In this document: positions 1 through 64,000 of the stretch, piece by piece | How positions within the stretch are numbered: the first letter of the stretch is position 1 | Layout: every line of letters starts with the position of its first letter | Assembly (NCBI GenBank): GCA_958450365.1 | Contig: CAUEEP010000736.1 | Location: 558,001-622,000 of the forward strand | Direction of reading: 5' to 3' | Source: Mesorhabditis belari | Taxonomy: Eukaryota; Nematoda; Chromadorea; Rhabditida; Rhabditidae | DNA length: 64,000 bases | The notes under the pieces: model-generated | Databases searched by the model: none | Told to the model about the DNA's origin: nothing | Seen by the model: only the letters and a program-made list of their open reading frames with translations | Translations under genes and position numbers: made by a program

Positions 1-39
1 AAAAGAAGAAACTATTTAAACCCATAAGCATAAGCACAC

Positions 40-191
40 CATACGTTCCCTCGATTCAATGATTTCGACGACTTTTTGAATCTTGTCTCCAGGCATTCGG
101 TTGATCTCAAGTGACAAATTGCGTTTCTCGTCGTATGACATTGGCGCGTGCTCGCCATCGCTATCAAAAACGTAGTCCATTCGTTGCATGT
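40..191 (-). CDS. Partial extra copy of a BET extra-terminal (ET) domain exon, running off the left edge
   Basis: This stretch is a diverged copy of the ET exon of the BET gene at 4654-4806, and the first part of the following intron is also recognisable, so it arose by DNA-level duplication. A 50-residue frame starts at the ATG at 187-189 and stays open to a GT donor after position 40. It keeps the ET hallmarks [15 protein letters not shown] and [13 protein letters not shown] acceptor lies two bases before the ATG, so the copy could be the trans-spliced first exon of a short ET-only protein; a one-base difference near its start relative to the parent exon would break the old frame. The rest lies left of the window, so gene versus pseudogene cannot be decided. 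Confidence 0.6.
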
Positions 192-522
192 CTGAAGTGG
201 TTTTTGAAAAATATGAACTCTCGGTAAAGAAAAAATAAACAAGAATGAAGAAAAAGGGTAAGTTTCAGAATACGATGAAATTTGGACATGGGTGTTTGTG
301 TGTGGAAAGAGAGAAAAATCTATATGCACCCCCAATTTCAGCTAAAGTGAGAGAGAAAAAAAGAAATGCCCCCAATTCACGAAGATGTCGAAGAGAAAAA
401 ATTACGACTTGAAATTTGAAAGGGTTCCGCTTAGTTTGTCTGTTCAATGTGAATTTTATCTGTGCAACACACGAACGAAAGATTTTCCCAGCCAAGTGTA
501 CAAATTGTTTGGTATAATTTAC

Positions 523-740
523 CGTAATACCCCCCGTACAGTCGCGTAGTCTAACATACAATTTTGTGACGCTCGATTCTCTGCGCTGCTTCGACGAAAA
601 ATGTGCGCTTAGATATCAAAAGATAGCGCTTGAGGCGAAAAAATTTTTGGTACTAACAGTTTATTTTAGAAAAATCTAGGCGCTTTCAAAAAAATGATTT
701 ACTTTAGTAACTACGTCATTATGGGGGCACTACTATTGGC
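523..740. repeat. Decayed MITE related to copies at 28.7, 29.2 and 48.1 kb
   Basis: It shares the left part ACCGTAATACC..CGTACAGTCGCGTAGTCT and the right part CTACGTCATTATGGGGGCACTACTATT with the better preserved family member at 28655-29050. The terminal inverted repeats are eroded. Confidence 0.5.
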
Positions 741-770
741 TTAGTGCACATGGAGTGGCCGACTTATTCG

Positions 771-1150
771 CAATATAAAGCGTAACTCATTGACCATCTT
801 ACCAATTTAGTCAAATTTTTGGGGGGAGGGCTGGGCGGGGGGGGGGAAATTTTCCATATATGGGAATCGTATGCGTAGAGATTCCGAATTTCGACAAATC
901 GGACCTCGCTGACAGGTCAAATTTGGGCTAAAAGGCAAAAACGCGGAAAAGGTAATTTGGTAGTTTTGCATTTTAGCCCAAATTTGACGTGTCGAGGCCT
1001 GATTTGTCGATCGAATCTACGCATAGGGTCCCCTTAGGGGAAATTTTCGAAATATTTTGAGCTTGGCTCCCAGGCCTTTCCAAAAAAAAAGAAAAGTGCA
1101 TTTGTCCCACCCCCAAATTTTTAGAGTATGTTGAGTCATTACTTGCTCAT
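771..1150. repeat. Long imperfect fold-back element
   Basis: The left arm (about 771-930) and right arm (about 968-1150) are imperfect reverse complements. The inner arms around GGTCAAATTTGGGCTAAAA and TTTTAGCCCAAATTTGACG match best, and the outer arms carry a G-run on one side and a C-run on the other. There is no coding capacity. This is a palindromic, MITE-like element; target-site duplications were not resolved. Confidence 0.6.
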
Positions 1151-2303
1151 GATATGACAAATTTTCGAAGCGTTTGGAACATTTTTAGCACAAAGATTTG
1201 GACTCAAATCAGAAAAAAAATTTTTCTGAATTTAAAAGACTATTGCGATTTTTAGTTTGGGAGATATTTTTCAATCTTTGCAAAACGAAACATTTTTAGA
1301 ATATTTGGAATACTCATATAGTCCTCATGATATCAACTTTGACCCCACCCCAAAAATTAACTCCATCTCAAAAGCAACCTCAAACCTACGCGATAGGTGC
1401 TCCAATCGATCTTAAACTTGGGCATGTTACGAACAAAGGACAATTCAGATATGAGATATGCACTTATAAACGACGGCTAAAGCATATGTACTAACCAAAT
1501 ACTGCAGGTATTATGGTAGAATGTTAAATCTACTCCATAATGCACTTTTTTTCCATATCGAGAGCCGCGTTTTAACAATTTATTACTACAACTTTAACAA
1601 CAAATGAAAAGTTTAAAGGAAAAACTGTTTGATAAGACATATATGATCAAACCACAAAAGGGCTGATTTGTGTGAATAGAAAGAGGGACATATAGGGAAA
1701 TTTCTCGACATAAACATCGTAAATAGGCAAGGGATGGGTTAAAAAAAGATGTCGAACAAAAATCATCGGACATTCCCTTGAAAAAAATAATAAAAACTTT
1801 TTAAATGCCATCACAACGGCCAGGGGTAAATTCCCGATCTCTATGTTTATGGTGTTTTTTGGTAATTTTTCAGCAATTTGATCATTCAATAAACCGATAA
1901 AATATCAAAATCTCACGAAACAAAACAGGAGAATCATAAACATCAAGAGACAAAGAGGAGAACCTACCGTTTTTGCAGACTTTTTTGAAGATACCACAAA
2001 AACTTGAGCATTTCTATGCGTTAACTTTAGGAAATAAAGCCTTTCGGCCAAAAAGTTGAGATCAAGAAAAGAAAAAAAGGGCACGACACTTAACTACAAA
2101 AGGTATTTTTGGGTTTTCTCAAATTAAAAGGTAGCACGGTTTGGTTTGCGAAGAACAATGACGGGGATAACAAGTGACACAACAAAATGTAAAAACCTTT
2201 TTTAAGAAAAAGAGTACCTGTAATCGTCGTTAAATAAGTGGCAAAACATTGTATATAGCAAATGTATAAAGCTTTAATGGAGGTGACGAAGACGATAATC
2301 TGA

Positions 2304-5300
2304 TTAGAATTCGGCCTCGAAGTTGTTCATAATTTCCATCTGATGAGTCAAATCGATTGCATTGCCCATCATTTCACGCTTCCGTTTCTCCTGCTCACGT
2401 AAACGTTGCATCTAAATAAAACAAATTAATTACGCAAGTTCAGAAGATCTTTTAATAGCGATCTACAAAATCTTAGAAGTACTACCTGAATACGTTCCTC
2501 CTCAGCACTTAATTGAGGTGGCTGTGCTTGCGTTTCTTTGGCTTTACGACGTCTCTCCTCTTCGGCCAAAAGCATTGCCTTCTAAAGGAAGTCAAATATA
2601 AAAAAGTTTCTTATTGTTAGTGTTACAATATCTTTCAGCTTCCCACAAGTTTTTACCAATTCAAAACGGGCGTTAACATTTCTTTTTAAAAATGGCATCA
2701 CAACTTGTGTAGGCGCAACTCTTTGTGTCTCTTTATAATTAATTAACTATTGATTTTCACTGACCCTTTCCTCTTTCTCCTTCTGTTGCTTCTTGAAATG
2801 TTCAAATTGTTCTTTGGTGTTCAAATTGTTCTTCTTGGCGTTTGTATCAGGCAACAGTTGATCAATGATTGAACTTCCTAAAAAATAGTAATCACCACAA
2901 TAAAGAATCATCCAATTACCAATTCCAGCTGCCTGAACAGGCTTGTCGTTTTGAAGAATTGGTCGAGCACCAGCATGAACGATTCCTCGGACAGGATCTA
3001 AAAGAAAACGTTTAATTAAAGTGAAACCATTAATTACCAGCTGGTTCAGGAACACGCGGAGAAGGATTTCTTGCAACCGGTGGCTTGACTTCTACAGGTG
3101 AAGTCGACTGCTTTACGGGAACCTGAATTGATGGAGGAGTCGGCATTTTCGGCTTTCCATTCGTATGATTGGCAGCCTCGGCATTCGGCAACGGTTGATT
3201 CGGCACGGCTGGCTTTCCAAACGTATTTCCCTTCCACTTTCCATGGGTACCTAATAACAACCTAATTAATATGCTTTCAACGGATTTAATTTTTAAAAAG
3301 TTGATTTGGGTCAATCACAACACACTTAGGGAATTAAAAGGTGACTCGAAGCCTGGATTCAATAAATTTGGAGCTAAACAGGTCCTAATCATGGGCGTTC
3401 TCAAATCGAATTTGGAAACACGGAGTAGAAAAATGAAAATGCAAGAATCGAGCCTGACAAAACACGATCGCGAATTGCAAGCTAATGACTCTCAACTTGT
3501 GATTCCTCTGTTTTAGTTTTTATAAAATGTTCTGTAAAAACTTTGTTTTTCTTTGGGAGTGCTGCATGCTAAACGCGATCAGAGATCTTTGACTGACAAA
3601 CTTATTGCTTATTGAAAGATACTAAACAAATAATTTATTTACTCAAACGATTCTAATAATTAAGTAACAATGCAAAAATAGCGAAAATCAATGTTCTAAA
3701 GCAAAAGAGAAGAGGGGATCTAAAGAATTTCTGGTAAGGGGAATATGCGGAGTGAAGAGAAGTGACACGTATATTGAGGCCGAGATATCCATGGCTGAGC
3801 ATTTGGAAAATAAATTAATAAATGCACAAAGCGAAAAAATTTACAAAGACTCTCTACCCATTGAACTTCTCACCATCATAGCTCATAAAGATTCCGTGGT
3901 TTTGAAAAAGCAAGTCTACTCTTTTCAAAAAACCTATATGAGTAGAATGGAAAACGTCCAAGGGTATAGAGTAATGGTGTCTATTTATACATAGAGGGCC
4001 GCCGGGCTAACATCAATAAACATAAGATTGGAGATCAACAAGAGATCGAAAATACACGGTTAGGTATTTGGAAAACGGGGGATATTATTTTAAAGTCTGT
4101 CGAGGTAGACCAATTTAATTAAAGTATGAGCATTATCGTTCTAACCTGACTCAGAATCCGATGAGTCCGAACTTGAATCACTCCCTGAAGAAGAACTTGA
4201 CGATGATGGTGGTGGCGCCAAATTGGGAGCTCCTAAAGAAGAAATTTATTCAGTTCATCCTAAGGCAACTCCCATAAACCAAGAAAGTCAATAACTTAAT
4301 GGACTGAATACATCAAAATCTTTTAGATCAAGGTTTATGTACTCTAAAACCTTTTATCCATGCTAGTTTTTTTTCGATTTTTTTACTACTTGGTAGTAAA
4401 CATGGAACAGTTTGGTAAAAGCCTTGTGTACCAATCATTATAATATGCAATTATGCTAACACTCACGCTGTACTGGTGGTGCTGGAGGTCTCCTCTGGAC
4501 ACTGGGCTGGGCACGGTTTCTTGACTTGCACCAAGCGATGAAAGCTTCCAACTCACGAAGAGTGATCGGCTTCAAAGTTTCGAAGTCGATCTCGATTTCT
4601 TCAGGGTTGTATGCCTAAAAGAAGAAACTATTTAAACCCAGACATAAACATACCATCTTTTCCCTCGATTCAATGATTTTGACGACTTTTTGAATCTTGT
4701 CTCCAGGCAATTGGTTGATCTCAAGTGACAAATTGCGTTTCTCATCGTATGACATTGGCGGGTGCTCATCACCGCTATCAAAAACGTACTCCGTTCGCCA
4801 TTGTTCCTAAATAGTCATTATGTACAAATCAAAAATGATCTTTTACCTTCTTTGGAAGACCATTCTCCTCAACCTTCGGCTTATTTTTGCTTCCAGGCTT
4901 ACGACCACGCCCAGATTTGACAGGAGGAGGTGGGGCCACATCAACCGACGGTTGTTTGGCAGTAGTTCTTGCTCGTGACCTCGCAAAATCCATTGGGCTT
5001 TCTTCACGGTAGCTTTTTCTTGGAACACTCCTAGCTGCTGGGCTGACTGTCGAAGTAGCCATCACTTGATTCAGCAATTCTTGCAATTGGGTGACGAGAT
5101 GTGTAGGAATCGGAGGCTTGCCAGACATCCTGTTGTCGGATCTCTTCTGGCGAATTTCGCTGAGTTCTTGTCCGACTCGTTGCAATTCGATGAGTCTCCG
5201 TTGGGTTTTCTCCAGTTCTTCTTGCACTTGAGTGCTGTAGTGGTCAATCTGATCTTCATCACCAACACCATTCGAAGTCGACACCTTAAACACGTATACT

Positions 5301-7941
5301 TTAGCTTTATCAGATATTTTAACTTGTGACTAAAAATATTAACCTTCAACTCCTGTGGGGCAACGTTTTCGACTGGCGCAGTTGCCGCCAGAACCGTTGG
5401 CCATTTTGACTTCACGTAGTTCATCATCTTCGTGGCCAAAACATAGATCGCATCCCCTTTTGGATTGTACTTGTGGCAATTTCCAACCATCAGTTCGATG
5501 TCACTCAAGAATTCCTCGTGCGAAACATACTGTCTAAAATATTTTTTGTAATTTGAAGAAGAAGGCACTATTCACTTGTAGTCAAATTTCTTCTTTATTG
5601 TGCTGAGGTCCATTGGTTCATCAATTTTGTCGTAGTAGTCAAAAAGTTGAAGGGCCTCAACATCGACAGGTTTTGTGAAAGGCCAATTAAATTCCTAAGC
5701 CAAGAATAACATTTATTGTTTTAACACTATCTACCGCGTTTTTCTTTGAATTGATATCGGCAAGTAACTTTTGGCAGGCTTTCAGTTGTTCAGACAACTT
5801 TCCTTTCAATCTTGGAGCCATGCTAGGATAATCAGGAGGCACGTAGTTCCGTCGTTTGCGAGCCGGTTGTGGCTAAAAATAAAAGTTTCTTTAGTGAGCA
5901 TTCATTGGATTATTCTTTAATAAATTTTGTGCTTCCTTCTACCCTTCTAACGGCAAAAATTTTATTTAACTTACTGGTGGAGGAGGCTCTGCAGCAACTG
6001 GTTCCACTTTCCGCTTCACTCCTTTGCTTTTTGCTACAGGAGCAGCTACATGTACGTCTGAGGTTGATGCCTAAATCAAAACTAATAAATACAGTGCTAA
6101 GCCAATCTTACGTTCTGCATTTCATGATCAAGAGCCAACGGGCTTGGAACTGGTCGAGAGACGGATATCGAAGATTCTCGAGAGACCGCTAAAACTTTAA
6201 ATTACTATCTACCAATTATCGCTTAAATATCATCCCGATTTACGAATGCAAGGCAATCGAGTTTACCGGTCGCACCTCTAGTTGCATTATGGAACATATC
6301 AAGGTACTTCAAGTCGTCCGAACCTTTCGAGCTGCTCGATCCTGCCTTTGCCAATCCACTAGCACGCTTTGCCGAACTCTTTTGGGGACCACGCTTCGGC
6401 CGAGGAATCTCGATTTCCTGTAAAAGAAACCATCACCAAACACAATAAAAGCAAGCTTTGTATAATATTATGTTTTGGAAGTGTTATCATCTGGCAAATA
6501 CAAAAAATATAAATATAAAAATGAAGGAAAACAAAAATTCTTATTTCAACGCGATGATAACACTTTGTTTGTCGCTTTGTTCGTCTTCTTACTATCACTA
6601 CATACTCCCAAGCCGAAGGTATCCTTTTTGACTTAGATTCTTAAAAGAGTTCATGGAGACTACCTCAGATGGCATGGTTTTTAGTTTCTCGCGTACGAGA
6701 TTCTCCACATTACGGCACATCAAAGACACGTCATCCTCGGCTTGGTTGAATGAGTAACAGTTGTTGAAGACGGTATGGATGTCCTAAACAGAAATACTCA
6801 CTGTTGCTGGCATTCCTTCGCAGCGATCCAAAATTAGCTGCTCGAGATCTTTGGCCATAGTGACTACTCCATAATGTGGCGGATTGTACGTGTAGCAATT
6901 TGTGAACATCGTATTTATATCCTAACCAGAAAATTTTTTGATGGTTTCATACGCTATGAAAAGTATGAAACACATATTAACGCACCAAAATGCAGAGACC
7001 CCGCTGACTCATATTGTTTTTGAAGATTTAAGGCTTCTTTCATACAACATCAAATGATAAAAAGTAAAAACAGCAAAGTGCAGAAGGGTCTCCGTGAACG
7101 GCTCTTTACACCGACTAAAGTTCTGACCAAGCCGCCAACATCATGCATCAATACTTAAAAAAATTGTAATTCCCTTTTTTGAAAAGTTAGAATATTAAAA
7201 AAAATTGCATAAAACTGGAGGCAATAACAATTTCATGTCTTCTTTTCACTTACATTCATGCACTCGACGGCTGTGTAGTAGTAAAAGTTCTTGAGGCGCT
7301 TCTCGATTGTTGCCAAATCCATCGGCCTCTTCACAACATTGTGGTAGTCCTGAATTAAAAATAGAGTCAATTACCTAATAGACATTTCAGTAGTAACCCA
7401 TCCAAGAAAACCGACCGCGAGTCCAAGTTCGATAGCATGAACGGGCTTTGTAAACGGCCAGGCGTGCTTGTGCTTCAAGGCATGCTTCATGACGTTGTTC
7501 AAGATAAATTCGAGCTGATTGGTGTGTCTCGTTGGCTTTCCGACTGGTGGTAGTACCCGTGGCTGAACAACGCCGCCGACCGGTTCCTAAAACAGTAAAC
7601 TTGGAATGATGATATCAGAATACGTACAATAACAATAAGGACTTTTGTAAATCCAAAAGTGCAAAGAGCTTTACTTTTCGAGTTGCGCTGATCGATTTAA
7701 AATTTAAATCGATCAGCGTCACTTTATTTAGTCATACCTGTCTAGGGCTTTTCCATGGAGCCAGCAATTCTTGAATCTCTTCAGCGGTTTCTGCTTTGAT
7801 CGTTGGCTGTTCGCCCTCCTCGAAGCCATGATCCTCTAAATCCTCTAAAAATAATTGACCAACGCAAACTATTAAGCCACCTTGTTCGTCATGTGGTTCG
7901 GAGGACTCGATTTCTTCGTTTTTGATGTCCCCTTCACTCAT
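2304..7941 (-). CDS. bet-1: BET family double-bromodomain chromatin reader
   Basis: BET proteins bind acetylated histone tails in the nucleus and recruit transcription elongation factors. Exons, in coding order: 7738-7941, 7586-7416, 7349-7254, then either 6921-6802 or 6783-6664, 6417-6276, 6188-6112, 6070-5975, 5872-5735, 5694-5576, 5533-5344, 5284-4847, 4806-4654, 4614-4467, 4232-4146, 3250-3038, 2997-2920, 2877-2765, 2581-2486, 2411-2304; all phases agree and give about 928 residues. Bromodomain 1 (about 90-197) has the WPF shelf and NCYxxN. Bromodomain 2 (about 325-437) has [12 protein letters not shown] and NCHKYN. The ET domain spans about 598-690 ([32 protein letters not shown]), followed by a Ser/Asp tract. 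The charged C-terminus ending NNFEAEF resembles the P-TEFb-interacting C-terminal motif of BRD4 long forms. A 36-nt GT-AG segment in the first exon (12 codons, phase preserved) may be a further intron. Confidence 0.95.
3251..4145 (-). other. Long BET intron, no gene seen
   Basis: This intron is about 895 nt between the Ser/Asp-rich exon and the exon that follows. Open frames on the plus strand here show no recognisable domain and no splice context, so I treat the stretch as intronic. Confidence 0.7.
6664..6783 (-). other. bet-1: BET alternative exon B (bromodomain 1, C-terminal half)
   Basis: This is a 120-nt, phase-0 exon beginning [10 protein letters not shown] and containing FNQAEDDVS and ending TMPSE. 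It has an acceptor (TCTGTTTAG) and a donor (GTAGTC). It is homologous to exon A and interchangeable in frame. The Asp-Asp pair after the pocket Asn is typical of first BET bromodomains; the Tyr before the Asn is replaced by Phe. Confidence 0.85.
6802..6921 (-). other. bet-1: BET alternative exon A (bromodomain 1, C-terminal half)
   Basis: This is a 120-nt, phase-0 exon beginning [10 protein letters not shown] and containing YNPPHYGVV and ending GMPAT. It has an acceptor (CTGGTTAG) and a donor (GTGAGT). It encodes helix alpha-B/BC loop/alpha-C of bromodomain 1, with the pocket Asn kept and a Val at the gatekeeper position. The NPP..VV signature resembles second bromodomains of animal BET proteins. 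It starts 18 nt upstream of exon B. Confidence 0.85.
7686..7718. repeat. Perfect 13-bp inverted repeat in BET intron 1
   Basis: CGCTGATCGATTT and AAATCGATCAGCG are separated by 7 nt and lie in the first intron of the BET gene. Confidence 0.8.
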
Positions 7942-7951
7942 CGTTTAGCAT
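7934..7951 (-). promoter_or_regulatory. Short uORF overlapping the BET start codon
   Basis: An upstream ATG opens a five-codon frame (MLNDE) whose TGA overlaps the second codon of the BET reading frame. A CAG acceptor suited to spliced-leader addition lies at 7963-7964, so the trans-spliced mRNA would still carry this uORF. Confidence 0.5.
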
Positions 7952-7964
7952 TGAAGGTGACGCT

Positions 7965-9648
7965 GAAAAGTAAAGTCTAGACTAATTGTCGACAAAACGA
8001 CGTGAATAATGAGGAAATGACTAAAACAACTAAAAATAGAAATGTGCCCGTAGAATATGTGCGAGAGGAATGTAATAATATCAAATCTTACACATGCCGA
8101 CGAGAAAAATCTAGAATCTAGTCGTTTTTGAGAAAAACTGCAGTAAGAATAATGAAATGCTCTAGATCCGTCTGATTTTTGTCGCAATTTCACAATCATT
8201 CAGCTGAATATCTATTTTAGCGGAAATAGCAAGTTTTAGAAAACACCCTAGCAAATCCTTGATAAAAACAACATCGGGGAAACGTTTTTTCTACTTTTCC
8301 TAACCGAAATCTGCATAAAAACCTCACAAAACTGTAATAAATAACCAATAGTAACAATGTAGGGAAACGGGCGAGCGGCAGAGTGCCAGCGTCAAGGCGT
8401 CCTTTTTCGAAACTAACACCGCTTCCCCGCCAAATTACCGCCGTATTTAGCAATATTCCCACAAAATTCGATCATTTCCGTGTTTTATCGATGAAAACTT
8501 TCATCTAAGAGCCCAAAAATGCAAAAATTTCGACAACATTTTTAGGTCCAACCACGTGGATTTTCACTCAAAACCGCTCAAAATCGACCCCTGAACCCTC
8601 CCCGGATACTCGATATCAAATTTTTCAAGTTTTAGCTTTATATTTTCACAATAGCATCTTGAAAAATTTGCTTAAAAAGAAAAATCAATGAAGAATGATG
8701 TGGAGTGTCTGCGTGTCTGACTGGTTGAGAGCGGTGATTGGTGGACAGACTTGGGCGGTGATTGGCGGGGAAATGATTTTTCGTGTAAGAATTTTCTGGG
8801 GTCCCGCCACGAATTGGTTACCATTGAAGTTTTTGGAGGGAATTTGAAAATGTTCTACTTTTAATGGGATAATTCTTCTTCGAAGATGATTGCTTGGATT
8901 GAAATGAGGTTTTTGAGGTGATAGATAGTGAAATTGGAAGACAAAGTGTTAAGTGGGTAAGTGAGTTAGGAAACAGATAAAGTAGACTGCTACAGAGTTT
9001 GGAATCGCGTTTACTGGACAGAAATTTTGAGATGAATAGTCAACTATGATGTTTTGTCTTGGGAAATACATTTTTTCCCCTTTTCTCAATTTCTTACCAA
9101 ACTTACCAAGAGATTTGGAACAAAATTGTGCATCATTGAGTTGGAAAGGGAAAGGAAGTAACTTTAAGAAAAAATAGTCTTGCCTCTACTATAACAAGAC
9201 CAAATTTTTTAAGCTAAAATAAGTTCGATTTAAGGAAATTGCATTTATAAAGTTGATTTAGAGCAGTAACTTTAAGAAAAACTAGTAACAAGATAACTTG
9301 AAACTTTAGCTGTTCACTTTTTATTGTCAATTTTTTGGAAGTGAAGCCAAAGTAAAGTTCTTATCGCATAACACAACAGCATCTATTTAGATCAAAGCAG
9401 CTATTTGTTTGTTTTTATTTTCACATAAACACTTTTTCTTCTTGAGATTAAAAGAAATAGAAAGAAAAATGCATTTGAAAAGAATTGAATTGGTGGGAGG
9501 CACGGAAGAAACAGTTATCTGATCCGAAAGTGTGTCGCTTTCAGAGCCATGAACAAAGAGAATGTCAAATTTTGCATTCTCGCTTTATAAACAGCATATT
9601 ATTGCCTCAAAAGTGCCTTTCAATTTATTCCACATTGGAAGTTTTCAA
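7965..9648. promoter_or_regulatory. Divergent intergenic region between BET and collagen genes
   Basis: About 1.7 kb separates the divergently transcribed BET gene and cuticle collagen. It contains two CCAAT-type motifs (GATTGGTGG and GATTGGCGG) near 8738-8768. No convincing coding exon was found; short open frames near 8.2 and 9.5 kb have no domain. Confidence 0.5.
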
Positions 9649-10888
<1,240 letters not shown>

Positions 10889-10972
10889 AAAATTTTTCTC
10901 TCTTTCCCACACCTGTATCAATTCACCCTTCTTTCTCCTTTTCTTCCTTTGTCTTTACTTTCGCTTTCTTTG

Positions 10973-12298
10973 ATGGCTAATAAAGATATTTGCGAAAACG
11001 CATGTGCTGTTTTGGATTCTTTACATAGATTGCCGAAAGGAAAAGATGTTCTTTGTGAAGTAAGAACTTATTTGAGTGCATTTTTATGTTAAAAGTTCAG
11101 AAAATTGCTGGAGGCTTAACAAACACAATGTACCTGATAAAAATCGATAACGAGAGTAGATACGTTTTTCGAGTGAATGGCTTTGGAACAGAGAAGCTGG
11201 TGGACAGGTACTGTAAAGAAAGGTGTGAGAAATTGAAAAGTTTAGAATTGAAGAGAAAAGGGTTTTGGAACAAGCGGCATTGGCGAGAATTTGCCCAAAA
11301 GTCATCTACATTGATGAAAAAGTGATGCTTCAAGAGTTTTGTCCGGGCCGAACACTTGGTCTTTCATCTATTGATGATCCAAAGATTCATGAGTTTAAAA
11401 AAACCAAATTATTACATATTTTAAAAGAACTTCTAGATTGATTGCCAAGAAATTAGCGACTTTTCACTTGTTGTCAGTCGAGAATCCTGCCCGCTCTGAG
11501 CCATGGTTCACCAAAACACTTAAAAGTTATCTACTTGAGTTGAATGATCCAAAAATGAGGTTAGTTCGAAAAGCCTGAAAATTCAATCCATAAACTTTTT
11601 AGTGATCTTGGTAATGAGTTGTTGAGAAAAATAGAATCAATGGATTTTCAACTCACCTTGTGCCATAATGATCTCCGACTTAACAACGTCATTTACGAAG
11701 ATGGTAGTGGAAAAACCGAAAATCTTTGTAAAAACAAATTCCAGATAAGTTAGTCTTTATTGATTTTGAATACGCTGCGATGAACTTTCCTGAATACGAC
11801 ATTGCTCACTATTTTTGGCAGCACGAGGGTTTGTTGATTGCTAAAATTGTTTATACAAAATTTTCAGGTGCTCAAACAGCTTCTGATTTTCGAACGTTAA
11901 CTTCAAAAGATCGAAAGCTTTTTCTCAGCGAATATTTGCAAGCCTACTATAATGTTGAACCATCGGAAAAGCTGATCAACGAAATACTGCAACGGATTCG
12001 TATTTTTGAGGCGGTAAGTTCACTAAATTGTAAACATTTTAAAGTTTGTGCCAAAGATTTCAAGTTATAAGATCAAGTTTAGCTAGCAACTTCGATTTTT
12101 CCAAAAACTAATGACCAAAAATCATGGCTAATTTAGGCCAACCATTTTCTTTGGAGCGTCTGGTCACTGATTCAACACCGATTCGGTAGAAGTGATGATC
12201 ATTTCTGCTACATCAAGTTGATATCACTTTTAAATTTGAAAGCAAAACCATTTCCAGGAACTCTGAAGCACGATTTGCTAAATATCGAGAGTGCCTAG
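10973..12298 (+). CDS. Choline/ethanolamine kinase
   Basis: It phosphorylates choline or ethanolamine with ATP, the first step of the Kennedy pathway for phospholipid synthesis, in the cytosol. Exons 10973-11059, 11101-11207, 11246-11392, 11437-11559, 11603-11703, 11745-11828, 11868-12013, 12137-12298 give 318 residues, near the family norm. Visible motifs are GGLTNTMYLI (nucleotide loop), the Brenner-type motif LCHNDLRLNNVIY with catalytic Asp, the choline kinase motif VFIDFEYA, then HYFWQH and NHFLWSVWSLIQ. The start is uncertain: the ATG at 10973 lies 84 nt after the collagen stop, and that spacer contains no AG acceptor. Substrate preference cannot be read from the sequence. Confidence 0.9.
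10979..10984 (+). terminator. AATAAA inside codons 3-4 of the kinase
   Basis: This is the first AATAAA after the collagen stop codon, 90 nt downstream of it, and it sits within the first coding exon assigned to the kinase. If used, collagen 3' end formation would cut into the kinase coding sequence. Confidence 0.4.
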
Positions 12299-13165
12299 AA
12301 AAGGCCACAATTTGATTTTACATGTCCAGTCATCTACCTTAAATTTTTTTCTACGCATAAACTTGCAAAAAAGCTTAAAACGATAAAGTTGTTCCATTTT
12401 TGGTTTAAAAAGTTTTTTATTCCATCTTTTATCAGTGATCCAAATGATTCAATTGAACAACTTAATATTCTATCTTGTGCCGACGTCTTTCCTAAACCGT
12501 GCCCCGTTGCGTCTCGTCGCGATTACAGTTGGCGCAAAAGTGTCGCTACAGAAAGACACGGAAAAATGAATTCCTCTGCAAAAATAAATTTACTTTCTAA
12601 AAAGTTTTTTCATGAAAGGGCATGTTGCTTTTATTGTGAGTTGTTGCGCGATCAAATTTTATTGGCTTTTGTAACCTTACTTAGCATTGGCCTATCTTAT
12701 TTCAAAAAACCGGTCCTCGTAGTTTCGAATCCTTTCGAAGTTTTGAAATTAGGCACCTGAAAACGCTATTTTTATCTTTTAGACATCTGAAAACGCTTTT
12801 TTCTGCTTCACTTCCGTGCTTGCTTTTACGCCTCATCTTGACTCTAATGCTTGAATTTTTCTTTCGTTAAACAATGCGCTCCCGTAAGCCTTTGTATATC
12901 CAATTTGGTACTAATAAAACTTCAGCTAGCTTAACAAGTTGTCAATAAAATTGCTCAAAACTTTCTAAAAATATTATTAATAGATTCAGCATGTTTGATT
13001 GCCCCAGGAAAAGTAAAATAACTTTGGTAGCACAGTCTGACCAAGTCGGCTCAAATGCTCCCGGCCCTCCTCCCGAAGTTTATTGGCACCTCCAATTTTT
13101 CTTTTTCTTGTTATTGCTTTTAAATATGTATATCTATAAAGTTCATGCTTTAATTGTCAACTTTC
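12299..13165 (+). other. Intergenic, no supported gene
   Basis: This is the 3' flank of the kinase and 5' flank of rpl-16. A 123-codon open frame at 12389-12760 has no recognisable domain and is not claimed. Confidence 0.5.
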
Positions 13166-13167
13166 AG
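13166..13167 (+). promoter_or_regulatory. Probable spliced-leader acceptor of rpl-16
   Basis: CTTTCAG ends 9 nt before the start codon, preceded by a pyrimidine-rich stretch and with no usable upstream exon. This is the usual position for spliced-leader addition on nematode ribosomal protein genes. Confidence 0.6.
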
Positions 13168-13176
13168 AAAGCAAAC

Positions 13177-14485
13177 ATGGGTCTGAGCAATAGGCCGATC
13201 GTCATCGACGCCAAGGATCACTTGCTAGGTAGACTTGCCTCAGTTGTCGCCAAGCAGCTTCTCAATGGACAAAAGGTATTTTTTAAAGTTTCTGGTCGGC
13301 AAATGATTAGCTTTGCGATAAAAATGGTTAACCTTCTTGTGCTAATGTTCTGCGTGATTGATCTGAGATATGATTTGAAGAAATGGAAAACCTTTTAGTC
13401 CTAGCAATGTTTCAAAGGCCTACCTTACCTTTCTTATTTTTTTGATCTACCGAATCTGTAATAGCTTGGAGTGGTTAGGTAGCTAGCCATCTGCATTAGA
13501 TGAGTTTGATTAATGATAGCACACCACCATTATAACCGCAGAGTTGTTAAGGAAACTAGGAACAAATAAATACGTAAAGAGTTAACGTGATTTTATGATC
13601 GAATTTAGGTTGTTATCGTTCGATCTGAATTGATCACAATTTCTGGCAACTTCCACCGATCAAAGCTGAAGTACCTCTCCTTCCTTCGCAAGCGACTCAA
13701 CGTAAATCCATCGCGTGGTCCCTACCATTTCCGGTTGGTTGCAGTTTTAGGATAAATTTCTAATTTATCATAAGCGTTGATTTTCTTTGTTCATCTAACG
13801 AGTAACAGTTTGATTGATTTTAATGTTATTTCAGTGCTCCGGCCAAGATCTTCTGGCGAACAGTCCGAGGCATGCTTCCACACAAGAGCAACCGTGGACA
13901 ACTTGCACTTAAACGCCTGAAAGCCTTCGAGGGATGCCCAGCACCATACGACAAGACCAAGAAGATGGTTCTCCCAACAGCCATGAGATTCTTGGCCCTT
14001 AAGCCACGCCGAAAGTTCTGCACAGGTTTGTTTTCCATGTTTGCTTGAGTTTTCTAAATCTGTTTAGTTGGACGTCTTGCTCACGAAGTTGGATGGCAAT
14101 ACAAGGGAGTTGTTGAGAAGCTCGAAGAGAAGAGAAAAGTCAAGGGCGCCGCTTACCACGAAGAACAGAAGAAATTGCACAAACTGAAGGTCCAAGCACT
14201 CAAGAACGCCGCTAAGAAGGTAACAGTTTTGGACTTACTACCGTAATACCTGTAATGGTGGAGCCGACTCTTCCATTTCCTCCCTTTCCCTCTAGGGGCT
14301 TTTCTATTACAGCTTATATGATAGTTAGTAAGCTGTTATAGGCATCTGACATCAGTTCTGGTTTTGACTATTTCTAAAGATCACAATAAAAGTTGATTGG
14401 AGCCATTTATGTTTACAACGTCGCAACCGTTTTCTTTTAGATTGCTCCATACCAGAAGATCATCGAAGCATGCGGAAGCCACTAA
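13177..14485 (+). CDS. rpl-16: Large-subunit ribosomal protein uL13 (RPL13A)
   Basis: This is a component of the cytosolic 60S subunit. Exons 13177-13275, 13609-13733, 13835-14025, 14068-14219, 14441-14485 give 203 residues, matching the 202-203 residues usual for the family. Recognisable stretches are [20 protein letters not shown] near the N-terminus, [20 protein letters not shown] in the centre, [11 protein letters not shown], and a Lys-rich C-terminal helix ending EACGSH. The symbol follows the C. elegans name for this family. Introns 1 and 4 (333 and 221 nt) are longer than the others; I could not establish a snoRNA in either. An AATAAA lies about 20 nt after the stop. Confidence 0.97.
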
Positions 14486-15124
14486 ATGACTTATTGTTTT
14501 TGTTGTCAATAAATATTGTTCAATTTTTAAACCATTTGCTGACATTTATGACTGGAATAAAAAACAAACGACCACCGAGAACGGCTCAAAAGTAGATGGT
14601 TGACAAGGAAAGCCTAATTATTCTATTCAATCTTATATTCTTGCACCGCATAATAGACAATATGTTTGGTAATTCACCCACAATATTACGCTCAGCGCAA
14701 TAGAGTATTCACACGTTCAGTCTAAACGGGCATACAAAGCTACAGTGCACAGTGAAAGGTCTGGAAAACTCCTTGAAATGTATTTGGTTGTAATTTAGTT
14801 AGGTTTTGTCTTGCTGTCCTTGACTCCCCAAAGGGGAAAGGCAATTTATGCAATCATTTTTTTTGTTAATGTTAAACTCGACTCGAAAACTGGAACGATT
14901 TTTTGTAATAGTTTTACTGCTTGATTTTAAATTTACATTTGCGCACGTCTACATTTCATTTCACAAAGGATTCTCACGAAGAAACTTTGGGATTGTTTGG
15001 TAAATCATCAGGCACATAAAATTTACATATCACAAAAATAATTAGCATTTACACTTTAAGAGACCCAAAAATACCGATGCATTCAATCTAATTTATTCTA
15101 CTGACTATATTCTTTTTGGTTGTT
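14486..15124. other. Intergenic, nothing recognised
   Basis: This is the AT-rich 3' flank of rpl-16. No coding exon, RNA gene or repeat could be supported. Confidence 0.5.
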
Positions 15125-15396
15125 TCAATGACGCTGGTACAAAATGATACGGATAGGGTTGGTTAAAGTTTTTTTCTCTAATTTATAAGATCCCGAGAAG
15201 TCAACTCGACAAGTCGCTTCCAAAGGGGCACCGACTGGGAACCTTTGGAGAACGGCCTGCGGATCATTGAGGGCTTTGGAGAGCAGGATTGAAGGTGGAA
15301 AACTGCTGGATGATTTCTTCTTTCCTAGAGTGGATTTGGGCTCGCCTTTTATACTGCTCTCTATCTCTTCTTTGTCTTCATTTTCCTTGATCTATC
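15125..15396 (-). other. Unexplained GC-richer island with TATA box, stem and open frame
   Basis: Read on the minus strand, a frame without ATG is open for about 90 codons and contains SKALNDPQAVLQRFP and VGAPLEATCRVDFSG, which look protein-like but match no family I recognise. A perfect TATAAAAGG box lies inside the same stretch (about 15340). About 80 nt further on, a second frame beginning MIRRPFSKGSQ could encode 29 residues, and an 8-bp stem (TCCAAAGG/CCTTTGGA) is present. It could be the last exon of a gene whose upstream exons I cannot find, a small-protein gene, or a structured RNA. No acceptor with a good pyrimidine tract precedes the long frame. Confidence 0.3.
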
Positions 15397-16626
15397 ATTT
15401 CCTTTTCTAATTTATTTTGATATGACTCATTCGATATCCTTGAAACGAGTGACTTATACTGAAGTTTGTTAATTTGATCTTTTGCACATCTTTTCAAATC
15501 TTTGCAACTTGTTATTTACTTAAATCAAAACTGACTTGAAGTTGAATGATTGCTGAGCTTCTTTCATTGTTATTATGAGCTTAAGATAGTTTTAAGTGTG
15601 GACTTGGGGGCTTAAGGTTAAGCAGTGAGTGTTTGTGTTTTTTTTATTCTGAAACCTCGCCAACCTTTCACTTTACCGACCGACTAGAGCCTGACTCGGA
15701 CTCTCAAATAGGAAAATCGTTAAGCTTGGCTGAATTATTGTAGTAGAAAAGAACTAAATTAGCTTTATTACTGATTGTCGAATAGTTTAGACACAAGGAG
15801 TGCTAAACTATTCAAACCAGGCCATAAAATGTTGCTTGACTGGTTTCTGTTTAGCACTTAAAGGTGCCACATATTTTTGAGGATAGCTTTAGAAATAGAT
15901 AGTTTGTTCATGGTCTCTAAGAGCTAAACCAAGTTGAATTAACCGTATTCGTGCGTAAAATGAGCGGTTGAATGTTAACAAACGTGTGCGAGTTGGTTGG
16001 AAAAGCCAAAGTATCTAAAAAAATATGCAGTGTTTGAATCTGCATCTATAGTTTTTTTCGTTGCAAATGTAGTGTTTTACAAGTTTTCATGAGCTGAACC
16101 GGATGTTGCTTGATGATTTGAGCTTCAGTCACAGAGACATGGATATTCTCTAAGGCAAAGAAAAAGAAATAGCTTCGTGTTTTTTTGAAATAGAATCAAA
16201 TTTAGATTCCTATTTTAAAATAGGAAAATATAACTAAGCAAAACGAAAAAGATTACGCTAGTTTATAAATTAGAAACCTTTGAGAAAGCACTACTCATGA
16301 GAAACAAGCTATAGCTCGGAATAAGTCGTAAGCTGTACAAGCTCACAAGTTATGAAGGATTAACACGACGAAATTGAAAACTTTGAATCTAATCAATCTG
16401 CTAGAACATCGGCTACAGTAATCTTCAAAAACGTCGCACTCCAAATGACGTCTCTTTTCTGTACCGATCCGTCCTTTCAAAACGCTTATAAAGTTCCCAT
16501 TTTCACCCCCAATGCTACTTCGTTCGGGAAATGCGAAATTGCTTAGCAAAAACAATAAAAAAGTAAGTTTTGTCATTAAACCTTTTAAACTCAATGTTTC
16601 TTTTTTTTTCTTTACTTTCAATTTAG
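15397..16626. other. Intergenic upstream of the deubiquitinase
   Basis: No supported exon on either strand. A short open frame from the ATG at 16512 ends in a donor at 16563 in phase with the next ATG, so it could be an upstream coding exon of the USP gene, but it shows no homology. Confidence 0.4.
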
Positions 16627-19600
16627 ATGAGCTCTTGCCCACATCAACGAGTCGCCAATTTTGGGAAATCTTCAACATTGAGAGTGATTTTATTTCACAA
16701 TATTTTATGTTTTATGTTTTCTAGTGTTCGAGTGAAGACTGCACATCGCAAGGCGTTTGGCAATGTGGAACGTGTCAAGAAAATTTCTGTGGAGTACGCG
16801 GGAAAAGTCATTGTCTTTTACATCATAAGGTTTGTCATATCTGCAACTTTTGGAGAACAAAATTTTACAATCAAAACATGATAATAAGGTGCTAAAAGGT
16901 TCTTATCAATTCGATCATTGCCAAATTCAAAATTAAGCATTCAACATCCTTTCTAGAACACCAACCATCCAATTTTCAAAAACATCAAGAATGATCGATT
17001 ATGGTGCCACGATTGCGACAAGGAAATCCCAAGGTTATTGGTAAGTTGATTAAAAATTTCTTAAAATGTTTAACTTTAGAAAAAAACGACTTCGAATCAA
17101 ATAACGCAACGAAAATCAAGAGGAGCAGCATGTGAGTTTAAATGAACAATCCGGAGTACTTTACTCAAGCATTTCTGGCTTAATTCCTTATCGGTTGTTG
17201 TTTATACAAACAAGAATTGGTAGGAACTAGAAAACTAGAACTAGAACTAGAAAAAGTGTTTACGAACTAGAAAACTAGAAAGAACTAGAAACTAGAAAGA
17301 GTGTTTACGTTTTTGAGCACAAAAAACAAGCCAGTATTGATTATATTTTAATTTAGTGGCTCGTCTCACGCGATCTCGCGGACGTCCACTGGAAGAATGT
17401 GCATTAGAGTCACGACCAATCGCGAAATCAAACGATGACTTCTTTGACTCAATATGTCCACGAGGTTTGACTGGATGCAGAATAATAAAATAAAGAATAT
17501 TCAGGGCTAACCGGATTGTTGAACCTGGGGAACACTTGTTACTTCAACGCGGCGTTGCAAGCGCTTTCCAATTGCTCTCCATTTGCTTCTTTCTTCAGGT
17601 TTCTTTTGATATAATTTTAAATGATAAACTTAACGATAAACTCAGCTTTATATTTTTGAATTAAGCATAAAATTCCAGATATAAAGCGAATCTTCGACCT
17701 TGGTCAACAAGACAGCCGATTGTTTCAAATGCGATGGCGCAAATCATTCAAAAGGTAGTTTTTAGGAAGTTAAGGCTAGCTTTCAAAAACAATTGATTAA
17801 AGATATGACAAAGAATTAGACAGAATTAGAATTAGAATTATACAAAATTCTTTTACAGTTATGGGCCGAACAACGAGAACCATCGATTGCTCCAACTGTC
17901 TTGCTGATGCGTATCCGGGAAGAGTTCCCACAGTTTCGAGGCTGGGCCCAACAAGATGCACAGGTTTACAAAATTTTACAAGTTAATTATCAATTCCATT
18001 TATCATTTTAGGAATTAATCCGGTGCTTGTTAGAGCTACTTCATCGAGAGCTTGGCCAACCGATCTTCTCCTATGAGAATCAGCTGGCAAATGATGAATG
18101 GCTGCCGAAGTGAGTGCTTTACGCAATAGAAGTTAGGAGCAAAATATTTAAGAACACTATCTTTCAAGTCTTTCAAGGTCAGGATTGCTTCTTGACTTGA
18201 TTTTCTAGCCGAGGTAGCCTTTTGAACAATCCTGCAAGGCTAAAGAACTTCAGCATTTACGACTAAGTAAATAGTTTTTTAGTAAAACTAAAGCAAATAA
18301 GAAATCACATTTAGTGAGGATGGAAACGGTGACAGTGGACTGAGCTCGGACAGTGAGCAAAGCGGCGTCGGTGATCAACAAGCGTCCACTTCAAGGAGTC
18401 GAAGTGTAAACGAGCGACCGATTGGTTTCCGCAGTATCGTCAGTGAAGTATTCGACGGAAAGCTTGAGAGCAGTGTCCGATGTTTAACCTGCAATAATCT
18501 CAGCACAACAACGGAGACTTTCCAGGTTTGGAAGAAGCTCTTTAATTTAAATCTCTATTTTCAGGACCTATCATTGCCGATTCCAAGCATGGAACAGTTA
18601 GAGAAAATGGCACAGGAATCGAGTACGCTTGGCTCGTCGACATCGGTATTGATTAAATTAAATTAAATAACTAGATTAAAGTGATCATCAACAGAAGAAA
18701 AGACATTTTGTAATTACTTTATCACGAGCTTACCCGCATTCAATCATTTATTTCTAGATCGTTTCGAAGTTGATGAACTGGGCCCGGTGGTGGCTTTCAT
18801 GGGTAGTGCCCCAATCGATTTCCCTTGAAGATTGTCTCGATGCATTTTTCACTCCCGATAAACTTGTTGGCGACGACATGTACAGCTGTGAGAAATGCAA
18901 AAAGTAAGGACTTCCAGTACTTTTGCGTTATGTCCCCACAAAAAGAACCCATGCATTATTTGCATTTAAAAATTGAAACATTGACGGATTCCAACTTCTG
19001 TGAGACAAGAACTCTTTCCACATCTCCATCGATAGGCTTTGTTAGTTGAGAGATTCATCGCATGACCGTTCCGACACGTTCGAGCTCGTGGAAGTATTCC
19101 GTTCGCTTGGAAAAACGCTGTCGCTTCTTCTTCGGAAGTGGGTAGAGAGCGATTATGGGACAGTAAAAATCGAAAATGAAAAGGATTTACGGAATGGTTT
19201 AGCCTGAATTTCTTGTATTCAAATTTTACGGGATATATCGCAAATGATGCAGTGGTTTTTTGTTTTTGAAATGCAAATTTTGTGAAACTTTAACGCAAAT
19301 GCACCGGATTTCCTTTATTTCTCCAAAAATCATTTTTGCGTTCAGATTGCGAAACGGAGTCAAAACGTGCTTGATGTCGCAATTGCCGGAAGTGCTTTGC
19401 ATTCACCTCAAACGATTTCGACATGACAACTTCTCGAGTTCAAAGGTCTATAGCCAATTGTTATGCAAGATACTGAAAGCTTGCCAGAATAGTTTTCAAT
19501 TAAACAAAGTCTATTTTAACAAATAGTCAATACTAATATTGACTGTCCATTACTGTTTCTATTTCAGATCTGGACTCGTGTCGATTTCCCACTTTTTGGC

Positions 19601-21981
19601 CTCGATGCTTCACGGTGGATGGCCGATGTTCGAGGAGAGGCCAATTATGAGCTGTGTGGTCTTGTTACACATGAAGGCAGTGGAGCCGATTCAGGACACT
19701 ACATTGCCTATTGTCGAAATGAAATCGACTCTAACTGGTAATTCCAAAAACTGGAAAACTCTCACTACCATAATCTAAAACCTAATGTTCTAGGTATGAA
19801 TTCGATGACTCTACTGTCACTAAAGTCGACGCCGCATATGTGATGACAAAAGAGGTCTGAAAAGTTCTGTTCTAAAAAGAGGATCTTTGAAAAGATTCCC
19901 CGAATGACATTTATTTATCTAACGATGAAAAACACAAAAAGCAAAACTTTAGACATTTTCCTTTCTTTTAACGTTAAGCTGATAACCCGTGCTTGGTTTA
20001 ACGTCAAGTGTTAGAATTTCCCGGCTTTTAGGCGTATGTTCTCTTCTATCAGCGCTCGATTTCACCGAATCGTGAAGCTGTACGAGACGAGGCTTTCACT
20101 ATGCTCCATCCGACTAGAAATGAGCCAAAGGTGGGCTTTTTGAATAGCCCCCCGAAAGCAATCGGTTTTAGTACAAGATGACGCATTTCATATCAACTGA
20201 CTGGTTGGAACGAGTTGGATCTTTTGCTTCCCCAGGGCCGATCACCAATCACACCCTTCTTTGCCGACATGGACACATCTCACCCAGACGTGCTCAAGCG
20301 ATTCCCCATCTTGTTACAAGAGTCACCTCATCACTTTGGCAACTTTTGCATAATGAGTAAGTTGATGCTTCTTTACTACTTTTTTTTGCCAAGAGGTGAT
20401 CGGCTGATAAGACTAAAGCGTTTGAATCTTTTAATTGAACCCAAAGATTCAGTTTTAGAGCTGAATCTGTACCAAAAGAAGCTTTATTCTAATTTCAGTA
20501 AACAATCAACACTTAAAAGGAAACTTATTCAATAAAACAATAATAAAAGTAATGGTACTATTTGTTTTGTATGGTTTAAATTATTTAAATCTAGATATGG
20601 TGGTGGACCAGAGTTGACCTCTCTTCATTACTGCATGTTATGTGAACGACGTCAACAACGATTTGAAGCAAGAAAGAAAAGAGAATGGGAAGAATTTAGA
20701 AAAAGAGAAATCTCTGTGATTGAACTAGAAGCACTTGATCAAGGCCTTACTTTCTCTTCTCATCTTCCCCAAAATTTGATCAGTACAAGCTGGTTCAACA
20801 ATTGGATGAAATTCACAAATGATCCATCACAAGGTGAGCTACAAAACTATTTCATTAAAGATTATAGTTTCAATAAATTTTAGAGCCTCCAAATGAAATC
20901 AACAACGAGTGTTTGCTTGAGGCATTTGATGCTGGACGACGATTGAGGAGACGACCAGCTGCCACGCAAATCTCGAGAGAATGTTATGTGTATTTGCAAA
21001 AGATTTATGGAGGAGGCCCTGAGGTAAACGTTTTGAGATGATAAAATGAGAATTTAAAGCTTCTATTTGGTTTACATGAATTGTAAATCTTATCAAAAGA
21101 CTCTGGATTGAGAAAACAGTGATAGCGCTTTGCCTGTGTCCTAATAAAATTGTGGAAATTAGTTAGAACTTGAAGATTTTCTAAAAAATTCTCTAGAAAA
21201 GTTGTTAAAGTAAAATAAAGTGTTCTAGAAAAGTACTCTAGTTATTAAAGAAATAAACAAACTGGCAAATTTGACCGTTATCTTTACAGCAAAAGAAACC
21301 AGATTGCTGGAAAGCTTTAGGATAGACTTGGGCACTACAAACGCTTCTAATTTGATTCAAATCTGCCTGATTGAAACGATCTATAGCTTAAAAAAATAGA
21401 GAATCACAAAAGCTTTCGAATGGACTAAAGCACATCAAAAAAATATTGATTCTAAAGAAATTTACAATGGTTTGTAGTTACTCGATAGCTTCGATTACGC
21501 CCGAGTACGAGTTAGAACTACAAACCATTGCAACTTTCTTTAACATTGATATTTTTAAGTGTGCTTTAGTCCATTCAAAAGCCCTTGAAATTCTCTATCT
21601 TTTGTGCTATAGATCATATCAATCCAACAGATTTGAATTAAATTAGAAGCGTTTCTAGTGTGACAGTTCGTTATTTTTATAGTTTATAGTGCTTGTTATA
21701 AGGAGTATTACGATAACTTTAAGATTATGATACATTTTTCTCAAGTTCACCTTTTAGAGAACGCTTTAGTTAAGATACAAGTGTTTACAGGTTTTCTTAC
21801 TGGACGGTGCGCAACCAGGAAAAGATATTCTTGAAGAATGGATTCAATCAGCAGAGGATAAACTCGCTGAAAGCAAAGAAAAGGTAAAAGATGATTGGAA
21901 GACGAGAAACAAGAATTTCAGTTTTTTGAACAAGCCAAAGAGCGAATCGATGAAGAGATGAAAACCGAGAAAGAGGAATGA
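16627..21981 (+). CDS. usp-33: Ubiquitin carboxyl-terminal hydrolase, USP20/USP33 type
   Basis: This is a cysteine protease that removes ubiquitin from target proteins. Twenty-one exons join in frame to 787 residues: 16627-16683, 16725-16829, 16957-17040, 17080-17131, 17357-17464, 17505-17598, 17679-17754, 17859-17963, 18012-18109, 18315-18525, 18565-18645, 18758-18903, 19346-19445, 19568-19737, 19794-19854, 20032-20130, 20172-20356, 20595-20833, 20884-21023, 21791-21883, 21922-21981. The order is a UBP zinc finger (about 4-82; [29 protein letters not shown]), the Cys box [12 protein letters not shown] (C147), a Ser-rich insert, the His box SGHYIAYC (H483) with [10 protein letters not shown], then two DUSP domains ([14 protein letters not shown]...YGGGPEL and WFNNWMKF...YGGGPEV). 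The paired DUSP domains after the protease identify the USP20/33 branch. The start follows an acceptor directly, suggesting trans-splicing. Confidence 0.95.
17215..17305. repeat. Short tandem repeat in USP intron 4
   Basis: Irregular repeats of the unit AACTAGAA. Confidence 0.7.
21332..21664. repeat. Fold-back element in USP intron 19
   Basis: Arms at about 21332-21480 and 21517-21664 are reverse complements with few mismatches (for example GGACTAAAGCAC and GTGCTTTAGTCC; TACAATGGTTTGTAGTT and AACTACAAACCATTG). The intron is 767 nt against about 40-450 for most others in the gene, so the element accounts for much of its size. It has no coding capacity. Confidence 0.75.
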
Positions 21982-22996
21982 ATCGATAAGCTAAGATTCT
22001 TAACCATTTTTTGCCTTCAGACTAGTCTCTTTCTTGGTCTGGTCATTGATTTTACTGTGATTTTTCTCATTACCTAATATTTTCATTATCCCATATGCAA
22101 TGATTGTTTATTTGAATGATTTTACGATAGCTTAAGCAAGTTTTTAGTTTATTTGGCTGGGTAGTTCTTTCTTTTTTCTAGTTCATTCATGTTTCATTCC
22201 AAAAGATTTGAATAAAGTATTTTTGGATAGAGAAATGGAGACTTCAAGCTGCATAAAGATACAAGCAAAGAAATCTTTTTGAACATTCTTTTAAAGCTAT
22301 TGCTATTGCTTGCATAAAGAAAATCTCGTCTTTTTTTTCATTCAAATTGAAATTTAAGTTCTTTATTTTTAAATGATCATCTTTAACGGATAGATTTTTT
22401 TAGGTTTATCTAAAATAGCCTTAAAGCTAATTAAATAAGTCCTCAAAAAATAGACCTCAAAACTGTTTTTCAAAGCTCTAAGTTAATTCAACAGCTCGGA
22501 ACAGAAATGATTTTTAAAATCGCATACAAAACTTTGCACGTTTATAACTTTTGACAGGGTACTCCATAGCAAAAACTGGAAGCAGATTCGGAATGAGCGC
22601 AAAATTCTGCGTCCAATAGTGTATGGCTTGTGTCATTTGATCACATTTGATCACCCTTGATCACCATTTAGAAAATCTGATTCCAGAACTAGAATTCTCT
22701 CAAATTCTCTCAAAAAAAATTGATCAGTGAATGTTTTTCTTTCAAAAGCTGTACCTCGTTTTCCTTTGAGCTAGAAAGCGAGCATTGAAAATGATTTAGA
22801 GGCTCATTTCTTTAGATCATTTACTTTAGAATACAAAAATGACGTTATTTTTTAAAATTTTATTGTTTAATAAACCATCGCAAAAGTTTAAAATAAAACG
22901 AATAAGCATAAAGAAAGCAGCTGGTGAATATTTGAACGTCACTAGCTGATTAGAATATTTGTAAACACGTATTTTTTTTATTTGATAATCGCTCAT
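21982..22996. other. Convergent 3' flanks of USP and ncs-1
   Basis: An AATAAA for the USP gene lies near 22211. No coding exon was found; the stretch is AT-rich. Confidence 0.5.
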
Positions 22997-24150
22997 TTAA
23001 TTGCTGAGACCTTCATATAGAGAGAGTGCGTGAACGATTGATGGATCGGCTTTTGCTCCCTCTTTAAACTCATCAAGTGTCAGCTGAGCATCATTATTCT
23101 AAAAAATTTATCTATTAAATTACTGTGGAAATGACTGATTAAGCTTTTATGTTGTTGTTTGTTGTTTTAGACTTCAGAGATTTCAGAGATTTCAGAGATT
23201 TCAGAGATTGATTTCAGAGCTCAGAGATTTCAAATTAGAGTTTAGTAGATAAGTTTAGTCAAGAAAGGATTTATTAAAGAATTGCTGATGCTTGCTAGGA
23301 AGTGTGCTTTACTTGAGTACTTTACTTGAGTACTTTACTTGAGTACTTTGCTTGAGTACTTTGCTTGAGTACTTTGCTTGAGTACTTTACTTGAGTACTT
23401 TACTTGAGTACTTTACTTGAGTACTTTACTTGAGTACTCTTTGCTTGAGTACTTTGCTTGAGTACTTTACTTGAGTACTTTACTTGAGTACTTTGCTTGA
23501 GTACTTTGCTTAAAAGCTTGAGAACAAATTTTTGATGCAATCAAATCTTGGATGGTAGAGAGAAAGACAAAATCCGTTTCGAGATATTTTAAATCCCCAT
23601 AGTTGCTTAAGCTTAGATCAAGGTTTAGAATTAGATCATTACTCGTTACCTACCTTGTCCATCATCTTAAATATCCGATCGACGCGTTTCTCCGGCGTAT
23701 TCTCATCTTCGGGCAATCGAATCGATGTGCCCACCATTTTATAGATCGAGTCAACGATTGAGAGCATCTCGTCACGAGTGATAAAACCGTCTTGATCAAG
23801 ATCATACAATTTAAAAGCCCCTGAAAGTTAGTTTTGATTCAACTTTATCTATATTACAGCTCAAAAGCTTACAATGTAACTTTTCGTCGAGATTCCCCCG
23901 AGAAGTGATCGAGAGCGCGCGAATGAACTCGTGAAACTCGATTGCACCGTCCTAAGAAGGTTAATGGTTTAAATTTTAGCGTTCAATGAGGAAGTTTAAT
24001 TCTTAGAATTATCTAGAATACTTAAATTTAGACTCTTAGATTCATTTAGAATTCTTAGAATTATTATCTAACAACCTGTTAGCATTGGAGACTTTAAAAG
24101 TTACCAGTTAAAAGTTAGTATTGGAAATTTTAAAACCAACAAAAAAAAGG

Positions 24151-24183
<33 letters not shown>

Positions 24184-25183
24184 ATAAAGTTCTTGTAAAT
24201 TTTAGTCACTAACAAGACAGATTCAATCTTATAAAATTTAGATCTTTTCTTGGTATTTTTCTCTTAATTTCACCTTATTTTCATCAAAAACTTTGAAGAC
24301 GAAACAGGCAAAATCGGTGGGATCACCGTGTGGAAAGAATTGCCGATAGATTTTGATGAAACCCTGAAAGCGCTACTTTGATAAATGAACTTTTAAACTC
24401 ACAGCTTCGGTGAGCATCCCGTTTGGGCAATCCCGCACAAATCCTTTGTACCATTGTTTTATCTCTTTCTCAGTAACTGAAAGGTTTTAAATCTTAAATT
24501 TTAAATGTCAATCTTAAAAGCTTAATCTTTAAATGCTAATCTTTAAATGCTAATCTTTAAAAGCTAATCTTTAAATCTTAATATTTAAATCTTAATATTT
24601 AAATGCTAATCTTAAAGGATTAATCTTTAAATGTTAACCTTTAAATCCTAATCTTTAAATCTTAATCTTAAAAGCTAATCTTAAAAGCTTAATCTTTAAA
24701 TCTTAACCTTTAAATGCTAATCTTAAAGGCTTAATCTTTAAATATTAACCTTTAAATATTAACCTTTAAATGCTAATCTTAAAAGCTTAATCTTAAAAGC
24801 TTAATCTAAAAAGCTTAATCTTTAAATGCTAATCTTAAAAGCTTAATCTTTAAATCTTAATCTTTAAATCTTTAAATCCTTAGAAAATAAGGTAAAATCA
24901 GAGGGCTAAATTAGCCTGAATCTTAATTTTTGACAAAAGATTAATAAAGTTGAGCCCAAATTTATTGGAAAATCAAATTCAAAGCCAAATCTAACGTTAA
25001 ATCGTTGATTCTAAACCTTTATGGAATCATTTTATGCTATAAAATTGCTCAATTTCTATGCAAATTCCTTTACTAACAGAAAAAAAGTCGATTCAATAAG
25101 TGTAAACAGCAAAACTTACAGTAAGTCTGTTCTGCCAGTGTTCGTATCTGATCGGATTTCAATTTGCTTCCGTTTTTACCCAT
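22997..25183 (-). CDS. ncs-1: Neuronal calcium sensor 1 (frequenin)
   Basis: This is a myristoylated calcium sensor that regulates membrane-associated signalling in neurons. Exons in coding order 25183-25120, 24476-24403, 24363-24274, 23951-23873, 23820-23654, 23098-22997 give 191 residues, the family length. The N-terminus MGKNGSKLK fits the myristoylation consensus (Gly2, Ser6). EF-hand 1 is degenerate with the Cys-Pro of the family (RDCPNG). EF-hands 2-4 are canonical: [39 protein letters not shown]. The C-terminus [17 protein letters not shown] is the family signature. Intron 1 and the last intron have been inflated by tandem repeats. Confidence 0.97.
23300..23515. repeat. 13-bp minisatellite in the last ncs-1 intron
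   Basis: About 16 copies of GAGTACTTTACTT with T-A/T-G variants. A shorter GATTTCAGA array precedes it at about 23165-23225. Confidence 0.9.
24485..24890. repeat. Degenerate minisatellite in ncs-1 intron 1
   Basis: Irregular copies of TAATCTTTAAATGC and TAATCTTAAAAGCT over about 400 bp. Confidence 0.85.
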
Positions 25184-25282
25184 CTCTTTTTTTTAAAATT
25201 TTATATATCCTTTCTCAGGTCTATCTTCGCCTTTTTGATGCCATTATATAAGCATAAATTGTCTCAAATAAGTGTTCAAATC

Positions 25283-25912
25283 TAAAAATAACTTTTAACT
25301 AGGCTAAAGAATAGAAAAATTAACAAAAAAAGAAATGGCATTAAAACTTGAAAATGGAGAATCGATTCGAGACTTTGCAATAGAGTGAAAGAGGAATATT
25401 TCATTCAATTAGAATAATGATAGAGTGATTCAATTGAACTGAAGCACAGAAATGGTGAGAGTCATGCAGAAAGCGAACAAAACTTAATAGATAACAACAC
25501 AAGCGAACAAAACTTATTAGATAACAAACAAGTGAACAAAACTTAATAGATAACAAACAAACAAACAAAACTTAATAGATAACAAGCAAGCGAACAAAAT
25601 TTAATATATAACTCAGCTTGCTTTAAACAGTTCAAAAAAAAATCAATTTTCTCAATAAATCTAAAAATAACTTTTAACTAGGCTAAAGATAGAAAAATGA
25701 ATAAAAAAGAAATGGCACTGAAATCACTTTATGCTTGAGTAGAGCGAGTGAGAGTAAACGGCAAACGGCAAACTTGAAAATGGAGAATCGATTCGAGACT
25801 TTGCAATAGAGTGAAAGAAGAATATTTCATTCAATTAGAATAATGATTGAGTGATTCAATTGCACGGAAGCACAGAAATCGTGAGAGTCATGCAGAAAGC
25901 GAACAAAACTTT
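25283..25912. repeat. Direct duplication of about 200 bp with a spacer array
   Basis: About 25283-25485 is repeated at about 25666-25912; the second copy carries an extra block around 25725-25770. Between them lies an array of GCGAACAAAACTTAATAGAT units. Confidence 0.8.
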
Positions 25913-26814
25913 TAAAGTTGAGATAAGCTTGTTTGTGACACTTTTTTTTTTTGTGAAAACTTTGAATTTCATAAAATCCTTTTGAAATCTCAAAGATATT
26001 TTAATTTCCGGATTATTTCATATTTCGCAATTCTTCAAGTCAACTCAACTATAACAATCAGTCACTTTCCACAGTAATAGATAACTCAACTTGCTTTAAA
26101 CAGTTCAAGCTTGAATCTAAACTTAAATCGGATCAAAACCCAGGTTCAATACTGGTTTCTGCTTTCGGAACGAACTTTTTGTTGGTTGCTTTGTTGGCTT
26201 CGTTGTTGCTTTGTTGGCTAAAGTTCTGTGATCGTAATCAAACCGATCTTAAGCTTGATCATTAAACGATTAAGTTGGCATTAAGTCCATTCGATTAAAT
26301 TTTCTCTATGACATTTGTTTACCAGTGAAAAGTGATCGATATTTAAGGAAATAAATAAGAAAAATTCTTGTAATATTTAAAAGACACTTAGAACAAAAGA
26401 AGTTTTACAAATCTTGAATTAAAATATGCAAAATATACCTAATTATGATTTGAAAAGCTTTTAGAAAAAGAAAAGAAAGGATTTCGATTGAATCTTTTCT
26501 CACTTTACCCCGAAATTCGATAGAAATTGTGTAAATAGCAAATAGTACCGAAAAGAGAAAAAGAAAGATTTGTCTTCTCATTTTTCTTTGGATTCATAGA
26601 GATCAAACTCTACAAAATGCAGCTTTTCCTTTGTTCAATTATCCTCTAAGAATAGCTGAAGTTAATTAGTGATTATTTGGGGGTAATTCTTGACCGCTTT
26701 TCATATGGAAGCTCTTCTTGTTGTGGTTGTTCTCAATTGTTTTCATTCTCACGTAAGAAAAAGCTCATTGATTGATATTTCAGTGTTTAAAAGTGACTTG
26801 TAAATAGGAAAGCC

Positions 26815-26995
26815 AGGCAAACCCAGGCAAACCCAGGCAAACCCAGGCAAACCTAGGCAAAGCAAAGCAAACCCAGGCAAACCCAGGCAAACCCAGGCAA
26901 ACCTAGGCAAAGCAAAGCAAACCCAGGCAAACCCAGGCAAACCCAGGCAAACCTAGGCAAAGCAAAGCAAACCCAGGCAAAGCAAAGCAAAGCTT
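26815..26995. repeat. 10-bp minisatellite ACCCAGGCAA
   Basis: Copies of ACCCAGGCAA are arranged in a higher-order pattern, broken regularly by AGCAAAGCAA variants. Confidence 0.95.
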
Positions 26996-27689
26996 CTAAA
27001 CAATCCTGATCTTTCAAATATAGTTGGAATCAAAATAAAATAAGATTATCAATAGTTGGTGAAAAAACAGCTGACATTCAGAAATAGGAACTCGAATAAC
27101 TAAGCAGAAAAGTGTGGCCGCATTTCCCCCTCCTTGTAAGTGATCTCAATTTGATCGTGTCCCTTCTACTCCCCATTTTCCCCTTGTAATGTATGTGCAT
27201 GAATGAGAAGTCTTCTCTTCTGAATCCTTTCTCGACTTCACCCCCACTTGAATTCCTCTTCAATCCATCCAAATCTTTCCCTCTTCCCTCATCCACTTTC
27301 CTTCAAATGACTCGTGAACAAAATGGGATCCGAGTTTTTGATTCAATGATTGCATGAACATTGCTGAGCTATTGGAAAAACGTTCTCAAACTTTTCCATC
27401 AGATAAAAGCTGACAAAATTGCAGAAGTGAAATTGTGAAAACTTTCTAATGAAACAATTTCTAAGTAAACAGCTAATGAATCCCGAATCTCTCCCTTTTC
27501 TTTTTTTACTACTACAAAAGGATTGACCAACTTTCACACAAATCATTGAATCCCCATGGAAACCTTCAAAAAGTGTAGAGAAAAAGTTGGAAAGATTTTG
27601 GCGAATCCTAGTTTTATCGAAAAGAATGAAAACAAGAGATTTTTTAGGGAGAAAAACAATGAGAGAGAGGGATATTCACGATTTGACAA

Positions 27690-27795
27690 AGGTGAGACTT
27701 GACAAAGGATTTGACAAAGGTGACGCTTGACAAAGGATTTGACAAAGGGGACACTTGACAAAGGTGACACTTGACAAAGGATTTGACAAAGACAA
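27690..27795. repeat. Short tandem repeat based on TTGACAAAGG
   Basis: Repeats of TTGACAAAGG with GATT and TGACAC spacers. Confidence 0.85.
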
Positions 27796-28654
27796 AGCTC
27801 TAAAAAAATAATGTTTAGTTGAAGAAAAACCAATGGAAATGTTATAGGAAACAATGGAATATTATTTTCAAACTCTTTCTAAATAAAGAGCGAAAATTTT
27901 AGATCTTTTCGTTTAACGCTGGTTGAAATAATGACTGCACTTTGGTTTTACGTTTTTTTCTTTTTTTTCTGCTCTAAAGAGCGAAGGGGAAAGCCAATTT
28001 AACCACATGGCGTGTAATGAAGCTTCTCGCGAAAATAGGCCAAGAAATTTTACATTTTACACTTTTTTTTTCCAGCCGCTTCTCATTAGACAATGCAATT
28101 ATGGTCGAAAGTTGAAAAGGGTAAAGATGGGATAAAAGTTTTCAAAATGGGGCGACGAGCTCATTGACTTCAATGGGAAAGGGGTGAAGTGGCCCTCGCA
28201 AAGACAATTACTTCAGCCGGCTTGAAAGTTCTCTTTTAACGGGGAAGAAGGGCTATTTGGACTCTTTTTCTTTTGAAAAGACAGCTTTTTAGAAGAGGAA
28301 AGGCAAGGAAAGGCAAAAGATTCACATTAAGGTTTGAATTTGAATCGTCCAAAGATTCGAATTGATAATTGATGAATTTCAGATTCGAGAATTCACTTTA
28401 TTGTTGATTCTAAGTCAAGAAAACTATGTCATCCAAGTCTTGGACGAAAACGGGCGCAGAATGGGACCTAGAAAGGGGTTCGTTTTGATACAAATGCCCA
28501 AAGTGTTCTTTGAGCCGTTTGAGTTGAAATGTAAACGCATGCTTTCTAGCGTACTGAATTATGTTTTCTTTCAGTAACAATTTGAAGGTGTAAAAAAAGA
28601 GTTTAGTGCATCAGAGAAAGTGCATTTCTCTGTGTTGAGCACAAAGAAAACACC

Positions 28655-29050
28655 TACCATAAATACTGTAATAGTACCCCATCCCCATAATGACGGTGCG
28701 GAGCGTTGCGTAGTCTAGCTTTGAACGAGTTTTTCTCGACACTGGTTTATGCTACAATGCTCGCTTAGGTATCAAAAAAGTAGCTGAAATTCAGGGCTAT
28801 TTTTTGATACCAAAGATAATGACGGTGTGGAGTGTTGCGTAGTCTAGCTTTGAACGAGTTTTTCTCGACACTGGTTTATGCTACAATGCTCGCTTTAGTA
28901 TCAAAAAATAGCTGAAATTCAGGGCTATTTTTTGATACCAAAAACGCATTTTTCGAAAGTACGGGCGCTTTGAAAAAAATACTAAAAAACTTTTGCGACT
29001 ACGTGACTGTACGAGGGCGGGTGGGGTACTATTACAGTATTTACGGTAGG
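28655..29050. repeat. MITE with intact inverted termini and an internal duplication
   Basis: Termini CTACCATAAATACTGTAATA and TATTACAGTATTTACGGTAG are inverted repeats. A 125-bp inner block starting ATAATGACGGTG is present twice in direct orientation (about 28688-28812 and 28820-28940). There is no coding capacity. Confidence 0.8.
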
Positions 29051-29197
29051 TTTTTCTATAGATTTAGGCTATTGTCAGTCTCGAGCTGTAGTTTAATATT
29101 GAGCTAAAGGCTACAGGCTTTCGTGATCGCTTGTATTCTGAAATTCCCTTTCTCTGATCAATATTTTTGAATTGATTTGACGGTCACTAAAGCTACG

Positions 29198-29271
29198 ATT
29201 TAGAACTATACTACGCAACACTCCGCACCGTCATTATGGGGGTGGGGTACTATTACAGTATTTTACCGCAG
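29198..29271. repeat. Terminal fragment of the same MITE family
   Basis: It carries CTACGCAACACTCCGCACCG and ends in GGGTACTATTACAGTATTTTACCG, matching one end of the 28655-29050 element in reverse orientation. Confidence 0.7.
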
Positions 29272-30118
29272 ATAACAAATATAGAGAAATATTCGACAAA
29301 TTCAAATCCTAAGACATTCAAAATTCAAATCAAATTCAAATTGAATTGATTTTTTTCAAATCAATTTAAAAACAACACTCAAGATTTATCAAAAAGCATT
29401 TGTTTTCTTTGAAATAGATGAAATAGATTCTGTTTTTAGAGCTGATTTTTTGACGGCTTGAAAGCTTTTTATTTAGAAAAGGTTTAACCTTTTCTTATGC
29501 TGATAAAAATGCAAAAACTAAGCCAGAAAAATCTCTGGATACTGGTCTACACAACAAATGAAAACAAGACAACATATAGACACTAAAAAAAGAAATCGAA
29601 AGCCTCAACAAGATCAATTTCACTTTGTTGTTGGAAAAAAAATGATGAAAGTCAAAGGTGGTTATCGAGGCGAGAAGAGGGAAGCTTGGGATTGAGGTTT
29701 CCCAGGCGACTAATCTCCTGGATTCCAGAAAATACTCTCCAGATCTCAATAAAGAGATCTTGACTCTTTTCTAGAGAAAAAACATTTTTTTTTGGGAAGG
29801 AGATGGAAAGTTTAAGAAAAAAAAAGGAACAAGTAGAAAGCTTTTGAACACAGAAACAGAACAAATTGTTGATAATGTTTATAGTATATAAAATGCTAGT
29901 GAATTTGAAGAGATCAAAGGTTTATATAAATACTTTATTTAGAAATGTTTTCATAGCGGCTTCGAACTTTTGCCGTACCCTGTATATTGAAAACTAATTT
30001 GTTGTAGGACTAGATGTTTTTCTTAAAATCTATCTTCTAATTAACTACTCTAATTGAAAAACAGTTTGGGTTTATTGAAAAACAACTAAACTCATCTGAA
30101 AGTTAACTTGAAATAGAA

Positions 30119-30310
30119 TTGATTGGATTGATTGGATTGATTGGATTGATTGGATTGATTGGATTGATTGGATTGATTGGATTGATTGGATGATTGGATT
30201 GATTGGATGATTGGATTGATTGGATTGATTGGATTGATTGGATTGATTGAATTGATTGGATTAATTGATTGAATTGATTGATTGGATTGATTGGATTAAT
30301 TGAATTGATT
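30119..30310. repeat. TTGGATTGA-type minisatellite
   Basis: A nearly pure array of GATTGATTG/GATTG units. Confidence 0.95.
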
Positions 30311-30671
30311 GAATCTATTGAATAGATTTAATTGCTTTTTTTGTTTATTAGATAAGTTTATTAGATAAAATACTAAGATAAGATAAAAGCTTTACTAATA
30401 AACCTTGAAATACCTCGAGATTTCTATGGTTTTTGAAAGTGAAAAGGTTTTTTTTGTGTCTCTTAGATTTTTCTCGATGCCTACTCGATAAAATCCCCAA
30501 GAGAATTGAAGAGAATTCGGCAAAAACACGAAAACTACTCAAAGTGTTCATTGAATATTGTAGAGAATAATCTAATCAAAGATTTATCTCAAATATCTTG
30601 CGTTTTAGAGGAGAATTTTTTCATTTAAACTTTAAAAACTTTTGCTTTAAAGCCATCATACCGGATAGGAG

Positions 30672-31395
30672 TCTTGTCGCCTAGTCGGGGGGTTAAGGGT
30701 TCGATTCCGACGGCTAGAAAGATTGGCTTTTTTCCCGTTATTATGAATTTTTTCTTTGATCTGGAGTGGCTACAATTGTTACTCAAACTTAGCCCTGTAC
30801 TAACCCAGTACTTGGCCCAATCAGAGCAGAGCCTGATTTCCAGACTTATTCTAGATTTTCAGGCTATTCCCAGACCTTCAGACTATCCTAGGCTTCCAGG
30901 TAATCCTTAGGTTTCTAGACTATCCTTAGGCTTCTAGACTATCCTTAGGTTCCTAGGCTATCCTTAGGCTTCTAGACTATCCTTAGGTTCCTAGGCTATC
31001 CTTAGGCTTCTAGACTATCCTTAGGTTCCTAGGCTATCCTTAGGCTTCTAGACTATCCTTAGGTTCCTAGGCTATCCTTAGGCTTCTAGACTATCCTTAG
31101 GTTCCTAGGCTATCCTTAGGCTTCTAGACTATCCTTAGGTTCCTAGGCTATCCTTAGGCTTCTAGACTATCCTTGGGTTCCTAGGCTATCCTTAGGCTTC
31201 TAGACTATCCTTAGGTTCCTAGGCTATCCTTAGGCTTCTAGACTATCCTTAGGTTCCTAGGCTATCCTTAGGCTTCTAGACTATCCTTAGGTTCCTAGGC
31301 TATCCTTAGGTTTCTAGACTATCCTTAGGTTTCTAGACTATCCTTAGGTTTCTAGACTATCCTTCCTAGGGTTCGATTCCGGCGGCTAGAAAGAT
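30672..31395. repeat. tRNA-like remnant split by a 42-bp minisatellite
   Basis: A stretch with a B-box GGTTCGATTCC at about 30699-30710 and the tail GGCTAGAAAGATT recurs at about 31370-31390. Between the two copies lie about 11 units of a 42-bp repeat, made of two related 21-bp halves (CTATCCTTAGGTTCCTAGG and CTATCCTTAGGCTTCTAGA). It looks like a tRNA-derived repeat whose tail region was duplicated and flanks an expanded array. Confidence 0.7.
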
Positions 31396-32639
31396 TCATT
31401 CTTTTCCCATTATTATGCGTTTTTTCTTAACAACATTTGGGTAATAAGAGTAATTAAGGATAAAAATTTCCTCCGTTGTGTTGTAATTAATTATTCGCGT
31501 CAAATAAATATACTTTTTTTAAAGTCAAGTCCTCTTATGCTAACCTCTTTCAGAAAAAAAAGACTGAACATCTTTGATTTTCATTTGAAATGATAATCAT
31601 AAGTGCATTTTGTGTACTTTGTGTTGAAAATGAATGAAAACACACCCTTTTCTAGCATACTGCATCAGTTTTGAAGTAAAAAGTCTGATTTTTTGGCGAA
31701 TACAGGTACTTTGTGGGCTAGTGAAGCCAGCTTTAAGAGCCAGGTAGCCAGGTAAGGTAGCCAGGTAAGGTAGCCAGGTAAGGTAGCCAGCCAGATAGCC
31801 AGGTAGCTGATGTCCTTGTTCTGGTCAATGATTTGATTGAAGGAAAAATGTAAAAAGTAAGCAGTGCAAGTCTTCTAATTTGACAATAAGTTCAAACAAT
31901 TTAAAACTGAAATCATTTATGCACAGAGATTAAAAATGATTTCAAAGTGGGTAAACGAAAATTGAAAAAAAAAATGATTTTCGATGTTCTTAAAAAGCCA
32001 AAAAATGAGTGGGAAATGTTGGGAATGTTTAGATGTGGAAAGGAGATGGAAAGGAGATTGAAAGGAGAGCATTGCTAAAGCAGAAAGAGGAGGAATTGCA
32101 AAGAGAAGAAAAAGACGGCATCGTCATAGAATAAGTGGATTAGAACAACGGACATATGGGCACATCTATCGCTCGTTCATAGCTTTTTTTCAAGTCTGTT
32201 TAAGCACATAGTAAAGCTTTGTAATATTCTTATGATCAAATCGCTAGTTTTAGACATATTTTGTGGATTTTGAATTGTCGGAATTGAATTTTAGATGAAA
32301 ATGGTGACCTCTTTCTATTATCAGTGTCCCAGAAAGAGCTTGTTTCTGTTATTCAACAAAATAAAGCTTTGCTTTGCTTTAGGAAAGCTTGGCTTTGCTT
32401 TAGGAAAGTTTAAAAGTAGCTTCAAGGAGATCATTTTGAAATAAAACAAAATCTTTTGTCCATTAGCCAACATTACATTGCTTAAAATTCTCAAAATAGC
32501 ATTGAGATCTATAGAAATTTATTGTACGACTTATTGTTAAGCAATTTTTAAATTATTTAACATTGAAACTAAACTTGCTTATCGATATTATTGATGTTTA
32601 ACCGTTCAGAAATTTCTGAGCTATGACTATCACTATTCT

Positions 32640-33415
32640 TACAATTATCACATAGACTAGAGTTTCTATAGCTAGTCTTAAGCCATTCAAAGCTCCAGAC
32701 AATACTATTCTCATGCCCAACCAAGAACACGATTCATCAGTCTTGCTTATCGATATTATTAATACAAAGCTCATGTCTAACCGTTCAGATCTCGCTTTCT
32801 AGAACAGCTATCAATTTGGAAATTGTTTCATTGGAAAGCCAAGAATGGCAGCTTTTAATTGCTATCTCACACAGAGAAAATTCTCATAAGTGATTGCCTT
32901 AAAAAGCTTATCAATACTTATCGATAGTCGATAATTTCGAGCTTGATAAGTATCGATAAGTTTTATTAGTTTTATTAGCTAGTCCTAAGCCATTCAAAGC
33001 TCCAGACAGTACTATTCTCATGCCCAACTAAGAACACGATTCATCAGTAGACTTGATTATTGATACAAACGCAATGCTCATGTTTAACCATTCAGATCTC
33101 GGTTTCTAGAACAGCTATCAATTTGGAAATTGTTTCATTGGAAAGCCAAGAATGTCAGCTTTTAATTACTATCTCACACATAGGAAATTCTCATAAGTGA
33201 TTGCCTTAAAAAGCTTACCAATACTTATCGATAGTCGATAACTTCGAGCTTGATAATCGATACTTTCGATATTGATAAGGTTTACGAGGTGTTTACCCAT
33301 TTAAAGCAATCAAAAGCTGACATTCTTGACTTTCAAATGAAACAATTTCCAGATTGATAACTGTTCTAGAAAGCGAGATCTGAACAATCAAACATGAGCA
33401 TTCCGTTTGTTTCAA
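32640..33415. repeat. Tandem pair plus inverted third copy of a 300-bp repeat
   Basis: About 32660-32960 and 32985-33290 are direct copies (shared CATTCAAAGCTCCAGACA and TCTAGAACAGCTATCAATTT). About 33310-33410 is a partial copy in reverse orientation, so the transcript could fold on itself. It has no coding potential. Confidence 0.8.
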
Positions 33416-33689
33416 TAATGAAGTCTAATTGAAGCTACTTTCCCTCATGTTCCCTTTTATTTCACGCCCATTTACCGTACCTTTACGATGCGCCAATTCT
33501 TTCTTTACATTTTCTTCTTTTGGCCTAAAAATAAAAACTTTTTCACTAAATTTTTGTTTAAAATGAATTTCATATAAAACTTTTAAGAATTTAAGAATCT
33601 TTTTATTAAATTAACTTCTAATTTAGTTAATTTTTTTAGTTTTTAAATGTGAAATTGAGCCATCAAACTCATCAAACGGTTATATGCAT

Positions 33690-34270
33690 TGTCATTTATT
33701 TTTCCTTTTTAATTAGATTTGTATTTGTAGAATATTTATCTAGATTTTTGTATGAGATAGATTTCTTGATCAGATAGTTTATCGATTTATTTTTCCTTTT
33801 TAATCTTTTGTTTTAAATTTGTAGAATATTTATCTAGATTTTGAGATAGATTTCTTGATTTAGAATCAGTTAGTTTATCGATTTTCATCATGTCATTTAT
33901 TTTTCCTTTTTAATCTTTGGTTTTAAATTTGTAGAATATTTATCTAGATTTGTTATCTATCTATATTGATATATCTATCTTTGTTATCTATCTATTTATC
34001 TAGATTTGTTATCTATGAGATAGTTTTCTTGACTTAGAATCGACAGTAAAGTGAATTCTCGAATATGAAATTCATCAATTATCAATTCGAATCTTTCGAC
34101 GATTCAAATTCTGACCTTAATGTGAACCTTGTGCCTTTCCTTGCCTTTTGATGCCTTCATCAGGTTGTTTATCGATTTATTTTTCATTTTTAATCTTTGG
34201 TTTTGAATTTGTAGAATATTTATCTAGATTTGAGATAGATTTCTTGACTTAGAATCGATTTTTATCGGTA
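33690..34270. repeat. Degenerate 80-130 bp tandem repeat upstream of rpl-28
   Basis: Recurring blocks TTTATTTTTCCTTTTTAATC and GTAGAATATTTATCTAGATT occur four times with varying spacers. Confidence 0.8.
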
Positions 34271-34360
34271 GTTTATCGATTTCATCGTCTGTTTGATTTT
34301 TCCATTCATATACCATTAAATTTTCAAGTGTTAACTTGAAAATGATTTATATTTTAATTT

Positions 34361-34368
34361 AACTTCAG
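34361..34368 (+). promoter_or_regulatory. Probable spliced-leader acceptor of rpl-28
   Basis: AACTTCAG ends 19 nt before the rpl-28 start codon, after a T-rich stretch; no upstream exon is needed. Confidence 0.5.
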
Positions 34369-34387
34369 GTAGTTTAACGATTTGATC

Positions 34388-37300
34388 ATGTCGTCCGATA
34401 TTGCTTGGCAAATCATCCGCAACAACTCGTCTTTCTTGAAGACACGCAAAAATGTCCCAAAGAAATTTTCTACAGAAAAGTGAGAGATCGATCTAAAAAT
34501 ATTAAACTTAAAATACCATTTTTTCAGATTCAATTTGATGTCGGTGAACTCTCAACGATTCAATGGACTTATCAATGATAAAGCCATCGATATTCAGGTA
34601 TTATTTGTTTTAAAAATAAACATCGATCATCTTATTGTTATTTTGAGAACATGGATCACGTTGATTGATTGATTGATTCATCTAGAGTCAGTCAAAGTGA
34701 CTCATCTAGAAATTTTGCTAAAGATACCCTTTCCCAAGTCCTATTTCTTTTCATACCATTCTTTCTAATGAATTAGAAAAGTTAGAACTAGGGCATATCA
34801 AAACCTGTATGCCGCAGGGACTCGGACCCACGACCTTTCGCTCACCGGGCAACCATTACACCACAATGCACCCGATCTCAAGTGGGAGTTAACTGTACAC
34901 GTGTGGAACCGTCTCGTCCAGAGAGGAGAAAAGTTAACTCCCTCTGGAGTAAGGAGATCAATTGCGTTGTGGTGTGATGGTTAACAGGCGAAAGGTCGTG
35001 GGTTTGAGCCCCGGCAGCGAACAAGTTTTGATCTGCCCTAGTTCTAACTTTTCTAATTTATTAGAAAGAATGGCAAGAGAAATAGAAGGGAAAGGGTATC
35101 CTTAGCAAAATTTCTAGATGAGTCAATCAATCAGCGTAAAATTTAGCATCGGATTGTCTAGGTCTCATTTCGATTGGGCACCTTGATTTCGTGAGATTCC
35201 CTTGTGAGATCAATCTTTTTTTTTAGATCACTGGAGACGGAAAGTCGTTGAAAATTTCGACCAAGAGCAAACAAGTGCAGAAGCCAGCATCTAGCGTTCA
35301 CACCACCACCGTTCGTGGAAACAATCCACGAGCCGCTCTTCGCAAAGTCGCTCGCATTGCCAAGGGATACAAAAGTGTTGCTGGACAGGTATATTTTAAA
35401 ATAAAAATAACAGAATCTCGAATTATTAGTTCTTTAAAGTTTAAGCTAATGTTTAAATTTGTATTTGTAAAATTGAGCGAGTAAACAAGTGTGAAAGAAA
35501 GTTTGTGCTTTATAAAGTACGCCTTCTTATAAAGTACGCCTTCTTATAAAGTACGCCTTCTTATAAAGTACGCCTTCTTATAAAGTACGCCTTCTTATAA
35601 AGTACGCCTTCTTATAAAGTACGCCTTATAAAGTACGCCTTCTTATAAAGTACGCCTTCTTATAAAGTACGCCTTCTTATAAAGTACGCCTTCTTATAAA
35701 GTACGCCTTCTTATAAAGTACGCCTTATAAAGTACGCCTTCTTATAAAGTACGCCTTCTTATAAAGTACGCCTTCTTATAAAGTACGCCTTCTTATAAAG
35801 TACGCCTTCTTCTTTTTCATATTTGAAAAGATTTAACTATCATTTATCTCAAATTCGTTCTGAATCGTTTTACAAATGCGAAAGCTAGTTTTCTAGAGGA
35901 AAAATCAAAGCCCAATCCTACACTCTTTTCCATTTGATCAGCTTTATCTACGCAACTACACTAATCCCATATTTATCCCTTACTCTTCTCTTTTATTCTA
36001 AAAATAGATCTTTAATCAATTTATAGAACACTATTTTTAAACAATAGATTACTTTTTGCAGAATCTCAAACGAAAATCCTCTGTTTTTTTTTTTGTTTTT
36101 GCAATTTGTTTTAGTGATGAAGCAGCTAAAATTGGATGCTAAAAATAAGCGTACTTAGAAAGCAATAATAATAAAAATAGCAATAAAAAAGCAATAAACT
36201 ATGAAAGATTAGTCTTTAAATAGCTTATTAATTCAAATTCTATACTATTAATAGTCTAAACACATGTACTTACTATTAGTGTATTGATAGGCGTAGTAAA
36301 TCAGGTGTTTTGAGTACAACAATATCACAGAGAAGTAGGGTTTTTGTAAATTTTCAGAAGTCAAGTCTTAGCCTGGCTTGGTTGGATTAAACTAACTTAC
36401 AAAACCTGGCAGAAGACAGGATTCGACCTGGCCTAACCCTGGCTACAAGCTGGTTGGAACATAACTGTAGCCCTGTTTTTTTTTGAATTCTTATATCGAA
36501 GTTAGCCTTACTCAAATTGAAATCATCAACAAGCATTTACAAGCTTTCTAGCTACTACAAACAGGAAACAATTATTCTTTCGAATTTTACAAATTTCTGT
36601 AGCACTATTGTCGATTCTAAACATTTGCTTATCCCATAGCACCCACTAGACATAGGAAAATTCCAATCCGAACCTAATTTCATCATTGTTTTCTTAGCCG
36701 ACTACTCGGAAATCTTGTCTACAAATAGAAATCCAAATTTTCAGCTTGTAGACAAAATTTCAGAGCAATCGGCCAAGAAACGGCTGAGAAACTGAAGATT
36801 GAAAATGGAATTAGGTTCGGGTTTGAATTTTCACATGTCTAATCCTCAGTAAACAAGAGTCTATTACATAATGCTATTACAAGGCAACTAGCTTGTTGAA
36901 GACAAGCCAACAATTCTAGAAGCTTGTTAAAGACATGCCAACAATTCTAGAAGCTTGTTAAAGGCATGCCAACAATTCTATAAGCTTGTTGAAGACATGC
37001 TAACAATTCTAGAAGCTTGTTGAAGAAATGCCAACAACTCTCTAAGCTTGTTGACAAAATGCCAACAATTCCCTAGCTTAATCTGCTATAAGCTGTATCG
37101 CTCTGTGTTTTCTCTATCTATCTTTTGACTCAAAAAAAAAGTCACCTCGAGAAAAGGTTATGTAGTCTATAGAAAAAACCTGGGATCTCTTCAATTAGAA
37201 TAATGTCTCGTGGCTGAGGAAAAGGAGTGCAAGGAGAAAAAGGCGGCCCGGTGTGGGGCTCTCATTATCACACGGCAAGCGGCCTAGAGGGGCAACGGGC

Positions 37301-37741
37301 CCCCCCATCTCCACCTGTCTCCTCATCTACTCCTCCACTCTATGAGCATCTTCTCAATCTTTCTAATTCTAGATCCCTCCATGATCCCCTTCTCTCAGTC
37401 TCTTTCAACAATTAACCATCTCGATTCTCTTAGATCTCTATCTTCTCCTTTCTCTCCTCTATCACTAACTTTGAATTTCCTCTTTTCTTCTCTTTTCCCC
37501 ATAACTTGTTCACCTTTCTTCCCTTCCATCGTCTTCTTTCCCTTCGCATCTTCCTTCATTAACACCTTTCCCTCAACTGCTCTAATCCTTCTCCATTCCA
37601 CCACTTGTCAGTCTCCCCCTCTCCTCCACAACTCTCTAATAATTCTCGATCAATTTTCAGCCAGCTCAACGTCGTGCTTCTCAGCTTCTCCGTTCGTTGA
37701 AGACGCACAAGTCGACAAAGAAGACAGGGAAAGCCGAGTGA
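34388..37741 (+). CDS. rpl-28: Large-subunit ribosomal protein eL28
   Basis: This is a component of the cytosolic 60S subunit. Exons 34388-34479, 34528-34597, 35227-35388, 37661-37741 join in frame to 134 residues, close to the 137 of human eL28. Recognisable parts are the N-terminal WQIIRNNSSFL, KFSTEKFNL, RFNGLINDKAIDI, SVHTTTVRGNNPRAALRKV, and the basic C-terminal helix QRRASQLLRSLK. The last exon is separated by a 2.27-kb intron, very unusual for a gene of this size here; it is filled with minisatellites and a fold-back. Intron 2 carries a tRNA-like fold-back. An AATAAA lies about 85 nt after the stop. Confidence 0.95.
34676..35131. repeat. Fold-back element with a tRNA-like segment in each arm, in rpl-28 intron 2
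   Basis: The whole 455 bp is an imperfect inverted repeat centred near 34905. Each arm contains a tRNA-like block: on the minus strand at about 34812-34868 (TGGTGTAATGGTTG as A-box region, GGTCCGAGTCC as B-box) and on the plus strand at about 34965-35027 (TGGTGTGATGGTTA, GGTTTGAGCCC). The outer arms match through TTGCTAAAGATACCCTTTCC and GGAAAGGGTATCC...AGCAA. It resembles two head-to-head tRNA-derived SINEs. An acceptor stem was not demonstrable, so it is not called as a tRNA gene. Confidence 0.75.
35506..35812. repeat. 17-bp minisatellite in rpl-28 intron 3
   Basis: About 17 copies of TTCTTATAAAGTACGCC, a few shortened. Confidence 0.95.
36640..36845. repeat. Fold-back element in rpl-28 intron 3
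   Basis: The outer arms AGACATAGGAAAATTCCAAT and AATTTTCACATGTCT with inner GAACCTAATTTC/GAATTAGGTTCG are inverted repeats around a central TTGTCTACAAA..TTGTAGACAA. Confidence 0.65.
36885..37075. repeat. 31-bp tandem repeat in rpl-28 intron 3
   Basis: About six units built on AAGCTTGTTGAAGACATGCC followed by AACAATTCTAG. Confidence 0.9.
37205..37320. other. GC-rich island in rpl-28 intron 3
   Basis: A sharply GC-rich stretch (GGCGGCCCGG...CAACGGGCCCCCCC) within otherwise AT-rich intron, with GGCCCG and CGGGCC able to pair. Function unknown; a structured intronic RNA or an enhancer are possible. Confidence 0.3.
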
Positions 37742-38411
37742 TCTCTCTTTACATTTCCATCCACACAGATCGTCGCTCCTTTCCCCCGTTTTGTTATTTC
37801 ATTCCCATCGTTGATTACATTGAATAAATTTATTCAAATTTTTGATTGTTTTACGTAAATGAGAGAAAATTTTTTATGATTTTTGAAAGGAAAATGATTA
37901 TTGATTAGAATTTTGTAAGAAAAGTGAAATCTTATAAAAGCTTTTCAATATTATAAAAGCTTTCCTATCTTATAAAAGCTTTCCAATATTATAAAAGCTT
38001 TCCAATCTTATATCAGTTTTTTTTCTTTATTCTATTAGATTTAATGTTTACAATACGGTTATACTTGTTTAAAAACTAAAATTGATATTATAATTTTCTT
38101 ATTTTCTAATTTTGATTAGAAGTGCCTTTAACGGCCAATCGAAAAAAATCCGTTAAGAGGGCTTTTTGGCTGGTTTAAAGATGTGAGTTTCAACTCGTCT
38201 TATTCTATTTTTATTTACACAACACTGCTATATTTAAAACACTAGTATTTGTCCGTCTTTGCAGCGATTTTTTCGTGTTTTCACCAAGCTAAAACTTCTT
38301 TAAAAGAATAGTATGAACATTTGCTTTTTGAATGCTTTTTTTGAATTTTGAATTGCTTTTTATCTTTGAACATAACCGTAATCAAGTGTTCTACTTTTGC
38401 AAAAACTCAAA
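37742..38411. other. Intergenic between rpl-28 and trk-1
   Basis: It holds a short AAAGCTTTCCAATCTTATA array (about 37935-38015) and, at about 38110-38310, a dispersed repeat also present after trk exon 1 (shared GGGCTTTTTGGCTGGTTTAA and GTGTTTTCACCAAGCTAAAA). No gene seen. Confidence 0.6.
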
Positions 38412-38418
38412 ATTTCCA
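38412..38418 (+). promoter_or_regulatory. Probable spliced-leader acceptor of trk-1
   Basis: TTTCCAG ends 11 nt before the start codon ATG at 38431 (a nearer ATG at 38422 is out of frame and stops after three codons). Confidence 0.5.
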
Positions 38419-38430
38419 GTGAATGGTTGA

Positions 38431-41400
38431 ATGGTGATTCTCGAATTCCTATTGGCGGTGGCCGTTTTCGGCGATGGCGTTCACGGGGATGGCTGTGTTT
38501 ACGAGAAACGCCGAGCCATCTGCGATCAAATCCCGTCAACTCTTCCCACGCAAATCACAACTCTAAACCTGACGAAATGCCCGACAAACATCACATCATC
38601 TCTACCAAACATCCAAACAATTCACCTCTCCTGCCCACTAGATTGGACACTTTTCCCAAATCTCACAACAATTTACTTTTCCGGTGATCACAAAGTTCTC
38701 AATTGGATCGATTTCTCAGTGCCCAGCTCGAGAATTACAAGAAATCTCTATTTACAAACAAATCTATCGTGTGAATGCGAAAATCAATGGCTTGTTCAAT
38801 CGAAAAATTCACATTCCCAGTCCCTATTGGGCCTTCCTGTCGTAAATATTTCATCGAATTGGACCTGTGATTTTACACGATGCTCACAAGAAATCATTCG
38901 TTTTCCCAAAGAAAGGATTCTTGAATTAGGAGATACATTGGAAATTGAGACGAAAATACCGAAAAGTGGGGAAAAAAACTTGAAAACTTATCCATTCTTT
39001 CGTTATTTGTCGCAAACAACTCCACGATTTGAGGAAATTTTCGACGAAGAGCAATCGATTGTGAAATTTCGTATCGAGAACGTCACAAAGGAGCATATGG
39101 AACGAGTAGCGTTTTCCTGTTGGACGTGTCGAGTGCCGCAGACCGAAATTCTTACAGTGAGTTGATAGTTTACTTTGATTTACTTTACATTCAACACATT
39201 AGTCGTCTTATTCCATTTTTTTAAAAGCAACACTGCTATATCTAAAACACCAGCATTTGTCTGTCTTTACGGCTATTTTCTCGTGTTTTCACCAAGCTAA
39301 AACTTCTTTAAAAAAGCTTAGAATAGCTCTAGTTGTAATTTAAGTAAAATTTTTTGAAAAAACCCGGGTGGGTGGATGATCCGGGAATCGAACCCGGAAC
39401 GTGTGGGTTGTAGACCACTGTGCTCCCGACTGCGCCATGGTGCCTCTAAAGGCGGGTCGAAAAAAATCCCTTAAGAGGGCTTTTTGGCTGGTTTAAAGAT
39501 GCGAGTTAGATGAATTTACTACGGCATACGGAGCTAACTGAACCATGAAAAGATTCAAACCACTCTTTTCAGCACTTTTATTAATCTTAAATTACCGTAC
39601 ACCTTAATACGCCAGAAAAATCGGCTTTTTGGCTGGTTTAAAGATGTGAGTTAGATGAGTTAACACGTGCGCCAACAGGGCCCTTTTTGACTTGCCTCGT
39701 TTTCCAATTCATTTAGTGTAGAGCAAGAATTGCAATCCTGGGAGAAACATACCTAAAATATAGCACAAATCCCAAATGACTATCCCAGTCTTTACCGTAT
39801 CCATTCACTAATTATTCTACTCCAAACCTGCAATCAATTTTTTTGTGATTTCACTTTTTCAGTTCTTTTCTTCTTAATTACCATAAGTGCTTCAAAAATT
39901 GAACTCTTCTAAGCTCTGATTACAAATCATTCATTCAGAAAATCATATTTTTTAAAAAAATCCTTGTTTTTGGGCAAAGAATTCTAATATTTTTTTCGTT
40001 CTCTCAAGGGATTTACTCTCAATAAACAAATATGGGTGACTATTTTCAATCAAAAAGAAAAACTTCTCAAGGCTTTCATTTCAGTCAAAAAAAAACATCA
40101 TTTCACTCCCGAAAAACCGGCGCAAAAATTGCTTTTATATTTTTTTTTTTCGCGCAGGCGCACTTTTTAGACAACTACTGTGGATATGGTCGACCAGTCG
40201 CGTCTTCTTTTTAGTCTTCTTCGTCTTTTTCTCTCAATTACACTTTTGGTACCAAAAAATACTAGATTTCAAGGGCTAACATTTGCTAGCGCATCACTCG
40301 ACAATTACTCGATCTATTACTCGAGTAAAAAAATAGACACTTTCGATGAGGGAACTTTTGCTTTTGATGAGTTTGGAAATGCGATCGTGCCACTCAGCAA
40401 TGATGGGAATGACTTAAATGAAAGCAAAATCATATTTTTTTTAAAAATCCTTGTTTTTGGGCAAAGAATTCTAATATTTTTTCGTTCTCTCAAGGGATTT
40501 ACTCTCAATAAACAAATATGGGTGACTATTTTCAATCAAAAAAAAAACTCTTTTCGATCAAGAAATCTTTCCCATCAAATTTTTATGTGGATTAGAGTCG
40601 GGCAAAAGATTTTGATTAACGAAAATTTCTTCTATATTTTCAGTATTTAGATTAGAACCTTTTTTTTGGTTATACAATAGACGAAAATAGTGAACACATT
40701 AGCAAAAGCTTTTAAAACTTTTTAAAAACGCCTTTAAAACCCTGTAAAAACCCTTTAAAACCCTTTAAAAAACGTTTAAAACATTATCTTAGTCAATTGA
40801 CTTTTTAATTAAAAATTTGTTGAAAAGCATGGTTGTCAATGTAGTTTTTTTTTTACATAAAATAGTTTCCCGATACATCTCAACAACAGTTTATTCTATT
40901 TATTCCATTTCCCCCCCACTTTTTCTCCCCATTTTATTGAATTTTCTTTTTCTTATTCGGCTTTTTGATGCCAATATGAAATGGATATTTGAGGCGAAAG
41001 TGGAAAAGAAAAAAAAAGAAAACAAATTAACGAGCCAAGTTGAAAGAAAGCAGTAATGTGATTAGTTAAAGAGAGAAATCGGGAGTGGGACAAATGCGAC
41101 CTTTTTTTGCGCACTCGGACATTTGCGTACCTTTTTTTCCGCACTTAGCCCATTAGCGCACGTTTTTTCGCGTTTTAAAAAAGCTCTAAAAGCTAATATT
41201 AACCAATTTCTATTCCAAAAGTTGTTTTGTTTTTCTAGGTAATTTGAGGGTATCGAATTCAAAATTTTGACATAACAGAGCGTGTGGAACCAATTTGAAA
41301 GAAAAAACGGCTAGGTCAAATTACAGAAAATTGTTGATTTTTCTCTTTGTATAACTCGATCCGTTCGCTTCCACAAGCTCTGATATACCAATAACTCCGT

Positions 41401-44400
41401 CCCTTCGCTTCCACAAGCTCTGATATACCAATAACTCCGTCCATTCGCTTCCACAAGCTCTGATATACCAATAACTCCGTCCATTCGCTTCCACAAGCTC
41501 TGATATACCAATAACTCCGTCCATTCGCTTCCACAAGCTCTGATATACCAATAACTCCGTCCCTTCGCTTCCACAAGCTCTGATATACCAAAATTTCGAT
41601 TCTACGCCCTAAAATTACCTAGAAAAACAACTTTTGGCATAGAAATTGGTTAATATTAGCTTTTTAGAGCTTTTTTAAAACGCGAAAAAAGGTGCGCTAA
41701 TGGGCTAAGTGCGGAAAAAAAGGTCGCATTTGTCCCACTCCCGAGAAATCAATTCAAAAAATAAATGAGCGTCAAAATTTGGAATATACAAATGGTCTCT
41801 TACCAAAATTGAACTGATTAGATTGAAAAATCTAATCTAATCAAAGAATTTAAAGCTTTATGGAGCTTTATGCACCATTGAATCATTGAATCATGATTCA
41901 AATCATTGAAAATCTGAGGAATTTCTTTCACATTGACTACAGTTTTAAAATGGATACAAATCCATGAATGTACAGAGTACAAGATTAAAAGTTCATTTGA
42001 AATCTTTTAAAAAAATAAAAATATCTTAGATATTTTACCAATCTTACAGTACTTTTTATTAGAAAATTTAAGAATAATACATGCTTTTTTTGAATCTAGA
42101 TCTAAAGCCTCTAAAGCCAGCTTCCAGGCTTCAATCTGTACTCTCAATTAGCACTTGATCATTCTTAAATGTACCCGAAATTCTCAAATACTTGAAGATC
42201 TTTCTTTACTCGACATCTTTCCTTACTTTAATAGATGAAATCTGAAAAGAAACGCCCTGGATATTCCCACCATTTCTTACATGCATTCAAAATGAAAATC
42301 TTTTAAGAAAACCGTTTTAAGTGCAAGCTAAAGTCAGACAAAACGGAGCATACTGTAGCTCAAGCCTATTTAAGCTCGCATTTTGTTGTCTCTATGAGAA
42401 TTTTCACAATTTCATCAACAAGTTCTCCAAAGTTTGTTCATCACTCATTGAAGTGAGCAAGAATTGTACAAATTGATGGGATGGGGCCTTTTAACTTGAG
42501 AGATCAAACTATGCTAGATCAAACTATTCTAGACCAAACTATTCTAGATCAAACTATTCTAGATCAAACTATTCCAGATCAAACTATGCTAGATCAAACT
42601 ATGCTAGATCAAACTATGCTAGATCAAGCTATGCTAGATCAAACTATTCTAGACCAAACTATTCTAGATCAAACTATTCTAGATCAAACTATGCTAGCGT
42701 TAGCCCCAAAACCCCAGTTTTTTCAGCTGATAATAAATATAATATTATTTAATATTATACTTCAAAATCTTTCCATATTTATCGTATAATTTATAATTTA
42801 TCCAAAGAAAGAGCGATCGTTAGCGGGGCTCCATATGATGCCTTTCCTGGTGTCTCCGCTCCTCCTCCTTTTCTCTCGATGAAATCTGAAAAGAAACGCC
42901 CTGGATATCCCACCATTTCTTACATGCATTCAAAATGAAAATCTTTTAAGAAAATCCCCTCTCTCTATCCACACAAATCCATTAATAAATGAAGAAATCG
43001 ATTTAAACTTTAAAGTAGATGAATAAGAAAATTGAATGTAAATATTATCAGCTTTTAGATCCGCGTGAGAGTGAATGTGACATTGTTGACTTTGGAAGAT
43101 ACTTTACATCGAGATCAGCACAATATTTTTGTGCATGGATGGCCGTTGAATGAGTTGACAATCACGCTCGTATCGGTTTGTGCAAAATAGAAATGGAAAA
43201 TTTGATAGTATTGGTATTCATTTGAAAGTTCATTAGACTTAAACAAAGTTGATTCAAAAAGAATATGACCAAGCAAACGATGACCAAGCAAACCATGGCC
43301 AAGCAAGCCATAACCAAGCAAGCCATGACCAAGCAAGCCATGACCAAGCAAGCCATGACCAAGCAAGCCATGACCAAGCAAGCCATGACCAAGCAAGCCA
43401 TAACCAAGCAAACCATGGCCAAGCAAGCCATAACCAAGCAAGCCATGACCAAGCAAACCATGGCCAAGCAAGCCATAACCAAGCAAGCCATGACCAAGCA
43501 AATCATGACCAAGCAAAAACTTGAGAATTGGATTGCCACGGAACAATTACCTAAGGAGTTTAAAGTTTGTAAGCTTTAAAGTTTGTAAGCTCTCATTGCT
43601 AGGGTTGTTTCAGGGAAGGTTTTCTTTGCCTGGCATGATCTGATCGTGATCTGGCAGTTGATTCAGCCTCTAGTCACTGGTTGGAACATTTCCACTGTAG
43701 CTCTAATCAATTTCTATAAAAATCACCTTATCAACTTTTAAATTGAAACAACAATTATATATGCTTTTGTATTTCGAAAGCATATATAATTGTTCCGACA
43801 TCCAGACTTGCTTTCCCCCCACCCCAATCAAGCCATTCTCTCACACCCACAACAAATCTCTCCTCCATTTCCTCCATTTCCTCCATTTTCCCATGTATTC
43901 TATAAAAATAAGAAACTTAATCATTGTTTTCCCCTTTGATTAATCAAAAGCTTTTAGAATAACAAGAAAAGTTGAGAGAAAAGAAATTTTGGAACTCAAC
44001 TTTAGAAGAAAACTCTTGAGTTTATGCCAATTTTTACGCTAATTTCTTCGCTTTAAAATTTTGATAATATAACAAGATGGGGATAAAGATTGAACTTTTC
44101 TATAAGGAGAAGTTGTAATTATCTTTTCGAAACAAAGTGATTTTTAGTTAAAGAAATCGATTCAGTGTGGATGTAAGCTGTTTAAGTAACTTGTTTTTGA
44201 GAAGGTTGATAGGAAAAGCTTACAACGAAGCGGATTTACTATATTTAGAAAGGGATTTGAATATTTTTCAAGTTTGAATCTCGTACCAAATCAAGTTCAG
44301 GATATCAGACTGAATTTCTTGAACTGACAAGATCGTACTTTTGTTGGGGATAAAGATAGAACTTTTCTATAAGGAGAGTTTGTAATTCTATGCATAGAGT

Positions 44401-47400
44401 AGCTTAAAGTTGCTTAAAACATATTAAAACTGTTGCTTAAAACTCTGGCCTATTAAATTCCATGTAGTAGAAATGATTGCTGATTGATTGCTCCACTGAT
44501 AGCAAGCCTATCAATCTATCTAGAACTAGAAGTCTATTAATATAATAAGTACCTTTTACTTTGATTTGTCACACCATTTTTGGAGAGATCAACCGTGTGA
44601 TTGTCACAGAATTTGTGCATCAGGTGATCCTCTCCTCTTTCTCTCCATCTCTCCTTTCAATCAGGTCACCCCAGGCAACTCTCTTATAAAATTATCGCAT
44701 TTCCATTTTCCTTCTAACAGTTCACTCTGTGAAATAATAAGAAAATTGGGGAACAATGGGGAAATAATGGACAAGATTAAAGGATTACGGTAACATCATT
44801 TAAGCTTACAAGTTCGACTTTTTGAAAAAAGTAAATTGAAGATTGAAAAAATGAAAAAGCAAATGAAGCAAAGAAATAACAAAAAAAAAAGTGAAGAGAA
44901 ATTGTTGATAAATAAAAGATTTTGAAATTGATTTTTAGAATGATTCTTTTTGGATTGATGAGCAACATGAGCTCGGTGATGAAATGATCAACTTCCGAAA
45001 TGAGTCACTTTATCTAAAACATATGTAAAGTTTGAAAAAGCCTTTTTTTTTATCACAAAGTAATCACTGTTATTATTGATTTTAATCAAAGATTTACAGA
45101 GAAATACCTAGAATTTATGAGGAATTTGTTGAATTCAAATATTCTTGACTTAGAGGATTCACTTGACCTCACTTCGTCCCATCAATCTTCAAATTTAGTC
45201 ACTCATTTTACTACATGAAAGAATACACTCTCTACGCTCGTCAATGCAGCACTTGTGAGCATGATTTGCCAAGGTTTTACTTCAAAAATCTGAATAAAAT
45301 TAAAAAAAAAAATCAACTATTTAAGAGGTAACTTCTCGCTCCGTGTTTGCACAAATGTTTCCTGTGCAGAGAAAACGATTCACCTTGCCACTCATCATCA
45401 ACCAATGGTTTTTAAGCTTTTAGAATTTATAGAGTAACTTTTATTCAGCTACCACCCACTCGAATCCAACCAAAACCATCAACCACGATCTCTCTATGGC
45501 CTTTCTTAATCATCACCCCATTTCTCGTTCTTTGCGCTTTCTGTGTTTACATGAAAAACTCGACTTTGGTATTATAAAAGAAAACTAATGATAGAAATGA
45601 TAAAAAATGATTTTAGTCGAAACTAATGCGATTCTTGAGAATCTCCAATGGAAAAAAGCCGGGCGATGGAAAGATCAGAATAAGAGTAAGTTTTTTTTTT
45701 TTTAAACTCCTACTCTACTCCACGAAATCATCATCAAATTGACATTATCGATTGTTTTTGCTTATCATTCAACCTCAAACCAAATGATCTCTAAGTAAAC
45801 CCGTACGCTTTCCAATGATGCATAAAGTATGAGCAAATTCTCACTACCAGTTTCAAGAACCCTTCACCATCACACATTTTTGGAGTTCTTGAAATGAAAT
45901 TGAAAGTAATTTTGATTGAAAAGTGTATCTATGAGAGTTTTTTTTTAAGTCGAAAATGCAAGATTTCTCGCAACGCTTTCGGAGAACATCAAGAGCTACA
46001 GAAGCCACCGAGGAGACGACTCTCCGAATGGAGGAAAGAGGAAGTCTTTGCGTCAGGTTAAAGTAAATCAGTCTAAAGAAAACAGAAATATTTCAGCGAT
46101 TACACTGGTCATCTCATCCCTGTCATCAGTCTCGGCAATGTTCAGATAAAAGAGAAAATTGGGCAGGTAAGCAAAGAGAAATTGAAAGAGAAAATTAGCA
46201 ATCTCTAGGGTGCTTTTGGTGAAGTGTATCGTGGTGTTTGGACGTCATCAAATGATCGAGAAGTTGCTGTGAAGACAATTCATCAAGCAGACAATGAGAC
46301 TGAGAAAGAGGCGCAGGTTCAAAGCATCTACTATATATAAAGGGACTCAGATGTCTGTCTGTCTGCCTGCCTGTCTGTCTGTCTGTTTGTCTGTCGAACC
46401 CGGATCATATGGGCGATAGATCGGCGCGTTATTCATTGCAACAAAAGCCGTTACGGGGTTTTTTCAGTTGGTTTATTGTTATAAACTTTAAAAAATCTTC
46501 TTGATTGCTTAATAACTAATAACTAAATCTACTAAGAACTAAAAATTGTAGCTAAAAAAAGCTGTAAAACTTTTTTAGCTCTTTTCTTAGCCTTGTTGCT
46601 GTGTTTTAATGCTCAAAAAGTCATCTAATAATCGAATAATAATAATATTAATGCTTAATAATAATAATAGCACTTGAAATCTTTAGGTACTTTCAAAACT
46701 AGATCATCCAAACATCGTTCGTCTCTTTGGAATGACGAGAGATGGAAATCGAATGCTCTTGATTTTAGAGATGATGAATCTAGGTAAACTGAATAAGTGA
46801 CTTGTAACAAAATAACGAATTCCGTCTTCTAGGTGACTTAAAGAACTACTTACGCCAACGAAAACCTCATCCATCAAACTATAGCCAATTCCCGCCACCC
46901 CTTGAATTGAAAGAGCTGCTATTCATCATTAGAGAAGTAAGTTTTAAAAAATTCCGCGAAATTCTATACAAATTTTTCAGATTATTCAAGGACTATGCTA
47001 TTTAAACTCTCAACAAATTGTGCACAGAGATTTGGCGGCGAGAAATTGTTTAGTCTCTGGAGAGGATGATTCAAGGATTTGCATTCCAGCGAATCGACCA
47101 CCGTCTTGTGTTAAAGTAACTCTAAACAAATCAATAAACTTTAAACAAATCAATAAACTCTAAGCAAATCAATAAACTCTAAGCAAATCAATAAACTCTA
47201 AGCAAATCAATGAACTCTAAACAAATCAATAAACTCTAAACAAATCAATAAACTCTAAACAAATCAATAAACTCTAAGCAAATCAATGAACTCTAAACAA
47301 ATCAATGAACTCTAAGCAAATCAATAAACTCTAAACAAATGAATGAATCAAATCAATCAATGAACTTTAAACAAATCAATGAAATCTAAGCAAATAATTG

Positions 47401-48811
47401 AACTCTAAACAAATAAATGAATCAAATCAATCAATATACTGAATTACTAATTAAAGATTCAAAACTGATAAACCATTTAGATGTCTCAGTCACGGCTAGT
47501 TTTAGATCTCAGACTTTGGAATGTCAAGACGACTTTACTCTCAAAGTGAATACTATAAAATGCAGACTTCAGGATCTTTACTCCCTGTTAGGTGAGTTAT
47601 AAAACAAGAAAACTTTAATAAAAAACAATATTAACTAAAGTTATCTCTTAAAAAAGTGTTTCTTTTTCAGATGGCTGCCTCCAGAAAGTCTAAACAGCTG
47701 CCGTTTCAGTCATCAATCTGACATCTGGTAAGGGGAAATTAGTTAAATTAAAAGAATTTAGTTATTTAACAAAATTGTGTCACACAACTCATTCAGGGCA
47801 CTTGGTATAACGATGTGGGAGATTTTCACGTATGGAGAAACTCCATTCTCTGATCTCAGCAATAATGAAGTGGTCGCGTTAGGGTTGAGCGGGGTGAAGC
47901 CAGCAAAACCTCAAAAGTGTCCTGATGAGGTTAGTTTTTAATGTTCATTTTAACAAATTAAATACATAAAACCTTTTTAGATCTATGAATTGATGGAAAA
48001 ATGCTGGGAACTAGACCCGGAAAAACGAATTTCAGCTGAGGATGCGATGTTGGAGCCGTGTTTACAAGTGGGTTGCAAAAAAAGATAAGAAAAAACAACT
48101 ACTTGAAAGTTAAAATAAGCTATAGATTTCAATCTACATACCGTAAATACTTTAATAGTACCCAACCCGCCTCGAACAGTCGCGTAGTCGCGTAGTCTTT
48201 AGTATTTCATTTTTTGCAAAGCACCCGTACTTTTGATGGAAAGCTTTTTTGGAAAAAGTTTGATTCGTTGGACACTTGTTTTAGTTTTGAATAAGCTGTA
48301 AAGACAGTAAGCATTTAACCAGCTAACCATCTAACTATCTAACCAGCTAACTATCTAACTATCGAACTATCTAACCAGCTAATTATCTAACCAGCTAACC
48401 AGCTAACCATCTAACCATCTAACCATCTAACTATCTAACCATCTAACAATAACTATACATCATTAAGTACAAATGTTATCTTTGATTTTTTTAAATCTAC
48501 GGTTTACTTTTAATTTAAAAGCTAGCTAAGTTTGAGAAGATCGGTTTAAGAAGTTTGAAGAGAAGATCGGTTTAAGAAGTTTAAGAATCGAATTCTAACA
48601 ACTAAATGCCATTAATCAAATAAAAACGAGTCAAGAATATTTAATTTATAAAAAGCTTAATAGAATTTGTGAACATTTCTGTTGAAATTTTTTTCCATTC
48701 CAGGCCCCATTGGCTCGTCCTCGTATCGAACAATCCCAATTGGATTCTCTTTGTTTTGAAGTGGATGTACCCGATGATATAGCTCCTCTTATCTCTAATG
48801 CTCAAACATAA
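38431..48811 (+). CDS. trk-1: Trk-type receptor tyrosine kinase
   Basis: This is a single-pass cell-surface receptor with an intracellular tyrosine kinase. Secure exons: 38431-39156, 45449-45568, 45617-45685, 45950-46056, 46097-46166, 46209-46316, 46687-46783, 46833-46936, 46981-47115, 47506-47591, 47671-47727, 47797-47929, 47981-48067, 48704-48811. Exon 1 gives a signal peptide, an LRRNT-like CVYEKRRAICDQIP, an LRRCT-like NLSCECENQWL and the start of an Ig domain. Likely ectodomain exons are 43059-43175 (IRVRVNVTLL, HNIFVHGWPL) and from 45199 (MKEYTLYA, as in Trk Ig2), plus a small exon ending 45407; at least one exon between 43175 and 45199 and the exact junctions remain unresolved. The membrane span is LWPFLIITPFLVLCAFCVY. 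The kinase has GQGAFGEVY, VAVK, HRDLAARN, DFG, the YSQSEYY activation loop, and the Trk signature EIFTYG..PFSDLSNNEV. No NPxY juxtamembrane motif and no C-terminal Tyr are present. Confidence 0.9.
39225..39440. repeat. Dispersed repeat with a degenerate tRNA-like block in trk intron 1
   Basis: About 39225-39312 repeats a block found before exon 1 (about 38217-38305). On the minus strand, 39440-39367 reads like a tRNA: A-box-like TGGCGCAGTCGG and a perfect T-arm CCGGGTTCGATTCCCGG, followed by a T-run. The 5' and 3' acceptor halves do not pair and the anticodon arm is irregular, so this is a tRNA-derived repeat or pseudogene rather than a working tRNA. Confidence 0.6.
39935..40548. repeat. 120-bp direct repeats flanking a candidate exon
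   Basis: About 39935-40055 and 40428-40548 are nearly identical (shared TTGTTTTTGGGCAAAGAATT and AACAAATATGGGTGACTATT). The 370 bp between them holds the open frame listed next. Confidence 0.85.
40186..40650 (+). other. Candidate secreted-protein exon nested in trk intron 1
   Basis: A strong acceptor (T-tract then CGCGCAG at 40151-40157) is followed by an ATG at 40186 and a frame starting with a signal-peptide-like MVDQSRLLFSLLRLFLSIT and LLV. A hydrophilic, acidic stretch follows (LDNYSIYYSSKKIDTFDEG, FAFDEFGNAIVPLSNDG). The last third, from about 40430, is the second copy of a direct repeat and is probably not coding. It could be an alternative first exon of the receptor gene or a separate small gene; no family is recognised. 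Confidence 0.3.
41080..41743. repeat. Inverted-repeat element with a 40-bp minisatellite in its loop
   Basis: Arms at about 41080-41265 and 41595-41743 are reverse complements (CGGGAGTGGGACAAATGCGA at one end, TCGCATTTGTCCCACTCCCG at the other). The loop holds about six copies of a 40-bp unit containing TGATATACCAATAACTCCGT (41349-41590). Because 40 is not a multiple of 3, the same repeat is read in all three frames on the minus strand. Confidence 0.9.
42233..42955. repeat. Direct repeats flanking a 15-bp minisatellite
   Basis: About 42233-42313 and 42880-42955 are near-identical (AAAAGAAACGCCCTGGATAT). Between them, 42506-42705 is an array of about 13 copies of GATCAAACTATTCTA. Confidence 0.85.
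43262..43520. repeat. 15-bp minisatellite ACCAAGCAAGCCATG
   Basis: About 17 copies; the unit is divisible by 3 and stop-free in several frames on both strands, so it creates long artefactual open frames. Confidence 0.95.
43750..43794. repeat. Perfect 18-bp hairpin
   Basis: AACAATTATATATGCTTT and AAAGCATATATAATTGTT flank a 9-nt loop; located in the trk ectodomain intron. Confidence 0.85.
46320..46420 (+). repeat. TCTG microsatellite with a Helitron-like leader in trk intron 7
   Basis: CTACTATATATAAAGGGACT is followed by a TGTCTGTCTG array and then a CG-rich block. The arrangement CTACTA..TATAAA..(TCTG)n recalls the 5' ends of some non-autonomous Helitrons; no matching CTRR 3' end was established. 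Confidence 0.35.
47125..47440. repeat. 19-bp minisatellite in the intron before the DFG exon of trk-1
   Basis: About 15 copies of TCTAAACAAATCAATAAAC with one-base variants. Confidence 0.9.
48137..48240. repeat. MITE fragment in the last trk-1 intron
   Basis: ACCGTAAATACTTTAATAGT and CAGTCGCGTAGT match the family at 28655-29050 and 523-740. Confidence 0.65.
48320..48450. repeat. 8-bp minisatellite in the last trk-1 intron
   Basis: Array of TAACTATC/TAACCAGC/TAACCATC units. Confidence 0.9.
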
Positions 48812-49053
48812 CAAATCTCAATCTAAATCTATGATTTTAACGGGTTTTTTCATAGAATTCTTCTAGTTTTTGTCTTCTTTTGATCTCAAACTTTCGTATC
48901 CGATTCCAAACAAGAAAATTTTACGAGTGATCTTTCATGATTTTCATATCAGCTGTGCTGTGATTTCAAAAAACTATATTCTTGTCATCTTTCATATCAA
49001 ATAAATAATCAAATATGTATTTAAAGCATTTCAAATATGTACAAATGAAGATT

Positions 49054-49729
49054 TCAATAGTAAAAGAGGGCGTAGATTGTTGCTTGACACCAAATGTACT
49101 TCTGAAAAGAGGAACGATTTTTGAAAGCTTAATGCATTTGATTTAAAAGTACTTTAATACATTAGCAAGTATACTCACATTAGCATGGTAGTAGTTGGCT
49201 TGACCATCAGTGTCTGTGTCCCAAGTACATTGAGCCGAGACGCTGAAATTACTGGACTTGCTGAAAAGCTAAAGCCAAGCTAAAGCCAAGCTAAAGCCAA
49301 GCTAAAGCCAAGCTAAAGCCAAGCTAAAGCCAAGCTAAAGCCAAGCTAAAGCCAAGCTAAAGCCAAAGCCAAAAATCGAAACCACTCACTGAGCTCCTTG
49401 CCCCCGATTCTCACAAATCACAACTTGCACAACGTATTTGTAGTTGGGCAGTTCCAATCCTAAACCATTTTTATGGATTAAAATAGTATTAAAAGAGATT
49501 CTTGAACCTTTCAATCGTTCCCTCGCCTCCTCTGCCAACGATTTGCTCAATTTTTTACTATTCTCAGCTTCAAACGGCTCTTCAGGCAATCCATTCTTCA
49601 GCACTTCTTCCAAAATCGCTTTCCCAATTGCAGAGCGAAATCTGATAGTGTGAAGGTTTTCGAAATTTTTGTAAAAACAAACTTTTTCTGGGCACTTGGT
49701 CGAAGAGTTAGCTCTCGATCGTCTGACAT
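49054..49729 (-). CDS. dylt-2: Dynein light chain, Tctex1 type 2B-like
   Basis: This is a light chain of cytoplasmic dynein; the closest family by sequence is TCTEX1D2/DYNLT2B, which in animals belongs to the dynein-2 motor of cilia. Exons in coding order 49729-49683, 49641-49508, 49459-49390, 49260-49179, 49101-49054 give 126 residues. The N-terminus has LRPSAQKKFRSAIGKAILEE, the core NYKYVVQVVICENRGQGA, then CTWDTDTDGQANYY, and the C-terminal strand ATIYALFYY, all in the expected order. The third intron carries an 11-bp minisatellite. The gene converges with trk-1, with 242 nt between stop codons. The symbol is my best match to worm nomenclature and less certain than the family. Confidence 0.9.
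49268..49375. repeat. 11-bp minisatellite in the dynein light chain intron
   Basis: About nine copies of GCTAAAGCCAA. Confidence 0.95.
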
Positions 49730-50005
49730 AAAATTATGAAAATATCCTTTTGAAATTCTTGGCCTTAGTGTTTCTATGGTAACAGATTTCCTTCAAGCAC
49801 ACAGGATTTCAATGGGATTAGTTAAGTAAAGAAATATTGAATACGGTAAGCTTGAAATTAGTGAAACATTAAGATCTAAGTGTTTAAGTGCTTAAACCCT
49901 TAGGCACTCAGAGATTAGGCAATAAATACAATTATATAACTGCTTACTATAATAAACTTTCAAAAATCTATTATTAGAAGTGCTATAGTTAAAGAGAAAC
50001 AACGT
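49730..50005. other. Short flank of the dynein light chain gene
   Basis: AT-rich upstream flank of the minus-strand light chain gene; nothing recognised. Confidence 0.4.
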
Positions 50006-50440
50006 TCACACGTTTTTTTTTTTTGCCTTAAAACTTTGCAGAGATCGGTTCATATCTGATAGCTGATCTGACAATGATCCTTTCAAAGCCATCATCTTGT
50101 TTAAAACATTTTTTAAATCCTTAATTTCCTTTAACCTTTCAATCCCCAAGAGTTGTATTCCAGAGAAGTAGGGGCAGTTTAAGTGGGCCTCCAAAATTGG
50201 GACCCCAAATGGGTGAACCTAATGGGGCGACTTGTGGACCTCCTCCTAGTCCTAATGAATTTCAAAGCGATTCTTCGTTTTGCTCGCTCTCTTTTGTTAA
50301 GGCTAAAGATTGGAAAATGCCCCTTTCTAAAAGCAATTCCATTTTAGCTTTTCACTCCAAAAAAACCATTCCCCATTTTTCTTTCAATGGGTCACGGGAA
50401 ATGAACTCTCTTGAAAAAGTTAAAAGAAAAAAAGTAAGAG
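50006..50440 (-). other. Possible small coiled-coil gene
   Basis: On the minus strand a 62-codon frame (50194-50006) reads LKEIKDLKNVLNKM and LSDQLSDMNRSLQSF, with heptad-like spacing typical of a coiled coil, and ends in a Lys-rich tail. Upstream, another minus frame contains GLGGGPQVAPLGSPIWGPNF. A splice chain joining them could not be fixed. A plus-strand frame at 50197-50445 overlaps. No family recognised. Confidence 0.25.
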
Positions 50441-50560
50441 TTTAGTCTAAAACTTCAAGTAATTATTGGTGATTTTTGAATTATATAAAGAAAAAGGTGT
50501 TTAACAAGTCAATTAAATGAAAAGAAAATTTGAATTTTAAAATTTGTGATTAATTTGCTT

Positions 50561-51208
50561 TACCGTATTTTCTCTAATAGTAGTGCATCCAGATCGTCGT
50601 CTAAATTCCTCGAAATCTCGAAAGCCGCTTATCAGAACCTATCGATGTGGGGTCGGAAAATATAGCTCACGATGAGATCTAGTGGAGAATTAGAGTGTTG
50701 AGCTTCTGCAAAAGCTTGGAAACCGTAAAATCGTCACCAACTCGGCTCGCCAAAGTGCACTACTATTAGAGAAAGTTAAATAGAAATTATATACCGTATT
50801 CTCTCTAATAGTAGTGCACCCTGAGCTTTGCCTAAATTCCTCGAAATCTCGAGAACCGCTTATCAGAACCTATCGATGTGGGGTCGGAAAATGTAGCTCA
50901 CGATGAGATCTAGTGGAGAATTAGAGTGTTGAGCTTGTGCAAAAGCTTGGAAACCGGAGAATAGTGATCAACTCGACTCGGCGAGGTGCACTACTATTAG
51001 AGGAAATGGTAGTGCACCGTGAGCGTTGCCTAAATTCCTTGAAATCTCGAAATGCGCTTATCAGAACCTTTCGATGCGAGGTCGGAAAGGAAAATGTAGT
51101 TAACGATGAGATCTTGTGGGGGATTTGAGTGTTGAGCTTTTGCAAAAGCTTGGAAACCGTCAAATACTCACCAACTCGGCTCGCCGGGGTGCACTACTCT
51201 TAGAGAAA
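50561..51208. repeat. Three tandem copies of a 215-bp MITE
   Basis: Copies at about 50561-50775, 50792-51005 and 51007-51208 each begin near CTCTAATAGTAGTGCA and end TGCACTACTATTAGAG, which are inverted repeats. The shared core includes CGCTTATCAGAACCTATCGA. There is no coding capacity. Confidence 0.85.
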
Positions 51209-51430
51209 ATTCAGTAATTCCTTTTCTCTTTCTAAGAAAGGATTATAAATGTAACTTTATTAAAATTTAGTAAAAGAATTCAAATTCTTCATATAAACGG
51301 CTAGATTTGAGGCTAGATTTAACCAATTAGAAATGATTATTTGTTAAAATTCAAATTTTGTTTCCTTAATTGAAAAGAGTTTTATTATTGAATACAATTA
51401 GTTTAATACAATTCAATTGTTCAATACGAT

Positions 51431-51945
51431 TACCGTATTCTCTCTAATAGTAGCGCGCACTACTATTTTTTGAACCCCCTTCTGGACCGCAATACTATTA
51501 GAGAGTTTTACCATTTACCAAAGTAAGACAGATATAAGATTTGTTCCAAAAATTCTTGCAATTCTTTCACGTACTCCTTTGGCTCCTTTGACTCCTTTTG
51601 ACTTACAGTTGTGGGCCGGCGAGTTGACAATTTGTGCTGACAATTTGTGTCTTGACAAACAACAAAAAGATGTTTTTGCACTTTGCATAACAATTTTAGA
51701 TTTTTTGCTAACTTTTTCATGTGAAGAATAGTTAATAAATGAATAAAAAAAAAGCCTCACTTTTGCTTGCTTGAATAGCTTTAGAATGTCACATAAACAT
51801 AAAGGTTTAGATGAAAAAGAAGCAAACAGAAATTCAAATTTTCCGGGGGTGCACTACTATTTTTTGAACCCCCTCCTGGACCGCAATACTATTAGAGAGT
51901 GCACTACTATTAAAGAGTGCACCTCTATTAGAGAGAATACGGTAT
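51431..51945. repeat. Longer element with the same termini, direct inner repeats
   Basis: It starts ACCGTATTCTCTCTAATAG and ends CTATTAGAGAGAATACGGT. A block CACTACTATTTTTTGAACCC ... CCGCAATACTATTAGAGAG occurs near both ends in the same orientation. Confidence 0.7.
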
Positions 51946-52359
51946 ACACAATGAAAAAGTACCGAAAAGATCTAAAGATTTGAAATCATATCTATTTCAA
52001 GTAGAAATTTGGTTTGGTTTGGTTTTAAATTTTAAAACCTAAAATTTAAACTATTGAAGGGTAACATTAATTGTTAGTTTTGTCAAAATAACTAACAAAT
52101 CTTAGCTAAATGCTTGATTTATTTAATTTAAGAAAGAGCTTTACAATTGTTTTATTATACTATACAAATGTTTCTCAAGTTTTCTTTAAAAGTCGATCAA
52201 AAATTGAATCATCGATGAATCAAAATTGATGAATCAAACTTAAATCAAAATTGATAAACCAAATCGAACACCGAAATCAAAAAAATCGATTGAAAAGTAA
52301 AAAAATGATTAAAATTCGGAAAATTGAAGAAGAAAACGATTGTTTTTGTTGAAAAGATA

Positions 52360-52859
52360 TTAGGTTGGCCGGAAAGTTCTTTCCTTTTTTTGACGCTAGA
52401 TCTAACTTTTTATTTTACGCATCAAAAACGCCAAATAAAAAAAAAAACAGAAAAACATCAATAACATCCTGCCACTTATCCGGCAACAAATAGATTCCGC
52501 GGCGGTAAAACTCACGTGACTTTGAATCGAAAAACTGAGTGAGTGACAAGCGCACCATCGGACTATCATCTGTTCAGGTATTTTGTCCAGAATCGTCCGA
52601 TTATCATTTTTTCAGGTCTCTGGAGCATCATTTGCGTGGAAAGATCTTTCAAAACGTCGAGGAAATGCGCTTGTCATTCACTCAGTTTTTCGATTCGAAG
52701 CCACGTGAGTTTTACCGCCGCGGAATCGATTTGTTGCCGGATAAGTGGCAGGATGTTATTGATGTTTTTCTGTTTTTTTTTTATTTGGCGTTTTTGATGC
52801 GTAAAATAAAAAGTTAGATCTAGCGTCAAAAAAAGGAAAGAACTTTCCGGCCAACCTAA
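52360..52859. mobile_element. Palindromic mariner derivative
   Basis: The element is 500 bp, begins TTAGGTTGGCCGGAAAGTTC and ends with its reverse complement, and is flanked by TA on both sides, the target duplication of Tc1/mariner elements. Both arms carry the same 3' end of a mariner transposase gene, in opposite orientation: the right arm on the plus strand reads SLEHHLRGKIFQNVEEMRLS and FYRRGIDLLPDKWQDVID, matching the C-terminal part of mariner transposases. The catalytic region is absent, so it cannot encode active transposase. Confidence 0.9.
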
Positions 52860-53157
52860 TATATTTGTTTTGTTGTTTTTGTTTTTGTTTTTGTTGAAAA
52901 GATATTGTCGATCGGAATCCGTTTTCTTTTCTTTTCTATTTTAATTTAACTTTAACTGATAAAAAGTTTGAATAAGTGAGTTTAAATGAAAGACAATGTC
53001 ACTCATATCATCCCTCAATTCAATGCAAATTGGATAGTCGCATTTGTGGAGAGGAAAAGGACACTGATCCCTTCCATTCAACCCTTCTTTTCTTTCTTTA
53101 GATGTCCAGATGGTGTTCCTTTCTCTTCATTTCTTTCCTTTCATTTCTTTACGACCC

Positions 53158-53565
53158 GTCTCACTGATTAGAACAACCACGAAAGCAATGATGTGGACAA
53201 GAAAGCCCTTTATGGAGACATTAGGCCGCCATAACCATATCCTCCATTTATAAGCTCATTATTAGGCTCGTTTCGAATCGTTGCTTGTAAAATGGATTCA
53301 AAAAATTCAAGATTCAAGATGTTTTCCAAATTTCTTTCATCGAAATACCATAATTTAGATTAGAACACTGATTAGAACAACCACGAAAGCAATGATGTGG
53401 ATAAAAAAACCCCTTTATGAAGACATTAGACTGCTATAACCATAGCCTCCATTTATAATCTCATTAAATGGCTCATTTCGAATCGTTGCTTGTAAAATGG
53501 ATTCAAAAAAAATCAAGATTCAAGATATTTTCTAAATTTCTTTCATCGAAATACCATAATTTTGT
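53158..53565. repeat. Tandem duplication of a 200-bp repeat
   Basis: Copies at about 53160-53355 and 53358-53565 share ACTGATTAGAACAACCACGA and TTCGAATCGTTGCTTGTAAA. The first part is related to the repeat family at 56.8-58.6 kb. Confidence 0.85.
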
Positions 53566-54028
53566 AAACACCTAACCAAAAAGCGTTCTCAAAAATCGTG
53601 CTAAATTGAAGGCATTAGTCGAGGTGAGGGAGTGAAGCTTAAATAGGGGAAAGTGGAAGAAAAAGCTAAAGATTGACCACGATGAGTTCCCCTTGCAAGA
53701 GTTGAATGGGGAGACTGTTTGTGGAGAGTCTTTGCGGCAATCGGCTTAACGAGGGATCGCACGGGAAAGTTGGAAGGGAAAACGATCAGAGAAGATCAGA
53801 GAAGCAAGTCACCACAGCCTCGAGCACTCGGAAACTCACTGGCGATCATGCAACACTTTTAAATTTTGCAAACATCATTTTATTGTTTATACAGAAATGG
53901 GCAAATCAATTTGTTTTACGGATTTGGATTTACTTTTGTGTTTTGTGGATTTTAGAGAATATTTGATATTAATCGTTATCATAAGTCACTTTTATGAAAT
54001 CATTTATGTAAGAAAAACAGCATTTTAA

Positions 54029-54713
54029 ACAATCAATGTATCAGAATTGTATTCAGCCTCTTGTCTGAGCTCAAGCACTTCAACTACAAGAGCTCTTTTA
54101 CATCCATGCACTTGTTCAATCAATGATCGAGCCAAACGGCGATCTTGTCGATCGCGAACACATATTTGTAATTCTTTCGCTTTCGTCAGCTTTCGTCAGC
54201 TTTCGTCCAAGATTGAGGAAATTATTTCCAAACTCTGCCTTCTAGCTTCTGGAAAGTTGTAGAAACGCGAGGCGAATTGTGCCGATCCAAAAACCTTTCC
54301 ATCCAGCCGTTACTTCTAGTGAAAGGTACATCGACTTTCTTAGCCACTTCGTTGAAGAGTATCTGACGACTGACCCTTTTCTTTTCAGCCAGTTGTTTCC
54401 GCACCTAAGCTGCAAATGCTTCCTCGACATCAGCCGAATTTAGGTAGCGATCTCCTCCATCCAATCACTTCCTTTTCCCATGAAGCCCTTCTAGCTCTCC
54501 TTTCTTTTTCAGGCTTGACCACTTTGTAATCAATTTGGCAAAATTTCGCCGCCTAGTGTTAGAAAAATCTCTCGCTATCTTGGCAACGTTTAATTTCGTC
54601 TTCACATTCTCAATCATTTTCCAATCGTTGTCGTCGACGGGGTCACTTTTCAAACTTTCACATAAATCGAATCGAGAAGTAATTTTTGTTGGAATGTTCC
54701 TGATCAGCTTCAA
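54029..54713 (-). pseudogene. Broken pogo/Tigger or CENP-B-like gene
   Basis: One minus-strand frame from 54713 to about 54222 reads LNVAKIARDFSNTRR, then GGDRYLNSADVEEAF, then VRKQLAEKKRVSRQILFNEV and SNGWMERFLDRHNSP. This is the order of a psq-type helix-turn-helix followed by a CENP-B-type DNA-binding domain. It is interrupted by an in-frame TGA and a TAG. After a frameshift, a coiled-coil-like tail (RDRQDRRLARSLIEQVHGCK, RALVVEVLELRQEAEYNSD) runs to a stop near 54029, with one further TGA inside a 10-bp tandem duplication (CGAAAGCTGA). No DDE catalytic domain is present. Confidence 0.7.
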
Positions 54714-56789
54714 AGAATCCTTTCAATTCATTTGCATGATGATTTCGAAAAAGGACATCCATTGCTATCCATTGCTATCTATCGAAAAGCACATCCACTA
54801 TCTAAAAAATAAAGATTGAATGCTTGCTTTTCTTAGTTCACAAATTATAGAATCATATAAAAGCTTTAGCTCTCTAAAATGTTTCCAAAAAAAATCTCTC
54901 AAAATCCTTCCCGATTCAATTCTTTTCTCATCCCTCAAAAAGCAAGATTTGCATGATTTAGTGAGATTGATTTGTAGGCCACATTTCGGGAGATCCTTGT
55001 CTTTTCACCCTGAACCCTCGCCTTGGGGATGTCCCTTGGGTGTCTCCCCCCGGAAAAGCCATTCACTGCTTCCCATCCCATCTCCTTTCCCCTTTTGTCT
55101 CATGACGATCCCCCTTGTCTTCCCTTTTTAGGCGTTTGGCCCCAGTGCACTGAAAATAGCGAAATGGCCATCGGCTACTGAAGTCGAGAGCCCATCCTCT
55201 TCCCCCATTCCATTTCAATTTCTTTTCTCTTTACCCCAAACAGCTCTTCCCACCGAACCCCTTTGTAATTACGTTTCAATTGGCCCATCTTTCCCATCCC
55301 GAGACCCTAAAAACAGAGAGCTAGAAGACAAAGGATGAAAGTATTTTTCAGGTTCTCTAGCTTTTACCAAAAAGCATTAAAAGATAGCGCAAAGAAAGAA
55401 CAGAGAAAGTACTGGAGAGGTTGAATTCTAATGGCTTAACGATATCTAAGTACATTGGCTTTGATTGAAGACTTGAAATATGTCGATGTCGATGTCGAAG
55501 AACACTTGTAATTTGTAATTTTGTAAATGCAACTTTCAATTTTTCAATTCAATCTTTTATATGAACTAGTAGTAAACGAATAGATTTCAAAATCGATTTC
55601 AATTCTTATTCTCCATCAATATCGATATAGCCTTGGTGACCCGACAAGCATTGATCACGGTCATAAATGCATGAAACGCAAGGCAATAGCCGAGGGTAAA
55701 AGCAAGAGGAAAAAGAAGCATTTTGTGTGCATTTTGTATCAACCTCTCTTTTCTTTTCTCTTTTTCTTTCTCTTTTTCTTTCTGAACCATATCATGAATG
55801 CAAGCTTTATGACCGCTTTTTATGTCCTTTGAATGATTGTTTTCAACAATGGAAATGGAGAAAAAAAAATTTGCGTGATGAGTGAAATTGTCTTGTCAAG
55901 AATAGGAGAAAGATCTCAAAAAATTGAATTGAAGACTTGTTTTAGTAAATTAAACTTTAAAAATGGATGAAGTATGAATCCCTGAAGAAGAATAGGCCCT
56001 CCAAGTCAAAGATCGTTCTCATCCACGTTCTCATCCTCATGTTGCAAAACTGACTCTCTCTAAAAATAAATAGCCTTGTTTGGGAACTTTTGGCGCATTC
56101 CTCATACAGTCTCGCCTTTTGATTACTATTTATTCTGGATCATGAGTTAATGAGCTTGCGGGAGAACACTTCAATTCGGAAGAAGCAGTCAAAAATTGGC
56201 TTTTGAAAGTTTTTCGATTCAAAACTAAAATCCTACCACGAAAGAGGAATCAATTAAGCCGAAAAGCTGAAAAATCGTTCTCAAAAGAAAGAAATTGACT
56301 ATGAGCCTTTCGAAAGTTGTGAAAAACTTTTACAGTTATCCGAATACTTTGTTGTGTTCTATTTGAAGATCAAAGATCTTTCAAATTTGATGAATCAAAT
56401 GTCTTCAACTCGAATTTCTCAACAAGATCAGCATCTCGCGTGACAATTACCCAAAAATCTCGCAAATTCTCCGCACAATATCCCCCCGATTCACATCGTA
56501 TCGAAAAGGAGATGACTTCCTGTGTCCCATCTGTCCAATCTCTTCCAATCCCTTTTCCTTTTTCCTTTTCCTTTATCGTTTCTCATTCAAACTCTCTCTC
56601 TCTCTCATTCTCCTAAAAGAGACATTGTTTCTGTCTTTCTCCAAATAATTTGTAGAGAAGACTCCCACAAACACTCCTAATCCAATAATGGTTGTTCCCG
56701 CAATCGATCCCAATTGAATTCCCCCGTTTCCTTCATCCCACTAACACAACCCGATTTTCCCCCCGGATTTCTTGAACCTGAGGAATTTT

Positions 56790-58620
56790 GGGAGCATTTA
56801 TATTGCGATCTTGTTTACAGCCAGATTGAAGGTTCAGAAATTTACAAGAGTATAAAGCTAGTAGAACCATAAAGGTATAAAGGATTGGAAGTATGAAAAT
56901 GGTGTTCCTTTCTCTTCATCTCTTTCCTTTCATTTCTTTACGACCTGTCTCATTGAACCAAGCAATGAGGTGGACAAGAATCTCATTTATGGAGACATTA
57001 GACCATTAGACATTAGGATTTTGGAAGCATTTATATTGTGGTCTTGTTTAAAGCCAGATTAAAGGTTCAGAAATTTACAAGAGTATAAAGGTAGTAGAAC
57101 CATAAAGATATAAAGAATTGGAAGTAGTGAAAATGGTGTTCCTTTCTCTTCATCTCTTTTCTTTCATTTCTTTACGACCCGTCTCACTGATTAGAACAAC
57201 TAAGCAAGCAATGAGGTGGACAAGAATCCCTTTTATGGAGACATTAGACCATTAGACATTAGAATCTTGAGAGCATTTATATTGCGATCTTGTTTACAGC
57301 CAGATTAAAGGTTCAGAAATTTACAAGAGTATGAAGATCCATAAAGATATAAAGGATTGTGTTCGGAACTTCTTCCGTTAAGATCTCAAAATTTCCACAA
57401 AGTATAAGAGATTTGAAAATCATTATTGAATCAGTGAAACGATTTTGAGTGAACTATAAACTTTTCAGCAAATCAGAGCTTTTTCTAAGCGCTTTGTAAA
57501 GTTGTATTCAAAAATTGGAAAGTTTTTGAGCAGAGGATGAGTTTTAAATGAAATTTCTGTATTACAAGTAGAATCAATACACAGTTAAGATCTCAAAATT
57601 CCCCAAAAAAAAACCCCATTCTACTCAACTGGACCGGAACTCTTTGAGGCTCCCCAAAAGCAATGAGCGAGGTGTGCTTGATGAATGTGTTCCTGGATGT
57701 TCTTTCTTTCAAATCACCTCTCCTTTTCTTTTCCTTTGGATTACAGCCTTTTCTTTTTTAAGTGTTCCTTTGTAATCTTCACCCATCCATTCAGTCGTTT
57801 TTCTCGTTTTTCTCGTTTTTCTCGTTTTTCTCGTTTTTCTCTCGTTTTGTCCCCCCTTCCCCTCCAAATATTTAGGTGTTTCTACTCTTTGGCCTTAGTG
57901 ATCCATTTGATCAAACAACTGTGTTCTTTTGAGAGAAACTCATGATCAGTTTGAATTGACGATTAGCTTGGGAAGAGTTACAAAGTGACTATTTCTTCAA
58001 AAAAATCAAAATCCTTTAGTACACTTTATTTTAAATAGTATTCTGTGGAAATTTTGATGTTGTTATAAGAAAAGAAAGAAAAAAAGTATAAGAAAATGGT
58101 GTTCCTTTCCCTTGATCTCTTTTCTTTCATTTCTTTACGACCCGTCTCATTGAACCAAGCAATGAGGTGGACAAGAATTCCATTTATGGAGACATTAAAC
58201 CATTAGACATTAGGATTTTAGAAGCATTTATATTGTGGTCTTGTTTACAGCCAGATTAAAGGTCCAGAAATTTACAAGAGTATAAAGGTAGTAGAACCAT
58301 AAAGATATAAAGGATTGGAAGTATGAAAATCGTGTTCCTTCCTCTTCATCTCTTTTCTTTCATTTCTTTACGACCTGTCTCACTGATTAGAACAACCAAG
58401 CAATGAGGTGGACAAGAATCCCATTTATGGAGACATTAAGCCATTAGACATTAGAATCTTGAGAGCATTTATATTGTGGTCTTGTTTAAAGCCAGATTAA
58501 AGGTCCAGAAATTTACAAGAGTATAAAGCTAGTAGAACCATAAAGATATAAAGGATTGGGAGTATGAAAATGGTGTTCCTTTCTCTTCATCTCTTTTCTT
58601 TCATTTCTTTCTTCTTTACA
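56790..58620. repeat. Family of about 235-bp repeats
   Basis: Copies start near 56895, 57128, 58095, 58327 and 58566 (last one truncated), with a partial copy before the first. Shared blocks are GGTGTTCCTTTCTCTTCATC, AAGCAATGAGGTGGACAAGA, ACCATTAGACATTAG and GCCAGATTAAAGGT. About 700 bp without clear copies separates two groups. A related unit occurs at 53.1 kb. Confidence 0.85.
57795..57845. repeat. TTTTTCTCG tandem repeat
   Basis: Five copies of TCGTTTTTC. Confidence 0.9.
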
Positions 58621-58923
58621 GAGTTACAAAGTGACAATTTCTTTAAAAAATCAAAAGCTTTTTAGTACACTTTATTTGATATAGTATTCCGTGGAAATTT
58701 TGGTGTTGTTATATTCGAAACACATTTCCCAAAATTGAGAGAAAAATCTTATCTCCAGGTGCATCCCATAAAAGTTTCCAAAACGTGGCATTTGATGGAA
58801 AAGAAAGTTAGAAAGAGGAACTCTTTTAAAAGCTTATTAGCTTATTATTAGTGTCTTTTATCTAATTTATCTTATAAAAAGCAGTTAAGAATTAATCACA
58901 GAAATATTAGAATTCGAACTGGC

Positions 58924-58981
58924 ATTCGGACTCAAAAGTGAGTCCGAATTCGCTGTTCAGACTTTCGAATTCGAAAGTCTG
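58924..58981. repeat. Two adjacent perfect palindromic hairpins
   Basis: ATTCGGACTC and GAGTCCGAAT enclose 6 nt; eight bases further on lies a perfect 24-bp palindrome with half-site CAGACTTTCGAA. Confidence 0.85.
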
Positions 58982-59934
58982 TTTTGGCTTGGCCAAGCTT
59001 AGCTTAGCATATAGTTAGAAAAATAGCTCTAGAATCTAATTTAGCTCTTTTGAAACTAGAAATCAAGTAAATTTTCTTCTTTTACTATCATTTATAATCT
59101 ATCTTTTGTGTTCGTGGAAAGTCAAAATGAAAACGAAGAGTCGAGTTCTGAGTCTCACAAATGATTGACACTTTTTTTTTCATTCAACAAATCTCATTCA
59201 TTCATTACTAACTTCAAAAACAATCAAATTTCTGAATTTAAAATTCAATTGTCTTCTCTAATAGTGAGTTGTTTCAAGCTTCCAATAATAGTTTAACAAT
59301 CTGGATCTCATTCAGATTCATCTCCTTTCCCGAAACGAAAATTTGCTTTGCCTGCTTCTTCTGTGCCTGCAATCGATGTCTAACAGTCGTGGGAATGATC
59401 TTTGTTTGAACTAACCGCCTCTCACTTCTTTTCATTCTTCAAAGGATCATGTTGCCCCTCTTTAGTGAAGGCACATCTTCACCCTTTCTTGTCTTTCTTC
59501 TCTCTCATTCAGCTCGTCAAAATATAGCCATCTGGCTCTTGTCTCTTGAGCTGACACTTCTAAAGTTTACTGGTAAGTATTTGTAAGTGTTTTTGAAAAG
59601 AATTCAGTTGTAAGTTTTAGGGAAATAATCTAGAACCATTTAAATCAATTAAATCATTTAAATAATCATCTAGAAATCGACAAAATCATCAATCTTTCAA
59701 TATTAGCAACTAGTCTTGAATTGATTTAAAATACAACAACTTAAACCTCAAAAGAAACTAAACCAACTCCAACTCCAGCTCCTCATTCTTCATTGATCAA
59801 TCACTTTCTCTACCACAGTTTTCGTTGTTTCGCGAACCTCAACTTTTCTCACTTCATCCTATTCTAAACTCTTTTTCCCATTCCTATTCTATTCCCCTTT
59901 TCCCCTTAAATTTCTCTGTTTGTATGTGCGCATC

Positions 59935-60017
59935 TCCTTTTCCTTTCCTTTCCCTTCCTTTCCCTTCCTTTCCCTTCCTTTCCTTTCCCTTCCTTTCCTT
60001 TCCTTTCCTTTCCCCAT
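59935..60017. repeat. Polypyrimidine microsatellite
   Basis: TTTCCTTTCC/TTTCCCTTCC array, read as Phe-Pro-Ser or Lys-Gly-Glu runs in spurious frames. Confidence 0.9.
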
Positions 60018-60914
60018 CCACCAACCGTCCAATCACAATGGCCTGCCCTTTTTCGCATTGCCCGCTTTTTTTTTCCACCTTCGAGGCGTGGTCGCTTCAG
60101 TCAATTTTTGTGCTTTCTTTTCCCCATCACATTCACTTTTCTTCCTGTTTTACAGGTTTTAGATTTTGAGGATATTTTAAACCAATCCAACCAACCAATC
60201 TTTGTACAAAACAGATAGTTTTATCTTTATCTAGTTTTGTCTTTATCTAGTTTTGTCTTTATTTAGTTTTGTCTTTGTCTAGTTTTGATTTGAGCTGTTA
60301 TAGCTCAAAAGATCGATCGAGAAAACTCTTTTGGAAAACAAAATTTCATAGAATTGAATAGAATAGCTGATTTGAATCTTTAGCTCTCTAGAAATCAATT
60401 GAAATCTTCAAATATTTCTTAGCAAACTTGCATTTGAATCGTTTTGATTTGAGTCTTTTTGATTTGAGTTGTTATAAGGGCAAATATCATCAAATATCAT
60501 CAAATATCATCAAATCAAATCAACCAAATATCATCAAACAAAACCCTAAAATCTTGAAACGATTTAATTTCTTTTCCTCTTTTTGTACATATACATCGTT
60601 TGGTGGTGTGCCTCAATTTTGATGGAAGAAAAAGAAAGGAGAAAAGAGGACGAGTCATCGATGCTGTTGGCTGGCAATAATAGCCGTGTCATGAGCGCTC
60701 TGCCCAAACAGAGAGCCCACGAAAAAGAAGGAAAAAGAGACCAAAGGGGGTCGCTTGATTTGGAAATGATGCGACAACGTGACGGCTACCCTTGCCTTTT
60801 TCCTTTTCATACCCACTTCATTCCGCTATCCACTCCAAAATTGTTCTGTGTTCTGTGCCCATTTGATCCAGTTTTCTCCTCTCCTTTACCGGAAATTTTT
60901 ACCTTTTAGTTCTA

Positions 60915-61175
60915 GTAGAAGTTTCTGCTAGAAGCTCTGCTAGAAGCTCTGCTAGAAACTCTGCAGAAGCCGCAGAAGCCGCTAGAAACCGCTAGAAGCC
61001 GCTAGAAGCCTGCAGGCCTGCAGAAGCCTGCAGAGCCTGCGAAACCTGCTAGAAGCCTGAGCCTGAGGTGCAGAGTGCGAGCTTGCAGAAGCTCTGCTAG
61101 AAGCTCTGCTAGAAGCTCTGCTAGAAACTCTGCTAGAAGCTCTGCTAGAAGCTCTGCTAGAAGCTCTGCTATTGT
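60915..61175. repeat. 12-bp minisatellite GCTCTGCTAGAA
   Basis: A clean array at both ends with a diverged GC-rich middle (GCAGAAGCCGCTAGAAACC). Confidence 0.9.
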
Positions 61176-62569
61176 ATTAGACTGCTATTGTACAAGTAAA
61201 GCATTTTAATCTAACTCTAATCCTTAAAACTTGCAAATTGAAATCCTCATCTCTTGACCCAATAGATTGAGCCAGATCTCGATATTAAGTCCTCATTTCC
61301 CTAGCTTTTCTCAGAGTGTGGTGTGTCCGTGATGCTGTTTGTCACAATCAGTTCCCTAGGGGAATCGCTGGATGGTGGTTGGTGGAAAGGGAAGAAGCCC
61401 ATCTCCACCCCCAGAAGGCACAATCGATAGAGAAGAGATGGCGTCGGCTGTTCATCAGGCATTGTTTCCCGCTGAGGCCCCTCCTTTGCCTCTCTTCTTT
61501 CACTACTGTAGCCATTGAAGGGTGGGCGGGTCTCCTTTTCATTCAACTCATCCTCCTTCCAACCAGTGTCCAACTCTTCTACTTGGCCCCAGTATCAATC
61601 AGTTTTCAGAGATTTAGAATAGATGTCTGGCATTCATTGTCTTTTATGAAGTCTACAGTATGCTGTTCAGTTCGAAGCCTGAAACATTTTCAGTTTAAGA
61701 AATAGATCTGGCTTCAAAAAAAACCTTCTAGAACAACTTCTGGATTGCCCAAACTCTTGAAATCCTTTTCTCAAGGTCAAGTATCAATTCTTACTCTCAG
61801 CTACTCTGTTTCTTGTTCAATCTCTAAATATTGTTTTCAAACAACAAACCTATAGCCTATTGTACATTTTCGTAGAACAAGAAAAGAGAAAAACGTTCTC
61901 TTCCCTTCTCTAAAATCGATGCGTTTATATTTCGCATATTTTCGGCGACTCGAAAGTGAGCACTCTCTTTTTTTTGTCTTTAGCAATGAATGCTTTTCTT
62001 TTCCCATTACTTTCTCTGACTTTCAGCTGCTTCCAATTGACATCTCTCTGACACTAAAAAGTGTTTCATCTCATTTTTCTTCTTCTCACTCTATTACCGG
62101 TTTTCATTCAATGTTTTCTTTCAAAAAACTTTGTCTAAAACAACCTTGAAAGCTTTCTATTGTTTTAAAAAACGGATTTCTTGTTTACTAAAGCTTATAT
62201 AAACCCCCAGGAAGATAGATTATTTAAGTTGACAAGCCGTGGATTTAAAATTTCTAGAATTTTTGAGAAGTCTCAAAGAAGAAGAGCTCAGAAAAGTCAT
62301 TGTCTTCTCTGAGCTTCTTCAACTTAAAACTTTGGCTTTAATCTATATAGCTTTCTTTAATATTTAGGCATATGCATAATCTAAAAGTGCTAAACTTATT
62401 TGTTTCACTTTTAAAGTTCTAATATAGGTTAAATAGCTTGAATTAGGCTACAGATTCTTTAAAAACTTTTGAATCTTTTGAATCATTTGTTCTAATGTTT
62501 ATAACTCATTATATTGATTTCAATTCTCTACATTGATTAATATTTAGTAATATATAGTAATAAGAGTTG

Positions 62570-62880
62570 GTAACTAAAGAGACTGGTAACTAAAAAGTTG
62601 GTAACAAGAGTTAATAACTATGATAACTAGAGAGTTGGTAACTAAAGAGTTGGTAACTAAAGAGTTAATAACTAAAGACTTGGTAACTAAAGAGTTAGTA
62701 ACTAAAGAGTTAATAACAAGAGTTAATAACTATGATAACTAAAGAGTTAGTAACTAAAGAGTTAATAACTAGAGAGTTAGTAACTAAAGACTTAATAACT
62801 AGAGACTTAGTAACTAGAGACCTAATAACTAGAGATCTAATAACTAGAGCTAATAACTAGAGAGCTAATAACTAATTTAT
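62570..62880. repeat. Minisatellite based on AGTTGGTAACTAAAG
   Basis: About 20 irregular units, alternating TTGGTAACTAAAGAG and TTAATAACTAGAGAG. Confidence 0.9.
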
Positions 62881-64000
62881 ATTAACTAACTGTATCATTA
62901 CTATATTAGTACTATTTTCTAAACACTTTGATCAATAGTGGAAAACCTGAATGCAAAGCTCCCGATCCATTGAACTTATGCAAATGTGAATGTAGGGATT
63001 GCTTTCACAAAAGAGAAAAAGAGTTGTCAGTTGGGTGTTCCATTTCCTTTCTTCTTGACACTTTTCCACATACAACATCCAGTATGAAATTCCCCAGGGA
63101 ATGGCCGACCCGTATCGATCTCACGCCTCGGTGAACCCCTACACCGCCATTTTTTCCTCTTTTCGGGAGCCTTTATCATTGGCACGCGCTTTTCTCTTAA
63201 TCACTCTCAACTCCTTCATTGCATTTCTCTCCTATCAGTTCCACCAATGAATCTTTCTTTAGCTTTTCTCAATTTCTCATTGTTTTTACATGTTGAGAAA
63301 AGAATTGCTTAAAAGTTTGACTTCTCTAGTAAACGAAACTATACTTTTAAGGATTTGAATGGCTTGGTAGGACGATTTTGCTGGAGACGATCAGTACTTT
63401 TGACGATCAGTATCTTTATTAACAACTTAGTGGTAATTTAAACTAAAGAATTAACGAATTTTAAAGAATTTTGGATTTATTTCAAGTTAACAGCTAGCTA
63501 TTATAATGAAGCTTTGTGCTTAGGAAACTATCTAACTAAAACTAACTAACTAAAACTAAACTAAACAACGGAAAATATCATAAATAAATATTATTAATTA
63601 AAAAAATGAATGATTCTAACAGAGATTTGATATCACAAATCTGATATTCGACGCAGAATTTTGCGCTGATTCCCCATTTTGTCCTTTACTTCTGCTAAGT
63701 TATAAAAAAGAAAGTTATAAGTATGCAAAGTATGGTATTTTAAAAATTAAGCATTTTTATCTTTTCTAAACGAATTTCGACATTGAAAAGCAAGAAAATG
63801 AAACGATTTTTACTTTTGTTAACCGATTTTCCCCTAGCAATCGTGTCCCAACATGGAGAAAGGGAAAATGCTCATAAATCAGCCTTTCTTCCATGGACCA
63901 GTTTCTCCTTTCTTCTTTCTTTTGCTCTTTCTTTTGTTCTTTCTCTAATCCACAAAGATCAATTTGTTTCTCCACAAGAAGTAATTTAACTTAAAAAAAA

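Follow-up and report, generated by a model that had tools for sequence, protein, structure and literature searches.

Adjacent alternative exons predicted to exchange the first-bromodomain pocket of the BET gene in chromadorean nematodes

BET proteins contribute to maintaining correct gene expression within cell lineages, and it is the bromodomains that contact acetylated histones. The BET gene of the nematode Mesorhabditis belari raises the question of whether a single gene might encode two versions of the same acetyl-lysine pocket and choose between them by splicing. We analyzed a window of 64,000 nucleotides (assembly GCA_958450365.1, contig CAUEEP010000736.1, positions 558,001 to 622,000 of the forward strand; the coordinates below are those of the window), in which two neighboring exons, here named A and B, encode alternative versions of one part of bromodomain 1 (BD1). 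Based on the comparisons reported here we consider it very likely that A and B arose long ago by tandem duplication of a single 120-nt exon, and that they serve as alternatives in the chromadorean BET gene, swapping the BD1 pocket.

The BET gene was read and translated from the minus strand of the window. It is the orthologue of Caenorhabditis elegans bet-1, and as modelled (4143..7941, minus strand) it includes BD1, a second bromodomain (BD2) and an extra-terminal region. The two bromodomains and the extra-terminal region, which place it among the BET genes, are found both in the gene model and in the deposited M. belari protein (P0003), where PF00439, PF17035 (which we take to be the extra-terminal region) and PF17105 are present. 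The last exon of our model is cut short, since P0003 continues into further 3' exons.

All exons and introns discussed here lie on the minus strand. The constant exon E4 (7254..7349) encodes the middle of BD1, ends in VECMN in phase 0 according to its translation, and was aligned to 13 rows from other nematodes. It is followed in the gene model by an intron of 332 nt (6922..7253) and by exon A (6802..6921; 120 nt, phase 0), which is assigned to the A type, with the BC loop NPPHYGV, by translation, Pfam and orthologues in other Chromadorea. A gap of 18 nt read from the window (gtgagtatttctgtttag, 6784..6801) separates exon A from exon B (6664..6783; 120 nt, phase 0), which is of the B type, with the BC loop NQAEDDV and a weak donor (GAG/gtagtc), based on translation, Pfam and splice score. 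The gene model then continues with an intron of 246 nt (6418..6663) and the next constant exon, E5 (6276..6417), which starts in phase 0. Exons A and B each have AG before and GT after them. They are adjacent, equal in length (120/120 nt) and in phase (phase 0), and identical at 14/40 residues in M. belari, as a homologous pair. The original prediction of two adjacent 120-nt, phase-0 exons, each with acceptor and donor, was thus confirmed by reading and translating the window.

Either exon can complete BD1, contributing the last part of helix B, the BC loop and helix C. The gene model yields a product of 715 residues with A or with B, and one of 675 residues, still in frame, with both skipped. 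The Pfam Bromodomain score is 71.2 bits with A, 66.4 bits with B and 45.0 bits with neither; the A form and the B form both exceed the Pfam cut-off, and the earlier claim that both exons encode the C-terminal half of BD1 is upheld by these scores, which together with the orthologues in other nematodes speak against a chance resemblance. The own-genome paralogue (L004) has a single exon at the corresponding place and no pair. In the deposited P0003 model, 19 residues of A are joined to all of B, and neither exon is used alone.

The start of the 18-nt gap is the donor of exon A (gtgagt) and its end is the acceptor of exon B (tttctgtttag). The 12 constitutive introns of the bet-1 model are 36–234 nt long (the next shortest after 36 being 39, 40, 40, 41 and 42 nt), and the 36-nt intron becomes one of 45 nt if the acceptor implied by P0003 is used. 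With 18 nt between them, the inner splice sites are closer together than the ends of any of these introns, in agreement with the predicted contrast to shortest introns of about 36 nt. Because the gap is far below any intron of the gene, splicing from the A donor to the B acceptor is very unlikely in M. belari. Reading through the gap gives VSISV and then TAG in frame, again as predicted.

In the arrangement that we propose, a productive mRNA would run from E4 through either A or B to E5. Use of both outer sites would give a composite A-gap-B exon with the in-frame TAG, and the outcomes remaining in M. belari would be A alone, B alone, neither, or the composite with its stop. The original prediction went further, holding that a productive mRNA must contain one exon or the other; the stop in the composite is consistent with this, but the rule is not strict because skipping both exons also stays in frame (675 aa).

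Splice sites were scored on the basis of the 12 constitutive introns, with CAG acceptors penalised. The donor scores are 8.1 for A and 1.2 for B (constitutive range 6.2–8.9), and the acceptor scores 9.9 for A and 7.2 for B (constitutive range 9.1–15.1). The score is rough, as the donor of constant E4 (5.7) and the acceptor of E5 (4.0) fall below the constitutive ranges too. Taken as such, it suggests that A would be the default and that B would need help. Given its weak donor and low acceptor score, B may be rare in M. belari.

Searching proteins with the A form as query retrieved 53 homologues, comprising 49 with nematode names, a tardigrade protein (P0048), and P0044, P0052 and P0055. By pattern, 19 have an A-like piece only (including three from Enoplea, of Trichuris and Trichinella, and one from a tardigrade), 16 have B only, 15 have both and three have neither, with P0052 counted among the last three although it is of the A type, as it begins inside the exon. 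Among the 15 with two types, B lies exactly 40 residues after A in 11, A is truncated in three, and P0044 has five residues between them. All 24 matches to a second search, with the B form as query, were already in the A-form set, and one scan each of prokaryote contigs and viral contigs found no nematode DNA. A wider homologue search that included non-nematodes had 146 matches, of which 120 were listed.

Spirurina, Rhabditina and Tylenchina each contain both types, and Plectus (Plectida) has B. Trichuris and Romanomermis were placed in Enoplea, and the Enoplea proteins (Trichuris, Trichinella, Romanomermis) have one A-like piece each. Placement was confirmed for one species of each placed group, and the remaining assignments of species to groups within the nematodes are presumed. 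The pair had been proposed for a search in related nematodes, and there the A and B types recur across Chromadorea. The M. belari B exon shares 28/40 residues with that of Plectus. Within Mesorhabditis, exon B is known here from the M. belari genome only, and the Mesorhabditis-like proteins P0004 and P0052 are of the A type. Four species of Caenorhabditis show B only in the sequences compared: in the C. elegans sequences printed in PMC9835578, and in proteins of C. bovis, C. japonica and C. auriculariae, the constant half runs straight into B. An assembly artefact or a local duplication was also considered as the origin of the pair, and was rejected because both types recur in other nematodes.

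We compared eight species pairs in which one member is annotated with A and the other with B, using 75 residues upstream, 40 inside and 10 downstream of the exchanged segment. Wuchereria (A) and Brugia (B) are identical at 75/75 positions upstream, 14/40 inside and 10/10 downstream; Parascaris (A) and Ascaris (B) at 75/75, 12/40 and 10/10; and Parelaphostrongylus (A) and Angiostrongylus (B) at 75/75, 11/40 and 9/10. For the other five pairs, identity is 73, 71, 69, 66 and 34 of 75 upstream (the value of 34/75 being an ungapped comparison within M. incognita), 12–16 of 40 inside, and 9, 0, 7, 8 and 10 of 10 downstream (the value of 0/10 coming from Steinernema, whose A model extends into the final part of B). 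For Wuchereria there are two annotated forms, one with only A (P0012) and one with A plus B (P0148). The protein name 'Bm4523, isoform k' suggests that curated Brugia isoforms exist.

Three open reading frames span the A-B gap in other sequences. The gap reads VSSFQ (15 nt) in P0164, VSSSFQ (18 nt) in P0170 and VSSYVYSDYCLQ (36 nt) in P0172, lengths that are inferred from the residues and not read from DNA. Because they were found as open frames, this set excludes gaps with stops, and the 36 nt of P0172 are not clearly below the intron minimum. P0164 and P0121, presumably parts of one 1,774-nt contig, have unspliced ends after B and after E4. The transcript-like data consist of P0044 and P0052, neither of which is from M. 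belari, together with the printed C. elegans coding sequences. An 83-residue A-gap-B stretch is identical in P0164 and P0044; in P0044 both outer junctions are made and the 15-nt gap is kept, which amounts to a composite exon in a cDNA-like contig, although a later intron seems to be retained in it. Inclusion of both exons is therefore possible where the gap has no stop. P0052 (622 residues, from a 2,030-nt contig without introns) has A joined directly to E5. Mutually exclusive use, the core of the original prediction, is strongly supported as the probable mode of splicing by the cross-species comparison, by the A-to-E5 junction of P0052 and by the 18-nt gap. Steric exclusion, its suggested cause, fits M. 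belari and two others (gaps of 18, 15 and 18 nt), but alone it does not stop the composite, as P0044 illustrates.

Pocket positions were numbered as in BRD4 by alignment, with Asn140 as anchor, using BRD4 residue numbers that we take as given. These are consistent with PMC10726358, which assigns Asp144 to every BET BD1 domain and His to the same place in every BD2 domain, and describes BD1-selective ligands that use Asp144. For 13 sources with both exons complete (P0034 and P0053, with incomplete A, were excluded), the copies were read by their order, with no labelling by type. Position 144 is Tyr, Phe or Ser in 13/13 first copies (Asp in 0/13) and Asp in 13/13 second copies, and position 145 is Asp in 2/13 first copies (A having mostly Gly) and in 13/13 second copies. 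The Asp-Asp of first bromodomains that had been ascribed to B is thus present, as Asp144 and Asp145, in 13/13 second copies. Positions 141, 142, 147, 148 and 150 differ between the copies in 13/13, Asn140 and Met149 are the same in all, and B is more negative over positions 141–147 (charge −3 or −4, against 0 or −1 in A). The gatekeeper (position 146) is Val or Ile in both types, with Val in both M. belari exons, and is therefore not the switch. The ZA loop and the WPF shelf sit in the constant part, outside the A/B swap. M. belari B retains the B residues N140, E143, D144, D145, V146, M149 and C150. The clean contrast between the types is broken by the A pieces of Ditylenchus, which are one residue longer through an insertion and carry an acidic residue close to position 144 (NEEADVGVY, NEESETGVY).

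At the residue level, these patterns support a predicted swap of the pocket. The choice of exon would exchange the last part of helix B together with the BC loop and helix C, and leave the ZA loop and the WPF shelf constant; in going from A to B, Asp would take the place of Tyr, Ser or Phe at position 144 and mostly of Gly at position 145, and the charge of 141–147 would shift from 0 or −1 to −3 or −4. Judging from these residues, the A and B isoforms most likely prefer different acetylated partners. For M. belari itself, we infer that both exons are probably in use, regulated and different in binding.

The expectation that A resembles second BET bromodomains was only partly correct. For the A pieces of Wuchereria and P0044, human BRD4 BD2 gives higher scores (105 and 103) than BRD4 BD1 (95 and 95), and Trichinella BD1 gives the top scores (124 and 127), but M. 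belari exon A as a whole is of the BD1 type (100–118 against six outgroup BD1 pieces, 46–95 against five BD2 pieces). An origin of exon A as a copy of the gene's own BD2 was rejected, the score being 46 there, 55–95 against four other BD2 pieces and 100–118 against the outgroup BD1 pieces.

For a tree of the exchanged segment we used 74 rows and 40 columns, including five non-nematode matches as outgroups; forty columns give little resolution. The tree and the counts of 26 A and 37 B rows leave out P0003, P0034 and P0053 (A truncated, and B too except in P0034), P0030 and P0054 (one residue inserted in A), P0052 together with A of P0170 and of P0172 (which begin inside the exon), and P0148, P0164 and P0023 (close kin of other rows, or sharing their species or source). 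The counts are partly circular, because single-exon proteins were labelled by similarity. On average, the 26 A rows are 63% identical among themselves, the 37 B rows 64%, and A and B rows 35% to each other. Asn140 is kept in 25/26 A rows and in 37/37 B rows, the exception being Cys in A of Bursaphelenchus xylophilus. Chromadorean A and B rows stand apart from Enoplea, arthropods and vertebrates (99/99), with the long tardigrade branch falling among the A rows. The B rows group with the long M. belari paralogue L004 (98/79), and B alone is at 53/74; A as a single clade is not rejected (p-AU 0.62). Identity to ten outgroup rows is 49% for A and 36% for B, and going by these sequences B looks like the derived copy. 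A single duplication at the base of Chromadorea, with B derived, is the simplest history because B is present in Plectus and the Enoplea proteins have one A-like piece. We lean slightly toward the view that the switch arose once at that point, before the Plectus split, and was kept in many lineages, giving two BET readers per gene.

Alternative use could be real and yet the swap neutral, with A and B reading the same marks. The identity of Asn140 and Met149 in A and B and the constant WPF shelf and ZA loop fit such a reading, but we regard it as rather unlikely, given that Asp stands at position 144 in 13/13 second and 0/13 first copies and that positions 141, 142, 147, 148 and 150 differ in all 13 sources; neutrality is hard to explain when each type is 63–64% conserved within itself. 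It is also conceivable that only A still functions in Mesorhabditis while B is decaying (or the reverse), with no real switch in M. belari. The weak donor of B (GAG/gtagtc) and the A type of P0004 and P0052 agree with this, and loss of one member seems to happen, as in the four Caenorhabditis showing B only. We nevertheless judge it unlikely, as M. belari B retains its length, frame, GT/AG sites and B residues and matches Plectus B at 28/40 positions, while both types recur in Spirurina, Rhabditina and Tylenchina.

The two remaining explanations concern products that hold both exons. If A and B were normally included together, as A-B or A-gap-B, the protein would have BD1 followed by an extra half-domain. 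Such products are represented by P0044, in which A, five residues and B are kept and the outer introns removed, and by 11/53 annotated proteins in which full A is joined to full B with no gap, adding 40 residues if real; we think that these 11 are automatic models. The M. belari composite has the TAG and direct joining would need an 18-nt intron, 35/53 homologues show one type only (including the three Enoplea and the tardigrade), P0052 goes from A straight to E5, and in C. elegans (printed sequences), C. bovis, C. japonica and C. auriculariae the constant half is followed at once by B, which together make routine joint inclusion very improbable. The composite might instead be the point of the arrangement, the balance of A or B against A-gap-B-TAG tuning the amount of BET protein via transcript decay, or yielding a short protein of ~190 residues with BD1 only. 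Its in-frame TAG in M. belari and the cDNA-like composite P0044 are compatible with such a role, which still appears quite unlikely to us: the gap is open in P0164, P0170 and P0172 (a biased set, found as open frames), and the upkeep of two different pockets is left unexplained. Our preferred reading thus remains the choice of A or B as alternative BD1 pockets.

Exon pairs are known that are held apart by an intron that is too short or a branch point that is too close (alpha-tropomyosin exons 2/3). The A donor and B acceptor are likewise too close to splice (18 nt), and the difference is that composite inclusion seems possible in the BET pair, which is known here from sequence. The splicing arrangement is thus a known one, here applied to the pocket of a chromatin reader. 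In the literature searched, among the matches listed, with most subscription journals outside the scope of the search, no BET exon pair was found in nematodes.

A close parallel is coq-2, for which PMC7434440 describes exons 6a/6e in C. elegans and other rhodoquinone-making animals as a helminth-wide exon alternative, and gives <100 mutually exclusive splicing events identified in C. elegans. Like the proposed BET alternatives, coq-2 has two internal exons of equal length, of which one resembles its counterpart in other animals and the second is special; they are spread across helminths, with diagnostic residues near substrates kept in each. They differ in that coq-2 concerns an enzyme core and has its pair in C. 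elegans, whereas A/B belongs to a chromatin reader of which the C. elegans sequences have the derived type only. The C. elegans BET-1 isoforms named in PMC9835578 (bet-1A, B and C) belong to an orthologue with the same lead-in to BD1, but the coding-sequence starts printed there are all of the B type, and the isoform letters are unrelated to exons A and B. In BRD4 the residues Asp144 and His437 separate BET BD1 from BD2, as described in PMC10726358, and the A/B swap falls on this same residue. In BRD4, however, these are two domains of one protein, whereas the nematode forms are proposed splice forms of one domain and have Tyr, Ser, Phe or Cys, not His.

If the reading of A and B as alternative pockets is true, a single gene would be able to read chromatin in two stage- or tissue-dependent ways across much of the phylum, and it would be explained why the standard model worm lacks any sign of the switch. 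BET biology in C. elegans would then cover the derived form only, since the Caenorhabditis compared show B only, and BD1-selective compounds that depend on Asp144 would miss half of the isoforms in other worms. From the difference at Asp144, some ligands are predicted to act on one isoform and not on the other. JQ1, a BET inhibitor, has been tested on adult Brugia (PMC6890932), in a paper whose main text has the word 'isoform' 0 times.

The introns that flank the pair were also inspected for candidate signals. The upstream intron and positions 6470–6575 each match only themselves in the genome, with no trace of a repeat origin, and the RNA structure predicted for the downstream intron is nothing unusual (z −0.24). 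One TGCATG lies in the upstream intron (7147–7142), where the 64-kb window has nine TGCATG on its plus strand, and a perfect 13-bp inverted repeat lies in the downstream intron (6479–6491 and 6553–6565); each is offered as a lead only.

The deposited M. belari protein (P0003) joins residues 1–19 of exon A to exon B, a fusion that breaks the bromodomain and is likely a gene-prediction error. The diverged BET-like paralogue elsewhere in the M. belari genome (locus L004, positions 1–3120; G000:C568:836119–839238) has one 120-nt exon at the position matching exons A and B, and this single exon carries the motif NCSLYN.

The intron 3' of exon B contains a perfect 13-bp inverted repeat (window 6479–6491 and 6553–6565). 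The stretch that includes it has one match in the whole genome. Pairing of the two arms could draw the weak exon B donor closer to E5, the next constant exon.

In the A-type exon of the Bursaphelenchus xylophilus protein P0028, Cys replaces the acetyl-lysine Asn (NCFTYC), and because of this substitution the A form of this species may, judging from its sequence, have lost ordinary acetyl-lysine binding. In the Ditylenchus proteins P0030 and P0054, the BC loop of the A-type piece is longer by one inserted residue, and NEESETGVY and NEEADVGVY stand where NPPxYGVY is otherwise found.

Based on comparison of proteins with our gene model, E5 (window 6417–6276, minus strand) seems to have two donors, both of which keep the frame. 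P0003 and P0052, a Mesorhabditis-like A-type protein from a cDNA-like contig, exit at SSSSK, whereas the M. spiculigera protein P0004 continues through KYLDMLHNATR, as does our model. The first intron (window 7880–7836, minus strand) measures 36 nt if one acceptor is used but 45 nt if the acceptor is that implied by P0003, a choice that amounts to a difference of three residues.
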